The notes beneath the pieces were generated by a model that did no database searches, was not told the origin of the DNA, and worked only from the letters and a program-made list of their open reading frames with translations. A stretch of 64,000 nucleotides of DNA from contig CACORY010000001.1 of the NCBI GenBank assembly GCA_902629695.1, positions 92,566 through 156,565 on the forward strand, read 5' to 3'. The position numbers were made by a program, and so were the translations under genes. Source of the DNA: an uncultured Pelagibacteraceae bacterium (GTDB taxonomy: Bacteria; Pseudomonadota; Alphaproteobacteria; Pelagibacterales; Pelagibacteraceae). This document shows, one piece after another, positions 1-64,000 of this stretch (positions are counted from its first letter, which is position 1; every line of letters begins with the position of its first letter).

Positions 1-521
1 TTTTCAGAAAGAAGACTTAAAGATTTTTCCAAAAAAAAGGATCCATGAAAAATTTTAAATTGATCCATTAGGCTGTTATTTTTAAATAAAACTTTTGGAT
101 TTTTTATTACTTCAAAGATATTTTTTTTTATTAATTTTAGATTTTTAATCTTTTTGAAAATTAAAGGTTCACCCAGAATAACGTCATAATTATTCCACTG
201 GGATTCTTTTTTTTTTATTATAAATTTATTTAAATCATCGAAGGAATGAAATTTCTCTACAACATTTTTAGTCCAAAACCTTCTATAAGTGCAAAAACCA
301 ATCCATTCATTATAGTTTTTTTCAATAATGTTATTTTTCCACAAATTATAATGAAAAGTATATTCACCAAAATTTGGATTTTTTTCAGAAATATTGTTTT
401 CCCCTTTATCGTTTAACCATTTGGACCCAAACGTTTCTTTGCCAAGACCAACTGGAATTAAATCAAGTTTTTTTAGTTGATCATAATTTTTATTGTATAT
501 AGATAAACAAAAAATTTTCAT
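1..521 (-). CDS. DUF4422-type glycosyltransferase-like protein (C-terminus cut off by window edge)
   Basis: Reading the minus strand from an ATG at 521 gives an open frame that runs off the window start, so about 173 N-terminal residues are visible. The protein opens MKIFCLSIYNKN and carries the aromatic block YTFHYNLWKNN followed by WIGFCTYRRFW. This matches the start of DUF4422 proteins (typically H/TYRRY/F after a G-x-C), which sit in polysaccharide clusters and are thought to be glycosyltransferases. The divergent GT2 gene at 586 and the nucleotide-sugar genes up to 4813 support a role in surface glycan assembly. Family assignment is from motif memory; the substrate is unknown. Confidence 0.65.
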   Translation of the reverse strand, partial: MKIFCLSIYNKNYDQLKKLDLIPVGLGKETFGSKWLNDKGENNISEKNPNFGEYTFHYNLWKNNIIEKNYNEWIGFCTYRRFWTKNVVEKFHSFDDLNKFIIKKKESQWNNYDVILGEPLIFKKIKNLKLIKKNIFEVIKNPKVLFKNNSLMDQFKIFHGSFFLEKSLSLLSE

Positions 522-585
522 AAGAAATATTGATAGTATAAGGTATAAGTGATTTTAAATTATATTTATATTAAAAACTATACAA

Positions 586-1386
586 GTGAATAATAAAATA
601 ACCGTTATATTAACACTATATAAAACACCGATCGAAAAATTAAACAATTTAAATTGTTATAAAAAATTACCTTTAATAATATTTGAACAGGAAGGAAGTA
701 TTAAGTCAAAAAAAAGAATTAAGAGAAACTTAAAAAGAAATTTCAAATATTTCTATTCTAACAAAAACATTGGACTAAGTAGAGCTTCGAATTTTTTACT
801 TAAAAAAGTTAGAACTGAATATATGCTTTTCACACAGCCTGATATAATTATCGATAATAATTCAATTTTGAATTTAGCGAAAATTTTTAAAAAAAATAAG
901 AATATCATTTTTGTTACTCCAACAATTTCAGAAAAATTTAAAAATTTAAGAAAAAAAAGAATTATTTATAAAAATAAAATTAAAGCAGCATGTATGATGT
1001 GTAACGTAAAAAACCTAAAAAAGATTGGTTTTTTTGATGAGGATTACTTTTTGTATTGGGAAGATATTGATCTAATGAAAAAAGTTAATAGTTTCAAATA
1101 CAAAATGGTCATTGTGGGTAATGTTTTTGCAAAACATATGAGCAGTCAATCTTCTGAGAATAATTTGAAAACTGAGTATCTTAGAAGATCAAATTTTATT
1201 TATGGCGAATTAGTTTTTGATTATAAACACAGAAAACTAAGATTCATAAAGATTTTTAGAAAAATTTTACAGAATTTAATCTTTTTTTTCTTTAATATAG
1301 TTAAATTTCAATTAAAGAAAAGCTTTATTAATTTATCAATTATTTTTGGAATATTTAAATTCTTTTTATATTATTTAAAAAAATAG
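586..1386 (+). CDS. family 2 glycosyltransferase
   Basis: The frame starts with GTG at 586. The protein is 266 aa, with a GT-A-like N-terminus (ITVILTLYKTP), the segment NIGLSRASNFLLKK, then FTQPDIIID where GT2 enzymes carry their metal-binding DxD-like motif, and an acceptor-side GFFDEDYFLYWEDIDL motif typical of rhamnosyltransferase-like GT2 proteins. The last 40 residues are hydrophobic and basic, suggesting peripheral or single-pass membrane attachment. It should transfer a sugar from a nucleotide-sugar donor, perhaps the deoxysugar made by the adjacent genes. Donor and acceptor cannot be read from sequence. It is followed after three bases by the methyltransferase gene, so the two are almost certainly co-transcribed. 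Confidence 0.85.
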   Translation: MNNKITVILTLYKTPIEKLNNLNCYKKLPLIIFEQEGSIKSKKRIKRNLKRNFKYFYSNKNIGLSRASNFLLKKVRTEYMLFTQPDIIIDNNSILNLAKIFKKNKNIIFVTPTISEKFKNLRKKRIIYKNKIKAACMMCNVKNLKKIGFFDEDYFLYWEDIDLMKKVNSFKYKMVIVGNVFAKHMSSQSSENNLKTEYLRRSNFIYGELVFDYKHRKLRFIKIFRKILQNLIFFFFNIVKFQLKKSFINLSIIFGIFKFFLYYLKK

Positions 1387-1389
1387 TTT

Positions 1390-2568
1390 ATGAAAAAATT
1401 TTTAGATTTAGGTTTTCAACCACTTGCAAATTCTTATTTAGACCAAAAGAATTTGAACAAAAGAGAAAAAAAATTCAATTTACAAGTCTCATTTAATCCT
1501 AAAAATTATCTTGTTTCTATTCTAAATACCGTTTCAAAAGAAAAAATGTTTAATGAAAAATATCCTTATAAATCTTCTGAGTCATTTACAATGAGAAATT
1601 CTTTTAAAAAATTTTCATATAAAATTAAAAAAAGATTTAAACCAAATCTTGTACTTGAAATTGGAAGCAATGATGGCGCTTTTATCTCTAATTTTAATAA
1701 AAATATGATTATTGGGGTTGAGCCATGTAAAAATCTAGCACAAATAACCAGACGAAAAGGATATAAGACTTTTGCTGAATATTGGAATGTGAATTTAGCA
1801 AAGAAAATTACTAAAAAAGATAAAGTTGATATAATTTATTCAGCTAATACCTTAAGTCATATTAAAAATTTCTCAGAGATATTTAAAGCTGTAAATATTT
1901 CTCTTAATCAAAATGGTGTCTTAATTTTAGAGGACCCGTCACTTTTGGAATGTTTAAAAAAAGTTGCCTATGATCAGTTTTATTGCGAACATATCTATGT
2001 TTTTTCATCAATTGCATTACAAAAGATACTAAATAATTATAACCTTGAGATTTTTGATATTGAGAACACTTCTACGCATGGTGGATCTAATAGATATTTT
2101 ATAAAAAAAAAAACAAATCAAACTTATAAAATCAATAAAAGAGTTAATAAAAATTTTGCAAATGAAAAAAAATTTGGACTACATAAATTCTCAACATATA
2201 AGAATTTTGCAAAAAAGGTAGCTTATTCAAAAATAAAACTTAATGAAATATTTGAGAATTTAACTAAAAAAAATAAAAGAATAATTGGCTATGGAGCAAC
2301 AGCTAAATCTTGTACAGTATTAAATTATTGTAAAATTAAAAAGGGAACCATTGAATATTTTTATGACACTACTTCTTTTAAGATAAATAAATATTTACCA
2401 GGTACAAAAATAAAAATAAAAAAATACAAAGAATTAAGCAAAAAAGATGTAGACTACGTCTTTTTAGGAGCATGGAATTTTAAAGATGAAATTTTTAGAA
2501 AAGAAAAGAAATTTATTAAAAGTGGTGGAAAATTCATTACTCATATTCCAATTCCTAAAGTTTTATAA
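1390..2568 (+). CDS. SAM-dependent sugar C-methyltransferase, zinc-binding domain degenerate
   Basis: This 392-aa protein has the three-part layout of nucleotide-sugar C-methyltransferases. The N-terminal stretch FLDLGFQPLANSYL normally belongs to a zinc-binding domain. A SAM-binding core follows, with VLEIGSNDGAF near residue 90 and GVEPCKNLA. The C-terminal Methyltransf_14 domain carries GYGATAKSCTVLNY near residue 300 and FLGAWNF. All four expected zinc cysteines are gone. The first pair would precede residue 1, but an in-frame TAG and then TTT lie directly upstream. The second CxxC is replaced by the FNPKN region near residue 36. Family members methylate carbon of a keto-deoxysugar on its nucleotide carrier, which fits the adjacent RmlC-like and SDR genes. 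Its 3' end overlaps the convergent rmlC-like gene by 14 bases. Confidence 0.82.
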   Translation: MKKFLDLGFQPLANSYLDQKNLNKREKKFNLQVSFNPKNYLVSILNTVSKEKMFNEKYPYKSSESFTMRNSFKKFSYKIKKRFKPNLVLEIGSNDGAFISNFNKNMIIGVEPCKNLAQITRRKGYKTFAEYWNVNLAKKITKKDKVDIIYSANTLSHIKNFSEIFKAVNISLNQNGVLILEDPSLLECLKKVAYDQFYCEHIYVFSSIALQKILNNYNLEIFDIENTSTHGGSNRYFIKKKTNQTYKINKRVNKNFANEKKFGLHKFSTYKNFAKKVAYSKIKLNEIFENLTKKNKRIIGYGATAKSCTVLNYCKIKKGTIEYFYDTTSFKINKYLPGTKIKIKKYKELSKKDVDYVFLGAWNFKDEIFRKEKKFIKSGGKFITHIPIPKVL

Positions 2569-3076
2569 ATTGATCAAAACTTAATCCAGCTTTATCTTTT
2601 TTAGATAAAATAGGTTTTTTTATAGGCCATTTAATATTTAAAAATTTGTCATTCCACTTGATAGTAGTTTCACTTTTTTCATCTCTGTAGTTTGAACATT
2701 TATAATAAACACCACAATTTCTTGATAGACATAAAAAACCATGTGCAAAATTTTCAGGAATGAAAAGTGAAAAATCTGAATTCTGTGAAATTTCAATTGC
2801 AAAATATTTACCAAAAGTTTTAGATTTTTTTCTTAAATCTACGACTACATCTAAAATTTTTCCATGAACAACAGAAATGATTTTTGCTTGACTTTTATTT
2901 AATTGGAGATGTAGTCCTCGTATTGTATTTTTTTTGGAAAAAGAAAAACAATCAAATACAAATTTTTTCTTTAGCAATTTATTTTTTTCTACTTCTTTAA
3001 AATAACCTCTGTTATCTTTATAAATGTTGGTTTTTACAAGAACTAAATCTTTTATCTTTGTTTTAACTATTTTCAT
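2555..3076 (-). CDS. rfbC: dTDP-4-dehydrorhamnose 3,5-epimerase family protein (RmlC/RfbC-like)
   Basis: The protein is 173 aa, the usual size of RmlC cupin epimerases. It shows RGYFKE near residue 24, NTIRGLHLQ (the catalytic-His motif, residues about 50-58), a GKILDVVVDLR beta strand, and IPENFAHGFLCL. The enzyme epimerises C3 and/or C5 of a 4-keto-6-deoxy sugar nucleotide in the cytoplasm. It overlaps the upstream SDR gene by 14 bases, and rmlA precedes that, so the three form one minus-strand operon. With a C-methyltransferase next door, the product may be a branched deoxysugar rather than plain L-rhamnose. That is inference, so exact substrate specificity stays open. Confidence 0.85.
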   Translation of the reverse strand: MKIVKTKIKDLVLVKTNIYKDNRGYFKEVEKNKLLKKKFVFDCFSFSKKNTIRGLHLQLNKSQAKIISVVHGKILDVVVDLRKKSKTFGKYFAIEISQNSDFSLFIPENFAHGFLCLSRNCGVYYKCSNYRDEKSETTIKWNDKFLNIKWPIKKPILSKKDKAGLSFDQFIKL

Positions 3077-3950
3077 TTAAAAATATATTTTCAATTTTTT
3101 CTCTGATTCTTATATCAGGTTTCCACTTAGGCAAAATCTTAATAGAATTTTTTTGAGGTTTTATTAGTCTATTTTGTAAAAACTTAATTTTTATCTTTTT
3201 TTTGGAATTATTATTTATCGATTTTATTAAACTTTTAATCTTTACATTTTTATGATTCTTTAAGCAATAGGTTCCACTTTTTACATTGTGTTTTATAATT
3301 GTATATATTGCATTAATAATATCATTTACATGAATAACATTTAACTCCAAATTTTTTGAATTTATTGTTGTAATCTTATTATTTTTAAAATTTTCAAAAA
3401 GTGTAGGAATTAATTTTTGCCGGTGATCATTTTCGAAAAAACTTTCATATAATTTTAAATTATAAAATCTCATTTTTTTATTCTTAAAAGCATAGTAATT
3501 TAAAATCATTTCAAAAGATGATTTTGTAGAAGCGTAAAAATTTTTAGGAGTATGATTTAGTCCATCTAAATGTTGCATCATTGTCCCGAAATTAATAAAT
3601 TTTTTTACATTACTGGAAATTGTATCTAAAACTATGGATGGAAAAGTTATATTTGAATCTATAAATTCTGGTATTTCAGAATTTAAATGGGAATTTTTGT
3701 AAAGTGTTGCAAAATTTACTACTAAGTCGAAATTTTTATTTCTTAATTTTTTTTCAATATCACTTTTTTTTGAAAAAAAAATTGATTTATAAGATTTTGG
3801 AAATAATTTTTTTAATCTTAGTAATTTGCTATTTTTTTTGTGTTTTGTTCTTAAAATATCTACTACATAGTATTTTTTATTTAATGCATCCTTTAAAAAT
3901 ATATGCCCAATAAATCCTGATGATCCTGTTATTAAAATTTTTTTTTTCAA
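3063..3950 (-). CDS. NAD(P)-dependent sugar epimerase/dehydratase (extended SDR)
   Basis: The protein is 295 aa with a Rossmann nucleotide-binding start ILITGSSGFIGH (GxxGxxG, residues 5-16), a conserved Asp-containing strand after it, and the SDR catalytic region FYASTKSSFEMILN (YxxxK, near residue 138). The C-terminus resembles sugar-nucleotide 4-reductases or epimerases. It sits between rmlA and rmlC, in the place where a final 4-keto reductase would be expected. Whether it reduces, epimerises or dehydrates the sugar cannot be decided here. It overlaps rfbA by four bases and rfbC by 14, so translation is probably coupled. Confidence 0.82.
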   Translation of the reverse strand: MKKKILITGSSGFIGHIFLKDALNKKYYVVDILRTKHKKNSKLLRLKKLFPKSYKSIFFSKKSDIEKKLRNKNFDLVVNFATLYKNSHLNSEIPEFIDSNITFPSIVLDTISSNVKKFINFGTMMQHLDGLNHTPKNFYASTKSSFEMILNYYAFKNKKMRFYNLKLYESFFENDHRQKLIPTLFENFKNNKITTINSKNLELNVIHVNDIINAIYTIIKHNVKSGTYCLKNHKNVKIKSLIKSINNNSKKKIKIKFLQNRLIKPQKNSIKILPKWKPDIRIREKIENIFLNENS

Positions 3951-4813
3951 TTTATGATATCTTTTAAATAAGAGCTATATTCGCAATTTCCATAAAATTT
4001 TATGTTTTCTTTTATTTTATTTTTGTTAATCCATTTTTTTAAAAGGGAGATCTCTTCAAGACATGCAATTTTTATTCCTTGAACTTTTTCAACAGATTTC
4101 ACATAATTTGTAATATTACTTAAATCTTCAATTTTACCTGCATCAGACCAAATAGCTCCTCTACCTATTAATTCATATTTTAATCTGTTTCTCTTTTTAT
4201 ATTCTTTTATGAGATCAGTTATTTCTAATTCTCCTCTAGATGATTTTTTCAGTTTACTAGAATAAATGGAAACATTTTTATCAAAAAAATATAATCCCGT
4301 TATTGCATTTCTTGATACGAATTTTTTGGGTTTTTCTACAATTTTTTCAATCTTTCTATTACTAATTTTAGCCACTCCATAGTTTTCGGGTGTTGAAACT
4401 TCTTTTAAGAATATTGTCGCTCCAGATTTATGTTTTTTTGATTTTTCAAGCTTTTGAGTTAAGCTTTGGCCGTAAAAAAAATTATCCCCTAAAATCAATG
4501 CAACATTTTCATTATTGATGAAAGATTTACCTAAATTAAATGCATCAGGTAAGCCTCTAGGTTTATCTTGAATTTTATAACTAATATTAATTCCATACCT
4601 TGAACCATCTCCTAATAAGGTCTTAAAATTATTAACTTGTCCAGGATTAACGATCATTAAAATTTTTCTAATATTAGCTAACATCATTATTGAAAGAGGA
4701 TAAAAAATCATAGGCTTATCATGAATAGGTAAAAGTTGCTTGTTAACAGATTTTGTTAATGGACTTAGTCTTGTCCCTGTACCACCCGCTAAAATTATAC
4801 CTTTTTTAATCAT
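3947..4813 (-). CDS. rfbA: glucose-1-phosphate thymidylyltransferase
   Basis: The protein is 288 aa, full length for RmlA/RfbA. The N-terminal signature GIILAGGTGTRLSPLT (nucleotide-binding loop) is followed by KQLLPIHDKPMIFYPLS, then ALILGDNFFYG and the Mg-binding and sugar-binding segment VEKPKKF. It makes dTDP-glucose from dTTP and glucose-1-phosphate, the first step of dTDP-deoxysugar synthesis. It is the first gene of the minus-strand operon with the SDR and RmlC genes and is divergent from gyrB across an 83-base gap. No rmlB (dTDP-glucose 4,6-dehydratase) is in this window, so the pathway must be completed elsewhere. Confidence 0.93.
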   Translation of the reverse strand: MIKKGIILAGGTGTRLSPLTKSVNKQLLPIHDKPMIFYPLSIMMLANIRKILMIVNPGQVNNFKTLLGDGSRYGINISYKIQDKPRGLPDAFNLGKSFINNENVALILGDNFFYGQSLTQKLEKSKKHKSGATIFLKEVSTPENYGVAKISNRKIEKIVEKPKKFVSRNAITGLYFFDKNVSIYSSKLKKSSRGELEITDLIKEYKKRNRLKYELIGRGAIWSDAGKIEDLSNITNYVKSVEKVQGIKIACLEEISLLKKWINKNKIKENIKFYGNCEYSSYLKDIIN

Positions 4814-4839
4814 TAAGTTTTGTAAATACCCAACATATA

Positions 4840-6957
<2,118 letters not shown>

Positions 6958-6960
6958 AAA

Positions 6961-8241
6961 ATGAAGTTCTTTGAGACTTCTAAATATTATTCATTAAAAA
7001 AGTCTACATATGTTACTTTAAGATGGATAGGTATAATTGGACAGCTTTTTTCAGTTTATTTTGTTTACTTTTATTTAAATTTTAATTTTAATTTTATTTA
7101 TTCAAATTTAATAATTTTAATAGGAGTTTTAAGTAATTTATTTCTAATTATTTTTTATGTAAAAACTCAAATCTCAGATAGATCAGCGTTAATTTTTTTA
7201 TTAATTGACATTTTTCAATTAGGTGGATTAATTTACTTGACAGGTGGAGTTGTAAATCCTTTCATTATTTTTATAATTATTCCAAGTGTTTTTGCTTCCT
7301 CTAATTTAGGCCTAAGATCAAATTTATTTTTGGTTATAACCACTATTTCATTAATCATATTTTTAACTTTTTATTCCATGGATTTACCTGCTCCATTGAG
7401 TGATCATTTTCATGTTGATCCTTATTATTATTATTCAATACCTTTAGCGTTAATAATTGCTTTAGTTTTTCTTAATTATTTTGCAATTATTTTTGGTTCA
7501 GAGTCAAGGTTAAGAAAAGAAGCTTTAAATAAAATGGAGGAGATAATGGCTCAAGAACATGAAATGTTATCCTTAGGAGGTCAAGCGGCTGCTGCAGCAC
7601 ATTCACTAGGAACACCTTTATCAACTATAAAGATTATTACTCAAGAACTTTCCAAACAACTCAAAGATCAAAAAGATATTATTCAAGATATTCAACTTTT
7701 ATCAAGTCAGGTAGAAAGATGTAATGAAATTTTGAAAAAATTATCTTTGGATCCAAATCAAGAAGATGATTTTATAGATGAAGATTTATCCATTAGAGAT
7801 TATTTACGTGATATCATTTCGTCATTTAAAGAAACAAGTAATAAAAAATTTATTTTAAATTTGAATCAAGATTTAAATCCAAAAAAAATTACAAAATCTA
7901 TCGAAATTGTTTATGGCTTAAGAAATTTTATTGGAAATGCTAATAAGTTTAGTTTAGATAAAGTTTATATAAATTTAAAAAGTAATTCAAATTTTACTGA
8001 AATCATTATATCAGATGATGGAAGTGGCTATCCAAATGATATTTTGCCTAAAATTGGAGAGCCATATTTAAAATCATTAAAACTAAAAGACAAAGAAAAA
8101 TCTGGTTTAGGATTGGGATTATTCATTGGAAAAACTTTACTTGAAAAAAATTTTGCTAGATTAATTTTTAGAAATTCCAAGTCTCCCGGAGGTGCAGAAG
8201 TAACTATCAGATGGAAAAATAAAGATTTATTTAATCTTTAA
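6961..8241 (+). CDS. regB: RegB/PrrB/ActS-type redox-sensing histidine kinase
   Basis: This 426-aa sensor has about six membrane segments in residues 20-180. It carries the quinone-site motif GGVVNPF (95-101), an H-box [14 protein letters not shown] with phosphorylated His about 214, and a C-terminal ATPase with [15 protein letters not shown] and [10 protein letters not shown]. Cys254 in QVERCNEIL matches the redox-active cysteine of RegB. Known family members sense aerobic respiration via the quinone pool and phosphorylate RegA/ActR. The cognate regulator and SenC are not adjacent, so it looks orphan here. It starts three bases after gyrB and overlaps convergent cobT by four bases. Confidence is high for family, lower for the regulon. 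Confidence 0.88.
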
Positions 8242-10046
8242 TGAAGTTGAATTTTTTTATCAAATAATGCACTTAATTGTGAAATCATTACATCTCCAAG
8301 TTCATTTACGTCTGTAATTTTTATTGCTCGATCATAATATCTAGAAACATCATGACCGATCCCAATAGCTAGAATTTCTATGTCTGTTTTGTCTTCGATA
8401 TATTTAACAATTTTTTTTAAATGTTTTTCTAAAAAATCACCAGAATTGACAGATAATGTTGAGTCATCTACAGGTGCACCATCTGAAATTACCATTAAAA
8501 TTTTTCTTTCCTCTCTTCTTTTTTTTAATCTGTTAAAGGCCCATGTGATAGCTTCCCCATCTATATTTTCTTTTAAAAGACCCTCTTTAAGCATAAGACC
8601 TAAATTATTTTTTGCTTGACGCCATTGTGTATCAGCTCCTTTATAGATAATGTGCCTAAGATCGTTCAGTCGTCCAGGTTTTTTTGATTTTCCATTTTTA
8701 TTCCAAAGCTCTCTGCTTTGTCCTCCTTTCCAGTTTTTTGTGGTAAAGCCTAAGATTTCAACTTTTACCGAGCATCTTTCAAGCGTTCTTGATAAAATGT
8801 CTGCACAAATAGCAGCAATAGTAATTGGTCTTCCTCTCATAGATCCAGAATTATCAATTAATAAAGTCACAATAGTATCTTTAAAATCTAGATCTTTTTC
8901 TTTTTTAAAAGATAATGAATTAAATGGATCCATAATAATTCTTGGAAGTTTTGAACTATCTAATAAACCCTCTTCGAGATCAAAATTCCAAGCCCTATTT
9001 TGCTTAGCTAACAATTGTCTCTGAAGTTTATTTGCAAGTTTTGTTATTACATCTTGAAATCCAATAAGTTGTTGGTCAAGATTTTTCCTCAGTTTAAGTG
9101 CATCATCAAAATTTTCTAAATTTTCTGCTTTTAAAATTTCATCATATTGATTAGTAAAAATTTTATAATCAACGTTAATTTCCTTAATTTTTTTCTTTTG
9201 GATTATTTGATCATTTTTTTGCAGATCAGTATCTGTATCAATAAGTTGTTCATCTAGCTTGTATTCATCAATATTATAATCTGAGTCTAAATTTGCTTCA
9301 CTTTCCTCTTTTTGATCTTGTTCTCTTTTATCCTCATTATCACTTTTTTGATCATCATTTGATGAATTATTTTGACCCTCATCTTTATTATCTTCTTTAG
9401 TTTCATCGTTTTCTTCGTTTTCAAATATTTCCATTTCTTTTAAAATTTGTGAAAATTTTGATGAATATCTATCTTGATCCTCTAAATTTGTTGTTAAAAA
9501 ATTAATATGTTTTTCAATAACTTTGTCAAAATCTTTTTCCCAAAAATTTAACATTTTGTTTGTTAATGGATTTAGATCTATTTTGTGAAACTTTTTTAGC
9601 ATGTATAATTCAAATGCTTCAATCACAGAAACATCCTCTCTAGTTTTTAATTGATCCTTTCTTTTAAGATTAATCATCTGTTGGTAGTTTTCTTTAAGAT
9701 TTTTTTCTATACCTTTTAACATTTTAGATCCTAAACACTCATATCTAACTTTTTCTGCAATAGAATAAAGTGATTTGCATGATGAATTGACAGGTAAATT
9801 TTGTTTAAAAATCGCTTTATTTGAAAATTTTTTTTTAAGTGCAGCAGAGTCAAATTCAGCTCTTGCTTTTATAAAATTACTTTTAGAATTAATACTTTCT
9901 AAATTTAAAATATCGAATTCTTTTGAATTTTTATTATCATCTGTAGAATTTTTATTTTTAAAATCCTCAGAAATTACTCTAGCAGTTGACACTAGTGCTT
10001 GTTTGAGTTTTTCTTTAAGAATGTTTTCTTTATCGCGATTGTTCAT
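8238..10046 (-). CDS. cobT: CobT-type VWA protein (cobaltochelatase subunit family)
   Basis: The protein is 602 aa with three parts: an N-terminal CobT domain, an acidic low-complexity linker at about residues 205-270 rich in Asp, Glu, Asn and Gln, and a C-terminal von Willebrand A domain with the MIDAS motif [10 protein letters not shown], a later [10 protein letters not shown] and [11 protein letters not shown]. In aerobic cobalamin synthesis CobT and CobS form an AAA+/VWA machine that drives CobN to insert cobalt. CobN and other cob genes are absent here, and the lineage is not known to make B12, so the client may differ. It starts at cobS's stop (one-base overlap), implying coupled translation. 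Confidence 0.9.
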
Positions 10047-11020
10047 TAAATTTGAATATTAGCTAAAGACTCAGGTAAATCCTCTCCAAAACATCTTTGA
10101 TAATACTCAGCAATTGTATTTTTTTCTATATCATCACATTTATTTAAAAATGTAACTCTAAAAGCATAACCAATATCATTAAATATTTCTGAATTTTCAG
10201 CCCAATGCAAAACAGTTCTTGGACTCATTACTGTAGATATATCACCTGCAATAAATCCTTTTCTTGTTAGTGATGCTACTTTAATCATATTTGCAATTTT
10301 CTCTTTGCCTTTTTGATTATTATAGTTTTTATTTTTCGCTAAAATTATATCCATTTCTTTTTCAAGACTTAAGTAGTTGAGTGTTGTAACAATATTCCAC
10401 CTATCCATCTGACCCTGATTAATTTGTTGCGTTCCATGATAAAGACCTGTTGTATCTCCTAGTCCAACAGTATTGGAAGTTGCAAATAATCTAAAAAATT
10501 TGTTTTGTTTTATTACTTTATTTTTATCTAGCAATGTAAAGTTTCCTTCAGACTCAAGAACTCTTTGAATTACAAACATAACATCTGGTCTACCAGCATC
10601 GTATTCATCAAAAACTAGTGCTACGGGATTTTGGATAGACCAAGGTAAAATTCCTTCATTAAATTGTGTAATTTGTTTCCCGTCTTTTAAGACTATTGCA
10701 TCTTTCCCAATTAAATCTATTCGGCTGATATGACTATCAAGATTAACTCTTATGCAAGGCCAGTTTAATCTTGCTGCGATTTGTTCTATATGAGTTGACT
10801 TTCCAGTGCCGTGATAACCTTGAACTAAAACTCTTTTATTGAATGCAAAACCAGAGATGATTGCTAGAGTAGTATCCCTATCAAACTTATAGTTTTTATC
10901 AATTTCTGGAACATACTCACCCTTTTTTGAGAAAGCATCGACCTCCATTTTCGAGTCAATTCCAAATGTCTGTTTTACAGAAACTTTAATGTCAGGTGTT
11001 ATATCTAGGCTAGGTGTCAA
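10046..11020 (-). CDS. cobS: CobS-type MoxR-like AAA+ ATPase
   Basis: The protein is 324 aa. It has the CobS N-terminus, Walker [10 protein letters not shown] (68-76), Walker [10 protein letters not shown], sensor I FATSNTVG and the hydrophobic [17 protein letters not shown] insert that typifies CobS. It pairs with CobT as a hexameric ATPase that remodels a client, classically the CobN chelatase. The order DnaJ-like, cobS, cobT is standard in Alphaproteobacteria. It overlaps the DnaJ-like gene by 11 bases. The biochemical role here is uncertain because no cobalamin genes are near. Confidence 0.92.
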
Positions 11021-11537
11021 TTTTATTCCTATAAGTATTTTTTAATTGTGTATAAGCTAAAGTAATTAACTTTAGTTTTTCCTCATATTTTTTATTTCCA
11101 GAATTCATATCAGGGTGAAATTTTTTCACAAGGATTTTGAATTTATCTTTAATCTTTAACCACTCCAAACCCACTGAAATTCCTAAAATTCCAAAAGCTT
11201 TTATATCTTTATGGTCAAATTTAAATTGACGCATGTGATTATAGTCACTTTTAAATTTATCTCTATCGAATTCATCTTTTAACGTATTATTCCATAAAAC
11301 TTTAAAAAAATTATCTGAAGAGCTAAAGCTTTGCGTAGGTTTATGCCATATCATATCTGATTTAAGAAATTTCATTATTTGCTTATCATCCATTCCTGAA
11401 AAATAATTCCAATTCTTATTAAATTCTTTTACATGATTTAAGCATAACATTCTAAATTTTTTACTGTTATCTCTTTCAACAGGTGCTTTATATTCACCAA
11501 TCTCTTTACAATTATGCCAGTCACAAATATATTTCAT
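11010..11537 (-). CDS. J-domain (DnaJ-like) protein of the cobS-cobT operon
   Basis: The protein is 175 aa. The N-terminus [15 protein letters not shown] is the conserved Cys/His-containing start of the alphaproteobacterial DnaJ-like family, continuing with [21 protein letters not shown]-terminal J domain (about residues 115-170) contains KKFHPDMN, where the HPD tripeptide stimulates Hsp70 ATPase. It probably acts as a DnaK co-chaperone, perhaps for assembly of the CobST machine. Its start lies only 23 bases from the divergent bolA start, so promoters must overlap coding sequence. Confidence 0.88.
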
Positions 11538-11560
11538 TATATATAATAATTTATATTACA

Positions 11561-11821
11561 ATGAATATAAATGAATTAATTAAAAATATAAAAAAAAAAA
11601 TTCAGGCCAATATTGATTTAGAAAATATTGATGTGGAAGATAAATCCTTTTTACATAAAAATCATAAAGGAAACACCAAAGATAGATTTCATTTAAAAAT
11701 TTCAATTCAGTCTAAAACATTAAAAAAAATGAATAAAATAGAAGCTAATAAAAAAATTTATAAAATATTAAAAGAGGAAATGAATTCTTATATTCATTCT
11801 TTGCAAATTTTAATGAGATAA
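11561..11821 (+). CDS. bolA: BolA family protein
   Basis: The protein is 86 aa from ATG at 11561; a longer frame from 11483 would run through the DnaJ-like gene and is rejected. The fold signature includes the charged loop with HKNH, DRFHLKISIQS, then the C-terminal helix LKEEMNSYIHSLQI. BolA proteins partner monothiol glutaredoxins in Fe-S handling or act as regulators. The conserved Cys or His cluster ligand is represented by His in HKNH. It sits divergent from the DnaJ-like gene, a common alphaproteobacterial arrangement, and overlaps the 3' end of convergent aroB by 12 bases. Confidence 0.88.
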   Translation: MNINELIKNIKKKIQANIDLENIDVEDKSFLHKNHKGNTKDRFHLKISIQSKTLKKMNKIEANKKIYKILKEEMNSYIHSLQILMR

Positions 11822-12916
11822 TTCATTTTTTAAAAAAATTCTTAATTTATTTATTCCAAATTCTTTATTAATGATAGGTGATCCAATATTCTTTAATAAT
11901 ATCAAGTTTATTTTTTTGGACTGATTTTTTTTATCAATAGACATAAATGATAAAATTTTATTAATATCTTTAATAGAAAATTTTTTTTTTAAATTCATTG
12001 GTAGCTTAGAATTTTTAATATGGTTTTTTATTAATTTGTAATCTTTTAGTTTGAGAAGTTTATCCATCATGCTAAATTTAAGGGCTGTCTGCATTCCTAG
12101 AATAACAGCCTCTCCATGATTTAGTTTTTTTGAAAAATTTAATGTTCCCTCATATGCATGAGCAAATGTATGACCAAAATTTAAAACTTTTCTGAGACCT
12201 TTCTCTTTTTCATCCTTTTCAACTATTTTTTTTTTTATTTTGCAACTCTCATAAATTGCCTTTTCTATAAAAGGTGATTTAAGACTTATTATTTTTGAAA
12301 AATTTTTATTTAAAAAAATGAAAAAATTTTTATTATCTATAAGTGAATGTTTTAAAATTTCCCCATAGCCACATATTTTTTCTCTCTCAGGTAATGATTG
12401 TAAAAAGTTAATATCACTTATTACTAGCTTAGGTTGATAGAAAGTTCCAATTAGATTCTTTCCTAGATTGGTATTTACTCCTGTTTTTCCACCGACAGAT
12501 GAGTCTACTTGTGAAAGTAATGTTGTAGGAATATTAATAAATTTTAAACCTCTTTTAAAAATACTTGCTGCAAAAGATCCAATATCACCAGTTATTCCAC
12601 CTCCAACTGTGATAAGACAATCTTGTCTTGAAAAATTTTTATCTAGTAAAATTTTTAATATTGAATTTGATGTATTTAAATTCTTATTTTTTTCGGTAGC
12701 TTTTATATAGTGTATAAAAATTTTTTTTTTTACTAATGATCTTTTTATTTTAGCTAAAATATTTTTTGGTATATTTTTATCTACAACTATTAGGCACTTT
12801 TCAAACTTAATTGAATTTTCTGATGCAATCTTTAAAATATTTGAAGCCACACCTTTTCCAATTATTATAGGATAATTTTGAGTTACGGTGTTGACTATTA
12901 GTTTAATTTTTTTCAT
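11810..12916 (-). CDS. aroB: 3-dehydroquinate synthase
   Basis: The protein is 368 aa, full length. It shows VGGGITGDIGSFAAS (NAD-binding, near residue 100), PTTLLSQVDSSVGGKTGVN, the metal-binding region GEILKHSLID, and the second metal site FGHTFAHAYE followed by NHGEAV. The enzyme converts DAHP to 3-dehydroquinate in the shikimate pathway using NAD and a divalent metal. It follows aroK with a 14-base overlap, the usual alphaproteobacterial aroK-aroB pair, and its terminus overlaps convergent bolA by 12 bases. Confidence 0.96.
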   Translation of the reverse strand: MKKIKLIVNTVTQNYPIIIGKGVASNILKIASENSIKFEKCLIVVDKNIPKNILAKIKRSLVKKKIFIHYIKATEKNKNLNTSNSILKILLDKNFSRQDCLITVGGGITGDIGSFAASIFKRGLKFINIPTTLLSQVDSSVGGKTGVNTNLGKNLIGTFYQPKLVISDINFLQSLPEREKICGYGEILKHSLIDNKNFFIFLNKNFSKIISLKSPFIEKAIYESCKIKKKIVEKDEKEKGLRKVLNFGHTFAHAYEGTLNFSKKLNHGEAVILGMQTALKFSMMDKLLKLKDYKLIKNHIKNSKLPMNLKKKFSIKDINKILSFMSIDKKNQSKKINLILLKNIGSPIINKEFGINKLRIFLKNELSH

Positions 12917-13415
12917 ATATGTTCATAATTTTATTAACTATTTGATTTTTAGTTAAATTATTACAATTAATTTTAAATTTTGCTTTTGAATATATTTTAG
13001 AACGTTTTTTAATCAAATTTATTAATTCATTATCATCTAAATTGAATGCCAATGGTCTTTTTTGACTATTTTTAATTCTTTGAATTAAAATTTTATCGTT
13101 CCACTTTAACCAAAAAGAAAGATGATTTTTTATTATTTCTTCCATTATCTTTTTATTTAAAAAGGCTCCACCACCAAGCGCAATTACTATATTGTCTTTT
13201 TTTAAAATTTCTAAACAAATTTTTTCCTCAACTCTTCTAAAAAAAAATTCACCTTTTTCCTTAAAAATTTTAGATATTTTCATCCCAGTTTTTTTTTCTA
13301 TTGCATTATCTGTATCATAAAAATCTAAATTAAGTTTTTTTGAAATTAAGGATCCTAAAGAAGACTTACCAGATCCCATCATACCTAAAAAAACAATATT
13401 TTCTTTTGATTTCAT
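12903..13415 (-). CDS. aroK: shikimate kinase
   Basis: The protein is 170 aa from the ATG at 13415. The open frame extends to 13478, but the family begins right at IVFLGMMGSGKSSLG, and the longer start would run into the divergent gene at 13473. It has Walker A GMMGSGKSS, the shikimate-binding DTDNAIE and FRRVEE, GGGAF, and the adenine/lid segment QKRPLA. It phosphorylates shikimate with ATP. It is the first gene of the aroK-aroB operon. Confidence 0.94.
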   Translation of the reverse strand: MKSKENIVFLGMMGSGKSSLGSLISKKLNLDFYDTDNAIEKKTGMKISKIFKEKGEFFFRRVEEKICLEILKKDNIVIALGGGAFLNKKIMEEIIKNHLSFWLKWNDKILIQRIKNSQKRPLAFNLDDNELINLIKKRSKIYSKAKFKINCNNLTKNQIVNKIMNIYEKN

Positions 13416-13472
13416 AATTTTCTTTATTGAAAAAACACAAATATGTCTTATTTTGAAATTAACTAAAGTTAT

Positions 13473-13652
13473 ATGCAATTTATCAAAAAAACAAGTTCGA
13501 GAACTAATATTCTTGGGTTGATAATAAAGTTAGCTTTGGTTTTCATTATAATTCTAGGAATTGTTTTTCTACTTAATCAAATTGATTTTCCTGCACCTAA
13601 AAAAGAAATAGAAAAAATTATTCCAAATGAAAAATTTAAAATCATTAAATAA
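13473..13652 (+). CDS. small single-pass membrane protein (59 aa), unrecognised
   Basis: An ATG frame of 60 codons, too short for ordinary ORF cut-offs. The product has a basic N-terminus (MQFIKKTSSR), one hydrophobic segment at about residues 14-35, then a short polar tail with PAPKKEIEK. It would sit in the inner membrane with the tail outside. Its 3' end overlaps the following exported-protein gene by 26 bases, suggesting coupled expression, and it diverges from aroK across 57 bases. No family was recognised. A real coding role is supported by the clean membrane-protein pattern and by position, not by homology. Confidence 0.6.
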   Translation: MQFIKKTSSRTNILGLIIKLALVFIIILGIVFLLNQIDFPAPKKEIEKIIPNEKFKIIK

Positions 13653-15399
13653 GAAATTATTTTTAATTTCATTTATATTCATTTTCATATCCAATACTTT
13701 TGCTGAAGATAAACCCAGTGATATTTGGAATATAACTGAACAACAAACACAAGAATCAACTAGTACAAAAGATCTCTCTCAAGATAATAATCAATTGGGT
13801 AATAAAATTTTAGAAAATAGTATTTATAACATGCAACCTAAATCGATAAAAAATCAAATCGAATTTGATCAAAATTTAGTATCAGATCAAGTTAAAATAT
13901 TAGGATTATATGATCCAGAAGATAATGGTTTAGATATCAATATGTGGTCAAATTCAGATGGTGATCAGTTGAAAAATATTTTTGCAAAATTAAAAAAAAT
14001 TGAATTTTCTGAAGATGCAAAAGAAATAATAAATATCTCTGTTCTTACAAATTCATATTATCCAAAAAAAAATATTTCAAGTGAAGAATTTTTGCAATTT
14101 AAATCAGATTGGTTAATCAAAAATTCTGATTTAGATTTGATTAAAACTTATTTGTTAAAAAATCAAATTATAGATGTTCAACCAAAATTAACAAAATTTT
14201 TGATTGATGAATATTTATCAAATTTTGAAATCAAAAGAGCTTGTGAAATTTTTTCAAAAAATTTGAAACCTATAAATGATGATTACTTAATAAAATTTAA
14301 TATTTATTGTCTTATTAAAGATGGAAAAAATGAAGAGGCGCAGTTGATTTATGACCTGAAGAAAGAAATGGGTTTTAAGAATGAATATTTTGAAAATAAG
14401 ATTAATTATTTGTTCAAATATACTGATAAAGCTGATGAAATGATTTCCGAAAAAACAATTTTTGATTTTCATCTTGCTCATCAAACAAACCCGAATTTTT
14501 CCTTTGAACCCAATGAAAGTACAAAAAAAATTATTTGGAAATACCTATCTTCAGCAAATTTGTTGAGTTCTTTTAAGGAAATTGAAATTACAGAATTAGA
14601 CAGAATATCAGTTATCGAAAAAGCTGTTCATAATCAAAATTATTCAGAAAATGATTTGTTTCAGATTTACAAAAGATTTCAATTCAATATAAATCAACTC
14701 CTTAATGCTGCAGAATTTTATAAATCTCTTTCGAGTATTGAAGGAAGAGCATTAATTTATCAAAAAATTCTGCTTGAGTCTGAAGGAATTGAAAAATTAA
14801 AGCTATTAAAAATTTTAAAAGAGTCTTTTAAAAAGGATAATTTGGAGAATGCTTTTGATAAAGAATTAAAAAAATTTCTTGAAGATTTTAATCCAATAGA
14901 AATTCCTGATAATTTAACAAGTTTTTACTATACTAATATTGAAATCAAAGATGTTAAAAAAAAGAAAATTAAATTTAATAACGAAATCTTACATCAATCA
15001 AAACTTTTGAATTATTTCAGTGGAGATTATACAAAAAATAAAATTGAAAAAGATATCAACAATTTTTTAAAGAAAGTAAAAAAAAATAAGAAATATACAT
15101 TAACAGTTAAAGATCAAATTTTTTTGGACTCCTTGAGATCCGATGGTATAGAGATTGATGAAAAATTTAAAGATTTATTTGAACAAGATATATCAACAAT
15201 ACCTACAGATATTCAAGTAATGATTAATAATGATGAAAAAGGTGCTGCACTACTTAGGTTGGCAGAAATAATAGGACAAGATAAATTAGAGAGAATTGAT
15301 GATGACACTATCTATTTTATTATCAGTACGTTAAATCGACTAAAAATAGATGTTCTTAGAAACAGGATTTTATTAAAAGTTCTTCCTTTAAAAGTTTAA
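13627..15399 (+). CDS. large exported protein of unknown function
   Basis: The protein is 590 aa with a convincing signal peptide: basic start MKNLKSLNKK, hydrophobic ISFIFIFISN, then a cleavage site after TFA. The mature part is highly charged, rich in Lys, Asn, Asp, Glu, Ile and Leu, with many predicted amphipathic helices and no enzyme motif, suggesting an alpha-solenoid-like periplasmic protein. Alphaproteobacteria carry similarly long, poorly conserved proteins upstream of def/fmt, but I cannot name this one. It overlaps the small membrane-protein gene and is followed by def after 21 bases. Confidence 0.7.
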   Translation: MKNLKSLNKKLFLISFIFIFISNTFAEDKPSDIWNITEQQTQESTSTKDLSQDNNQLGNKILENSIYNMQPKSIKNQIEFDQNLVSDQVKILGLYDPEDNGLDINMWSNSDGDQLKNIFAKLKKIEFSEDAKEIINISVLTNSYYPKKNISSEEFLQFKSDWLIKNSDLDLIKTYLLKNQIIDVQPKLTKFLIDEYLSNFEIKRACEIFSKNLKPINDDYLIKFNIYCLIKDGKNEEAQLIYDLKKEMGFKNEYFENKINYLFKYTDKADEMISEKTIFDFHLAHQTNPNFSFEPNESTKKIIWKYLSSANLLSSFKEIEITELDRISVIEKAVHNQNYSENDLFQIYKRFQFNINQLLNAAEFYKSLSSIEGRALIYQKILLESEGIEKLKLLKILKESFKKDNLENAFDKELKKFLEDFNPIEIPDNLTSFYYTNIEIKDVKKKKIKFNNEILHQSKLLNYFSGDYTKNKIEKDINNFLKKVKKNKKYTLTVKDQIFLDSLRSDGIEIDEKFKDLFEQDISTIPTDIQVMINNDEKGAALLRLAEIIGQDKLERIDDDTIYFIISTLNRLKIDVLRNRILLKVLPLKV

Positions 15400-15420
15400 A
15401 AATTAGTTTAATTATTATTT

Positions 15421-15942
15421 ATGCTTAAAGATATTGTTACTGTTCCAGATGAAATACTAAAAAAAATTTCTGATCCAATTGAAAAAGTTGGAATTAATGA
15501 AAAAAAATTAATCGATGACTTATTTGAAACCATGTACCACTCCAAGGGAATAGGACTTGCGGCAGTTCAAGTAGGTATACTTAAAAGAGTTTTAGTTGTT
15601 GACGTCTCAAATAAGGATGAAAAAAATCAACCAATTGCATTAATCAATCCTGTAATAAAAAATTTAAGCCAAGAGACATCGGTGTACGAAGAGGGTTGTC
15701 TATCAATACCCGAAACTTTTATTGAAATTGAGAGACCAAAAATTTGTGAGGTGGAATATATTGATGAAAAGGGAGAGAAAAAAAATCTTAGATGTGATGG
15801 GCTTTTATCTACTTGTATTCAACATGAAATAAATCACTTAGATGGAAAATTAATTATTGATCATTTATCAAAATTAAAGAAAGACTTCATTATAAAAAAA
15901 ATTTCAAAAATTAAAAAAAAACCAGATAGAATAATAGTTTAA
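15421..15942 (+). CDS. def: peptide deformylase
   Basis: The protein is 173 aa. All three catalytic motifs are present: GIGLAAVQVG (motif 1), EEGCLSIPE (motif 2, metal Cys) and QHEINHLDGKL (HExxH-type motif 3). It removes the N-formyl group from nascent proteins using Fe2+. It is followed by fmt after two bases, the typical def-fmt pair, with truA next. Confidence 0.97.
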   Translation: MLKDIVTVPDEILKKISDPIEKVGINEKKLIDDLFETMYHSKGIGLAAVQVGILKRVLVVDVSNKDEKNQPIALINPVIKNLSQETSVYEEGCLSIPETFIEIERPKICEVEYIDEKGEKKNLRCDGLLSTCIQHEINHLDGKLIIDHLSKLKKDFIIKKISKIKKKPDRIIV

Positions 15943-15944
15943 AG

Positions 15945-16877
15945 ATGGCAAATAAGATTATCTTTATGGGTACGCCAATATTTTGTGTTCCTATCTTAAA
16001 ATCTCTATATCAAAATGGTTATAATATTTCAGTGGTTTTTACTCAACCACCACAAAAATCCCATAGAGGACAAAAAATTAATAAGAGTCCAATTCAGGGT
16101 ATCTCTGAAACTTTAAATATAGATTATAGAACACCCAAGACACTTAAAGATAACCAAGAAGAGTATGATTTTTTAAAAGAGTTAAATGCTGATCTTGCAA
16201 TAGTGTGTGCATATGGACAAATTATTCCTGAAAATTTTTTAAACTTAACAAAAAAAGGTTTTGTAAATATTCACGCTTCAATACTTCCTAGTTGGCGAGG
16301 AGCAGCACCAATCCAGAGATCAATTATGAATTTAGATAATGAAACTGGCATAAGTATTATGAAGATCAAAAAAGAATTAGATAGTGGACCAGTTAGTAAT
16401 ATTTATAAAATTAAGATAGATCAAAAACAAAATGCTCAAGAAATTTCAGAAAAACTATCTGCTTTAGCTGCAGAAAAAATTTTAGATAATGTGGATGATA
16501 TACTTGAAGATAAAGCGAAGTTTATTGATCAAGATCATTCAAAAGCAACATATGCAAAAAAAATTCATAAAGAAGAGTCCCAAATTAATTGGGATGAGGA
16601 CGTCTCTAAAATTATTGGAAAAATAAATGGATTATTTCCCTCACCAGGTGCTTCTTTTAGTTTCAATGGTGAAAGATATAAAATTTTAAAAGCCGAAATT
16701 GGTAATGGCAAAGGTCAAGTTGGAGAGATAATTTCAAATCAGTTAGAAGTAGCATGTAATAACAATCAATCTATAAAGATTCTCGAAATTCAAAGACAGG
16801 GAAAAAGACCACAAAAAATTAGCGAATTTATGTTGGGCTCTCAAATTAAAAAGGGCTCAAAGTTATTAAATGTTTAG
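15945..16877 (+). CDS. fmt: methionyl-tRNA formyltransferase
   Basis: The protein is 310 aa. It shows IIFMGTPIFCVPIL at the N-terminus, the folate site and catalytic region NIHASILPSWRGAAPIQRSI, and a C-terminal OB-like tRNA-binding domain with a GxxPSPGA-type segment (LFPSPGASF). It formylates initiator Met-tRNA using 10-formyl-THF. Its stop overlaps the truA start by eight bases. Confidence 0.97.
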   Translation: MANKIIFMGTPIFCVPILKSLYQNGYNISVVFTQPPQKSHRGQKINKSPIQGISETLNIDYRTPKTLKDNQEEYDFLKELNADLAIVCAYGQIIPENFLNLTKKGFVNIHASILPSWRGAAPIQRSIMNLDNETGISIMKIKKELDSGPVSNIYKIKIDQKQNAQEISEKLSALAAEKILDNVDDILEDKAKFIDQDHSKATYAKKIHKEESQINWDEDVSKIIGKINGLFPSPGASFSFNGERYKILKAEIGNGKGQVGEIISNQLEVACNNNQSIKILEIQRQGKRPQKISEFMLGSQIKKGSKLLNV

Positions 16878-17610
16878 ATATCAGATATTAATTGAATATA
16901 AGGGAACTAATTTCAGAGGATGGCAAATTCAAAAGAAAGGCAAAACTGTTCAGGGATTATTGCAAGACAAAATTTCGAAACTTTTAAAAGAAAAAGTAAT
17001 GATATATGGAGCTGGAAGATTAGATGTCGGTGTGCATGCCAAAGAACAATCAGCACACTTTGACTGTAAAAATAAGATTATTAAATTTGATAGATTTTTA
17101 AAATCAATTAATCATTTTTTAAATATAGATGGAATAGCAATACTTAAGATTAAAAAAAGAAATAATAATTTTCATGCCAGATTTTCAGCTAAAATGAGAG
17201 TTTATAATTACGTGATTATTAATCGGATCAGTGGACCAGTTTTAGATGAAAATAGAGGCTGGCATATTATTAAAGATCTTGATTTAGAATTGATGATAAC
17301 TGCTGCAAAAAAATTGATTGGTACCAAAGATTTCAGTACTTTTAGAAAATCTAGTTGTAGGGCAAAAAGTCCAATAAAGACCATGAAATCAGTAAAGATT
17401 AAATCAACAAAAGATAGGATAGAAATAGAATTTAAATCTCAATCGTTCTTGCAACAACAAGTCCGGTCCATGGTTGGTTGTCTTAAATTTGTTGGGGAAA
17501 AAAAATGGACATTAAAAAAATTTATAAATGTAATGAATTCTAAAAAAAGATCATTATGTGCTCCGCCTGCACCACCACATGGTCTTTATTTAACGAAAGT
17601 TATTTATTAA
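16870..17610 (+). CDS. truA: tRNA pseudouridine synthase A
   Basis: The protein is 246 aa. It carries YKGTNFRGWQIQ at the N-terminus, the catalytic-Asp motif GAGRLDVGVHA (near residue 50), FHARFSAKMRVYNYVI and the late QSFLQQQVRSMVG motif. It makes pseudouridine at tRNA positions 38-40. It is the last gene of def-fmt-truA, and its end overlaps the convergent SET gene by 21 bases. Confidence 0.96.
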   Translation: MFRYQILIEYKGTNFRGWQIQKKGKTVQGLLQDKISKLLKEKVMIYGAGRLDVGVHAKEQSAHFDCKNKIIKFDRFLKSINHFLNIDGIAILKIKKRNNNFHARFSAKMRVYNYVIINRISGPVLDENRGWHIIKDLDLELMITAAKKLIGTKDFSTFRKSSCRAKSPIKTMKSVKIKSTKDRIEIEFKSQSFLQQQVRSMVGCLKFVGEKKWTLKKFINVMNSKKRSLCAPPAPPHGLYLTKVIY

Positions 17611-18081
17611 TTTTTTTTTATTTTTCATTGCAAATTTTTTATTTATTCGCCATCTAGACTCTTCTCTCATAATATATCCACAACAATTTTTTGAGCCGCA
17701 TTTACATGGAAATTGTTTATAATCTTCATCATAACCAAAACCATAATCACAAGTAAATTCCTCACCTTTTTTAATATCTCGTTTTGCCGTTATCCAGACC
17801 TTAAGACCTTTTCCATTATAATCACAATTATTATTACAACTATGATTGACTAGTCCTGCTGTATTCCAAGAAAAATCCCCATCTAAGGTATATCTTTTAT
17901 TTAATGTAAATAGATAAATAGGTTTCTTATTGTCATACTTGTCGGATACTTCCACTTCTTTATTTGTGATTATTTTTCCAATATAATTTATTATTTTTGT
18001 ACCCTCTTTAATATCTTTTGTGGCATAAAGCCCTCGTCCTTTGTTATCAATTTTAGATTTTTTTATTTGATACAATTTCAT
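17590..18081 (-). CDS. SET-domain protein lysine methyltransferase-like protein
   Basis: The protein is 163 aa, almost entirely a SET domain: start GRGLYATKDIKEGTKI, the SAM-binding motif VNHSCNNNC (near residue 80), the catalytic-Tyr region FTCDYGFGYDEDY, and a post-SET cysteine cluster PCKCGSKNCCGYI. The family transfers methyl groups from SAM to protein lysines; bacterial substrates are mostly unknown. It is adjacent to and co-oriented with a histone-deacetylase-family gene, 32 bases apart. No substrate can be read from sequence. Confidence 0.87.
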   Translation of the reverse strand: MKLYQIKKSKIDNKGRGLYATKDIKEGTKIINYIGKIITNKEVEVSDKYDNKKPIYLFTLNKRYTLDGDFSWNTAGLVNHSCNNNCDYNGKGLKVWITAKRDIKKGEEFTCDYGFGYDEDYKQFPCKCGSKNCCGYIMREESRWRINKKFAMKNKKKLINNFR

Positions 18082-18113
18082 GGTACATTTATTAATAATT
18101 TAATAGATAATTA

Positions 18114-19043
18114 TCAATTGAATTCTAATAATGCATCAACGTGTCTCTTAGTACTATCTTTAAGCGCTTGTAAATCGTATCCACCTTCCAAAATAGATAC
18201 TACTTTGCCATTACAAAATTTTTTTGAGGTTTCTAAAATTCTTTTTGTGATAATATAATAGTCTTCAGTTTGCAGTTTCAGTTGTGCGAGTGGATCTGCA
18301 ATATGTCCATCAAAACCTGCGCTTAAAAGAACAAATTCTGGCATAAATTCCCTTAATTTTTTTAATGCAAATTCAAAAGCATTTAAATATTCCTGAGAAT
18401 TTGTACCAGCAGGCAAAGGTATATTGTAAATATTATTAAATTTCCCTTTTTCTTGTTCAGATCCTGATCCTGGATAATAAGGGTATTGATGAGTTGATAT
18501 AAATAAAACATTTTCATTTTCATAAAAAATGTCTTGTGTACCGTTACCATGATGAACATCAAAATCAATGATAGCAATTTTTTTATATTTGTATTTGTTT
18601 AATAAATATTTTGCTCCAATAGCAACATTATTTAAAATGCAGAAACCAGCTGCTTTGTTTTGATTACAATGATGGCCTGGTGGGCGCACGCTCGCAAAAG
18701 CATTTTTAAACTCTTTATTTTGAACACCATCTATAGCTGCAATAATTGAACCTGCTGCATCAAATGTAGCATCCTTACTTCCTGGTGAAATAATAGTATC
18801 TCCATCTAGTGAAGAAAAACCTTTAGAGGGAAAAGAATTTTTTACTAAATCAACATATTTCGCATCATGAGTTTTTTTAATAATTTCATCTGTAATTGGA
18901 GAGGGTTTCTTCCACAATATGTTTCTATTATTTAATTTTTTAAAATTTTCGTTTATTACGGTTACTCTAGCTATTTGTTCTGGATGTCCAGGACCAGTAT
19001 CATGATTTTGATAAGTATCGGAAGTAATTAAACCAGTTTTCAC
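18114..19043 (-). CDS. histone deacetylase family (acetoin-utilisation type) deacetylase
   Basis: The protein is 309 aa with the complete arginase-fold deacetylase signature: HPEQIARV near residue 20, SVRPPGHHCNQNKAAGFCILNNVAIGA, the zinc-ligand segment DFDVHHGNGTQDIF, STHQYPYYPGSG, SAGFDGH and LEGGYDL. It hydrolyses acetyl groups from lysine or acetylated amines using zinc. Physiological substrates in bacteria include acetylated proteins and polyamines; none can be chosen here. It overlaps dapE by four bases and lies beside the SET gene. Confidence 0.9.
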   Translation of the reverse strand: MKTGLITSDTYQNHDTGPGHPEQIARVTVINENFKKLNNRNILWKKPSPITDEIIKKTHDAKYVDLVKNSFPSKGFSSLDGDTIISPGSKDATFDAAGSIIAAIDGVQNKEFKNAFASVRPPGHHCNQNKAAGFCILNNVAIGAKYLLNKYKYKKIAIIDFDVHHGNGTQDIFYENENVLFISTHQYPYYPGSGSEQEKGKFNNIYNIPLPAGTNSQEYLNAFEFALKKLREFMPEFVLLSAGFDGHIADPLAQLKLQTEDYYIITKRILETSKKFCNGKVVSILEGGYDLQALKDSTKRHVDALLEFN

Positions 19044-20197
19044 TTGAAGTAATTTTGTAATATATTTTGATAAATCTTAGATAAATTTTTTAAGTCTTTT
19101 AAAGATACAACTTCGTCTACGCGATGCATAGTCCTTCCGACTAAACCAAATTCTAAACCAGGAGATATAGCCTTGATGAATCTTAGGTCTGAAGTTCCGC
19201 CTGTAGTAGAAAATTTTGGTTTTATCTTAGTAATTTTTTTAATAGTATTTTGTATCATATATGTTGTTTTATCTGGCTTAGTTAAAAAAGATTCCCCAGA
19301 AACCCTGTAATCAATTTTGAATTTTGACTTATATTTTTTATTAATTCTATTAAAAATTTTATTAAGTCTTTTTTTAATAGAAGTTGAAGAATGTTTGTTG
19401 TTAAACCTAATATTAAATGTTGCCTCAGCTTTCGCAGGTATGACATTATCAGCAGTATTGTTTATATTTATTTTTGTAATTTCTAAGTTTGTAGGCTGAA
19501 AATTTTTTGTCCCTTTATCAAATTGAATATTTTTTAACTCATTTAAAATTTTAACAATAATAGTTGAGGGATTATTTGCCCTATGAGGATATGCAACATG
19601 ACCCTGTATTCCAAATATAGTTAATTTGCCAGTCAAACTACCTCTGCGACCAATTTTAATCATTTCACCTAATCGATTTGGATTTGTTGGTTCCCCAACT
19701 AAACAAAAATTTATTTTTTCTTTTTTTCTTTTCAGATATTCTACCACTTTTTTTGTTCCATTCACTGCATCACCTTCTTCATCTCCTGTAATCAATAAAC
19801 TAATTGATCCATTAAATTTTTTATTTTTTGATAAAAAAATACTTACAGCAGAAACAAAAGCTGCAATAGAGCTTTTCATGTCATTTGCACCTCTTCCAAT
19901 TAAATAACCTTTTTTTATAGATGGTCTAAATGGATTTACTGTCCAATTTTTTATATTTCCTGGAGGGACAACATCCAGGTGTCCTGCATAACAAAAGTTA
20001 GGTCCTTTTGATCCTAATCTCGCATATAAGTTCTTAACTGGTTTGAAACCTTTTTCTTTAAACTCTAGTATTTTTGTTTTGAAACGAAGTTTTTTCAATT
20101 TTTTTTCTAGAAATTTCATCACTCCTGCATCTATAGGAGTAACAGTTGGAAATCTAATTAGCTCTTTAGCTAATTGTAATTCATTAATTTTTTGCAT
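19040..20197 (-). CDS. dapE: succinyl-diaminopimelate desuccinylase
   Basis: The protein is 385 aa. It shows YAGHLDVVPPGN (first metal His/Asp), GRGANDMKSSIAAF, TGDEEGDAVNGT (catalytic Glu pair), EPTNPNRLGEMIKIGRRGS, and GGTSDLRF with late HRVDE. It is a dinuclear-zinc M20 hydrolase that converts N-succinyl-LL-DAP to LL-DAP for lysine and peptidoglycan synthesis. It follows dapD by two bases, so the last two succinylase steps are co-expressed. Confidence 0.96.
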   Translation of the reverse strand: MQKINELQLAKELIRFPTVTPIDAGVMKFLEKKLKKLRFKTKILEFKEKGFKPVKNLYARLGSKGPNFCYAGHLDVVPPGNIKNWTVNPFRPSIKKGYLIGRGANDMKSSIAAFVSAVSIFLSKNKKFNGSISLLITGDEEGDAVNGTKKVVEYLKRKKEKINFCLVGEPTNPNRLGEMIKIGRRGSLTGKLTIFGIQGHVAYPHRANNPSTIIVKILNELKNIQFDKGTKNFQPTNLEITKININNTADNVIPAKAEATFNIRFNNKHSSTSIKKRLNKIFNRINKKYKSKFKIDYRVSGESFLTKPDKTTYMIQNTIKKITKIKPKFSTTGGTSDLRFIKAISPGLEFGLVGRTMHRVDEVVSLKDLKNLSKIYQNILQNYFK

Positions 20198-20199
20198 AT

Positions 20200-21003
20200 T
20201 TAATCTCTCAAAAGATCATTAATTGAAGTCTTTGATCTAGTTTTTGAGTCAACCGTTTTTATTATATGTACAGCATAAAGATCTTTATATGTACCTGGTA
20301 CAACAACTGAATAAGGAGGTATACGACCTTTTGTTATTTCCCCATTAGATCTGTTAATAATTTTTGTACTTTGCCCGATATAGCAGCCCATTGAAAGAAC
20401 GCTTCCTTCCTCGACAATAACACCTTCGACAACTTCGGACATGGCTCCAACAAAGACATTATCCTCAATGATTGTTGGTAGCGCTTGAGCGGGTTCCAAA
20501 ACGCCTCCAATTCCCGAGCCAGCTGATATATGGCAATTTTCCCCAATTTGGCAACAACTTCCAGCACGACTAAACGTGTCCATCATAGTTTTTGCCCCAA
20601 TCCATGCACCAATGTTTACATAACATGGCATGAGAACAGCATCTTTTCCAATAAAGGATCCTTTTCTAACAGGGGAGTTAGGTACCATCCTAAAACCTGC
20701 TTTTTCAAACTCTTCTTTTGTCCATCCAGCAGTTTTACCTTTTAATAAATTTTGTCGGTCTCTCCAGACTGAGTATGGTCCTGAAAGAATATCATTTTCA
20801 TAAACTCTAAAACTTAACATAATTGCTTTTTTAAGATGTTGGTGTGTTTTCCATTCACCATTAATTTTTTCTGCAACTCTAGACTTGCCACTATCTAGAT
20901 CACTGATTACTTGATTTATAGCATCCTTTAAAGATTGATCCGAATTAGGACCCACCTGATCTTTATTTTCCCATGCATCATTTATAATTTTCTCTATAGA
21001 CAT
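20200..21003 (-). CDS. dapD: tetrahydrodipicolinate N-succinyltransferase
   Basis: The protein is 267 aa, full length. It has an N-terminal helical domain, then left-handed beta-helix hexapeptide repeats through GKDAVLMPCYVNIGAWIGAK, NCHISAGSGIGGVLEP and DNVFVGAMSEVVEGV. It transfers succinyl from succinyl-CoA to tetrahydrodipicolinate in the succinylase branch of lysine/DAP synthesis. It is followed by dapE and preceded by a HAD phosphatase gene three bases upstream. Confidence 0.97.
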   Translation of the reverse strand: MSIEKIINDAWENKDQVGPNSDQSLKDAINQVISDLDSGKSRVAEKINGEWKTHQHLKKAIMLSFRVYENDILSGPYSVWRDRQNLLKGKTAGWTKEEFEKAGFRMVPNSPVRKGSFIGKDAVLMPCYVNIGAWIGAKTMMDTFSRAGSCCQIGENCHISAGSGIGGVLEPAQALPTIIEDNVFVGAMSEVVEGVIVEEGSVLSMGCYIGQSTKIINRSNGEITKGRIPPYSVVVPGTYKDLYAVHIIKTVDSKTRSKTSINDLLRD

Positions 21004-21006
21004 AAT

Positions 21007-21699
21007 TTATTGACTTTTTAATAACCTTATTTCTTTAAGAAATAAAGATAGATTCTCAATTTTATGTGAAATAAAATCTTTGTCAGCATCCATCTTCCCA
21101 AAATGCTCATCATTAATTAGCCAAACGGTTGTGCAACCTCGTTCATGCCCAATGCTTAAGTTTTTGGCAATGTCCTCGATATAAATGGTTTCTTTCGGGT
21201 TGATACCAAATTTTTTAACCATTAAATCAAATGTTTTAGCCTCGGGTTTAGGAACATACTTTGCATCTTTTATATCAAAAACCTTATCTCTTCCAAAAAG
21301 ATCATATACACCTAAATGTGTCAAGATATTTTCAGCATGCTCAGCACTTCCATTAGTAAAGATAAATTTTTCCATGTCTAATTTTTCTAGCTCGTTTCGC
21401 ATAACTTTATCTTCTTTCATAAAAGAAAGATCTATTGTGTGAACATATTTTAAGAATTCCTCTGGGGGTATGTTATGATGAATCATAAGACCATTTAAGC
21501 TAGTATTATATTTATAAAAGTAATTAGTTTGTAACTTCTTTGCTTCTTCTGTATTTATTTTAAGTTTTTCGGAAATAAACATTGTCATTCTTTTAGAAAC
21601 TTGACCAAATACTCTTTCTAATGAATAATTGTTATGTTTCCCATAACAGACACCATCAAGATCTAATAGGAGATATTTCATCCCTTTTATATTTTTCAT
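21007..21699 (-). CDS. HAD-family pyrimidine 5'-nucleotidase-like phosphatase
   Basis: The protein is 230 aa. HAD motif I is LLLDLDGVCYG (DxDG), motif II FTNGSAEHA, and motif IV YIEDIAKNL with a preceding KPEAKTF lysine motif. Length and pattern match the SDT1/PhoX-like pyrimidine 5'-nucleotidase group commonly placed between argB and dapD in Alphaproteobacteria. It likely dephosphorylates small nucleotide or sugar phosphates; the natural substrate is unknown. It overlaps argB by four bases. Confidence 0.85.
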   Translation of the reverse strand: MKNIKGMKYLLLDLDGVCYGKHNNYSLERVFGQVSKRMTMFISEKLKINTEEAKKLQTNYFYKYNTSLNGLMIHHNIPPEEFLKYVHTIDLSFMKEDKVMRNELEKLDMEKFIFTNGSAEHAENILTHLGVYDLFGRDKVFDIKDAKYVPKPEAKTFDLMVKKFGINPKETIYIEDIAKNLSIGHERGCTTVWLINDEHFGKMDADKDFISHKIENLSLFLKEIRLLKSQ

Positions 21700-22544
21700 T
21701 TTCTTATTAATGTCCCAGATCCTTTGTCAGAAAAAATTTCAAATAATATTGAGTGTTGCTTTCTACCATCAATTATTCCAACAGCTGTAACCCCGTTATT
21801 GACTGCATCTAAACATGTATTTATTTTTGGGATCATACCCTCAGTGATAGTTTGATTTTCGATCATTTGTAAAATTTCTAATGAAGAAATTTCTTCAATT
21901 AGTTTTTTTTTTTTATCTAAAACTCCCTCAACATTTGTCATCAAGAGCAATCTTCTAGATTTTAAAGATTTTGCAATTGCTCCTGCTGCAGTATCTCCAT
22001 TTATATTATATATTTGATTATCTTTACCTAAGCCCAATGGTGAAATAATTGGAATTTTATTTTTTTTAATTGTGTTTATTAAAAATGTACTATTTACTTT
22101 ATTTGGTATTCCTACAAAGCCTAGTTCCTCTATTTCTGGAATTACTTCAATTATATTATTATTTTTTGTGTGTATTGAAATAGCTTCAGATCCTTTTTGA
22201 ATTAAAGAATTTACGATATCATTATTAAAGTCAATTAGAACATTTTCAACTATACCAATAATTTTTTTATCTGTTACTCTTAAGCCTCTAATAAATTTTG
22301 ACTCAATATTTGATTTCTCTAATTCTCTTTTTATTCTTGGACCACCACCATGAACAACTACAATTGAAATACCTAATTTATTTAAGATATTTATATCTGT
22401 AATAAAATTATTGAAAATATTTCTATCTATAAAAACGTTACCACCATATTTGATTACTATTAATTCGTCTTTATATTTTTCTATATATTTGGAAACCTCA
22501 TTTATTGGAGGTCCATCTTTAGGTAATACTTTTTTAATATCCAT
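21696..22544 (-). CDS. argB: acetylglutamate kinase
   Basis: The protein is 282 aa. It shows VIKYGGNVF, VVVHGGGPRIKRELEK, RGLRVTDKK, NGDTAAGAIAKSL, MTNVEGVLDKK and EGMIPKI near the end. It phosphorylates N-acetylglutamate in arginine synthesis. Gene order yidC-argB is kept, but the engB GTPase that often lies between them in Alphaproteobacteria is not present in the 27-base gap. Confidence 0.96.
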   Translation of the reverse strand: MDIKKVLPKDGPPINEVSKYIEKYKDELIVIKYGGNVFIDRNIFNNFITDINILNKLGISIVVVHGGGPRIKRELEKSNIESKFIRGLRVTDKKIIGIVENVLIDFNNDIVNSLIQKGSEAISIHTKNNNIIEVIPEIEELGFVGIPNKVNSTFLINTIKKNKIPIISPLGLGKDNQIYNINGDTAAGAIAKSLKSRRLLLMTNVEGVLDKKKKLIEEISSLEILQMIENQTITEGMIPKINTCLDAVNNGVTAVGIIDGRKQHSILFEIFSDKGSGTLIRK

Positions 22545-22571
22545 TTCAAATTATTGACTGTTTACCAAGTA

Positions 22572-24251
22572 TTAAGTTACAGTTTTTATTGTTGTTCTCT
22601 TCATGATAAATACTTGCTGAGCCATAGTTAAAATATTATTTACTGTCCAATAAATTACTAAACCACTTGGAAATGGCGCAAGTATAACTGTTAAAAAGAG
22701 TGGAAAGAACGCAAAAATTTTAGCTTGCATAGCATCAGTGGGTGCTGGGTTTAGTTTTTGTTGTATATACATCGATGCACCCATTGCTACAGGCCATGCT
22801 CCTATTACCAAGAAACTTGGAACATCATATGGTAATAAACCAAATAAATTAAAAATGCTGGTTGGGTCACGCTCACTTAAGTCGGCGATCCATCCATAAA
22901 ATGGCATTTGTCTCATTTCAATAGTTACAAATAAAACTTTATACAGAGCAAAAAAGACAGGTATTTGAACTAAAATTGGCAAACACCCTGACATTGGGTT
23001 AACCTTTTCTTTTTTATAAAGTGACATCATAGCTTGTTGTAATTTCATCTTGTCGTCTTTGTGTAACTCTTTTAGTCTGACCATTTCGGGTTGAAGTGCT
23101 TTCATTTTAGCCATACTTCTGAATGAGAAATTTGCCAGCGGAAAAAAAGCTAATCTAATACAAATTGTAATAGCAATAATTGCTAGACCATAATTTCCAA
23201 GAAGCTTAAAGAAATAATCAATTCCATAAAATAAAGGTTTAGTAATAAAATATAAAAATCCCCAATCAATAACTAAATCAAATTTTTCTATATTTAGTGT
23301 TTCTGCATAACCATCAATTACATCAACTCTTTTTGCAGCAACAATGACTTTTAATTCTTCCTCAATTGAACTATTACCATTTAATTCTAATGGATCAGTA
23401 GTAATAAAATTTGCCCTAAATTTATTTTTATAATCAAAAGTTGTTTTAAATTCTTTATTTTTTGGAGGTATTAATGAAGTAATCCAATATTTATCACTTA
23501 TACCTAGCCAGCCTTTTTTAGCAATCTTAGCAAATTTTTTTTCTTGAATATCATCATAATCTTCTTCTATTAATTCATCATCTAAAGTTGCAATTAGACC
23601 TTCATGAAGAATTAGAAAATCAATTATTTCTGGAATTTCGTTTCTAATTATTTGGCCATAAGAATAAAAATCATATTTATTGTTAGTTTTGTTTATTATT
23701 TTTTGTTTGACTGTAAAAAGATATTCATCATCTAATGATATTTCTTTCTTAAATATTAAACCTTGATTATTAGTCCACGATAACACAATTGGAGATTTAT
23801 CAGTGAGCTTATTATTACCTTCAAATGACCAAACAGTCTCTGAATTTGGCACATTAACATTTTTATCAGATGTAACAAAACCGCTATCTATAAGATAACC
23901 ATCACTAATATTTCTTGGGCCTAACAAAGTTACTCTATCTTCCTTATCAAGACTTACTTTATATTTTTTAAAAGTTAAATCGTCGATAGAGGCACCTTTT
24001 AAAGATATTGATCCAATTATATTATTATTTTCAAATTGAATTCTTTCACTTTGACCTAACGCTTCATCTCTTGAAATTGAAACTAAAGTTTCTTTTTGTT
24101 CCAGGCTTGGAGCTTCAGAGTTTTGTTCTACTTTGTTGTTATCTACTATATTTTGATTGTTTGATTTTTGTTCTGGTATAAAGAATAACGAATATAAAAC
24201 AATTACAGCCGTAGATAGAGCAATTGCAGCTATTACATTTTTTGAGTCCAT
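22572..24251 (-). CDS. yidC: membrane protein insertase YidC
   Basis: The protein is 559 aa. It has an N-terminal membrane anchor (residues 5-25), a large periplasmic beta-rich domain, and a conserved five-helix insertase core near residues 350-545 with FRSMAKMKALQPEM, NPMSGCLPILVQIPVFFALY and a late VIYWTVNN. It inserts and folds inner-membrane proteins with or without SecYEG. It sits at the end of the rpmH-rnpA-yidD-yidC cluster, sharing one base with yidD. Confidence 0.97.
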   Translation of the reverse strand: MDSKNVIAAIALSTAVIVLYSLFFIPEQKSNNQNIVDNNKVEQNSEAPSLEQKETLVSISRDEALGQSERIQFENNNIIGSISLKGASIDDLTFKKYKVSLDKEDRVTLLGPRNISDGYLIDSGFVTSDKNVNVPNSETVWSFEGNNKLTDKSPIVLSWTNNQGLIFKKEISLDDEYLFTVKQKIINKTNNKYDFYSYGQIIRNEIPEIIDFLILHEGLIATLDDELIEEDYDDIQEKKFAKIAKKGWLGISDKYWITSLIPPKNKEFKTTFDYKNKFRANFITTDPLELNGNSSIEEELKVIVAAKRVDVIDGYAETLNIEKFDLVIDWGFLYFITKPLFYGIDYFFKLLGNYGLAIIAITICIRLAFFPLANFSFRSMAKMKALQPEMVRLKELHKDDKMKLQQAMMSLYKKEKVNPMSGCLPILVQIPVFFALYKVLFVTIEMRQMPFYGWIADLSERDPTSIFNLFGLLPYDVPSFLVIGAWPVAMGASMYIQQKLNPAPTDAMQAKIFAFFPLFLTVILAPFPSGLVIYWTVNNILTMAQQVFIMKRTTIKTVT

Positions 24252-24490
24252 TATTTCTTAACCTTTAACTGCTTTTTTATAGGATCAAATCCACCATCGC
24301 TCCATGGGTGACATGATAAAATTCTTTTTAATGATAAATATAGCCCCTTAAAAAAACCAAAAGTTTTTAAAGATTGAATACTATAGTCAGAACAAGATGG
24401 AAAGTATCTACAAGAATTACCCAACAAAGGACTGAATATAAATTGATAACATTTGATAGTTTTAATTAACATGTAAGTAAAAATATTCAT
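24251..24490 (-). CDS. yidD: membrane protein insertion efficiency factor YidD
   Basis: The protein is 79 aa. It has the family core FSPLLGNSCRYFPSCSDYSIQSLKTFG with three conserved cysteines, and the late LSCHPWSDGGFDPI. YidD is a small, probably membrane-associated helper of YidC-dependent insertion. It shares a base with rnpA and with yidC, showing a tightly translated operon. Confidence 0.96.
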   Translation of the reverse strand: MNIFTYMLIKTIKCYQFIFSPLLGNSCRYFPSCSDYSIQSLKTFGFFKGLYLSLKRILSCHPWSDGGFDPIKKQLKVKK

Positions 24491-24831
24491 TATTTAATTT
24501 TTTTAAGATCCTGAAATAAGGTTTCTTTTATATTTGTATAATCATTATTTAGCATAGTTGGCTTAGCAATCACAAGATATGAATATTCAAATTTTACACT
24601 TATTTTTTTGACAGCAAGATTAATTATATTTTTAAGTCTTCTTTTTATTTTGTTCCTTTTAACTGCATTTCCTATCTTTTTTTTAGTTACAAAAGAAATA
24701 TTAAGATTTTTAAAATTTTTATTTTTTAATTTACCAAAAAAAATAGTCACATATTTATTAGTGATTTTTTTTTCATTAATAAGATCTTTAAAATCCTGAT
24801 TCCTAGAAAGAGCAACTATTTTGCTTTTCAT
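24490..24831 (-). CDS. rnpA: ribonuclease P protein component
   Basis: The protein is 113 aa and very basic. The RNA-binding signature appears as VTKKKIGNAVKRNKIKRRLKNI (residues about 48-69), with NKYVTIFF upstream and LVIAKPT downstream. It assists RNase P RNA in 5' maturation of tRNAs. It lies 10 bases after rpmH. Confidence 0.95.
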   Translation of the reverse strand: MKSKIVALSRNQDFKDLINEKKITNKYVTIFFGKLKNKNFKNLNISFVTKKKIGNAVKRNKIKRRLKNIINLAVKKISVKFEYSYLVIAKPTMLNNDYTNIKETLFQDLKKIK

Positions 24832-24841
24832 TAACTTAAAT

Positions 24842-25003
24842 CTACTTTTTTTTTCTTTTTACAGTGGACGATACTGTTAAATTTTTTCTACCTTTTGCTC
24901 TTCTTCTCTTTAGCAGTTTTCTTCCACCTTTAGTCTTCATTTTTGATCTAAAGCCGTGTTTTTTGAGTCTCTTTCCTTTTTTTGGTTGAAATGTTCTTTT
25001 CAT
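24842..25003 (-). CDS. rpmH: 50S ribosomal protein L34
   Basis: A 53-codon frame plus stop, below usual ORF cut-offs. The product starts [18 protein letters not shown] and continues [22 protein letters not shown], the L34 signature, with an eight-residue C-terminal extension beyond the usual 44-46 aa ending in a Lys/Arg run. It is a structural protein of the large ribosomal subunit. It is first in rpmH-rnpA-yidD-yidC. Confidence 0.97.
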
Positions 25004-25101
25004 AACTTTTACAAAGTATATTTAACTTTAAAAATTTTGCCCTTTATATATTTAATTATATAAATAGCAAATAGAAGATTTAAAGATTGAGAGATTAAAT
25101 A

Positions 25102-25821
25102 ATGGAAAATACTAAAAAAATTAAATTATACATAGGATTATTTTACTTAATATTTGTTGGTTTATTTTTATACTTTCTTTTTTCAAAATTTTCTTTTCAG
25201 GAAATAACTAGTTATGAATTTATAAAAAACAATAGAAATTATTTTATTGAATTAAGACAATCAAATTTATTCTTTTTAGCATCAATATTTATCTTGTTCA
25301 CAATCGTGTGGGTGTTAGCTGCTGGATTTGGTTCACCAGTTGCTATTTTTGCAGGTTTTATTTTTGGTAAGTGGATAGGAACGTTATTATTAGTTATAGG
25401 ATTATCAATTGGTGCAACTTTACTCTACATTTTTGCAAATTTTTTTCTAAAAGAAATTATTAAAGAAAAATTTTTAGAAAAATATAAAAACTTGGATGCG
25501 AAATTTAAAAAATCTGAATTTATTTATCTTCTAGTCTATAGGCTGATTGGAGGTATTCCGTTTGCAATTTCAAACGTTTTGCCTTGTATTTTCAATGTAA
25601 AAGCTTTGAATTTTTTTTGGGCAACCTTTATTGGTATAATTCCCTCACTTTTTTTAATTTGTTCAATTGGAAGTGGATTAGAAAAAATTATCGATCAAAA
25701 TTTAGAAGCTCCTACAGTGATCGATTTAATTTCGTCTCCAGATATTTTTTTTCCTTTAATTGTTTTTATCTGCTTAGTTTTAATTACATTATATTTGAGA
25801 AAGTTTTTTTATAGAGACTAA
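25102..25821 (+). CDS. TVP38/TMEM64 (DedA-like) family membrane protein
   Basis: The protein is 239 aa with about five or six membrane segments. The SNARE-associated/VTT domain core is seen in GFGSPVAIFAGFIFGKWIGTLL (residues about 73-94) and YRLIGGIPFAISNVLPCIFNV, including the conserved Arg and Pro of this fold. Related proteins are lipid scramblases or transporters of undecaprenyl phosphate and similar lipids; the specific lipid is unknown. It shares one base with the following membrane-protein gene, so the two are a unit. Confidence 0.85.
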   Translation: MENTKKIKLYIGLFYLIFVGLFLYFLFSKFSFQEITSYEFIKNNRNYFIELRQSNLFFLASIFILFTIVWVLAAGFGSPVAIFAGFIFGKWIGTLLLVIGLSIGATLLYIFANFFLKEIIKEKFLEKYKNLDAKFKKSEFIYLLVYRLIGGIPFAISNVLPCIFNVKALNFFWATFIGIIPSLFLICSIGSGLEKIIDQNLEAPTVIDLISSPDIFFPLIVFICLVLITLYLRKFFYRD

Positions 25822-27089
25822 TGGATAATACTTCTATAAAAAAAAGATTTTTATTATATTTAATATTTATTATCTCTCTTTCAATTTTTTATTTATATTA
25901 TAAACATGATGTTGGGACAGACACTTCAATTTCTGAATGGTTGATAAATTATCAAGGTGGTTTTACAAGAAGAGGCTTAGGTGGTGAAATAAATATCTTT
26001 TTTGCAAAAATATTTTCTATTCCCTTAAGAGACTCAATTTTTTTTATACAAGCTATTAATAATTCAATTTATATAATTCTTCTATATTTTTATGTTAAAG
26101 ACTTAAAATTTAGTATAATTCAAATATTTGCTTTATTTTCACCACTTTTTTTACTTTATCCTCTCGCAGAACTTGAGGCTTTAGGAAGAAAAGAAGTTTT
26201 GATATTTTTGTTTTTTATTTCTACACTTTTTTTTTCAGGAAAAAAATTTAGACCTGCAATTTTAAATTTTATTATTTTTATTTTTTTTCCAGTCTTATGT
26301 TTGATATGGGAACAAATAATACTATTTGCACCATTTTTTGCAGTAATCTTAATTAATAAAAATAAATTATTTTCTTTTTCGGATGTCTTAACTAAATTAC
26401 CAATAATTTTTTTTCCCTCAATTTTTGTAATTATAATTATTTTTTTATTTCCATTAAGTAAACAAGGACATACCGAAATGTGTTCTTTTTTAACAAATCA
26501 ATTTGAAGAAAGATGCTATATGTCTGCAGATCTTTTAATAAAGAATACCATATATTTTGACACATTCTATATTCATAAAGAGGTAAATTTTTTTCCTGAA
26601 TATTTTAGATATATAATGATTTTTTTGATTGGTTTTTTCCCTTTGCATCTTTCGCTTTTTAAAAGTCATTTTATTCTTAAAGAAAATTTTGTGACTAAAT
26701 ATTTTTCACCTCTAAGTTTATTTATTTGTCTTTATATCCCAATCCTTCTTCTTTTTGCATTTGGACATGACTGGGGTCGATGGATGAATATAACATACTC
26801 TCTATCAATATTATTATACCTTTATTTTTTAAAAGAAAAAGTGATCAGTACTAATTTTGACAATTATTCAATTTTAAAAATTTTTTCAAAAAAAAAATTT
26901 TTGTTTTTTTTAGTATTTTACCTATTTGCTTTTTTTTGGAGTCCAAAAACTTTAATTACCGGTGATATAGCTACAAACACATTGTATAAAATTCTATACA
27001 ACTCATCAAAAATAATTTTTGGATTTGAAGGATTTAGAATTTTACAAGATAATCCAATTATACAATTTCACAAAGAATTTATTGAGTAA
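25821..27089 (+). CDS. polytopic membrane protein of unknown function
   Basis: The protein is 422 aa with roughly ten hydrophobic segments. Conserved-looking polar spots include WLINYQGGFTRRGLGGEI near residue 42, EALGRKEVLIFL, an extracytoplasmic loop with three cysteines (about residues 215-235), and FGHDWGRWMN near residue 315. The pattern (R-R-G-L-G near the N-terminus, GRxE, HDWGRW) resembles uncharacterised integral membrane proteins of polysaccharide or glycolipid metabolism, but I cannot name a family. It is translationally linked to the TVP38-like gene and followed by tRNA-Thr on the other strand. Confidence 0.6.
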   Translation: MDNTSIKKRFLLYLIFIISLSIFYLYYKHDVGTDTSISEWLINYQGGFTRRGLGGEINIFFAKIFSIPLRDSIFFIQAINNSIYIILLYFYVKDLKFSIIQIFALFSPLFLLYPLAELEALGRKEVLIFLFFISTLFFSGKKFRPAILNFIIFIFFPVLCLIWEQIILFAPFFAVILINKNKLFSFSDVLTKLPIIFFPSIFVIIIIFLFPLSKQGHTEMCSFLTNQFEERCYMSADLLIKNTIYFDTFYIHKEVNFFPEYFRYIMIFLIGFFPLHLSLFKSHFILKENFVTKYFSPLSLFICLYIPILLLFAFGHDWGRWMNITYSLSILLYLYFLKEKVISTNFDNYSILKIFSKKKFLFFLVFYLFAFFWSPKTLITGDIATNTLYKILYNSSKIIFGFEGFRILQDNPIIQFHKEFIE

Positions 27090-27098
27090 ATTTCAATA

Positions 27099-27172
27099 TG
27101 GTGCCCTCACCAAGAATCGAACTTGAGACTCATCCTTACCATGGATGCGTTATACCACTTTACTATGAGGGC
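27099..27172 (-). tRNA. tRNA-Thr (GGT)
   Basis: The minus strand folds as a cloverleaf: acceptor GCCCTCA/TGAGGGC (seven perfect pairs), D-loop AGTGGTA with G18G19, anticodon stem CATCC/GGATG with loop ATGGTAA (anticodon GGT), and T-stem TCAAG/CTTGG with canonical loop TTCGATT. The discriminator is A and CCA is encoded. The D-stem GTAA/TAAC has one A-A mismatch. It contrasts with the tRNA-Phe and tRNA-His genes in this window, which have altered 18 and 55 positions. Confidence 0.95.
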
Positions 27173-27276
27173 ATTATTTACAATGTAATATTTTTTTCAG
27201 TAATATAGTGCATTTTTTTCAAATTATTGCCTTAATTTTTTTAGTAATATGAATTATATCTACACAAGGAAATTTT

Positions 27277-27477
27277 ATGGGTATACATTATAATTTTGCT
27301 AGCACTAAGTCAGCCAAGTTGATGGAGAAAAAGGCTCGAAGAGAAAAAAAACTTCTTGAGAGAAAAGCTAAGAGGGCAGCCAAAGAAGGCCCAAAAAAAG
27401 AGGAAAATAAAACACAAGCCTTAGATCCTAAAAAACCTATATCTTTAGATTTTTTGACTAATCCTGATAAGGAATGA
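27277..27477 (+). CDS. small basic protein (66 aa), unrecognised
   Basis: The start MGIHYNFASTKSAKLMEKKARREKK is followed by a Lys/Arg/Ala helix and an acidic-proline tail ending FLTNPDKE. The central half is a charged coiled or RNA-binding-like helix. Its stop overlaps the start of the next micro-ORF in an ATGA junction, and both precede dcd, implying one transcript. No known family could be assigned. The mixed but consistent composition, without long homopolymers, supports a real gene. Confidence 0.6.
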   Translation: MGIHYNFASTKSAKLMEKKARREKKLLERKAKRAAKEGPKKEENKTQALDPKKPISLDFLTNPDKE

Positions 27478-27593
27478 AAATAAAATCAAATAATGAAAGA
27501 TTAAGTATAGCTTTAAAAAAAAACTTAAAAAAAAGAAAATTATTTCAAAAAAAAAATAAAAAAAAAAGAGATTATGTCAGTTCTATCAGATAA
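27474..27593 (+). CDS. micro-ORF, 39 aa, Lys/Arg-rich
   Basis: This ATG frame overlaps the preceding stop (ATGA) and ends 20 bases inside dcd. The product begins [25 protein letters not shown] and is then almost all Lys, Asn and Arg. The pattern L-x-x-AL-x-x-NL-x-x-RK recalls short basic proteins seen in alphaproteobacterial genomes, but this comes from memory and the A-rich DNA makes Lys runs easy. Translational coupling to both neighbours is the main support. Confidence 0.4.
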
Positions 27594-28128
27594 GTGGATA
27601 AAAAAGATGTCGGTAGAAAAAAAAATGATTTCACCATTTGAGGAAAAACAAATAAGAGGAAATAGTATCTCTTATGGACTATCGTCATTTGGTTATGATG
27701 CAAGAGTGTCGGATGAATTTAAGATATTTACAAACGTGAACTCAGAGATTGTCGACCCTAAAAATTTTAAACCTTCTAACTTTGTTACTAAAAATACATC
27801 GGAATGTATTATCCCTCCTAACTCATTCGTATTAGCTAGAACAGTAGAAAAATTTAAGATACCTAATAATGTATTAGTTATTTGTTTAGGCAAGTCAACA
27901 TATGCTCGATGTGGTATCATTGTAAATGTAACACCTTTAGAACCAGGTTGGGAAGGATATGTTACTCTTGAATTTTCAAATACTACACCGTTGCCAGCAA
28001 AAATCTATGCAAATGAGGGTGTTGCTCAATTTATTTTCTTAAAAGGAAATGAGAATCCTGAGATCACTTATGCGGACAGAGATGGAAAATACATGGGTCA
28101 AACAGGTGTAACTTTACCAAAAGTATAA
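27574..28128 (+). CDS. dcd: dCTP deaminase
   Basis: The protein is 184 aa, full length. It shows [13 protein letters not shown] near residue 31, the catalytic region [32 protein letters not shown] and the C-terminal [17 protein letters not shown]. It deaminates dCTP to dUTP for thymidylate synthesis. It is followed by murA after two bases. Confidence 0.97.
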
Positions 28129-28130
28129 CA

Positions 28131-29384
28131 ATGCAAAAATTAGAAGTCTTAGGAGCAAATAAGCTCAAAGGGCAGATTAAAATTTCAGGCTCTAAAAATG
28201 CCTCTCTTCCAATTCTTGCAGCTACCCTTTTATCTAATAAAAAAATAAATCTATCTAATGTTCCAAAAGTGAAAGATATAGAGACCATGATTGAATTACT
28301 AAGATCTTTAGGTTCAAAAATTAAATTTGTTAATAATAAAATAAAAATAAATAATTCAAATCAATTTAAAAAATTTGCATCATATAATTTAGTAAAAACA
28401 ATGCGTGCCGGAATCTTAGTTTTAGGACCTTTATTGGCTAAATTTGGTTCTGCTAAAGTATCTCTACCTGGAGGATGTGCAATTGGTACACGACCTGTCG
28501 ACATTCATTTGAAAGGACTTTCAAAACTTGGTGTTAAGTTTAAAATTCTTGAAGGATACGTTTATGCTAATGCACCAAAAGGATTAATAGGATCAAAAAT
28601 AAAGTTTTCAAAAATTTCAGTTGGAGCAACCGAAAATTTGATTATTGCTGCTTGTTTTGCAAAGGGAGAAACAGTTTTATCAAATTGTGCTATTGAGCCA
28701 GAAATTAAGGATTTAGTAAATTTTTTAAATAAAGTAGGATGTGATATTAAATGGGTTTCGAAAAGGAAAATAAAGATTATTGGTGTAACTAAAATTAAAG
28801 ATACCTCTTACACGGTTATGTTTGATCGTATCGAAGCTGGAACGTATCTAATTGCAGCTGTTCTTACTAACGGAAATTTAACAATTCAAAATATAAATCC
28901 AAGTACAATTAAAACAGAGATAAATATTCTCAAGAAAATTGGAGCTAAAATTAAATTAAAGAGAAACTCAATCAACATAATAGGTAATAGTAAAATTAAA
29001 AATATAAATTTAAAAACATCTCCTTATCCGGGATTTCCTACAGACCTACAAGCTCAAATTATGGTTCTATTGTGTAAAGCAAAAAAGTGCTCTTACATAA
29101 AAGAGGACATATTTGAAAATCGATTTATGCATGTAGCAGAACTAAATAGAATGGGAGCAAATATATCTATCAAAGGAAATGTTGCATATATTTCAGGTAA
29201 AACAAATTTTATTGGTGCAGAATTAATGGCCACAGATTTAAGAGCCTCAGTATCTTTAGTTCTTGCTGCTTTAAACGCAAAAGGCAAATCTGTAATTAAT
29301 AGGATTTATCACCTTGATAGAGGATATGAGCATATTGAGAAAAAATTAAAAAAAGTGGGTGCTAAAATAAAAAGAGTTTATTAA
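28131..29384 (+). CDS. murA: UDP-N-acetylglucosamine 1-carboxyvinyltransferase
   Basis: The protein is 417 aa. It shows KISGSKNASLPILAA (Lys/Asn of the active site), MRAGILVLGPLLA, the catalytic cysteine loop LPGGCAIGTRPVDIHLKG (Cys near 117), PYPGFPTDLQAQ and ATDLRASVSLVLA. It transfers enolpyruvate from PEP to UDP-GlcNAc, the first committed step of peptidoglycan synthesis. The active-site Cys is retained, so fosfomycin sensitivity at this residue would be expected. It shares one base with the DUF2948 gene. Confidence 0.97.
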   Translation: MQKLEVLGANKLKGQIKISGSKNASLPILAATLLSNKKINLSNVPKVKDIETMIELLRSLGSKIKFVNNKIKINNSNQFKKFASYNLVKTMRAGILVLGPLLAKFGSAKVSLPGGCAIGTRPVDIHLKGLSKLGVKFKILEGYVYANAPKGLIGSKIKFSKISVGATENLIIAACFAKGETVLSNCAIEPEIKDLVNFLNKVGCDIKWVSKRKIKIIGVTKIKDTSYTVMFDRIEAGTYLIAAVLTNGNLTIQNINPSTIKTEINILKKIGAKIKLKRNSINIIGNSKIKNINLKTSPYPGFPTDLQAQIMVLLCKAKKCSYIKEDIFENRFMHVAELNRMGANISIKGNVAYISGKTNFIGAELMATDLRASVSLVLAALNAKGKSVINRIYHLDRGYEHIEKKLKKVGAKIKRVY

Positions 29385-29779
29385 TGGAAAAAAAATATTT
29401 AGCCAAAATTATTGCAAATGATAATGAAGGTCTACAATTAATTTCAGCTTGTTGCTCTGGTGCTAAAATAAAAATTTCAAATATCAAATATCTTCAATCA
29501 AATAAAATTTTTTTAATTTCTTTAGAGAGAAAAAGCTTAGAAACAGGAGATAATAAAAAAAAGATAAAAAGTATTTGCAAGTTTGATTTTGTTGATAAAG
29601 TAAAATCTAAAAATATTAATCAAAAAGATTTACAATTAACTCTAGAATTAATAGCGATAGACTTTTTCAAAAATAAAGATGATTATGAAATAAATTTAAT
29701 TTTTAAAGATAATGCATATATATCTCTGATTACTGAATCTATTGAGGTAAGATTAGAGGATCAAAATGAAATAGAATAG
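29384..29779 (+). CDS. DUF2948 family protein
   Basis: The protein is 131 aa. It starts YLAKIIANDNEGLQLISACCSGAKIKISNIKYLQ, the typical DUF2948 opening (D-x-E-GL-x-x-ISA), and has no membrane segment or catalytic motif. The family is restricted mainly to Alphaproteobacteria, and its position between murA and hisD is characteristic. Function is unknown. Confidence 0.8.
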   Translation: MEKKYLAKIIANDNEGLQLISACCSGAKIKISNIKYLQSNKIFLISLERKSLETGDNKKKIKSICKFDFVDKVKSKNINQKDLQLTLELIAIDFFKNKDDYEINLIFKDNAYISLITESIEVRLEDQNEIE

Positions 29780-29782
29780 ATA

Positions 29783-31069
29783 ATGAAAATATTAAGTAGT
29801 AATAAAAAAAAATTTGAAACTGAATTAAATAATTTATTAGAACTAAGAAAAAGGAAAATTAAAAATAGCTCTACATCAGTAATAAATATTATAAAAGATG
29901 TCAAAAAAAATGGTGACAGAGCACTAATTAAATATGAAAAGAGATTTAATAGAAATTCAAAATTAATACCATCGAAAAAACAAATTTTAAAAACGATTAA
30001 AGATTTAGATAAAAAAGTAAAGAAAGCTATAGATCTTGCTTATAATAGAATTCATAAATTTCATTCTTTACAAAAATTTAAAGATATTTCGTATGTCGAT
30101 AAATTTAAAAATAAGATTCAATATAAACATATTCCTTTAGAGTCTGCGGCTATATACGTTCCAGGCTCTTCTGCCTCTTATCCATCATCAGTTTTAATGA
30201 GTGCAATCCCTGCGATGGTTGCAGGTGTAAAAAGAATTGTAATGATAAATCCTACTTATAAAGGCAAACTTAATCCAGCAGTTTTATATGCTGCAAAAAA
30301 ATGCAAAATAAGAGAAATTTATTCAATTGGTGGTCCATCTGCAATTGCAGCAGTTGCTTATGGAACAAAAAAGATTAAACCTGTAAATAAAGTTGTTGGT
30401 CCAGGAAATTCTTTTGTTGTAGCAGCTAAAAAAGAGGTATTTGGAGATATTGGAATTGAAGCAATGACAGCAGGTCCATCTGAGGTAACTATTGTTTGTG
30501 ATAAATACTCTAATCTAGAATGGATCGCTAGTGATCTAATCGGACAAGCTGAACATGATATACTTGCACAGTGTATATTAATTTCTAAAGATAAAAAGAT
30601 ACTTCAAGATATTAAATTTGAAATATTTAAACAATTAAAAAGAATACCTAGACTATCAATTGCAAAAAAAAGTTTAATTAATAATGGGATTCTTATGTAT
30701 ATTCCCTCAAACAGTAAAATAGCTGAGGTAATCAATAAAATAGGACCTGAACATTTAGAGTTGAATGTAAAAGATTATAAAGCTTTTATCTCAAAAATTA
30801 GAAATGCAGGATCTGTTTGCTTAGGTAAATATGCTGTAATGGCTATGACAGACTATGGAGTGCCTGGAACAAATCATATATTACCAACTAATATGACAAG
30901 TAAATATTCTAGTGGGTTAAGCGTTTCGGAATTTATTAAAAAAATTTCTTATATAAACTTATCGAAAAAGGGTATTGAATCTCTTGGACCATCAGCTATA
31001 ACTCTTGCAAACTATGAAGGATTAGAGGGTCATGCTCAATCAATCATAAAAAGAATAAGGAGAAAATAA
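29783..31069 (+). CDS. hisD: histidinol dehydrogenase
   Basis: The protein is 428 aa. It shows [15 protein letters not shown] near residue 118, [38 protein letters not shown], the zinc-binding LIGQAEHD, and the late PEHLEL and [13 protein letters not shown]. It oxidises histidinol to histidine in two NAD-dependent steps. An AAGGAGA element at its 3' end serves as the ribosome-binding site of infA. Confidence 0.97.
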
Positions 31070-31071
31070 AT

Positions 31072-31287
31072 TTGTCAAAACAAGATCTACTTGAATTTAA
31101 GGGTAAAGTTACTGATCTGTTACCCAATGCGATGTTTCGAGTTCAATTAGAAAATGGACATGTTGTTACAGCACACACTGCAGGAAAATTACGTAAAAAT
31201 AGAATCCGAGTTTTGCAGGGTGATAATGTAACTGTTGAAATGACACCTTATGATCTTACTAAAGGAAGAATAATCTTTAGGGGATAA
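31072..31287 (+). CDS. infA: translation initiation factor IF-1
   Basis: The protein is 71 aa starting with TTG at 31072, placed six bases after a strong AAGGAGA. The first residues ([23 protein letters not shown]) and the rest of the OB fold ([34 protein letters not shown]) match IF-1 throughout. Only six bases separate its stop from tRNA-Phe, so the two are probably co-transcribed. Confidence 0.97.
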
Positions 31288-31293
31288 GTTTAA

Positions 31294-31368
31294 GGCTGAG
31301 TAGCTCAGGAGTAGAGCAGAGCCCTGAAAAGGCTTGTGTCGGAGGTGCGAATCCTTCCTCAGCCACCA
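31294..31368 (+). tRNA. tRNA-Phe (GAA) with A18/G55
   Basis: Cloverleaf: acceptor GGCTGAG/CTCAGCC, D-stem GCTC/GAGC with loop AGGAGTA, anticodon stem GAGCC/GGCTT (one G-T) with loop CTGAAAA (anticodon GAA), variable GTGTC, T-stem GGAGG/CCTTC (one G-T) with loop TGCGAAT, discriminator A, encoded CCA. Position 18 reads A where G is nearly universal, and position 55 reads G where T (pseudouridine) is nearly universal. It lies between infA and the cold-shock gene. Confidence 0.95.
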
Positions 31369-31448
31369 CCACAAAGTTTCATCTTGAAATAATCTTAAAA
31401 GAAATTACCTTTAAGAAATAACAAATAACAAAAGGACGAAGAAATAAG

Positions 31449-31661
31449 ATGAGTACACTTAAAGGACAAGTTAAATGGTTTAATTTTCGTAAAGGCTTCG
31501 GTTTTATTGAGCGAGAAGATAAAGAAAAAGATGCGTTTGTACATATTACAGCAGTTAAAGCTGCCGGCATCAAAACTCTTGAAGAAAACGACAAATTAGA
31601 GTTTACTTTAGAAGATGGTCCAAAGGGCCCTTCTGCAATTAATTTAAAAAAAGTAGATTAA
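31449..31661 (+). CDS. cspA: cold-shock domain protein
   Basis: The protein is 70 aa. RNP1-like KGFGFIE and RNP2-like DAFVHI motifs lie in a single OB fold beginning LKGQVKWFNFRKGFGFI, ending GPKGPSAINLKKVD. Such proteins bind single-stranded RNA/DNA and act as RNA chaperones or antiterminators. An 80-base leader separates it from tRNA-Phe, with GGACGAAG near the start codon as ribosome-binding site. A hairpin terminator follows at 31677-31718. Confidence 0.95.
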   Translation: MSTLKGQVKWFNFRKGFGFIEREDKEKDAFVHITAVKAAGIKTLEENDKLEFTLEDGPKGPSAINLKKVD

Positions 31662-31676
31662 TTTTTAAAAAATTTT

Positions 31677-31718
31677 AAGGGACGTTTATCTTGAAAATAG
31701 ATTTACGTCCTTTTTTTT
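31677..31718 (+). terminator. Rho-independent terminator after cspA
   Basis: AAGGGACGT at 31677-31685 can pair with ACGTCC at 31705-31710 (GGACGT core), and a run of eight T follows at 31711-31718. It is the clearest intrinsic terminator in the window and closes the infA/tRNA-Phe/cspA unit. Confidence 0.8.
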
Positions 31719-31927
31719 AGGGTTGAATAAATCAAATTTTTGTCTAAAAGACCCTTAATGACTAAAGAATTGTACACAAAAAAAAACTATATGAGTACTT
31801 TAGGATTTACTCTTAAAGGAAAGAGCAAAGGTGTGCATAATCACTTACATGCTGGCTAAAGCTAGCATTTAATCATTTATATTATAATTTTAAAAAACAA
31901 TAAAATAAGATAAAACAAAGAGGTTAC

Positions 31928-32001
31928 GCCCGATTGGTGTAGTAGAAGCACGCGAACCTGTGGAGTTCGAGGGTCCTTTGCGAATAAGGGATCGGGTACC
32001 A
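31928..32001 (+). tRNA. tRNA-His (GTG), no encoded G-1, discriminator A73
   Basis: Cloverleaf: acceptor GCCCGAT/ATCGGGT (first pair G-T), D-stem GTGT/GCAC with loop AGTAGAA, anticodon stem CGAAC/GTTCG with loop CTGTGGA (anticodon GTG), variable AGGG, T-stem TCCTT/AAGGG (base pair T-G) with loop TGCGAAT, discriminator A, encoded CCA at 31999-32001. The base before position 1 is C. The standard bacterial G-1:C73 identity pair is therefore missing. D-loop reads A18 G19, T-loop G55. Only four bases separate it from the hisS ATG. Confidence 0.92.
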
Positions 32002-32005
32002 TAAC

Positions 32006-33400
32006 ATGAATAAAGAAAAAAAATTAATTCCTGGATTACCTTCAGGATTTGAAGATCGTTGGGATAAAAAACTTCTTCTCAAAAAAAAGCTTTTGAAAGC
32101 TATTGAGAAAAATTTTATAAAGTTTGGAGCAGTAGCTCTGGAAACCCCTTCGTTTGAGATAAGTGAAAACATAGGATCTTTTTTGGCAGAAGATGATGCT
32201 AATCCTATGTCTGATGTATTCTCATTTCAGGATGGAGAAAAAAGCATTACTCTTAGGTATGATCTTTCAAGTCCGCTAGCTAGATTTGTTGCTCAAAATA
32301 ATCAAGAGCTTCCATCAATCTTTAAAAGGTATGCTATTCAAAATGTTTTTAGAAACGAAAAGGCTGGTAATGGAAGATATAGAGAATTTATGCAAGCAGA
32401 CTTTGATATTGTTGGAAATGTTAATCCTGCCCAAGCAAATGCTGAGCTTTGCAATTTAATATCAAGTACTTTATTAGACTGCGGGCTAAAAAAAGATCAA
32501 TTCACAATTAATGTTAGCAATAGAAAAATAGTTCAAGGATTAATTGATGATTTGAAAATACCAGATGATAAACAACTTAAAGTAATCAGAGCAATTGATA
32601 AATTAGATAAACCAGGTTTTGGTTTAAAAGGTGTTGAAGATCTTCTTAAAAAAGAAAGAAAAGATGTAAGTGGTGCGATCACCAAAGGTGCAGATTTAAA
32701 CGATGAACAAGCTTCTCAAATACTTAATTTTCTTAAAATTAAAGATTTAAAAGAATTAAAAGAAACTTTAAAAAATCCATTATCTCAAGAGGGAATTAGT
32801 GAATTAAGGGAATTATATAAGATACTTGGTTATGGAAAAAACAGAGACCAAGTTAGAAACAACTTCTGTATCGTGAGAGGTCTCTCGTACTATGATTCTT
32901 TTATTGTTGAAACAAATTTAAATTTTAAAGTTACAAACAATAAAGGTAAAGAGATTGATATAGGTAGTATTTGTTCTGGAGGAGCTTATGCAAAACTAAT
33001 CTCGAGATTTAAAGGTGTAGATATACCAGGAACCGGAATTAGCTTTGGAATTGACCGACTGTTGTTTGCTTTAATGCAATTGGATCAAATAAAAGTAGAT
33101 AGTCAAAAACCAGTTTTAGTTTGCGTAATGGATGAAAAATATCTTAAAAATTATTATGAGATTTTAGACCTATTAAGAAATAACAACATAAATGCTGAAA
33201 TTTTTTTAGATACAAAGAAAAATTTAGGTAAGCAATTAACCTTAGCAAATAAACGTGAGTTAGATGTAGCAATAATATGTGGTGAAAATGAATTTAAAGA
33301 AAATACAGTTACCGTAAAAAATCTTAAAGGTGTTAAAGGTGAAAACAACAAAACATTTCCAAAAGCGAATCTAATCAATGAAGTCAAAAAACTTATCTGA
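32006..33400 (+). CDS. hisS: histidyl-tRNA synthetase (divergent alphaproteobacterial type)
   Basis: The protein is 464 aa with class II motifs: motif 1 region near residues 40-70, motif 2 as FRNEKAGNGRYREFMQADFDIVG (near residue 115), the histidine motif VRGLSYYDSF and motif 3 GTGISFGIDRLLFA. The C-terminal anticodon-binding domain follows with GKQLTLANKRELDVAIICGE. Motif 2 (R-N-E-K rather than R-H-E-R) matches the unusual HisRS group of some Alphaproteobacteria, which acts on tRNA-His lacking G-1:C73. It starts four bases after tRNA-His, leaving no room for a separate leader, and overlaps hisZ by 23 bases. Confidence 0.95.
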   Translation: MNKEKKLIPGLPSGFEDRWDKKLLLKKKLLKAIEKNFIKFGAVALETPSFEISENIGSFLAEDDANPMSDVFSFQDGEKSITLRYDLSSPLARFVAQNNQELPSIFKRYAIQNVFRNEKAGNGRYREFMQADFDIVGNVNPAQANAELCNLISSTLLDCGLKKDQFTINVSNRKIVQGLIDDLKIPDDKQLKVIRAIDKLDKPGFGLKGVEDLLKKERKDVSGAITKGADLNDEQASQILNFLKIKDLKELKETLKNPLSQEGISELRELYKILGYGKNRDQVRNNFCIVRGLSYYDSFIVETNLNFKVTNNKGKEIDIGSICSGGAYAKLISRFKGVDIPGTGISFGIDRLLFALMQLDQIKVDSQKPVLVCVMDEKYLKNYYEILDLLRNNNINAEIFLDTKKNLGKQLTLANKRELDVAIICGENEFKENTVTVKNLKGVKGENNKTFPKANLINEVKKLI

Positions 33401-34430
33401 AAAAATCCTTAGATCAGTAAGATCCAAGGGTTTTAAATATATCGATTTACCCTCAGTAATTGAGGCTAATCACATCGTTCAAAGATCAGGAGAAAATTTT
33501 AGAAAGTTTATCTTCTCTTTTACCGATCAGAATGGAAGTGAGTTATGTCTTAGACCAGATTTAACCATTGCATCTTGTTTAAGATATTTAGAAAACAATT
33601 TAAAGGGTAAAGAAAAAATCTTCTATAGTGGTCAAGCTTATAGAAAGTCCCAAAATAAAAAAGATTCAATAATTAGGGACCAAGTTGGCTTTGAGATCAT
33701 AGGGTCACAAGAAGAAAAAAATGATGACAAAGAAATAATAAACACTTCTGTAAAATCACTAAAAAACTTTAAATATTCATCAGGCATCCTTACCATTGGT
33801 AATGTGGAAATTTTTAATCTTTTAATTTCTAAATTAGATATACCAAAAAGATGGAAATTAAGACTTTCAAGACATTTTTGGAGAGAAGACTATTTTAATG
33901 ATTTGCTACAAAGATTAGAAACAAATTCTGATGTAGACCCAACGATTGTTGAAGTTGATAAAAGACGCTATCTAAAAATGTTAAAAGATGATCAATCATC
34001 TATTGTTGCAGGGAGAGCAGTAAAAGAAATTTTAGAACGATTTAATAAAAAGATTAAGGACCCTAGAAGAGCAAGCAAGGGTAGAAATATTTCAAAAATC
34101 ATTAAAGAATTTCTTAAAATAAAATGTCCAATTAATAAAGCTGCGATCGAGCTAAATAAGTTTTTTAAGAAAAATAAAATTAATCTTATTGTAGATCAAA
34201 AATATTTTCCAATCTCTAAAAATAAAGTCTCTAAACTCAATGTAATTTTCTCCACCGCCTTTGGTAGACAGCTAGAATATTATACTGGAATGGTTTTTAA
34301 GATAGATATTAAATCAAAAACAAAAATTATTAATTGTTGTAATGGAGGTCGTTACGATAAATTGATCTTTGATCTTGGTTCAAAAAAACAAATACCGGCT
34401 GTTGGAGCTGCTCTTAATCTTAATTATTAG
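33378..34430 (+). CDS. hisZ: ATP phosphoribosyltransferase regulatory subunit
   Basis: The protein is 350 aa, a HisRS-like catalytic-core paralogue without an anticodon-binding domain. It shows LCLRPDLTIASCLRY near residue 55, a long helical insert, and the late FGRQLEYYTGMVFKI and CNGGRYDKL motifs. HisZ pairs with the short form of HisG and confers histidine feedback. The hisS-hisZ-hisG order with overlaps fits that. Confidence 0.92.
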   Translation: MKSKNLSEKILRSVRSKGFKYIDLPSVIEANHIVQRSGENFRKFIFSFTDQNGSELCLRPDLTIASCLRYLENNLKGKEKIFYSGQAYRKSQNKKDSIIRDQVGFEIIGSQEEKNDDKEIINTSVKSLKNFKYSSGILTIGNVEIFNLLISKLDIPKRWKLRLSRHFWREDYFNDLLQRLETNSDVDPTIVEVDKRRYLKMLKDDQSSIVAGRAVKEILERFNKKIKDPRRASKGRNISKIIKEFLKIKCPINKAAIELNKFFKKNKINLIVDQKYFPISKNKVSKLNVIFSTAFGRQLEYYTGMVFKIDIKSKTKIINCCNGGRYDKLIFDLGSKKQIPAVGAALNLNY

Positions 34431-34432
34431 TT

Positions 34433-35119
34433 ATGAAAAATATAATAAACATAGGAATACCAAGTAAAGGAAGATTAAGAAAAGATGTTTTAAAGATTTT
34501 TAGAAAAAAAAGATTAAAGCTTATTTCAGAACGTGGAGAAAGAGATTTAATAGGATCTGTTAAAAATAAATCTAATATTAAAATTTTATATTTACATGCA
34601 AGAGAGATAATTGAGAGATTAGGGGATGGCTCTTTAGATATTGGTTTTTCTGGTTTTGATTTATTAAAAGAGAGTGAAATAAAAATTCAGAGTAAAATTA
34701 GTGTTGTAAAAAAACTTAATTTTGGAAATGCTAATCTAGTAGTGGCTATTCCAGATCCTTGGATTGATGTTCAAACGATAGCTGATCTTGAAGAAATTGC
34801 ATTTGAATTTAGAGATAAAAAGAAAAAAAGATTAAGAGTTGCAACTAAGTATCCAAATTTAACAAGAGAATTTTTATTTTCAAAAGGTGTCACTCAATTT
34901 AGATTAGTAGAAAGTCTTGGGGCAACTGAAGCATATCCTTTTACAGGATCAGCAGAATTAATCACAGATATCAGTTCAACAGGCGAAACTTTAAAAGCTA
35001 ATAATTTGAGAGTTTTAAAGGATGGTGAAATTCTCAAGTCACAAGCATGTATTTTTACATCAAAGAAAAATTCAAAAAAAAAAGGATTAAAGAAATTAAT
35101 TCAATTACTTTCCAAATAA
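34433..35119 (+). CDS. hisG: ATP phosphoribosyltransferase, short form
   Basis: The protein is 228 aa, the short HisG that lacks the C-terminal regulatory domain and needs HisZ. Motifs include IGIPSKGRLRKDVLKIF, DIGFSGFDLL, RVATKYPNLTREF and the PRPP loop region ESLGATEAYPFTGSAELI. It condenses ATP with PRPP, the first step of histidine synthesis. Its 3' end overlaps the minus-strand 43-aa ORF by 15 bases. Confidence 0.95.
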   Translation: MKNIINIGIPSKGRLRKDVLKIFRKKRLKLISERGERDLIGSVKNKSNIKILYLHAREIIERLGDGSLDIGFSGFDLLKESEIKIQSKISVVKKLNFGNANLVVAIPDPWIDVQTIADLEEIAFEFRDKKKKRLRVATKYPNLTREFLFSKGVTQFRLVESLGATEAYPFTGSAELITDISSTGETLKANNLRVLKDGEILKSQACIFTSKKNSKKKGLKKLIQLLSK

Positions 35120-35236
35120 TTTATCCTTAAAATAAATAAGGATTATTTTGATAATATCTAAATTTCTTAATATTGCATAAAGAGCTACTAAAATTCCAAT
35201 AGCAATCACAATTTTAAACAGAAATAAAAAATCCAT
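35105..35236 (-). CDS. small membrane protein, 43 aa
   Basis: An ATG frame at 35236 of 43 codons plus stop. The product is MDFLFLFKIVIAIGILVALYAILR followed by a second hydrophobic patch and the tail KDKLFGK, so one transmembrane helix is likely. It begins two bases after the 150-aa ORF stop and would be the last gene of the minus-strand island operon. It overlaps the hisG end and contains an inverted repeat (35123-35143), so it could also be a chance frame. Confidence 0.45.
   Translation of the reverse strand: MDFLFLFKIVIAIGILVALYAILRNLDIIKIILIYFKDKLFGK
35123..35143. terminator. inverted repeat between convergent hisG and island operon
   Basis: ATCCTT (35123-35128) pairs with AAGGAT (35138-35143) around a nine-base AT loop. 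T-rich sequence follows on both strands, though no long T-run is present. It could act as a weak bidirectional terminator for hisG and the convergent minus-strand operon. It lies within the 43-aa ORF. Confidence 0.35.
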
Positions 35237-35238
35237 CT

Positions 35239-35691
35239 TTAAACTTTATCCCTTTGATTATAATACCATTTTTTTTGCCTTTTTCTTTTTTCATCTAGCT
35301 GTTTTTCGCTCAAATTAGCATATATTTTTTTATCGTATTCACTCTTTTCTTTTTCACTCATTTCATCTCTAATTTTTTTTGTGGATGCCCTGTTCTTTAA
35401 AATGCCAACATCAATCTCACCTTTTTTGAATTGTTCTATGCTTTCTTCTGTAGAATGTTTTAAGATATTCCTCATATTTATTCTCTTACCAGAATGATAG
35501 AATTTAAGACCAGGCCTATCCGTTTCTTTTCTTGTCAAATATTTGATCTTATTTAATTTAGTCTCACCTCTAAAATCTTTTTTCGTCCAATTTCTTGGTT
35601 TACTATCAATTATCTTTTGTAATTCCTCATCAGTACGTAATATCCACTGATTATTGCCGACAGGGTTTCTATTAAAATCTTTTTTACTCAT
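35239..35691 (-). CDS. hypothetical basic protein (150 aa) in accessory island
   Basis: It begins MSKKDFNRNPVGNNQWILRTDEEL and is very rich in Lys, Arg, Glu and Asn, with a long charged C-terminal helix (SEKEKSEYDKKIYANLSEKQ). No signal peptide, membrane segment or cysteine motif is seen. The composition recalls small phage or nucleic-acid-associated proteins, but no family could be named. It lies seven bases after the 88-aa ORF and belongs to the same minus-strand string. Confidence 0.6.
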   Translation of the reverse strand: MSKKDFNRNPVGNNQWILRTDEELQKIIDSKPRNWTKKDFRGETKLNKIKYLTRKETDRPGLKFYHSGKRINMRNILKHSTEESIEQFKKGEIDVGILKNRASTKKIRDEMSEKEKSEYDKKIYANLSEKQLDEKRKRQKKWYYNQRDKV

Positions 35692-35697
35692 TTTTGT

Positions 35698-35964
35698 TTA
35701 GCATTTTTTATAATCTGAAAATTGAATAATATTACAATTATTAACAGTTTTTTTAAATTGTGATTTTAGTAATTTATTTTTTTTATTTTTGTATTCAAAA
35801 TAGATATCATCAGCTTCACGTAAGAAATCTGGAGATAAATCATCAAAACCAAAAGTCACACCATTTAACATCGCAAAAAGAGTTGTTTTAGCTTGCTCAT
35901 ACTCTTTTTGAGAAAATTTTTGAGATATATTAATTAGCAATTTATGTAGATCGTTATTTTTCAT
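35698..35964 (-). CDS. hypothetical protein (88 aa) in accessory island
   Basis: The N-terminal two thirds form a likely helical domain (HKLLINISQKFSQKEYEQAK, FGFDDLSPDFLREADDIYFEY), followed by a basic tail with two cysteines. It shares its first base with the stop of the 74-aa gene, a typical coupled junction. No family was recognised. Confidence 0.55.
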   Translation of the reverse strand: MKNNDLHKLLINISQKFSQKEYEQAKTTLFAMLNGVTFGFDDLSPDFLREADDIYFEYKNKKNKLLKSQFKKTVNNCNIIQFSDYKKC

Positions 35965-36188
35965 TAATTAATTTTTTTTTTATGAAGTATAAAACGTATA
36001 TTTTTCTTCCGTGTCACATGCATTGGATCACTTTTGACATCAAAAAGCATGTCTACATAAACATCATATTTTTTATCATTAGATTTTTCATAAACTTTTA
36101 TCAAAATTTTTATTTTTTCTTTTTTATTCTTCTTATTTAATTCTAAAATATTTAGATTTTTTTTGTAAAAATTAATTCTTTTTTTCAT
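35964..36188 (-). CDS. hypothetical protein (74 aa) in accessory island
   Basis: This is a very basic product. After a Lys/Asn-rich start (MKKRINFYKKNLNILELNKK) it alternates strands such as IKILIKVYEK, KYDVYVDMLFDV and KNIRFILHKK, suggesting a small beta sheet. It overlaps the upstream 94-aa gene by 17 bases. No family was recognised; the A-rich start reduces certainty about the start codon. Confidence 0.45.
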   Translation of the reverse strand: MKKRINFYKKNLNILELNKKNKKEKIKILIKVYEKSNDKKYDVYVDMLFDVKSDPMHVTRKKNIRFILHKKKIN

Positions 36189-36456
36189 TTGCTCCTTTTT
36201 CTAAATTTTCAATAATGCTTGAAACATTTACTGAATTAACAAAAATCTCATTTAATACTTCATCAGAAATACAAACCATCTTTCCTGAATTATGTGTAAA
36301 GCGTGTAAAAGGTTTTTCATCAGTTTTGACCATCAAAAGAGTTTGCTCCTTATTATTTTTTTTAAGTCTCACGTAAATACACCATTTACAAGCGTGGCCC
36401 GGGTCCTGCTTTTCAAATTCTATTTCAATACCATCTACTGTTAGCAATTTTGTCAT
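36172..36456 (-). CDS. hypothetical protein (94 aa) in accessory island
   Basis: The product begins MTKLLTVDGIEIEFEKQDPGHACKWCIYV, with a CKWC pair at about residues 23-26, then predicted beta strands (EQTLLMVKTDEK, KMVCISDEVLNEI) and a C-terminal helix. A single CxxC could join a metal site in a dimer. It shares one base with the zinc-ribbon gene. Function is unknown. Confidence 0.55.
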   Translation of the reverse strand: MTKLLTVDGIEIEFEKQDPGHACKWCIYVRLKKNNKEQTLLMVKTDEKPFTRFTHNSGKMVCISDEVLNEIFVNSVNVSSIIENLEKGANEKKN

Positions 36457-36653
36457 TAATGAACAGTATCTCCATCTAATTCAAATACCTGTTTTAAAGT
36501 TTTTTCAGAACAAAGTTTACATTCTTCCATTACTTCTTTACCAAGATAAAATTTTCCAATTTGGATTATTGTTTTTACATTTTTTACCATTTTGGATCCT
36601 TCACAAGCAGGACATTGAATTAGAAGTTTATTTTTTTGCATCTGATTTTTCAT
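36456..36653 (-). CDS. small zinc-ribbon protein (65 aa)
   Basis: Two cysteine pairs, CPAC at residues 14-17 (in the DnaJ-like form CPACEGS) and CKLC at 45-48, flank about 27 residues, as in a zinc ribbon or half of a DnaJ-type zinc finger. It may bind nucleic acid or a protein partner. It overlaps the upstream membrane-protein gene by 26 bases. A shorter start at Met5 is possible. Confidence 0.6.
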   Translation of the reverse strand: MKNQMQKNKLLIQCPACEGSKMVKNVKTIIQIGKFYLGKEVMEECKLCSEKTLKQVFELDGDTVH

Positions 36654-36954
36654 TTTCTATTTCCTTTTCAATTTTCTTAATTCTTTCGTATCTTGCGATG
36701 ATAAAATGAGCATCAATCATCCCTTGAGCTATTAAGATAAAAATACCACATTTGATTAAGAAGGAGTTTTCTTGAATTATACCACTTGCTAAAAACAAAC
36801 ATCCTGCATTAGCTAATACAAAAAATATATTCCTAGCAGCATAAGGAACTTTTTCATCTTTTCCAAAAAAGTAAAAAACTAAGCATGCTTGAAAAATTAA
36901 TGTAGCTTTTGCAGCAAATAACATTGCTTCAAGCAGTAAAGGATCTGCTATCAA
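36628..36954 (-). CDS. small polytopic membrane protein (108 aa)
   Basis: Three hydrophobic segments are visible, at about residues 8-30, 40-58 and 64-86, followed by a charged cytoplasmic-type tail (RYERIKKIEKEIENEK). Its start overlaps the end of the herA reading frame by four bases, so translation is probably linked to herA. No family was recognised. A membrane partner beside a HerA/NurA pair is unusual for plain DNA repair. Confidence 0.6.
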   Translation of the reverse strand: MIADPLLLEAMLFAAKATLIFQACLVFYFFGKDEKVPYAARNIFFVLANAGCLFLASGIIQENSFLIKCGIFILIAQGMIDAHFIIARYERIKKIEKEIENEKSDAKK

Positions 36955-38634
36955 TTAGCTCTCCTTCTATCTATAGAAGTTATATTAGAGAAATCTTTAG
37001 CGAATTTTTTTCTTTGTTTAACAGACTCCTTGTCATCCCAATTTTCCACTGCAGAGATAAAATTTTCATTCCCTATATCATCGTTGATTAATTCAGCATC
37101 AAATTTAATTTGAACTGGAAGTGAAAAATTTACTACTTGGCCACTAATTATACCTTGGCCGTTTGCAAGATTAGGTAGCTGTTTAGAGTCGTCTACACTT
37201 AAAGTTTCAGAGTCTCTAGTAGTTGCTCTTTGGTCTTTTTTGATTGACCATTCTAAATACAATTTGACTATTACATTGTGAAGCAATGGTTTCATCCAAA
37301 CGTGATGGCCTTTGAGAAATAATCATTACCCCAGTTCCAAATTTTCTACCTTCAGTAATTACTTTTCGTATTGTATCAACTGATGGAAGGTTGTCTTTAT
37401 CCTCAGATCTTGATGGTATGAAATTGTGGGCTTCTTCAATAATTGTTAAGAAAGGTGGAATTTCTTCTTCCACTTCTTGTCTGTGTTTGAATAGATTTTC
37501 TAGTAAAATTGAAACAATTGCACTAGCTGGAAGATTTTCATAACCTTTAAGATATAAAATACTTAGCTGGCCTTTATTGATAATTTTTTCTGGTTCAGTT
37601 GCAGCATCTGGTAATTCTTCGAACTTTAATTTACTCATTTTTTGTCTATGTCTAAAGTTAGTTTGCTCCATATTTTTTAACTTTTTAGCAACTTGGCCAA
37701 GACTTCTAACCACAACATACATTGAAGCTGGACGAATATTTTTAAATGATTTTGAGGAGTCTGACGCATACTCTCTAGCTTTTCGCACAAGTAGCTCGAT
37801 ATACTTTAGTAAACTACCACCTTCGTATTTAACTTTTTCTAATAGTGAGCTTAAAAAATCTTTTTGAGGATCTGTTAGTGAGTTTCCAAGTTTATCAATT
37901 AAAGTGTAAATGATTTCTTTATCATCTGAGCTTACAGATAGATTAGGATAAAATAATTTTACTTCATTTTTAGGATATAGTTTTTTTTGTTTTTGAATAA
38001 ATCCTAAATAATCACCATGAATATCAAGCACTAGCATTGGATATTTTTTCTTCAAAAGCTCATCCATTATTCTTCTAACCATTACAGTTTTACCAGAACC
38101 TGACATTCCAAATATTGAAACATGACGTGATACCAAATTATCAGCATCAATTTTAATTTTAACTGCATCCCTAGCTAGTAAACTTCCAATGAATAAGGGA
38201 TGTTCAGAGTCGAGGTCTGAGATTAATAAAGCCTCTACGTCTTCACTAGATGGATAGCTTACAGTTGCTGCTGGTCTTACAGGGTAGTTTAAAGGCATTA
38301 ATTTTAAATTATCTTTTAAAGTAAAACCTAAGATGATTACTTTGCAAATAAGTTCATCTCTAGTTGTTGGAAGAATAGTGTCTCTAATATCTATATTTTC
38401 ATTAGTTAATTCTTGAGCTGCTTCTGTTGGAAAGAATACATTTGAGCTTTCGATTGAGGAAATTTTACCCCAAACTGTTACTGGAACAATATTACCCTCA
38501 CTTGATGGAATTTTAGACTCTGTAGTGATGATGTCACCTTTTTTAGCTTTATAGTTTTTTAGACTGAAGTAAAATTCACTTATATTTGTTTCACCTAAAA
38601 CTGTTCCGATAGATTTCCATTTTTTAGTATTCAT
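36951..38634 (-). pseudogene. herA: HerA-like (DUF87) DNA-translocase ATPase, frameshifted
   Basis: Residues 1-466 read in one frame: an N-terminal HAS-barrel-like domain, Walker A GMSGSGKT (176-183), VLDIHGDYLGF, Walker B IIEEAHNF (Glu 400/401) and ISQRPSRLDETI. At the A-run opposite 37236-37241 the frame then ends after six aberrant residues. The C-terminus continues in another frame: DQRATTRDSETLS, GQGIISGQVV and so on for 94 residues to 36951. Removing one A (six to five) restores a 560-aa HerA. It could be a real mutation, a slippage site or a sequencing error. HerA translocates DNA with NurA, the gene one base upstream. An independent start for the C-terminal piece (37295) looks artificial. 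Confidence 0.85.
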
Positions 38635-39947
38635 TATCTTACTAATCCTCCTAATGGTCTATTTCTCCAAGACCTTACTTTTTTTGATAAAATTTTTACG
38701 GCTAAACTGATCGTGTTTTGATCTTTACTTCTAATAGCTTGTTTTAATAAATGAGTTGCATAATATTTTCTTGAGGCCTTACTCATCCAATTTGGAATTT
38801 TGGCAAATTTATCAACTACATTTAAACCAACTGGGAAACCATAGTTAGGTAATAATCTTGCTGTAGCTAAAATATATTCATAATCTTTAATTAAGTTTTT
38901 TGATGGATTTAATGATTCAATTCTAATTGGAGCTGAATGATCATTAATTTTAATATATCCGATATGAACACTTGGAAAAGAGTCCATTTTATCTTCCCAA
39001 GCTGATCCTGAGGTAACACTAAATCCTTTAATTTGTTTTTTTACTTCAAGAGGTTTAATTGCTTGGCCACTTTGTAAAATTATTTCTAATAAGTGAGAGT
39101 CTGTAATTTTGTATTTTTTGATGGTTGCAAGGGTGTTTTTAAAATCTTTTTCTGAAATAGTTCCTTTTGACTTATAGTTAAACAGCAAGTTTTTGATATA
39201 GGGTGCTGAATTAGATGTTTCCACAATTCCATAAATAGGAAACTTACTTTTCTTAATTGAATTAAGGGCCTCTAAATAGACATTGATGAAATGTCTTGCT
39301 TCTGCATTAAGCTTATTTTTATTGTAAAAAGGAAGCATATTTTCTACAGCAAACTTTGTAAAAGTTGGAAAACCCATTACTGTAAATGGCATTACAGTTG
39401 CTTCAATAGGGCCATGTAAAAAACAGTAATCAAATTTCCTATTTAATAAGATGTGTTTAACAATTGTAACTGCTTCAAAAATTATTCTAGCGCCATCTTT
39501 TTTCTTATTAAGCATTTGATCTTCATCAAAGTCATCTTCAGCAAAGTCATAGAGTTCATTTTTAGGGTCATATAGATCACCTAAAAACACCATACTTTCT
39601 TCAAAGAATTCTCTATTTTTATCTGCAGCATCTGGCTTAACGATGTAGCTGCCAGTTCTAATACTAAGTGGTGCGCTACTGATTATAGATGTTTTATCAA
39701 CTCCTCCATCTACAAAGCATGAAGTTTTACATTTATTTTCAGACCAGAAATCTTTTCCTTTATATTCAAGGTTTGTAATTAAATTTGCATCTTCTAAAAT
39801 TCTCTGAACAGTAAGGGCAACTTGAGTGCTAACATCTAGAAAGTTATTTTGTACTTTTGGAGATGCTGAAACAGCATTTTTTACAAAATTAGTAAATAAA
39901 GATGAGTTTGATTTTATTTTATTTTTAATATCTGTTTCGTTACTCAT
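38634..39947 (-). CDS. nurA: NurA-like nuclease partner of HerA
   Basis: The chosen ATG at 39947 has GGAG seven bases upstream; a TTG at 39962 would be in frame but lacks this. The protein is 437 aa. NurA-like features in order are FVDGGVD (catalytic Asp about 80), GARIIFEAVTIVKHIL (Glu about 158), CFLHGPIE (about 175-182, where NurA usually has L-D-G-S-L), IYGIVETSN, PIRIESLN and LPNYGFPVGLNVVDKFAKI. The second motif has His in place of Asp. NurA is an RNase-H-fold 5'-3' and endonuclease that works inside the HerA ring in end resection. It shares one base with herA. Family call is from motif pattern plus the HerA neighbour. Confidence 0.75.
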   Translation of the reverse strand: MSNETDIKNKIKSNSSLFTNFVKNAVSASPKVQNNFLDVSTQVALTVQRILEDANLITNLEYKGKDFWSENKCKTSCFVDGGVDKTSIISSAPLSIRTGSYIVKPDAADKNREFFEESMVFLGDLYDPKNELYDFAEDDFDEDQMLNKKKDGARIIFEAVTIVKHILLNRKFDYCFLHGPIEATVMPFTVMGFPTFTKFAVENMLPFYNKNKLNAEARHFINVYLEALNSIKKSKFPIYGIVETSNSAPYIKNLLFNYKSKGTISEKDFKNTLATIKKYKITDSHLLEIILQSGQAIKPLEVKKQIKGFSVTSGSAWEDKMDSFPSVHIGYIKINDHSAPIRIESLNPSKNLIKDYEYILATARLLPNYGFPVGLNVVDKFAKIPNWMSKASRKYYATHLLKQAIRSKDQNTISLAVKILSKKVRSWRNRPLGGLVR

Positions 39948-40307
39948 CTGTTTGCTCCACAAAAATATTGAATTTTAGTTCCTCGAATATTTGTTCGAAT
40001 AGTCAATTTTTTATTTGAAAATTTGTTAAATCGTCTTTTTAAGATTTGTTTAAATACCCAACATGATTTTCTACTAGTAAAACTTCTTAAATGAATTTTA
40101 GTAACTTTGTTTTTAGCCTTAGTATTGCAGCTGTTGAAAGACCCTTGGTTATGAAAGAAAGGGAAATGAAGGGAGCCAAGAGTACGAGGCGTTGCCGCTA
40201 CTCGACAGCTGCTTTTACTAAAGCTAATTACGTTATTTGAAGTGAACCTCCTGTTGTTAAGTTTATTTTTAAAGTTAAAACGCATAATCATATACATACT
40301 CCCAAGA
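39948..40307. other. 360-base non-coding gap between sigma and nurA genes
   Basis: This is the only stretch over 300 bases without a credible gene. A 129-codon minus-strand frame covers it, but its product has no Asp or Glu at all and overlaps the sigma gene, so it is not accepted. Around 40127-40212 the sequence is unusually GC-rich and foldable (listed separately). The rest is AT-rich. The region may hold the nurA-herA leader, a small RNA, or both. Confidence 0.7.
40127..40212. ncRNA. candidate structured RNA or cis-regulatory element
   Basis: Arms 40127-40137 (GCAGCTGTTGA) and 40202-40212 (TCGACAGCTGC) pair over 11 bases with one wobble. Inside, CTTGG (40144-40148) pairs with CCAAG (40176-40180), and AGTA (40181-40184) with TACT (40199-40202), giving a possible three-way junction. 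G+C is 45 of 86 bases, far above the surrounding DNA, a known sign of structured RNA in AT-rich genomes. The loop on the plus strand is A/G-rich (GAAAGAAAGGGAAATGAAGG), hinting at plus-strand transcription, but as a nurA leader it would be read on the minus strand. It matches no RNA family I recognise. Confidence 0.5.
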
Positions 40308-41219
40308 CTAGCTTGGTAAACGATACCCATCATGTTGTTGTACTTTTTGGGAAATACTTTTTATTAAGAAAGAAAATCGTTGTTTTGAAATATTTAAGGT
40401 ATTCTGAATAAATCTTTTATCATTTCCATCATTAAGTAAATATAAAAGTTCCCATTCTTTTTGAGTTAAGATTTTTTTATATTTATCAATATTTCTTTGA
40501 TTATTTTTTTCTATATAATAATCTTCTAGATTTTTAGGCTGATTAACCGTTGGATCAATTATTCCTTCTGATGATGCAAAATCAACGAAACTCCATAGAT
40601 CTTTATTATCGAAATTACTTTCGGTTATATGATTTTCATTATCAATACCTTGATGAACAAATTGAACTTCTTTTAATGTCTCTATTTTGCAACCAAACTC
40701 TTTGATAAGTATTGAGTCTTCTATCTTTGTACTGATATCAAGTTTCAATTTTTTTTTAATTTTTTTTAGTTTTTTATAATAATTGTAGAAAACTTTTTTA
40801 AATTCTGCCCCTTTTTCAACACTAAATAAAGGATCATAATTTGTTTTCTTTTTATTAAGATATTTAGAAATATTAAGACAAATGGTTTTAGTAAAGGCAC
40901 CACTTTTATCTTCATGAGCTCCTTTCGTTTTATCAAATGAATTAATACCGTTGATTATTCCTTTAATTCCAGTTTGAATTATATCTTCTCTATGCCATGG
41001 GTTTGAATTTTGGCCATTAAATATTCTCTTAGAATCTTTCAATACTTTAGGAAGGTATCTATTGATTATTAATGTCTTAGCGTATTGTGATTGAGAATTA
41101 TTGGCTTTAGCAATATCTAAAAGTTCAAGATCAGTCTTATTTTTGATGTTATTTGGAAGATTTTCGCAATAAGTTTTTATTGCTAAAAGACTGTTATATT
41201 GTGTGTTTTTGTGCTGCAT
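40308..41219 (-). CDS. divergent sigma-70-like factor resembling T4 gp55
   Basis: The protein is 303 aa. Residues 45-115 look like sigma region 2: LIINRYLPKVLKDSKRIF, then PWHREDIIQTGIKGIINGINSFDKTKG, then AFTKTICLNISKYLNKK. The W-x-x-E-x-I-x-x-GI...FD-x-TK...T-x-x-C-x-N spacing recalls T4-type late sigma gp55 more than RpoD or RpoH. Residues about 250-290 (LTQKEWELLYLL, then NTLNISKQRFSFLIKSI) resemble a region 4 helix-turn-helix. It would direct core RNA polymerase to specific promoters, perhaps those of the island. It has its own consensus -35 promoter. Assignment is from motif shape only. Confidence 0.65.
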   Translation of the reverse strand: MQHKNTQYNSLLAIKTYCENLPNNIKNKTDLELLDIAKANNSQSQYAKTLIINRYLPKVLKDSKRIFNGQNSNPWHREDIIQTGIKGIINGINSFDKTKGAHEDKSGAFTKTICLNISKYLNKKKTNYDPLFSVEKGAEFKKVFYNYYKKLKKIKKKLKLDISTKIEDSILIKEFGCKIETLKEVQFVHQGIDNENHITESNFDNKDLWSFVDFASSEGIIDPTVNQPKNLEDYYIEKNNQRNIDKYKKILTQKEWELLYLLNDGNDKRFIQNTLNISKQRFSFLIKSISQKVQQHDGYRLPS

Positions 41220-41262
41220 TCATAAGATTGGTGCACAAAAAAATTATTTAATCTTATAAACT

Positions 41263-41291
41263 TATTTATTCTTGGAATTCTTATCTGTCAA
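41263..41291 (-). promoter_or_regulatory. sigma-70 promoter of the gp55-like sigma gene
   Basis: On the minus strand a perfect TTGACA (plus coordinates 41286-41291) is followed after 17 bases by TAAATA (41263-41268), and the gene starts about 44 bases further on. A perfect -35 is rare in this window, so the gene is probably read by the housekeeping sigma factor. Confidence 0.55.
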
Positions 41292-41331
41292 CGATCTGAT
41301 ATAAATCTTATATTACAAAAAAGTAACAAAT

Positions 41332-42435
41332 TTAAGGCAGATTCTCTCTTTTTTTTGCATCCTGGATCAAATAATTAGAAATATCCCTCATTTGTGAGAT
41401 GTTTTTATTAGTTATCACAGTTAATTCCATTTTATTGTTCAATTTTGAGTTGTTATTTTCATCCACAATTTCGACTCCAAAGTCACTTTTAATTGCGTAA
41501 AAATTTATATTCTCAATTTTTGTGCTTTGATCAATTTTTTTACCTAAAATCCAATGTCTTTTATGTTTCCATCCTAGACGACCAGGCATATCTTTTTGTT
41601 TAATAATTTTTACCTTAGCTTTAATTTTATTTTCTTTGTTATTATAAAACAACAATTCCTCAATCTTGCTTTCTAGTAATTTTATTTCATTAACTGAAAT
41701 AGTTTTTTTTTGTTCTTTAGTAAGGCAAGAAGGAATGTCTGTAAGAACCTTAAATTCTGATGGTTTTATATTTTCAGGTAATTTTTGCCACCATTTATAA
41801 AGTAAATTAACTCCGTATTCTATTTTTCTTAAATTTTCTAAAATATATCCAGAGGATTTATTTTTGAAATCAATAAGACTTGAGCAAAAAATACTATCTT
41901 GATTAGGTAATACATAATTACTTAATTCTTTATGGTAAATATTAACCATATTAATTTTTGATTCACGAGAGGAAGATTTGGATTGTATAAAAATTTTTAA
42001 TTTTCCTAAGAATTTCATTGAAAATTCGTAAGTACTATTTTTAAAATCTTCTGGGTAAAAATTTCCTTCGAGTATTTTTATTTTTAACTCTCTATTAATT
42101 TGGTTTTTAAAATTTTTTATAAAGTCGATTGGTATTTCACTTTTTTCTTTTTCATCAGTTTTGAATTCAAGACTTTGATTTAAATTATTAAGCGCATCTT
42201 CTAATAAAACTTTTTTTTCTGTAAGGGATAAATTATTTAAACTATCATTTGATAGATCATTAATTATTTTTCCTAAAAATTGTTTGATATCATTTTTAGA
42301 ATCTGAAATAAGAATAGCTTTTTGATTAAGATTAAAATCACTTAAGTCTATATTAAAATTACTTAGATCATTAGATTTCAATTCTTTAAAATTCTTAAAA
42401 TAATTATGATCGATTGAATAAGTAACAAAAGGCAT
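41332..42435 (-). CDS. unrecognised partner protein of the AAA ATPase
   Basis: The frame is open from 42501, but the ATG at 42435 (MPFVTYSIDHNYFKNF) lies two bases after the ATPase stop and is the natural coupled start, giving 367 aa. The product is mostly soluble and charged. It has a helical middle part (residues about 60-230) and a C-terminal beta-like part with KAKVKIIKQKDMPGRLGWKHKRHWILGKKI. No nuclease, TOPRIM or protease motif was recognised. Its strict pairing with the DUF3696-type ATPase suggests an effector or adaptor in a two-gene system. Function is not assigned. Confidence 0.65.
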   Translation of the reverse strand: MPFVTYSIDHNYFKNFKELKSNDLSNFNIDLSDFNLNQKAILISDSKNDIKQFLGKIINDLSNDSLNNLSLTEKKVLLEDALNNLNQSLEFKTDEKEKSEIPIDFIKNFKNQINRELKIKILEGNFYPEDFKNSTYEFSMKFLGKLKIFIQSKSSSRESKINMVNIYHKELSNYVLPNQDSIFCSSLIDFKNKSSGYILENLRKIEYGVNLLYKWWQKLPENIKPSEFKVLTDIPSCLTKEQKKTISVNEIKLLESKIEELLFYNNKENKIKAKVKIIKQKDMPGRLGWKHKRHWILGKKIDQSTKIENINFYAIKSDFGVEIVDENNNSKLNNKMELTVITNKNISQMRDISNYLIQDAKKRENLP

Positions 42436-42436
42436 T

Positions 42437-44911
42437 TTAAGATGTAAGTATTTCCATTCTTTCTGTAAAAAAGCCACCAGGCCATTTTTTTTCAAATCCA
42501 CCTTGAGAGTTTAACGGAAGATGATGAACTTCAGAATCTCCTAATTTATTCCTTGAAATATAATTAATTGAAACTTCATTTGATTTCAAAATTCCTTTTT
42601 GAACAAGTTTTTGTACTTGTAAAACAAATAATTCACTATGTGTCTCTAAAATAAAAGTTCTAGAAATTCTACTTTTGATAATCTTAGCTATTAATTCAAT
42701 TATTTTTGATTGGTACTTCGGATGCCAATTATTTTCTAATTCTTGAACAAGATATGTTAAGTTAGGTCGATCAGATAAAATTTGAGCTAAAAAAGGAATT
42801 ATATTAGTTGGACCTTTGCCAACCTCTTCACCATGAATATAAAATTTTCTTTTAAATTTTAGATCTTGCAGCATAATAAATTTATTCCTTCTATACATGC
42901 CCATACCTGTTGGATACATCAATCCTCGCCTTTGTGCATTTCTAAACACATTATATAAATTTGGGTCTTTAAGAATTTTTTTAAGAAATTTTGGAGTAAC
43001 GACTACTAACTTTAAATTCAAAACATCTTTTAAAATTTTATTTAATTCTTTTCTTAATTTTGGATTATTAGAAATTATATTGTCAAAATTTGCCCCATTT
43101 GCTGCAATTCTATGTGAATCTATCACCCTTTTTTGTCTCTCAACAAATTCTTTTCTAATTTTTTCGTCTTGTTCTGCAATTTCAGACCTACTCAATTGTT
43201 TTTCTTTAGCCATGTTTTCAATTTTTGATAAAAAGTCATCTGGATAATCTCCCTCATTTGGAACAGACCAAAATACATCAGTTTTATTTGGGTGACATAT
43301 TACAAGATTATTAACTATTTTTTTTATTTGAGAAACACATTTTCTAAAAATATTAATACTAGGATTGAATAAAAAACCAGGTTCAATATTCCCATAAATA
43401 TCTTTACCTTTATAAAATATGTTGTGTGCTCCACCTTCAATAAATTTAGTTATATATCTAAAAACACCATAAGTCGTTGACGAGTGACGGCCATTTTCTC
43501 TGATTATCCAAAAATTTACATTAGAACTTTTTTTTGTTGCTCTTACTTTGAATAGACCCTTTGTTTCGAAAGATGCATGACTTGCAAATTGTAGGAAGGT
43601 TTTTGGTTTTTTGGCTTGTAATAAATTATCTATTACCAACATATTGATATCGTTAAAGTCATTGGCTACCATCATACAAAAATTTATTTCGCAATGTCTT
43701 TTGAAATTTAGTTCTTTATACTTTTTTGCAAATTTGTCTTCTCCGTAAAAATGATCATCCTCTGCAAATACTATTCCTAACTCTCTCTCAAAATTTTTAT
43801 CTTTTTCGTAAATTTTAGTAATATTATCCATCCATTTTTTATCTCGAGATGAAATTTTTTTACGTTTCGTTTTAAAGCTAGAATCAAAGTTATTTAAGAT
43901 ATCATAATAATGATTAATTTCTGATTCTATTAAAGATAAATTTTTTGAACTATTATCTTCCTCTATAATCCTTTTAACCAAATAATATATTGTTACTTCT
44001 AAATGATTTCTTTCTATAAATTTTTGAGTAAAGTAATTTATAGTTGCAAATTTTTTAGAGAGTAATTTAAAAGCCTCTTTCCTAAAAAAAATATTTTTAT
44101 CATCTTTGAAAGTTTTTTTATAAGAGTTGTAATAATCCTTCCAACTGTTCTTATCAATAATTATGTCGTAGTCACTATAAAGCTCTTTGTCTACAAAATA
44201 ATCAGGTTCTGCTATAGGCCTACCCCTATGATATGTACCACTATATCTATCTGGTCTTGTTAAAATTTTATTAAATCTTTCACTGATATAACCAACTTCG
44301 TTTGTATCAATAATCCTTTTATAATTTTTATCAATTCTTTTTAATTTTACTAATTTTTCATCGTTATCTTTTTTTATTTCTATACTATCAATTTTACTTA
44401 CCTTTTTTTTCTTGTTATATTTTATTACTAAAGTCATTTTAATTGGAATAGAAAAAACCTCCTCTTTTTTGACAGTAATTTTTTGATCAGGTATGAAATA
44501 TGTTGAAACTGTTTGCAAGGATTTATCCTGACTAAATTGATGATAAATGGTTTCTTTTTTAATATTTTCAAAAAAATTATTTAGATCATCTACAAACGTA
44601 GGATAGTGAATATCCATTTTTATTTCTATTTTAATTTCTTTTTTATTGAGCCTTGACGAGTAAAAGTGAATTTTTTTTGATGAAATATTCTGAATATTCT
44701 CATTTCTATAAAATGGAGAGTCCTTCTGACTTACATTTTTACCTCTTTTTACCTCGTGTTCAGAAAAAATATTATGAATAATATCAAAAGTTTTTAGTAA
44801 AGTAGTTTTTCCAGAACTATTTTCTCCATAGAGAAGTGTTAAAGGGGCAATCTTTAAATTCTGCTCTTTTGAAAATGTTTTTATATTTCTTATTGTTATT
44901 TGTTTGTACAT
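42437..44911 (-). CDS. AAA/ABC-type ATPase with DUF3696-like C-terminus
   Basis: The protein is 824 aa, SMC/OLD-like. It starts YKQITIRNIKTFSKEQ with Walker A GENSSGKT (29-36). A very long middle region of about 650 residues follows. Near residue 720 comes VQELENNWHPKYQ (Walker B and signature region), then FILETHSELFVLQVQKLVQKG and the tail WPGGFFTERMEIL, which is the hallmark of DUF3696. No TOPRIM nuclease is visible, so any nuclease activity would come from the partner. Such ATPases are common in anti-phage operons. It is divergent from rmuC across 113 bases and is followed by the partner gene after one base. Confidence 0.8.
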   Translation of the reverse strand: MYKQITIRNIKTFSKEQNLKIAPLTLLYGENSSGKTTLLKTFDIIHNIFSEHEVKRGKNVSQKDSPFYRNENIQNISSKKIHFYSSRLNKKEIKIEIKMDIHYPTFVDDLNNFFENIKKETIYHQFSQDKSLQTVSTYFIPDQKITVKKEEVFSIPIKMTLVIKYNKKKKVSKIDSIEIKKDNDEKLVKLKRIDKNYKRIIDTNEVGYISERFNKILTRPDRYSGTYHRGRPIAEPDYFVDKELYSDYDIIIDKNSWKDYYNSYKKTFKDDKNIFFRKEAFKLLSKKFATINYFTQKFIERNHLEVTIYYLVKRIIEEDNSSKNLSLIESEINHYYDILNNFDSSFKTKRKKISSRDKKWMDNITKIYEKDKNFERELGIVFAEDDHFYGEDKFAKKYKELNFKRHCEINFCMMVANDFNDINMLVIDNLLQAKKPKTFLQFASHASFETKGLFKVRATKKSSNVNFWIIRENGRHSSTTYGVFRYITKFIEGGAHNIFYKGKDIYGNIEPGFLFNPSINIFRKCVSQIKKIVNNLVICHPNKTDVFWSVPNEGDYPDDFLSKIENMAKEKQLSRSEIAEQDEKIRKEFVERQKRVIDSHRIAANGANFDNIISNNPKLRKELNKILKDVLNLKLVVVTPKFLKKILKDPNLYNVFRNAQRRGLMYPTGMGMYRRNKFIMLQDLKFKRKFYIHGEEVGKGPTNIIPFLAQILSDRPNLTYLVQELENNWHPKYQSKIIELIAKIIKSRISRTFILETHSELFVLQVQKLVQKGILKSNEVSINYISRNKLGDSEVHHLPLNSQGGFEKKWPGGFFTERMEILTS

Positions 44912-45024
44912 ATCATCTAAACTTTAAGAAAAATATTATTTTAATAATATATCTATTCCTCTTTTAAGTATAAAATTATTTTTTTCTTGTTTACTCTGAT
45001 TAAAAAAGGAATAATTACCTTTCT

Positions 45025-46119
45025 ATGCAAGATTCGTTAATATATTTACTTTTAGCACTCGTTGTAGTGGTGATTTTTTTATTACTTAGACAAAGAAATA
45101 ATAACAATAATCAAAGTGAGAATAAAGAAGCAGAGGAATTAGCTAATTTAAATGCTGAAATAGTGAGGTTGAAAGACAGCCTTAATTCTACAATCAATAC
45201 ATCATTAAGTTCGATGTCTACTTCATTTAATTCTTTATCAACTGGGGTCACAAAAGATATGACTGAGGCTTTAACAAAAGTAGATGAGAAGGTTGGGAAT
45301 TTTAACGAGCAAGTAAAATTGCTAAATCAAAGCCAAGAGGGGATTACTAAAATTTTAGCGGGGGTTAAAAAGTATGGAACTTTGGCTGAGTATTCTTTGG
45401 ATGCTTTAATTAAAGATTTATTACCGGCGTCTCAATTTATGACCAATGTAAAAATGAAGGAAGATACCAGCGAGAATGTAGAATTTGCAATCAAGCTCCA
45501 AGGAGATGTTTTGGTTCCAGTAGACTCTCATTTTCCAGTAGAAAAATTTAAGGCAATTACAGATGCTTATGATGCGGATGATAAAAAAGCAGTTGCGGAT
45601 GCTAGAACCAAATTAGCAAGTGCATTTAAGGCCAAAGCAAAAAGTGTCATGGAGAAATATATTGTTCCACCTAAAACTTCAAATTTTGCAATAGTTTATG
45701 CTCCTACAGAGAGTCTTTATAAAGAATTAACTGAGTATCAAGACCCAAGCACCAAAGAGCTATTAACTCAAGAATTAATGAAAAAATATAAAATAGTAAT
45801 TTGTGGCCCAAATACTCTCTCAGCTTATTTACAATCTTTACATATGGGCTTTCAGTCTCTTAAAATTTCAAAACACGCAACAGAGATTTATGATCATTTA
45901 AAAACTATAAGTACGAGATTTTCTAGTCATTTTGATAATATTTATAAATTAAGAAAAAAACTTGAAGAGGCCATGACGGTTGTTGATAGTTTTGGAAAAG
46001 ATGCAAGATCAATTACTAGAACTTTAGAAAATATAAAAGATCCCGAGCAAGTTGAAAAAGCTGTACTGACAGAGAACGTTGAGAGTTTTGTTGAAAGAAA
46101 TAAACAAGTTAAAAAATAA
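45025..46119 (+). CDS. rmuC: DNA recombination protein RmuC
   Basis: The protein is 364 aa. It has an N-terminal membrane anchor (LIYLLLALVVVVIFLLL), then a coiled coil (residues 30-115), then the RmuC domain with GDVLVPVDSHFPVEKFKAI (near residue 155), VPPKTSNFAIVYAPTESLY and CGPNTLSAYLQSL. RmuC limits DNA inversions at short inverted repeats and is a predicted nuclease-like protein. It heads a plus-strand set with two exonucleases. Confidence 0.93.
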   Translation: MQDSLIYLLLALVVVVIFLLLRQRNNNNNQSENKEAEELANLNAEIVRLKDSLNSTINTSLSSMSTSFNSLSTGVTKDMTEALTKVDEKVGNFNEQVKLLNQSQEGITKILAGVKKYGTLAEYSLDALIKDLLPASQFMTNVKMKEDTSENVEFAIKLQGDVLVPVDSHFPVEKFKAITDAYDADDKKAVADARTKLASAFKAKAKSVMEKYIVPPKTSNFAIVYAPTESLYKELTEYQDPSTKELLTQELMKKYKIVICGPNTLSAYLQSLHMGFQSLKISKHATEIYDHLKTISTRFSSHFDNIYKLRKKLEEAMTVVDSFGKDARSITRTLENIKDPEQVEKAVLTENVESFVERNKQVKK

Positions 46120-46156
46120 TTTCTTTTTTCAGATAATACCGACTATAAGAAATCAC

Positions 46157-46840
46157 ATGCGTTGGAACAAAAAATATGACTATCCTAAAAGTATAAGATC
46201 AATAGAAAACGGTATTAGAAAATACGTAATTGGAGATACTAAACTTCCATCAGTGACAAGTATTCTTGACCAAACACGCTCTGAGGAAGACAAAGCAGCA
46301 TTAGCAAATTGGCGGGAAAGAACACCAAATGCTGAAGCAATTACTTCTGCAGCTGCCTCTCGCGGGTCAAAAATGCACGCATACCTGGAGTCATTTATTT
46401 TAAACAGAGAAAATTTAAGTTTTTTTGATGATGGTGAACAACATAAGTTAATGGCAAAACAAATTATCGAAAAAGGTTTAATCAATAGACTAGAGGAGGT
46501 GTGGGGGGTTGAGGCAACTCTTTTTTATCCTGAGAGATATAGTGGGACTTGTGATGCTGTGGGCATCTATGATGGTCAGCAAGCAATTGTAGATTTCAAA
46601 CAAAGTAACAAACCAAAAAAAGCTGAATATATTGATAGTTGGCTACTACAAACTGCAGCTTATTCTTTAGCTCATAATACGGTGTACAAATCGAATATCA
46701 CATCCTGTGTGATTTTAGTTTGCACAGTTGATAATTTGTTTCAAGAGTTTAAGATTCAAGGGCCCGAACTTATAACATATCAAAATTTGTTTTTAGGTAG
46801 ATTAAAAAAATTTAATGAGATGAATAATTTGGTTTTATAA
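46157..46840 (+). CDS. PD-(D/E)XK phage-type exonuclease
   Basis: The start MRWNKKYDYPKS at 46157 is preferred over an in-frame ATG at 46079 inside rmuC. The protein is 227 aa. It has LPSVTSILDQT, LANWRERTPN, SRGSKMHAYLESF and the nuclease core YSGTCDAVGIYDGQQAIVDFKQS (D...DxK). The 'PSVTSIL...GS-K-x-H' opening is like exonucleases of T4-like cyanophages and marine bacteria. It probably resects double-stranded DNA ends. It is four bases from the exonuclease I gene. Confidence 0.8.
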   Translation: MRWNKKYDYPKSIRSIENGIRKYVIGDTKLPSVTSILDQTRSEEDKAALANWRERTPNAEAITSAAASRGSKMHAYLESFILNRENLSFFDDGEQHKLMAKQIIEKGLINRLEEVWGVEATLFYPERYSGTCDAVGIYDGQQAIVDFKQSNKPKKAEYIDSWLLQTAAYSLAHNTVYKSNITSCVILVCTVDNLFQEFKIQGPELITYQNLFLGRLKKFNEMNNLVL

Positions 46841-46843
46841 AAA

Positions 46844-48280
46844 ATGGATAAAATTGTAATTTACGATACTGAAACCACGAACTCAACAATATGGGGATCC
46901 ATAATTGAAGTTGGGGCTGTTGTAGTTGATAAAAATTTAAAAGAGATAGGAAAATTAAATATAAGAGGGCGAATGCCAGAGGGCGAGGTGCCGAGTGCAA
47001 AGGCTTTACTTGTTAATTCAACTAGTATCGATTTATTAACTAAAGGCAACTACTCACATTATGACTTCTTAGGTGCTACTGAGAATTTTTTTACAAAATG
47101 TGCTCCTGCTATGTTTATGGGTTGGTCAAATCTTAATTTTGATAGAAGAATGTTTCACTTCAATTTTTTTAAAGGAAATAGATACCCATATGCCACTCAT
47201 TCTTCACCAAATAAAGAACATGATGGTTTACATATTGCAAGAGCAGCTCAAACTTTAAATCCTGAAACTTTAAAAACTGAATTAACTGAGGCTGGAAATC
47301 CAAGTCTAGCTTTAGAAGCATTAGCTAGAATGCAAGGATTTGATACTTCTCAACAACACACAGCTTATCATGATGCATATACTGCCCTAAAGGTACTTAG
47401 AATAATTAAAGATAAACATAAAGAGAATTGGGAAGAATTTTTAAAAACATCAACAAAATCAAGTGTGGAAACACTTTTAACTAATGAGGGGATTTATTCT
47501 ATTTTTGAAAATGTAAAGGGGAGAAATATGATGTATCTTGGTTGCTCATTACATCCTAAGCACTCCTTTCATCCATCTTATGCTTCATGGGGATATTTGT
47601 GGGACTGTCGTAGAGATCCAGAACCATTAATAAATTTACCTATTAATCAACTTAGGGATGTTTTAAAAAAAATGAGCCCCAAAGCCCTGAGGGTTTTAAA
47701 AACAAATAAAGCACCAGTGGTCTTGGATAAACAGTTTGCATTAAAACAAAAGCCATATACAGATTTAGATTTAGAGACAATTAAAAAGAGAGCATATTTA
47801 GTAAGAAATAGCGAAAACTTTTGTAAGAATATTCAAACTATTCATAGAGAAGCAGCAGAAGAAAAAGAACAAACTAAAACCCAAGAAGATTTATTACCAG
47901 AAGAAACTTTGTATGAAAAATTTATTCCAAACAAAGATACTGCTTTATTCAAAACATGGCATAGTTCATCTTGGGAGGATAAATTAAGAATGTTAGATAA
48001 ATTTCAAGATAAAAGATGTAGCTGGTTTGGACAAAAAATTATCTATCAAGAAGCTCCACAAATTTTACCACCAGACTTGTATAAAAATATCAAAAGTGAA
48101 ATTGCTAGACGTATATTAAGTAAGAATAAAGAGAAATGGCAAACAGTAAATATGGCTTATACAGAAATAGATTATCTTAGGGATCAAGCCTCAAACAAGA
48201 ATGACGAAGAAGAATTAAAAAAATTGGATGAAATTAATCAATTTATTATGTCAATTGAAAAAAAATATGAATTTGTATAG
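46844..48280 (+). CDS. sbcB: exonuclease I (single-strand DNA 3'-5' exonuclease)
   Basis: The protein is 478 aa, close to E. coli ExoI. The DEDDh catalytic residues are visible: YDTET (Asp8, Glu10), WSNLNFDRRMFHF, and HTAYHDAYTALKVL. The C-terminal part holds the SH3-like and helical domains (GCSLHPKHSFHPSY, LWDCRRDPEPL). It removes 3' single-strand tails in recombination and mismatch repair. It is last in the rmuC/exonuclease/sbcB set, followed by trx after 34 bases. Confidence 0.92.
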   Translation: MDKIVIYDTETTNSTIWGSIIEVGAVVVDKNLKEIGKLNIRGRMPEGEVPSAKALLVNSTSIDLLTKGNYSHYDFLGATENFFTKCAPAMFMGWSNLNFDRRMFHFNFFKGNRYPYATHSSPNKEHDGLHIARAAQTLNPETLKTELTEAGNPSLALEALARMQGFDTSQQHTAYHDAYTALKVLRIIKDKHKENWEEFLKTSTKSSVETLLTNEGIYSIFENVKGRNMMYLGCSLHPKHSFHPSYASWGYLWDCRRDPEPLINLPINQLRDVLKKMSPKALRVLKTNKAPVVLDKQFALKQKPYTDLDLETIKKRAYLVRNSENFCKNIQTIHREAAEEKEQTKTQEDLLPEETLYEKFIPNKDTALFKTWHSSSWEDKLRMLDKFQDKRCSWFGQKIIYQEAPQILPPDLYKNIKSEIARRILSKNKEKWQTVNMAYTEIDYLRDQASNKNDEEELKKLDEINQFIMSIEKKYEFV

Positions 48281-48314
48281 TTGACTTTGATGATAATAAT
48301 AATACAAAAAAAAT

Positions 48315-48632
48315 ATGCTTATAGATTTTAAAGATGATGATTTTGAAAATAAAATCAAAAATGAAGATATTTCAGTAATTCAATTTAGTGCTGCATGGTG
48401 TGGACCTTGCAAAGCACTAAAACCAATCATGGATAAACTGGCTGATGAGTATAAAGATAAGGCTGGTTTTTATTATGCTGATATTGAAGAAGGAGGAATT
48501 AATACTGGAAGTGCAGCAGGAATAAGAGGTGTACCCACAGTAATAATTTATAAAAAAGGCGTTGAAGTAGACAGAAAAGTTGGTGGAGTACCAGAAAGCA
48601 ACATGAAAGAGTTTTTAGAAAAAAATATTTAA
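48315..48632 (+). CDS. trx: thioredoxin
   Basis: The protein is 105 aa. It has the active site AWCGPCKALKPIMDKLA (Cys-Gly-Pro-Cys), the cis-proline RGVPTVIIYKKG and the C-terminal GGVPESNMKEFL. It is a general disulphide reductant. It overlaps convergent folC by four bases. In many Alphaproteobacteria trx lies next to folC, as here. Confidence 0.96.
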   Translation: MLIDFKDDDFENKIKNEDISVIQFSAAWCGPCKALKPIMDKLADEYKDKAGFYYADIEEGGINTGSAAGIRGVPTVIIYKKGVEVDRKVGGVPESNMKEFLEKNI

Positions 48633-49894
48633 TTTAATTTTAGAAACTCTCCACTTAGATATAAAGACCCAGCAATTATTATCAGATCATTCTTTTTTAA
48701 TGGAATAGATTTGATTGCTTGCTCTATACTTTCTTTATATTGAATATTTGGCAAATTTTGAAACTTTTGTTTTAATTCAATCCCACTAATAGCATTTGGC
48801 TGATTAGGAATATCAATTGTAGTGAATGAGGAAATATTCTTGAAATAGCTTATATATTTTTTATGATCCTTATTTGCCATCATTCCTACTATAAGATGTT
48901 TGTCACAATCTAAAGTTTGAAGATATTCATTTAAAACTTTAGACCCATCCTCATTGTGACTTCCATCTAATAATAATCGATTATTTTTGATTATATCTTT
49001 AAGTTTTCCAGACTTAATTTCTTGTAATCTTGCAATACTTTTTATTTTAGTAATGCCTTTTTCAATATGGTTGTTATTAATTTCAAGATCTAAAGTTCTT
49101 AAAGTTGCAATAGCAGCTGATATATTTCCCAATTGAAACTGACCTAAAACGTTGGGGGGTTCTAGTTTTAATCCACCAAATTTATCCTCGTAATACCAAT
49201 AACCATTTTCTTTATTTGTGTAACTAAAATCTTCATTAAAAAAGTACTTTTTTGATTTATTGTCAGATATAGTTTTCTTAATACATTGCATTGTCTTTTC
49301 ATCTCTTTGCTTTGCAACAATAATATTTGAATTTAAAAGTGATGAGGTTTTTTCAAAAATAATTCTTTTAATAGTACGATCACTCTCTGGGAGCCAATCC
49401 ATATGATCATTTGATGTAGAACAAACAACACTAGCAAGATTATTCTTAAATACATTCGTTGCATCGAATTTATGGAAGAGCCCACTTTCCACTAAACAAA
49501 TATTATCTGGATATTGTGCTGCTTTATAAAGGAAACATGCTGTGAGTACTTCAAAAATTGTAGCTGGTTGGTTTTGATTAATTTCTTCAACTTCCTCAAA
49601 TAGTTTTGCAAGCTCGTCATCACTTAATTCTTGATTATTAAATATAAAACGTTCGTTAATTTTAAGAATATGAGGACTTGTATATACATTACATTTAATG
49701 TTGGCTTCTTTGAGAATTGAAAACATCCCGGCAATAGTACTAAACTTCCCATTAGTTCCAACTACAGAAATTACTTTCATTTTATTTTGAGGGTTTCCAA
49801 GTTTTTGACAAAGAGATTTAATTCGATCTAAACTAAGATCTATCTCGCGTTTATGCAGTTTTTGAAAGCGATTGAGAATTTTCTGAAGTTTCAT
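48629..49894 (-). CDS. folC: folylpolyglutamate / dihydrofolate synthase
   Basis: The protein is 421 aa. It has the Mur-ligase fold with P-loop VVGTNGKFSTIAG (residues 44-56), YTSPHILKINERFIFN, the ATP site LVESGLFHKFDATN, and DGSHNEDGSKVL. The P-loop has Phe51 where FolC normally has Gly (GTNGKGS/T), confirmed on the DNA (TTT). It adds glutamate to folates. It overlaps accD by 44 bases. Confidence 0.92.
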   Translation of the reverse strand: MKLQKILNRFQKLHKREIDLSLDRIKSLCQKLGNPQNKMKVISVVGTNGKFSTIAGMFSILKEANIKCNVYTSPHILKINERFIFNNQELSDDELAKLFEEVEEINQNQPATIFEVLTACFLYKAAQYPDNICLVESGLFHKFDATNVFKNNLASVVCSTSNDHMDWLPESDRTIKRIIFEKTSSLLNSNIIVAKQRDEKTMQCIKKTISDNKSKKYFFNEDFSYTNKENGYWYYEDKFGGLKLEPPNVLGQFQLGNISAAIATLRTLDLEINNNHIEKGITKIKSIARLQEIKSGKLKDIIKNNRLLLDGSHNEDGSKVLNEYLQTLDCDKHLIVGMMANKDHKKYISYFKNISSFTTIDIPNQPNAISGIELKQKFQNLPNIQYKESIEQAIKSIPLKKNDLIIIAGSLYLSGEFLKLN

Positions 49895-50780
49895 TTTCTT
49901 CAGTGCTTATACCAGAATTTTCCTTTAACAATATTGATAATAAGGTTCCAATTTTAGAGGTTAGATCTTTTCTATCTACTATTAAATCTACAAATCCACT
50001 TTTCTGTACGTAACGGCTTTTTTGAAAACCCTCGGGTAGTTCTTCTTTAATAGTTGCTTTTATTACACGAGCACCTGCAAAAGAAATTAAGCAATGATCA
50101 GATTCAGCAATATGAAGATCACCCAACATTGCATATGAAGCTGTAATACCTCCTGCAGTAGGATCGGTTAAAACAACAATATATGGAAGGTTATTTTTTT
50201 TGAGTTCATTTATTGCTAAAGTTGTTCTTGTCATTTGAGATAAAGAAATTAAACTTTCCATCATTCTCATTCCTCCACCTGAGCTAAAACACACAAATGG
50301 TGTTTGATTTTCTATGGCATATTGTATTCCATATAAAAAAGCCTCACCTTCTGCTGCTGCCATCGAAGCTCCTAAGAAGTCAAAGTCAGATGCAACTGCT
50401 GTAATTTTGATGTTATTTATAGAGCCTGACACAACCATCATCCCACAATCCATACCAGTTTTCTTTCTAGCATTTTTTAATCTATCTTTATAAGTTTTTG
50501 AATCTGTCCAATTTAAAGGATCATCTTTGGGAATTGGTGTTTTAAATATTTGGTAATTATTTTTTCCAAACAAAATATCAAATCTTTGTTTTGGGTTGAT
50601 CCGGTGATGTTTATTACAATCTGGACAAACCCAAAGATTTTCTTCAAAATCTTTTTTTAAAATTGGCCCCTTACAACATGAAGTCCAATCGCTATTTGCT
50701 ATATCCTCTTTAGTGGCTCTTTTATGAATAGCAGATTTAATTTTTTCGCCTGCTTTAATTATTTTTGTAATCCAATTCAT
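49851..50780 (-). CDS. accD: acetyl-CoA carboxylase carboxyltransferase subunit beta
   Basis: The protein is 309 aa. It shows FSSGGGMRMMESLISLSQM, VLTDPTAGGITASYAMLGD, FAGARVIKATI and EGFQKSRYVQKSGFVD. The N-terminal zinc finger is irregular: second pair VCPDC (52, 55) is normal, but the first reads SCCKGP (35, 36), adjacent cysteines rather than CxxC. It transfers carboxyl from biotin-BCCP to acetyl-CoA with AccA. It overlaps trpA by four bases and folC by 44. Confidence 0.95.
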   Translation of the reverse strand: MNWITKIIKAGEKIKSAIHKRATKEDIANSDWTSCCKGPILKKDFEENLWVCPDCNKHHRINPKQRFDILFGKNNYQIFKTPIPKDDPLNWTDSKTYKDRLKNARKKTGMDCGMMVVSGSINNIKITAVASDFDFLGASMAAAEGEAFLYGIQYAIENQTPFVCFSSGGGMRMMESLISLSQMTRTTLAINELKKNNLPYIVVLTDPTAGGITASYAMLGDLHIAESDHCLISFAGARVIKATIKEELPEGFQKSRYVQKSGFVDLIVDRKDLTSKIGTLLSILLKENSGISTEENETSENSQSLSKTA

Positions 50781-51583
50781 TTTATTTTATTTTTTAATCT
50801 TTTTACCACTTTAATAACATTTGTGACGGTATTTTGTCTTTTTTTTATTGAGTCTGTAATTTCTTTACAAATAGCGCTTCCTACAACTAAACCATCTGCT
50901 ATTTTTAAGGATTTTATTGTTTTGTCCGTAATTCCGAATCCAATAACTACTTTTTTAGTCTTATTAAGTTTTTTAATTTTTTGATAATTTTCTATAATTT
51001 TCTTCGGTGATATTTTCAACTTTCCTCCAGTTGTGGAAAGCATACTAATATAATAAATCATGTCGTGAGAGTCTCTTATGATTTGTTTTAATCTTTTTTT
51101 AGAAGTTGTAGGCGAAATTAGTTGAATAAAATTAATATTTTTTTTTTTACATTTAGATGCAAAATTCTTATTTTCTGGATAAGGTAAGTCGACAACAATC
51201 AATCCATCTACATTAGACTTTTTACACATATTGATAAATCGGTTTTCTCGGTATTGATAAATCATATTGTAATAACCCATCAAAATAATTGGCTTATCTT
51301 TAATTTGCTTTTTAAATTGTTTAGCAATTGAAAAAACATCGTTTATCTTTATTCCATTTTTGATAGCTCTGTATGAGCTTGATTGAATTTGACCACCATC
51401 TGCTATAGGTGTATTATGAGGAAATCCGAGTTCACAGATGTCTGCATATTTAGAAATTGATTTTAAAATCTCTAAAGATTTCTTTTTTGTATTATCTCCA
51501 GCTACCGTATATGTAAGAAGTGCTGGTCTATTCTCTCTATCGGCAGTTTTAAAGGATTGAATTAACAAAGATTCTCTCATCAA
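50777..51583 (-). CDS. trpA: tryptophan synthase alpha subunit
   Basis: The protein is 268 aa. It shows ADICELGFPHNTPIADGGQIQSSS (catalytic Glu in ELGFP), LMGYYNMIYQY, DGLIVVDLPYPEN (catalytic Asp), FIQLISPTTSKKRLK, and late VIGFGI and ADGLVVGSAI. It cleaves indole-3-glycerol phosphate and passes indole to TrpB. It overlaps trpB and accD by four bases each. Confidence 0.96.
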   Translation of the reverse strand: MMRESLLIQSFKTADRENRPALLTYTVAGDNTKKKSLEILKSISKYADICELGFPHNTPIADGGQIQSSSYRAIKNGIKINDVFSIAKQFKKQIKDKPIILMGYYNMIYQYRENRFINMCKKSNVDGLIVVDLPYPENKNFASKCKKKNINFIQLISPTTSKKRLKQIIRDSHDMIYYISMLSTTGGKLKISPKKIIENYQKIKKLNKTKKVVIGFGITDKTIKSLKIADGLVVGSAICKEITDSIKKRQNTVTNVIKVVKRLKNKIK

Positions 51584-52809
51584 TATTTGCCCAATCTTTT
51601 TTTCAAAATATCACGGTCTTTTTTAGCGTCACCACATGAATTTACTATTATGATTGTATCTTTACTTAATTTTGGAGCAATTTTTATAGCCTCCGCAAAA
51701 GCATGACTTGGTTCTAAGCTTGGATTAAGTTTTTCAAATTTTGTTACCAATTTATAAGCATTAAGAGCTTCCTCATCGGTTGCAAATGTGTATCTCGCTC
51801 TCTTAGTATCTTTTAAAAAACAGTGAATAGGTGAAACAGATGGGTAGTCAAGACCTGCTGAGATAGATTCAGTTTCTTTAATTTGACCTTCATTATCTTG
51901 ACAACAATATGCAGCGGCTCCGTGCAATATACCTAATTTTGCACCCCTACTTAAAGGCGCAGCATGAAGTTTTGAATTTTTTGGTCCCCCAGCTTCAACT
52001 CCAATTAATTCAACTTGTCTTTTGTCATAATCAATGAATTCACTCCAGAAACCATAAGCTGAACTTCCTCCACCAACACAATTTATTAATTTAATTTTTT
52101 TTGGTATATTATTAAATTCATTTTTTAATTGCATCTTGAGTTCTCTTGAAATTTGTGAAGTACTCCAACCACAAATTTTTACGAATATATTAGGTCCGAC
52201 TGTACTCCCAACGGCCATATGAGTAGTATCACAATTTGAAACCCAATATCTCATGCATTCACTAACTGCATCAACAAGTGTTTGACTTCCAGTATAAACA
52301 GGAATTATTTCAGCACCATTTTTTTTCATGGCATCACAGTTAGGTTTTTGCCTTTTGATATCTTTAGCTCCCATAAAAATTTTACATTTAAGACCAAATT
52401 TTTTTGCTGCCATACTCAACATTTTACCCGCATATCCTGCACCTGTATCACCAACAATATACTTTTTACCCATAGCCTTACAAATTAATGCATGAACTGT
52501 TGCATTGTATATTTTGTGAGCTCCACCATTTGCCTCAGAAACTACTTTAGCCCAAATTTGAGCTCCATCTAAATGACTAGATAAATTTTGAAGTTTAATA
52601 AAAGAAGTTGGAGAGCCTACATAATTTTTAAAATAAAAATCCCTTTTTTTTATAAAATTTTTATTTTTTCTTAGTTTTTGAAACTCTTTAGTTAAGTCTT
52701 CTATTGGCTTTTTTAAAGTTTCGGGAATAAAACTACCACCAAATTTTCCACCCCAAAATCCATTTTTATCGTGCTGATCTATAAGAGGTATATTTTTTTT
52801 AAGTCTCAT
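51580..52809 (-). CDS. trpB: tryptophan synthase beta subunit
   Basis: The protein is 409 aa. It shows NGFWGGKFGGSFIPETL, the PLP lysine in GGAHKIYNATVHAL, GDTGAGYAGKMLSMAAKKFG, CVGGGSSAYGFW and ESISAGLDYPSVSP. The usual EDLNHTGAHKIN appears here as SEANGGAHKIYNA, and the KTGAGQ/ETGAGQHG loop reads GDTGAGYAGK, so the active-site loops are divergent. It joins indole and serine to make tryptophan. It overlaps trpF by 11 bases. Confidence 0.92.
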   Translation of the reverse strand: MRLKKNIPLIDQHDKNGFWGGKFGGSFIPETLKKPIEDLTKEFQKLRKNKNFIKKRDFYFKNYVGSPTSFIKLQNLSSHLDGAQIWAKVVSEANGGAHKIYNATVHALICKAMGKKYIVGDTGAGYAGKMLSMAAKKFGLKCKIFMGAKDIKRQKPNCDAMKKNGAEIIPVYTGSQTLVDAVSECMRYWVSNCDTTHMAVGSTVGPNIFVKICGWSTSQISRELKMQLKNEFNNIPKKIKLINCVGGGSSAYGFWSEFIDYDKRQVELIGVEAGGPKNSKLHAAPLSRGAKLGILHGAAAYCCQDNEGQIKETESISAGLDYPSVSPIHCFLKDTKRARYTFATDEEALNAYKLVTKFEKLNPSLEPSHAFAEAIKIAPKLSKDTIIIVNSCGDAKKDRDILKKRLGKY

Positions 52810-53428
52810 AATTTAAGTTTTTAATCTTTTGTAAAAAAGTTTCAATTTTGGAAATATCTTTTAATCCAGAAGTTTCAAGTCCGCCAGAAATATCAATAAT
52901 ATCTGCTATTTTTTTTAAATTTTCAAGATTTTCATTTATTTTAATATTTCCTGCGATCATAACTTCTTTATCAAAATTAATATTTTTTATTAGTGAATGA
53001 TCAAATGACACACTTTTTTCATAACCTTTGCCATCAAATAAATATATATCAGCAATATCTTTATATAGCTTATAATTATTGATATGATCAATATTTTCAA
53101 CGGTTAATGCAGTGATAATTTTTATGTTGTATTTTCTTTTGATAGCCTCTGTTTTTACAGGTGTGCAATTGTAAAGTTGATAATAATCAAATGGTAAATC
53201 TTTAATTTGTTCGAGAATTTGATCATCAGGGTTTACTAAAATTGATACATATTTAGAATTTTTTTTATCTATTTTTAAAAGTTCTTTGAGTTTTTCAAGA
53301 GGAACAAATCTTTTTGATTTTTGATAATTTGTAATAAACCCAACAAATTTGGGTGGATAATTATGGTTTACTATATATTTTAATGTAGCAGAGTCTGATA
53401 CTCCACATATTTTGGATTTAAGGATCAT
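52799..53428 (-). CDS. trpF: phosphoribosylanthranilate isomerase
   Basis: The protein is 209 aa. It starts with KICGVSDSATLKYIV (catalytic Cys in KICG), shows PPKFVGFI, VSILVNPDD, YQLYNCTPV, and the phosphate-binding end IDISGGLETSGLKD. Catalyses an Amadori rearrangement in tryptophan synthesis. It overlaps pyrF by four bases. Confidence 0.92.
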   Translation of the reverse strand: MILKSKICGVSDSATLKYIVNHNYPPKFVGFITNYQKSKRFVPLEKLKELLKIDKKNSKYVSILVNPDDQILEQIKDLPFDYYQLYNCTPVKTEAIKRKYNIKIITALTVENIDHINNYKLYKDIADIYLFDGKGYEKSVSFDHSLIKNINFDKEVMIAGNIKINENLENLKKIADIIDISGGLETSGLKDISKIETFLQKIKNLNYET

Positions 53429-54102
53429 TTAATAAGATGATCAATTAATTTTTTCATATTGTTTTTTATATTTCCTTGAGTTACAGGTCTTCCAATTACA
53501 AGCGCATTACTTCCATTCTCAAAAGCTTTTTTGGGAGTTAAAATCCTTTTTTGGTCATGAGAATTTTTATTTAATCTTATCCCAGGAGTAATTATTTCTT
53601 TTTTGAAAACTTTTCTCACAATACTTACTTCTTGTGCACTACAGACTATAGCATCCAATTTTGCTTTGTTAGCCAATTTAGCTTGATGAAGAACTAATTC
53701 TTTTAGTTTTCGACTAAAGCCTATTTCTTTTAAACCCTTATTATCAAGAGATGTAAGGATAGTCACACCTACTAACTTAGTTTTACCTGAATTTTTTTTG
53801 GCTGCTTTTAATGCCTGTAAACCTGAGCTTATATGTATTGTTAGATAGTTCGCATTTAAATATTTGATTGCTTTTACTGTTGAGGCACAAGTATTTGGAA
53901 TGTCATGAATTTTGAGATCAGCGAAGATTATTTTTTTTCTCAATTTTGAGACAAAGTTTTGTCCATTTATTGAGTTTAAAAATTCTAATCCAAATTTATA
54001 TCCAATTTTTATTTTAGTACTTTTGGTGTCTTTTATTATCTTTTTTATTTTTGAAATATTTGTAGTATCACAAGCAATAAAAATTTTACTCTTTTTCATC
54101 AT
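53425..54102 (-). CDS. pyrF: orotidine-5'-phosphate decarboxylase
   Basis: The protein is 225 aa. It shows IFIACDTTNISKI, KIGYKFGLEF, the catalytic array FADLKIHDIPNT (D-x-K-x-x-D), VCSAQEV, the phosphate loop TPGIR and ALVIGRPVTQG. It decarboxylates OMP to UMP. It overlaps ihfB by 17 bases and trpF by four. Confidence 0.96.
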   Translation of the reverse strand: MMKKSKIFIACDTTNISKIKKIIKDTKSTKIKIGYKFGLEFLNSINGQNFVSKLRKKIIFADLKIHDIPNTCASTVKAIKYLNANYLTIHISSGLQALKAAKKNSGKTKLVGVTILTSLDNKGLKEIGFSRKLKELVLHQAKLANKAKLDAIVCSAQEVSIVRKVFKKEIITPGIRLNKNSHDQKRILTPKKAFENGSNALVIGRPVTQGNIKNNMKKLIDHLIK

Positions 54103-54379
54103 TTAATTTTTTAAATATATCTTTAGCATACTTAAAGTGTATTGACTTTTTTTTTGGAGTATTAATTTTCTCTCCAGTTTTAGGATTACGAGAAATTCTA
54201 GCTTTTTGGGTATTTGTCGAAAAAACACCAAAACCTCTTATTTCTACCCTTTCTCCTCGTTTAAGTGTGAATTTTATTTCATCGAAAATAATATTAACAA
54301 ATTTCTTAAGATCTTTTTTAAGAAAATTTGGGTAATTTTTAGATAGTTGTTTTAAGATGTTTGATTTTACAACAGACAA
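54086..54379 (-). CDS. ihfB: integration host factor beta-like DNA-bending protein
   Basis: The protein is 97 aa of the HU/IHF family. The signature reads RVEIRGFGVFSTNTQKARISRNPKTGEKI (residues about 43-71), and location directly after rpsA is the classic position of ihfB. It bends DNA and shapes the nucleoid. A homodimeric HU-like role cannot be excluded because no ihfA is in the window. Confidence 0.9.
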   Translation of the reverse strand: MSVVKSNILKQLSKNYPNFLKKDLKKFVNIIFDEIKFTLKRGERVEIRGFGVFSTNTQKARISRNPKTGEKINTPKKKSIHFKYAKDIFKKLNDEKE

Positions 54380-54397
54380 TTTATTTTCGTTTGAACT

Positions 54398-56122
54398 TTA
54401 TTTTTTTTTATCTTTTTTTTTTAGATCTTCAGAAAGTGAGGAGAAAGGTAAATTTTTTCCTGAACCCTCAGATCCATATTTTTCTAAAGCTTCTTTTTTC
54501 TCGATTTCTTCTAAAAGTTTAATACTTAAGCCAACTTTTCTTTTTGATAAATCTAAATCAGCAATAGCACAATCTATACGTTCACCACCTGTAAATCTTG
54601 ATGGTCTAGCATCTGCGGCATTAATTGCAATTTGAGATTTCTTAATCATAAAATCCATTTCACAACCTTCGGGTCTAACTACCAAACCTTTATTATCTGT
54701 TGATATTATTTTAACTGTAATGGTTTGATTTACTTTTTTATCTTTGAACCAATCAAATGGATCTGTTTGAGTTTGTCTTAAACCTACTCTTACTTTTTGC
54801 TCTGAAGTTTTTATCTCTAAAACTTTAACTTTAATTTTGTCACCTTTTTTATATTTTTCTAGCTCTTCTTCTCCATTATTTAAATAAGTCAAATCATTGC
54901 AATGGAGAAATGCATCAATATCAAGATCCTCAACTTTAACAAATAATGAATATTCATTTTTATTTACAATTTCTCCTTCTACAATCGTACCAACCGGATA
55001 TTTTTTGTTAAAAACTTCATATGGATTTTCTTTTGTTAATCTATGAGATATAGCAACTCTTCGTTTTTCTTTATCAATTTCTGTTATTACACAATCTATT
55101 TCATCTCCAACTCTAAACATTTTCTTTGCAGATAAATTTTTCTTAGTCCAACTTAATTCACTTGAATGAAGAAGTGTTGTTAGTCCTGGTTCAAGTTCAC
55201 AAAAAGCTCCGAAGTCCATAATCTTAACTACTTTAACTTTATAGACTTTATTGAGCTCATAATTTTCTACATGTTCAAACGGATCTTGCGATAACTGTTT
55301 GACAGAACAACCAACTTGTAATTTTTCCTTATCCACAGAAATTACCTTTAAATCATGTTTTTCTCCAATATTAAAAACTTCATCGGGGTGATTAACTCTT
55401 GAGTAAGAAATTTCCTGTAAGTGGACTAAAACATCTAACTCACCGTTAACATTAAAAAAACAACCAAATGAGCTGTAACCTTTTACCTCAGCATTTTTAA
55501 TTATATCTCCAACTTTATATTTCTCTATAATTTTAGCTTTATCTTCTTTTTTGAAAGATGAGATGATCTCTCTTCTGGAGACACATGCATTGCCTCTTAC
55601 TTTATCCAATTTGATTAAAGCAAATTTTTGAGGTTCATTCATGAGATGACTAATATCTTTTAACGGTTTATCGCTTATTTGAGATCCTGGTAAAAACATT
55701 AGAGAACCAGTTTCTATATGTTCTACAATACAGCCACCCTTACATTTAGACGTAATTTTTCCCATTATTGGTTCTTTATTCTCGTAAGCCTTAACAAGCT
55801 TGTCCCAACCTTTAATTTTTTGTGCTTTACTAGCAGAAACCACTACTTCTCCATTTTTATCTTCAATTTTTTCTAATAAAACAGAAATCTTTTCTCCAAC
55901 TTTTATTTTTTCAGTCAAGCCCATACTCTTAAGTTCATTAATATCCAACACTGGCTCTGATTTTAAATTTTCTATATACAGAAATACATATTTTTCTGTA
56001 ATTTTATTAATTTTACCTTCAATTATCTTTCCCTCTTCTATTTTGGTTCTTGATAATTGACTTTTAAGTAATTGCTCAAACTCTTTTGATTTTGCGTTAT
56101 CTATTTCTTTAAATAATTCCAT
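54398..56122 (-). CDS. rpsA: 30S ribosomal protein S1
   Basis: The protein is 574 aa with six S1 (OB-fold) repeats; examples are GKINKITEKYVFLYIE, GYSSFGCFFNVNGELDVLVHLQEISYSRV, VVKIMDFGAFCELEPGLTTLLHSSELSW and KIISTDNKGLVVRPEG. It binds mRNA on the small subunit and aids initiation, especially on weak Shine-Dalgarno messages, which are frequent here. Its start codon lies within an inverted repeat (listed separately). Confidence 0.97.
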   Translation of the reverse strand: MELFKEIDNAKSKEFEQLLKSQLSRTKIEEGKIIEGKINKITEKYVFLYIENLKSEPVLDINELKSMGLTEKIKVGEKISVLLEKIEDKNGEVVVSASKAQKIKGWDKLVKAYENKEPIMGKITSKCKGGCIVEHIETGSLMFLPGSQISDKPLKDISHLMNEPQKFALIKLDKVRGNACVSRREIISSFKKEDKAKIIEKYKVGDIIKNAEVKGYSSFGCFFNVNGELDVLVHLQEISYSRVNHPDEVFNIGEKHDLKVISVDKEKLQVGCSVKQLSQDPFEHVENYELNKVYKVKVVKIMDFGAFCELEPGLTTLLHSSELSWTKKNLSAKKMFRVGDEIDCVITEIDKEKRRVAISHRLTKENPYEVFNKKYPVGTIVEGEIVNKNEYSLFVKVEDLDIDAFLHCNDLTYLNNGEEELEKYKKGDKIKVKVLEIKTSEQKVRVGLRQTQTDPFDWFKDKKVNQTITVKIISTDNKGLVVRPEGCEMDFMIKKSQIAINAADARPSRFTGGERIDCAIADLDLSKRKVGLSIKLLEEIEKKEALEKYGSEGSGKNLPFSSLSEDLKKKDKKK

Positions 56123-56150
56123 GCTTTAAGCTTTTAATTTAAAAAGCATG
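56120..56150 (-). promoter_or_regulatory. inverted repeat enclosing the rpsA start codon
   Basis: CATGCTTT (56120-56127) and AAAGCATG (56143-56150) are perfect complements around a 15-base AT loop. On the minus strand the rpsA ATG is part of the 3' arm. A nested GCTTTT/AAAAGC pair is an alternative fold. No Shine-Dalgarno sequence is visible. Folding would hide the start codon, a plausible means for S1 to control its own synthesis. Confidence 0.5.
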
Positions 56151-56250
56151 ACGTTCTACTTAAATTTATCAAATTTATCAATAGTAAAACTTAGAATTTT
56201 TATTAATAATTTATTAAAATAATTACTTTTTTACTCAAAATATTAGGATT

Positions 56251-57561
56251 TTATCTATTTAATTCTCTCAAAATTTTTAAAAATTTGGGAAATGAAGTTT
56301 TTATTGAGTCAGCATCCTTTATTTTCCAGTTACCACCAAAAGTTAAGGCTGCTATCGTACTCATCATAAAAACTCTGTGATCTTTCAAAAAATTTTTTAT
56401 CAAAATTTTTTTTTTTAAGAGTAAATTTGGATTTCCATAGATTTTTAAGGAGTTTGAAGTCATGATATTTTCAACACCTATTAAATTTAAAATTTTTGAT
56501 GCCCAAATAAGTCTAGGGCTTTCTTTTTGATTTAATTCATCTAAGTTCTTGAAATAAGATATTCCTTTTGCTTTAGCTGCAACTAAAAATATAATTAAAA
56601 ATTCATCAATTGCACTACTGTTCCATTTTTTTGGACAATCTATAGATTTTAATTTTTTTGAACTTTTTACAAAAATGTCAGCAATTTTCTCTCCTTTATA
56701 AATTTTTCGATTTTTAAAATTTATAATTGCACCCATCTTCTTAAGAATCTTTATTACCCCAGTTCTTGAAGGATTAACATTCACATTCTTAATAATAAGT
56801 TGAGAATTATCCGACAAAATAGTCAAAACTATAAAAAATGCACAAGAGCTTATGTCACCTGGAACTCTGTAATTTAAAGAGTTTATCTTTTTAACTCCTT
56901 TTAATTTGATTACATCAAAGTTTTTCCTTTTTTTTATCTCAATTGGTATCTTTAAATATTTGAATAATAATTCTGTATGATTTCTTGATTTTTTTGCTTT
57001 AATTTCTGTTGTTCCTTTCGATTTAAGTGCGGCGAACATAATTGATGTTTTACATTGTGCAGAACCTCTGGTTTCAAAGTATTTTATAGGCTTTGGATTT
57101 TCCAAACCTTTCATTATAAGAGGTAAGTTTTTTTTCACATTGAATTTAGCACCAAATTTTTTTAATGGTTTGATCACTCGCGAAAAATCTCTTTTAGATA
57201 AACTTTTATCACCTATAAGTTTGATTTTTTTTTTCGAATTAATGAGTAGTCCTAAAATCACTCTACCCAATGTTCCAGAATTTCCCGCGTTTAAAAATAT
57301 TTGTCCTTTTTTTTTAATATGAAAACCGCTGCCAATAATTTCACATTTATTTTGAACAAATTTTACTTTAGAACCAAGAGTTTTAATACAATTTATAGAG
57401 CTCATAACATCCTCTGATTTTAATAAATTGTATGCAATTGATTTTTTTTTTGACAATGACGATATTAATACCCATCTTATAGACAAGCTTTTATCACCTT
57501 CTACGAAAATACTTTTATTGAATGGCTTAATTTTTTTTTTTATATTTAGAATTTTTTTCAT
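56251..57561 (-). CDS. aroA: 3-phosphoshikimate 1-carboxyvinyltransferase (EPSP synthase)
   Basis: The protein is 436 aa. It shows FVEGDKSLSIRW (Lys/Ser/Arg of the substrate site, with Ile where His is common), LNAGNSGTLGRVILGLL, GSAQCKTSIMFAAL, SRNHTELLF, VPGDISSCAFF, AIDEFLIIF, KESPRL and late DHRVFMM and SIKTSFPKFLK. It joins PEP to shikimate-3-phosphate. The nucleotide sequence differs from typical alphaproteobacterial aroA in several motifs but all key charged residues remain. Confidence 0.93.
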   Translation of the reverse strand: MKKILNIKKKIKPFNKSIFVEGDKSLSIRWVLISSLSKKKSIAYNLLKSEDVMSSINCIKTLGSKVKFVQNKCEIIGSGFHIKKKGQIFLNAGNSGTLGRVILGLLINSKKKIKLIGDKSLSKRDFSRVIKPLKKFGAKFNVKKNLPLIMKGLENPKPIKYFETRGSAQCKTSIMFAALKSKGTTEIKAKKSRNHTELLFKYLKIPIEIKKRKNFDVIKLKGVKKINSLNYRVPGDISSCAFFIVLTILSDNSQLIIKNVNVNPSRTGVIKILKKMGAIINFKNRKIYKGEKIADIFVKSSKKLKSIDCPKKWNSSAIDEFLIIFLVAAKAKGISYFKNLDELNQKESPRLIWASKILNLIGVENIMTSNSLKIYGNPNLLLKKKILIKNFLKDHRVFMMSTIAALTFGGNWKIKDADSIKTSFPKFLKILRELNR

Positions 57562-57585
57562 TGAAATGAAAATAATATTTATAAT

Positions 57586-58362
57586 TTAACTTTTAAAAAA
57601 TTCTCCAAAATATTGAGATTTTGCTTTTTCATCCTTAATTAAACTGTTAGGAGAGCCTTCTGCTATAATTTTGCAGTTTGATAAGATTAAAGCTCGGTCT
57701 ACAATCGATAAGAGCTCTCGTGCTTGATGTTCACATACAACAATGCAGATTTTTGGATTTTCGTTCTGTAAATTAACTAATATTTCTTTTAACATGTGAA
57801 TTGTAAGCACATCGAGAGCTGCAAATATTTCATCACACAGAAGTATTTTTGGATCACCTAGTAAGGCCATGCAGATAACTAGTTTTCGTCTCTGACCACC
57901 AGATAAAAATTTAGCTTTAATTTCCTGAACATTATCTAATCCAAATTTTGAAATTAAAGAGCTTATTTTTTCTTGTCTTTCCCTCTCATTTTTAATAATT
58001 ATTTCTCCAACAGCTTTAAGATTTTCGACTAAAGTGAGATCGTGGAAATATCCTCCATATTGAGGAACATATCCTATCTTAAATTTTTTTGCTCTTTCAT
58101 AAATAGGAAAATTAGTTACATCTTCGTTTTCAATAAATACCCTTCCAAAATCTGGTTTTATTAAACCAATTAAGAGATTGAACATTGTACTTTTTCCTGC
58201 ACCGTTTGGTCCCAAAAGTCCTATTATCTCTCCAGAATTTAGATTAAAATTTATATCATCTAGAATCTGTCTTTTGTCAAAGGATAAAGAAATTTTTTCT
58301 AATTTAGCAAGAGGTTTCTTATTTTTAAACTCTTTAATTCTAAATTTTTTAATTAACGCCAT
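57586..58362 (-). CDS. lptB: LPS export ABC transporter ATP-binding protein
   Basis: The protein is 258 aa. Walker A is GLLGPNGAGKST, Q-loop YVPQYGGYF, signature FLSGGQRRKLVICMAL, Walker B ILLCDEIFAALD and H-loop VVCEHQARELL. The context after lptC identifies it as LptB, which powers LPS extraction from the inner membrane with LptFG. The Walker B and H-loop surroundings are more divergent than usual. The N-terminus is extended by about 18 basic residues. Confidence 0.87.
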   Translation of the reverse strand: MALIKKFRIKEFKNKKPLAKLEKISLSFDKRQILDDINFNLNSGEIIGLLGPNGAGKSTMFNLLIGLIKPDFGRVFIENEDVTNFPIYERAKKFKIGYVPQYGGYFHDLTLVENLKAVGEIIIKNERERQEKISSLISKFGLDNVQEIKAKFLSGGQRRKLVICMALLGDPKILLCDEIFAALDVLTIHMLKEILVNLQNENPKICIVVCEHQARELLSIVDRALILSNCKIIAEGSPNSLIKDEKAKSQYFGEFFKS

Positions 58363-58930
58363 TTGTTAAATGTTTTATTTTAATTTTATTATTTTTATTA
58401 AACATAGATGTCTTAGTAGTTCTTGTAATTAAATCAACTTCCATTTGATCTGCATATAATTGTGTAATCAAATTTTTAAATACTAAGTTTCCAGACAAAA
58501 TCGCGTAATTTTGTGAATATTTAGCTGAAATTTTATCACAAGAAAGTTTATTTCCGTCATATTCTAACTTTACGTTATCTAAAAATTCAGTATCAAAATT
58601 ATTTATGTTGTATATGGCTCTTTCAGAATTGATTGTAATAATTTTTTTTTGATCAAAATTTATTTTAGCTTTCACATTTTTTAAATAAATAATATCTTGA
58701 TTATTTTGATCCATAATTCCATTTTCTGCCTCAATCAAATAAGTATTCCCTTTTAAATCTTTTGAGTAATACTGAATACCTTCAATAAGGTTTTTTTCGT
58801 CAGATTTTAAAACCTTTTTGTTTTCTAAAATTTCAACATCTTTTTTAAAATAAATCTTATTAAAAAAAAAAATGGAAAAAAATATTGTCATAGAAATTAA
58901 AAAAATTTGTAAAGATAGTTTTTTACTCAT
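58349..58930 (-). CDS. lptC: LptC-like LPS export protein
   Basis: The protein is 193 aa. It has an N-terminal membrane anchor (residues 5-24) and a periplasmic beta-jellyroll with alternating strands such as YLIEAENGIMDQ, IIYLKNVKAKINF, ITINSERAIYNI and EFLDNVKLEYDGN. It should bridge LptBFG to LptA. It overlaps lptB by 14 bases, so the lptA gene usually found between them is absent here. Confidence 0.82.
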   Translation of the reverse strand: MSKKLSLQIFLISMTIFFSIFFFNKIYFKKDVEILENKKVLKSDEKNLIEGIQYYSKDLKGNTYLIEAENGIMDQNNQDIIYLKNVKAKINFDQKKIITINSERAIYNINNFDTEFLDNVKLEYDGNKLSCDKISAKYSQNYAILSGNLVFKNLITQLYADQMEVDLITRTTKTSMFNKNNKIKIKHLTNGVN

Positions 58931-58931
58931 T

Positions 58932-59900
58932 TTAACCGATATTAGACTTAAGAATATTGTGAATATGTATTATTCCAATAGTTTTATTTCTATTGTTATT
59001 TTTGTATACACAAAGAGAAGTTATTTTGTTATCATTCATTATACTCAAGGCTCTTGCTGCTAAAGTATCTTTTTCAACACTGATAGGGTTTTTGCTCATA
59101 AAATTTTTTATTTTATTTTTTTTAATGTCAATGTTTTTTTGAATAATTCTCTTAATATCTCCATCAGTAAAAACACCTGTTGTCTTTAAAAATCTATCTC
59201 TTGCGACTAATATTCCAAGTTTTTTTTGATTTATTATTTTAACTCCACTTTCAATTGTTTTATTTTCATTGATAAAAGGAATCTTTTGTTTTGTAAGCAT
59301 TAAATCCTCAACTGTTTTTAATTTATTTCCTAGACTTCCGGATGGGTGAAATTTTCTAAAATCAAGCTTACTAAATTTTTTATGATCCATTAAGCTTATT
59401 GCCAATGCATCACCTAATGCCAATTGGACGCTTGTACTTGATGTTGGAACTATTCCAAAACCAGCTTCTTGAACTTCAGGTATCAGTAATTTTATATCTG
59501 AGGCTTTATAGAGTATTGAATTTTTTTTTGATACTATTCCAATAAGTTTAATTTTATTACGATTAGCATATTGAATTATATTTTTTAATTCCTCTGAGTT
59601 TCCAGAGTTACTAATTAAGATCAATATATCTCTTTTTGTAATACTACCTAAATCTCCGTGAGAGCAGTCAGCAGCAGATATTGAAAAAGCTGGTGTTCCA
59701 ATAGAAGAAAAAGTTGATGCAATTTTAGATGCTATAAGTCCACTTTTGCCTACTCCTCCAAAAATAACTTTTGACTGACAAGTTGCTATAATTTCAACTG
59801 CTTTATTGAAGGAATTATTTATAAATTTTTTAAGTTCTTTTAAACCTTTGATTTCTAAATCAATTACATTTTTTGCAATTTTATTAAATTTTTTTTTCAT
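58932..59900 (-). CDS. kdsD: arabinose-5-phosphate isomerase (KpsF/GutQ family)
   Basis: The protein is 322 aa. An N-terminal SIS domain shows FGGVGKSGLIASKIASTFSSIGTPAFSI, SHGDLGSI and ISNSGNSEEL; two CBS domains follow (MLTKQKIPFI... and FMSKNPISVEKDTLAARAL). It interconverts ribulose-5-P and arabinose-5-P for KDO synthesis, which fits the LPS genes beside it. Confidence 0.92.
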   Translation of the reverse strand: MKKKFNKIAKNVIDLEIKGLKELKKFINNSFNKAVEIIATCQSKVIFGGVGKSGLIASKIASTFSSIGTPAFSISAADCSHGDLGSITKRDILILISNSGNSEELKNIIQYANRNKIKLIGIVSKKNSILYKASDIKLLIPEVQEAGFGIVPTSSTSVQLALGDALAISLMDHKKFSKLDFRKFHPSGSLGNKLKTVEDLMLTKQKIPFINENKTIESGVKIINQKKLGILVARDRFLKTTGVFTDGDIKRIIQKNIDIKKNKIKNFMSKNPISVEKDTLAARALSIMNDNKITSLCVYKNNNRNKTIGIIHIHNILKSNIG

Positions 59901-59904
59901 TAAA

Positions 59905-60516
59905 CTAATGAGACCAAATATCGTCCTTAAAATATGCTAAATCAAGTTCAACTCTTGTTTTTAAAAATTTTAAACAATTTTTATAAAGTCCAAGTCTGTT
60001 TTCTCTTAAAAGAATTTTATGCAGCTCTTCATGAATTTTATGAAGAAATATTACATCATTCGCACAATACTTTTTTTGAGCTTCTGTAAGTTCTCCTCCA
60101 AAATCTGAATTTTGAAATTGTTTACTTATATCAATATTCACAAATTCTTTAATTAAAGTTTTTAGAGAGTGATTATCGGAGTAAGATCTTGCCAATTTTG
60201 ATGCAATTTTTGTATCTAAAATATTATTTGTATCTGTCTTAAGATAGTGTTTTATGTGACCTATGTCTGCTCTCCCGTAGTGGAAGATTTTAGTAATGGA
60301 GTCATCTGCAAGTATTTTTTTTAGGTTAGGTGCCTCGTAACTTGATCTGTCTAATTGTATTATGTGAGCATCATTTTTGCCTGTTGAAATTTGAATGAGA
60401 CATAAAGGATCACGTCTTATATTTAATCCCATAAACTCTCCATCAACAGCTAATAGATTGCCTAATCTTAAATCATCTGGTAAATCTTTTTTGTGAAGTT
60501 TAATATCAATATTCAT
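59905..60516 (-). CDS. rnd: ribonuclease D (exonuclease domain only)
   Basis: The protein is 203 aa. The DEDDy exonuclease residues appear in AVDGEFMGLNI, FHYGRADIGHI, DTKIASKLAR and the final KKYCANDVIFLH (Y-x-x-x-D). It lacks the HRDC domains of E. coli RNase D, as is common in Alphaproteobacteria. It processes 3' ends of structured RNAs such as tRNA. Confidence 0.9.
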   Translation of the reverse strand: MNIDIKLHKKDLPDDLRLGNLLAVDGEFMGLNIRRDPLCLIQISTGKNDAHIIQLDRSSYEAPNLKKILADDSITKIFHYGRADIGHIKHYLKTDTNNILDTKIASKLARSYSDNHSLKTLIKEFVNIDISKQFQNSDFGGELTEAQKKYCANDVIFLHKIHEELHKILLRENRLGLYKNCLKFLKTRVELDLAYFKDDIWSH

Positions 60517-60532
60517 TTTTAAACATATATAT

Positions 60533-61501
60533 ATGAAACCAAAAAATTGTCTAATTTTTGGCGGAAGTGGTCAAATTGGTAAACATCTCATCAGAAAGCT
60601 AACTAAAAATAACCTAAAGGTTACTGTTGTAACGAGAAATATTCACCAAAAGAGCTATAAAATAAAAACCCAAGCTAATGCAGGCTATTTAGAAATTGTT
60701 GAATCTAGTATTTTTGATGAGACAAAAATGAGAAAACTTTTTGAGTATGCTGATATATGTATAAATTTAATAGGTGTCTTGTTTGAAAAAAAAGGAATTA
60801 ATACTTTTAATAATATACATGCAGTTTTCCCGTCTTTACTCGCAAAACTTTGCAAAGAGTATAAGCTTAAACAATTTGTCCATGTATCTGCCCTTGGTAT
60901 AAATGATGCAGTTGACTCTAATTACGCAAAATCAAAATTGGAAGGTGAAAAGAATATAAAAGCAAATTTTCCATTAACCACAATATTGAGGCCTTCGGTA
61001 GTTTATTCTGTTGATGATAATTTCACTACTAATTTTATGACGTTGTTAAATAGACTTCCAATATTTCCTTTGTATTATTCTGGAAGAACTAAATTTACAC
61101 CCATTCATTGTTCTGATCTAACTGATATAATTTATCATGTTATTACAAATGATATTAATTCCAATATTTTAGAGTGTATTGGTCCTGAGGTTATTTCTCT
61201 GAAAGAAATTGTAAAGAAATTACTTAGATTGATTGAAAAAAGAAGAATTCTTTTCCCAATGCCTTTGCCATTAGCTAACTTATCCGCTAAATTTTTTCAA
61301 TTATTTCCTAATCCTTTATTAACAGAAGATCAGTTAAGATTATTGAAATATGATAATATAGTTTCTGGAAAATATAAAACTAATTTTGATATAGGCATAC
61401 CTAGTCTGAAACTTTTCGACCAAGAAGTTAAAAAGTATTGTTACATGTGGAAAGATGGTGGTCAATATTCAACTGAAAAATACACTAAAAAAAATTCTTA
61501 A
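60533..61501 (+). CDS. NAD(P)-binding NDUFA9-like (complex I associated) protein
   Basis: The protein is 322 aa, an atypical SDR. It has CLIFGGSGQIGKHLIRKL (GxxGxxG), VTVVTRNIHQ, NLIGVLFE, FVHVSALGIND and TILRPSVVYSVDDNF, the pattern of NDUFA9-family proteins. The mitochondrial relative is an accessory subunit of respiratory complex I. Possible other roles include quinone-related redox chemistry. It is divergent from rnd by 16 bases. Confidence 0.85.
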   Translation: MKPKNCLIFGGSGQIGKHLIRKLTKNNLKVTVVTRNIHQKSYKIKTQANAGYLEIVESSIFDETKMRKLFEYADICINLIGVLFEKKGINTFNNIHAVFPSLLAKLCKEYKLKQFVHVSALGINDAVDSNYAKSKLEGEKNIKANFPLTTILRPSVVYSVDDNFTTNFMTLLNRLPIFPLYYSGRTKFTPIHCSDLTDIIYHVITNDINSNILECIGPEVISLKEIVKKLLRLIEKRRILFPMPLPLANLSAKFFQLFPNPLLTEDQLRLLKYDNIVSGKYKTNFDIGIPSLKLFDQEVKKYCYMWKDGGQYSTEKYTKKNS

Positions 61502-61526
61502 ATTAATTTAGTTGAATTATTAAAAT

Positions 61527-62027
61527 CTATGCAGAGTGAACTTTTTTTTCAATAAATTCTGGCATCTCTTCTTTATCCTTATTAGACGATCCATCTTTTT
61601 TATTTTTTGGCTGGTATGCATAAAGCAGATGTAACTTGCAATATGAAAAATCTTTTAATGAAGTCCTTCCACAAAAATAAAAAGATTTTTCATTTGGATG
61701 ACCAATTGGCCACTTACAAGAATTTTCATCTAATTCTTCAAGTTGTTTAGGATTTTCTGGTTCAAAATCTTTCTCAATTATTAGTGATTTAAATCGATTC
61801 TTACGTCCTTTATTGGATTTAATGTTTTTATTATCTTGAGAATTATCAAAATTTTGATTTGAAGTAGCTGCTCTTGTTTTAATTTTTGCAGATAAATTTA
61901 ACCTATGAGCTTTTCCAATAACTGCATTTCTACTTATGCCTCCAATTATTTCTGCAATTTGGTTTGCAGTATTGCCTTTGCCCCATAGTTCTTTCAGTTT
62001 TGCTACTTTTTCATCAGTCCAACTCAT
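61527..62027 (-). CDS. gcrA: GcrA-family cell-cycle regulator
   Basis: The protein is 166 aa. The start SWTDEKVAKLKELWGKGNTANQIAEIIGG and ISRNAVIGKAHRLNL is the diagnostic GcrA DNA-binding domain. After a charged linker, the C-terminal zinc-ligand-like part shows CKWPIGHP, FYFCG and YCKLHLLYAYQP. In Caulobacter GcrA acts with sigma-70 at CcrM-methylated promoters. Whether CcrM is present here is not known from this window. Confidence 0.93.
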   Translation of the reverse strand: MSWTDEKVAKLKELWGKGNTANQIAEIIGGISRNAVIGKAHRLNLSAKIKTRAATSNQNFDNSQDNKNIKSNKGRKNRFKSLIIEKDFEPENPKQLEELDENSCKWPIGHPNEKSFYFCGRTSLKDFSYCKLHLLYAYQPKNKKDGSSNKDKEEMPEFIEKKVHSA

Positions 62028-62122
62028 AATTACAATATATAGTATATTTAATTAATATAAATACAATATACTGCTATCTAAGAGTGCTTCACAAGAAAAT
62101 ATTCAGATTTATTAACAATTTT

Positions 62123-62144
62123 AAAAAAGGATTAAACAAATCCT
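62123..62144 (-). terminator. intrinsic terminator-like hairpin upstream of gcrA
   Basis: On the minus strand AGGATT pairs with AATCCT (plus coordinates 62128-62133 and 62139-62144) around a five-base loop, followed by a T-run. It lies about 96 bases before the gcrA start and on the same strand, where no upstream gene is expected to end. It could be an attenuator or the 3' end of a small RNA. Confidence 0.4.
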
Positions 62145-62215
62145 ACAATCAACACTTGAATCTATTTACTTTAATAATAAGAGAATTATTAAGACATTAA
62201 ATTTATAATTTAATT

Positions 62216-63379
62216 ATGAGTTATTTAGCAGACAATTATAAAAGAAGAGAAATATCATTCTTTAAAGGAAAGGGATCATATTTGTTTTCCACTGATGGAA
62301 AAAAATATTTAGATTTTTTGAGTGGTATTGCTGTAAATACCTTAGGTCATTCTAATCCAAAATTAATCAAAGCATTGAATTTACAAGCCAAAAAAGTTTG
62401 GCACGTTTCTAATTCATTTCAGATTCCTGAGGGAGAAATTTTAGCAAAAAAACTAGCTAAAAGAACTTTTGCTGACAAAGTTATTTTTGTTAACTCAGGA
62501 GCAGAGGCTAATGAAGCTGCAATAAAGGTCGCAAGAAGGTATTTTTACTCCTTAGGGAAGCCTTACAAAAATAGAATTTTGTGCATAAAAAATTCATTTC
62601 ATGGAAGAACATTAGCAAATATTTTTGCCAGTGGATCAAAAAAAATGACTGAGGGTTTTGGACCAAAAGTAAGCGGATTTGATCATTTTAAATATTCTGA
62701 CATAAAGTCCCTAAAAAAGAAGATAACTAAAAAAACTGCAGCAATTTTTTTTGAAACTGCAATGGGTGAGTCTGGAATAAAAGTCCATACAAAAAAATTT
62801 TTAAAAGAAGTAAAGAAAATCTGCAAAAAAAGAGATATTCTTTTAATTCTAGATGAAGTTCAATGTGGAATAGGTAGATCTGGAAAATTTTTTGCTTATG
62901 AATATGCTAATGTTAAACCAGACATAGTACCTATTGCTAAAGGCATAGGAGGAGGCTTTCCTATTGGAGCTGTTTTAATGACAAAAAGAGTATCAAAATG
63001 TATGGTACCAGGAACTCACGGCAGTACATATGGTGGTAATCCTCTAGCAATGGCGATTGGAAATGTTGTTATGGATGAAGTTTTTAAAAAGGGTTTTTTA
63101 AAAAATGTAAGAAAAAATTCAAATTATTTTTTAAAAAAACTCAATAATTTAAAAAAAAGTTACCCTAAGGTAATAAACGAAATAAGAGGTATTGGATTAC
63201 TGATAGGTATAAAAGTAAATGTAGACTTAGGTAATTTCATAAACAAACTTACAAGTAATAAACTTTTAACAATTAGGGCAGCTGAAAACGTTGTAAGAAT
63301 ATTACCTCCTCTTAATGTTAAAAAGAGAGAAATAGATCAAGCCTTAAAAATATTGAATAAAGTTTGCTCAGAATATTAA
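62216..63379 (+). CDS. argD: acetylornithine aminotransferase
   Basis: The protein is 387 aa. It shows YLDFLSGIAVNTLGHSNPKL, VNSGAEANEAAIKVARRY, NSFHGRTLA, LDEVQCGIGRSGKFFAYE, the PLP lysine AKGIGGGFPIGAVLMT and TYGGNPLAMAIGN. It transfers an amino group to N-acetylglutamate semialdehyde in arginine synthesis. argF follows four bases later, the standard alphaproteobacterial pair. Confidence 0.95.
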   Translation: MSYLADNYKRREISFFKGKGSYLFSTDGKKYLDFLSGIAVNTLGHSNPKLIKALNLQAKKVWHVSNSFQIPEGEILAKKLAKRTFADKVIFVNSGAEANEAAIKVARRYFYSLGKPYKNRILCIKNSFHGRTLANIFASGSKKMTEGFGPKVSGFDHFKYSDIKSLKKKITKKTAAIFFETAMGESGIKVHTKKFLKEVKKICKKRDILLILDEVQCGIGRSGKFFAYEYANVKPDIVPIAKGIGGGFPIGAVLMTKRVSKCMVPGTHGSTYGGNPLAMAIGNVVMDEVFKKGFLKNVRKNSNYFLKKLNNLKKSYPKVINEIRGIGLLIGIKVNVDLGNFINKLTSNKLLTIRAAENVVRILPPLNVKKREIDQALKILNKVCSEY

Positions 63380-63383
63380 GTGA

Positions 63384-64000
63384 ATGAAACATTTTATTAA
63401 TTTAAAAGATATTCCAATCAAAGATCTTAGAAAAATATTAACTGATGCAAAAAAAAGAAAGAAAGCGAGGAAGAAACTAAACAATCTCGATGTTGATAAA
63501 GATGCACCTTTAAAAGGCAGATTATTAATACAGATGTTTGAAAAATCTAGTTTAAGAACCCGATTAAGCTTCTATATTGCATGCAGACAACTTGGTGGAG
63601 GCGCTTTGACACTTAGACCAGATGAATTACATCTTTCCAGCGGTGGAGAAAGTATTGAGGATACAGCTAAAATATTATCTAATTTTGGTGATATTTTTAT
63701 GCTAAGAACAGATAAGGATAGAAAACTCCAAGAATTCAAAAAATATTTATCAATTCCAATTATTAATGGACTTAGTCCATCCTCACATCCAACGCAAATC
63801 TTATCAGATGTTTTTACAGTCGAGGAAATTAAAAAAAAACCAATTTCTAAATTAAATATCACATGGATTGGAGACTCAAACAATGTTTTAAATTCATTAA
63901 TTGCTGCCTCAATTAAATTTAACTTTAAGTTAAACATTGGATGCCCAAGAAATTATCATCCCAAAAAAGATACGATGCATTATCTTAAAAAAAATAAAAA
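63384..64000 (+). CDS. argF: ornithine carbamoyltransferase (C-terminus cut off by window edge)
   Basis: An ATG frame at 63384 runs off the window after about 205 codons. The carbamoyl-phosphate motif reads FEKSSLRTRLSF (family usually S-T-R-T-R), then RQLGGGALTL, GESIEDTAKILS, IPIINGLSPSSHPTQILSDV. It condenses ornithine with carbamoyl phosphate to citrulline. The Leu in place of Thr in the S-x-R-T-R motif is as in N-acyl-ornithine transcarbamylases, but other motifs and argD context favour ordinary argF. Confidence 0.88.
   Translation, partial: MKHFINLKDIPIKDLRKILTDAKKRKKARKKLNNLDVDKDAPLKGRLLIQMFEKSSLRTRLSFYIACRQLGGGALTLRPDELHLSSGGESIEDTAKILSNFGDIFMLRTDKDRKLQEFKKYLSIPIINGLSPSSHPTQILSDVFTVEEIKKKPISKLNITWIGDSNNVLNSLIAASIKFNFKLNIGCPRNYHPKKDTMHYLKKNK

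What the first reader, a model, noticed from the sequence alone, without database searches (positions are those of the whole stretch)
40308..41219. Third sigma factor-like gene in a streamlined genome, resembling T4 late sigma gp55
Seen: residues 75-115 have the W...I..GI...I.G...FD.TK...T..C.N pattern of gp55, and a possible region 4 helix-turn-helix at the end. Known: SAR11 genomes are reported to carry very few sigma factors (housekeeping and heat-shock types). Inference: a phage-type sigma captured by the host or belonging to an integrated element could reprogramme transcription.
Basis: partly seen in the sequence, partly recalled or inferred. Interest (0 to 1): 0.65.

Follow-up and report, generated by a model that had tools for sequence, protein, structure and literature searches.

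The report
Swappable island sigma factor in SAR11
A streamlined ocean bacterium carries an extra sigma factor (a transcription switch protein) inside a removable DNA-processing island, and in related bacteria this protein is exchanged together with matching promoters, which looks like a private on-switch, probably for a defence system.

Summary
The ORF at 40308-41219 (-) is real and encodes a divergent sigma-70-family protein, the third sigma gene found in this roughly 80%-complete SAR11 genome (beside rpoD- and rpoH-like genes). The T4 gp55 reading is not supported. The gene sits in an accessory island between hisG and rmuC, with HerA, NurA, a small basic protein (p113), an AAA ATPase and an unknown ~390-aa protein (p390). 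In 21 of 28 related loci the same slot holds a full-length sigma-like protein, often under 25% identical even where neighbouring NurA is 98% identical. AAA, p390 and sigma are exchanged as one cassette, nearly independently of NurA-HerA. Upstream of rmuC, sigma, and in most loci the AAA gene and p113, lie promoter-like sites whose -10 half changes with sigma type. Models trained on rmuC upstream sequence alone named the right sigma type for 18 of 18 sigma upstream regions (types A, C, D; related loci). In the window genome the two-box pattern, written after seeing the sites, occurs twice, both in the island. Best reading: a self-contained sigma-promoter circuit activating itself, the HerA-NurA operon and the neighbouring nuclease operon. 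A phage-defence role is inferred, not shown.

The parts
40308..41219 (-). sigma-70-family gene (type A), 303 aa
41263..41291 (-). candidate sigma promoter (TTGACA, N13, AGAATAAATA), about 44 nt before the start codon
44990..45017 (+). candidate rmuC promoter (TTTACT, N12, GGAATAATTA), 8-9 nt before the rmuC ATG
44950..44961 (-). candidate -10 toward the AAA gene (GAGGAATAGATA); -35 unclear
   Evidence: read by eye; the classifier did not support it for the window
41332..42435 (-). p390, cassette gene of unknown fold (true start probably the ATG near 42435; the ORF finder's GTG start is 42501)
42437..44911 (-). AAA ATPase (RecF/OLD-like, DUF3696-type C-terminus weak), cassette gene
39944..40333 (-). 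p113, small basic protein conserved beside NurA (likely start near 40285)
38634..39962 (-). NurA-family nuclease
36951..38634 (-). HerA ATPase, split into two frames in this assembly
45025..48280 (+). neighbouring core operon rmuC, PD-(D/E)XK nuclease, exonuclease I, present without the island in 8 of 10 genomes looked at
35120..45024 (.). accessory island between hisG and rmuC

Best explanation
A genuine sigma-70-family alternative sigma factor belonging to an exchangeable cassette (AAA ATPase, p390, sigma) in a HerA-NurA island. It most likely recruits the host RNA polymerase core to private promoters that travel with it. These would drive (1) its own operon (sigma, p113, NurA, HerA), (2) the AAA-p390 operon and (3) the adjacent core operon rmuC-PDDEXK-exoI: a positive-feedback switch whose regulon is the island and its neighbour. 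Region 4 would read the rather constant -35 box, region 2 the variable extended -10. Shown from sequence: sigma family, synteny, cassette exchange, change of the -10 motif with sigma type, rarity of the motif elsewhere. Inferred: binding to RNA polymerase, direct recognition, autoactivation, and the purpose, which I take to be triggered degradation of foreign (phage) DNA.
For: Family. Island. Cassette exchange: sigma-AAA identity correlation 0.88, sigma-p390 0.76, sigma-NurA 0.15, sigma-HerA 0.06. Promoters: models from rmuC upstream regions, own locus left out, name the sigma type right for 18 of 18 sigma upstream regions; models from rmuC-AAA gaps 15 of 18; motif sharing within vs between types, 0 of 10,000 permutations as large. 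Confinement: type D pattern, 6 exact hits in 12 genomes, all in the 5 type D islands; type A pattern, 11 hits in 5 type A genomes, 10 in islands, against 5 hits in 7 other genomes.
Against: No experiment. Patterns were written after seeing the sites. Loci are related, so counts are not independent; type A is effectively two lineages. AAA upstream regions are classified 14 of 18 (type A only 2 of 5) and p113 regions 11 of 18; a first classifier gave 5 of 18 because it found another element. Types B and E have too few loci. Sigma also correlates weakly with p113 (0.22) and RmuC (0.23). The motif could be read by another cassette product. No trigger or anti-sigma identified.
Confidence: 0.75

Rival explanations
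1. A captured T4-type late sigma (gp55) from a pelagiphage or cyanophage.
For: Local region 2 similarity of type A to T4 gp55, E 2e-4 in a single comparison; gp55 HMM 11.8-13.4 bits for four type A proteins, above own RpoH at 5.3.
Against: Profiles do not match; other types do not show it; region 4 and -35 boxes are present; no viral relatives found.
Confidence: 0.04
2. The sigma controls a DNA-repair rather than a defence programme: HerA-NurA end resection with RmuC and exonucleases, switched on by DNA damage.
For: HerA-NurA are end-resection enzymes in archaea (abstracts in the listing); neighbours are DNA-processing genes.
Against: Patchy presence (NurA in 13 of 297 genomes) and fast exchange of AAA-p390-sigma look more like conflict than housekeeping.
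Confidence: 0.3
3. The motifs are binding sites of another cassette protein (AAA or p390) or of a host factor, and the sigma-like protein is a degenerate or non-initiating regulator.
For: AAA and p390 co-vary with sigma as strongly as the motifs do; several members are under curated sigma cut-offs.
Against: Sites sit at promoter distance from start codons with a -35-like box at fixed spacing; the family keeps region 2 and region 4.
Confidence: 0.12
4. An ordinary, vertically inherited RpoH paralogue.
For: RpoH models match 13 of 22 slot proteins; profile vs own RpoH 97.6%.
Against: Far under RpoH cut-offs (76.7 vs 323.1 bits for the best of 7); window vs own RpoH E 0.40; presence only at the island.
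Confidence: 0.04

Closest known systems
sigma-70 family, RpoH/SigA-type (NCBIfam TIGR02937, TIGR02392)
   Same: Regions 2 and 4 in order, -35/-10 style promoters.
   Different: Very divergent, accessory, exchanged between relatives, promoter set limited to the island.
MzaA, sigma factor of the MZA anti-phage system (NCBIfam NF041931; a passage of PMC9523054 calls mzaA a sigma factor)
   Same: A sigma-like protein in a defence-type gene cluster; 5 of 22 slot proteins match its model, best 1.4e-7.
   Different: The window protein has no MzaA match up to E 1; none of the 8 island or neighbour proteins scanned matched an Mza model in PADLOC.
HerA-NurA end-resection complex (and HerA of anti-phage systems)
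   Same: Adjacent NurA and HerA genes (PADLOC HerA 7e-41).
   Different: Here under a sigma-led operon with an exchangeable AAA-p390-sigma cassette.
T4 late sigma gp55
   Same: Region 2.2 string in type A.
   Different: See membership test; not a member.
Orthogonal ECF sigma-promoter pairs (PMC3817407, abstract start seen)
   Same: Sigma factors with distinct cognate promoters.
   Different: Here the variants appear as natural alternatives at one chromosomal locus, and the proteins match RpoH/SigA-type models.

Membership tests
sigma-70 family | region 2 (core and -10 binding) | tested here: met
   Pfam r2 E 0.0047 for the window (under cut-off); TIGR02937 21 of 22; D79 invariant in 22
sigma-70 family | region 4 helix-turn-helix | tested here: met
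   HTH E 0.0042; confident only part of the model; region 4 signature in the alignment
sigma-70 family | curated score cut-off | tested here: inconclusive
   window 32.5 vs 42.9 bits, not reached; 3 of 7 relatives scanned singly reach it
sigma-70 family | directs RNA polymerase to promoters | not testable with these tools
   only covariation of candidate promoters
T4 gp55 late sigma | profile similarity to gp55 | tested here: not met
   0.4% and 11% probability; weak HMM score in type A only
T4 gp55 late sigma | short protein without region 4 (recalled) | tested here: not met
   303 aa with region 4
T4 gp55 late sigma | -35-less TATAAATA promoters (recalled) | tested here: not met
   candidate sites have a -35-like box and type-specific -10
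RpoH | RpoH model cut-off | tested here: not met
   no RpoH row for the window up to E 1; best relative 76.7 vs 323.1 bits
MZA system | MzaB-E partner genes | tested here: not met
   no Mza model among PADLOC matches of 8 proteins, one of the match lists capped at 25 of 36 rows
HerA-NurA pair | NurA domain and HerA central domain, adjacent | tested here: met
   PF09376 22.7 vs 21 bits; PF01935 102.1 vs 23.2 bits; HerA frame broken in this assembly
anti-phage defence system | protects against phage | not testable with these tools
   only context and turnover speak for it

The most novel reading that the evidence does not exclude
A multi-allelic, naturally orthogonal sigma-promoter system: at one chromosomal locus SAR11 populations exchange effector cassettes that each bring their own sigma factor and matching promoters. 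A cassette could then be switched on only by its own key, would place the host's adjacent nuclease operon under that key, and would be insulated from phage takeover of the standard sigma factors and from rival cassettes. Such sigma-locked immunity alleles would be a new regulatory principle in bacterial defence.
Probability: 0.35. Interest if true: 0.86.

Novelty: new variant of a known kind. Interest (0 to 1): 0.74.

Why it matters
SAR11 is described as having only two sigma factors (passages of PMC13198564); this adds a third, accessory and fast-evolving one. If the circuit works as read, it offers natural sigma-promoter pairs of at least three types that share a -35 and similar spacing but differ in the extended -10, useful for learning how region 2 reads DNA, and a testable case of a defence-like island with a private transcription switch that also commands neighbouring core genes.

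Tried and rejected
gp55 or phage origin: rejected as the main reading. Ordinary RpoH: rejected. Single-protein search of relatives was misleading: own genome plus two HTH-only rows in 297 genomes; going through NurA solved it. Non-coding RNA between sigma and nurA: suspected by eye, but the stretch is the conserved p113 gene; no Rfam family there at gathering score and only three weak rows near it; fold z -2.05. AddAB replaced by HerA-NurA: uninformative, the AddA model gave weak hits in 249 of 297 genomes, none over cut-off, mostly in frames too short for AddA. p390 as a MITD1-C/PLD-like protein: a recalled pattern, not supported by Pfam or PDB sequence; Foldseek gives only a weak lead to SauUSI (E 0.057). 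MZA membership: rejected. First motif classifier: 5 of 18, it locked onto a leader element before the sigma start, kept as unexplained.

The patterns were written after seeing the gaps, so they describe rather than test, and they impose the spacing; the tests are and locus L052, which was outside the gap table. Sigma types were assigned by me from the protein alignment before the gaps were printed; L056 was uncertain and later matched the type D model built without it (4.5e-22). ORF labels such as 'p390_w:30' on a sigma ORF come from a permissive BLAST and were overridden by position.

Full report
Observation. The ORF 40308-41219 (-) is 303 aa. On its own it is a weak sigma factor: Pfam region 2 E 0.0047 and a LuxR-type HTH E 0.0042, NCBIfam TIGR02937 E 6.1e-8 over residues 51-295, all under curated cut-offs. 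The window lies in a 964-kb, 35-contig, 79.75% complete genome. TIGR02937 finds three loci there: in a 615-aa rpoD-like frame, a 299-aa rpoH-like frame and this gene. A paper says SAR11 has only two sigma factors (passages of PMC13198564).

Neighbourhood. Upstream on the same strand lie p390 and an 824-aa AAA ATPase; downstream p113, NurA and HerA. Across a divergent gap are rmuC, a PD-(D/E)XK nuclease and exonuclease I, then trxA (trxA, hisG and folC named by me from the sequence). In 8 of 10 same-genus genomes without a NurA match and with 97-100% completeness, hisG abuts rmuC; the other 2 have different genes there. So 35120-45024 is an accessory island.

Relatives. A direct search found the protein only in its own genome among 297 of its family; two further rows match the HTH part alone. 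NurA is found in 13 of 297 at E<=0.001; 10 of these, own genome included, are nearly full length. A NurA-alignment scan of genome contigs gave 28 loci, 26 titled Pelagibacteraceae or Candidatus Pelagibacter and 2 from a MAG titled Proteobacteria; several are the same genomes as. Besides the window, 21 of the 28 have a full-length ORF in the sigma slot; L039 has a cut one, L035 and L045 end before it, L049-L051 and L054 carry something else. Of these 22 proteins 21 match TIGR02937 at E<=1e-3, 13 the RpoH model and 5 MzaA. D79 in region 2 is invariant. The profile matches SigA at 1.4e-21 and RpoH at 2.7e-14 among solved structures (76 sequences at E<=0.01, the 60 shown are all sigma factors) and the own RpoH at 97.6%, although window and own RpoH alone do not match (E 0.40).

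Types. Types are A (window, L031, L034, L038, L048), B (L030, L036), C (L032, L033, L043, L044, L046), D (L029, L037, L040, L041, L042, L052, L053, L055, L056) and E (L047). Between types identity is 11-23% in the 20 loci compared; within types 25-95%. Type D sigma occurs in 5 of 297 family genomes (E<=1e-14) and type C in 1 of 297 (E<=1e-35, set high to exclude RpoH); the 6 places are the islands already seen.

Cassette exchange. In 20 loci (19 for HerA) pairwise identities correlate sigma-AAA 0.88, sigma-p390 0.76, p390-AAA 0.87; sigma-NurA 0.15, sigma-HerA 0.06, sigma-p113 0.22, sigma-RmuC 0.23; NurA-HerA 0.90, p113-NurA 0.84. Of 1,000 permutations 26, 211, 3 and 2 reach the four weak sigma values, so a small shared signal remains with p113 and RmuC. 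Loci L041, L042, L043 and L048 have NurA 98-100% identical but sigma types D, D, C and A; L044, L047 and L053 have NurA 98-99% and types C, E and D.

Promoters. Two gaps stand out: rmuC-AAA (40-121 nt) and p390-sigma (66-173 nt), in the 20 sigma-bearing loci with all genes; the other genes mostly abut or overlap. Both gaps carry a short motif that changes with sigma type: A about RGAATAWATA, C RCGTATATCT, D RCGGNTATAW, B perhaps AAYMNCTATMT, E unclear. Sharing between the two gaps is larger within than between types (8.46 vs 6.42; 0 of 10,000 label permutations). Models learned from rmuC-AAA gaps without the test locus place 15 of 18 p390-sigma gaps. Models learned only from the 26 nt upstream of rmuC place 18 of 18 sigma, 14 of 18 AAA and 11 of 18 p113 upstream regions; chance is about 6. 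Only types A, C and D were used. Loci are related, so these numbers overstate independence. For type A the AAA region is right in 2 of 5 and p113 in 1 of 5. A first attempt trained on p390-sigma gaps gave 5 of 18 because it found a leader element.

Layout. With two-box patterns that I wrote after seeing the gaps (and that impose the spacing), 19 loci gave 45 own-type hits, 44 directly upstream of rmuC, AAA, sigma or p113; other-type patterns gave 4 hits in 38 scans. L052, outside the gap table, has the sigma site. Distances of 8-9 nt from -10 to the rmuC and p113 starts suggest leaderless transcripts (inference).

Confinement. In 12 whole genomes the type D pattern has 6 exact hits, all in the rmuC-AAA gaps of the 5 type D genomes. 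One-mismatch hits include the sigma site in all 5 and p113 sites in two; the rest are scattered, at numbers like those of the reversed-pattern control. The type A pattern has 2 hits in the window's genome, both in the island (41263-41291 and 44990-45017), 2 of 2 in the islands of three further type A genomes, 2 of 3 in the fourth, and 5 hits in 7 other genomes.

Island loss. Genome G003 has no NurA match, yet its rmuC is preceded by the type C motif with flanking bases like those of type C locus L033: probably the scar of a lost type C island.

Mechanism. From established knowledge of sigma factors, region 4 reads the -35 and region 2 the -10. A shared TTGAAA/TTKACW-like -35 with a changing extended -10 fits a family whose -10 recognition has diversified. 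I read it as a self-activating switch for the sigma-p113-NurA-HerA operon, the AAA-p390 operon and the neighbouring nuclease operon. What starts it is unknown; AAA or p390, inherited with sigma, could restrain it (speculation). Defence is inferred from HerA-NurA, AAA matches to defence models (NsnB 2e-24), patchy presence and turnover; DNA repair remains a serious rival.

gp55. Phage records: 26 with weak matches, 20 shown, best E 0.02, several over annotated sigma genes of Bacillus phages. Viral-contig scans with the window protein and with types A, C and D found none, but they rest on short peptide patterns.

Structure. The model of the window protein is weak (pLDDT 57) except for the C-terminal HTH; the 50 Foldseek rows shown of 232 are sigma chains, 7 with E<=1e-3. 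The p390 model (pTM 0.63) has no match at E<=1e-3.

Literature. Searches on SAR11/HerA/NurA, sigma factor with defence islands, SAR11 hypervariable sigma factor, Pelagibacter phage-defence islands, Pelagibacter sigma factors, HerA/NurA/sigma/anti-phage, island sigma factors and MzaA listed no title or abstract start describing this arrangement. I saw listings and abstract starts, plus passages of PMC9523054 and PMC13198564. Most subscription papers are outside the library.

Noticed in passing
window 36951-38634 (-): HerA is broken into two frames: 472 aa plus a 114-aa ORF whose last 96 residues are 99% identical to the HerA C-terminus of L018. L031 also has HerA in two pieces. Frameshift or single-cell assembly error.
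   Followed up: partly
L068 (genome G003), about 1260-1325: An island-less genome keeps a type C sigma-like promoter before rmuC, probably a scar of island loss.
   Followed up: partly
window 41219-41240 and the p390-sigma gaps of 18 loci: A conserved leader element just before the sigma start (GCAGC-like in most C/D loci, TTGTGCACCA-like in most of A), unexplained.
   Followed up: no
L049-L051 and L054: Same p113-NurA-HerA but other genes in place of AAA-p390-sigma: 656-660-aa plus 107-108-aa ORFs on the opposite strand (L049-L051), a 1205-aa ORF (L054).
   Followed up: no
L044, L047, L053: A 220-aa ORF inserted between NurA and HerA.
   Followed up: no
window 46844-48280 (+): The exonuclease-I-like gene matches the PADLOC model RTasSbcB (3e-57).
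   Followed up: no
window 31928-32001 (+): ARAGORN calls a tRNA-His just before hisS that does not reach Rfam's tRNA gathering score.
   Followed up: no
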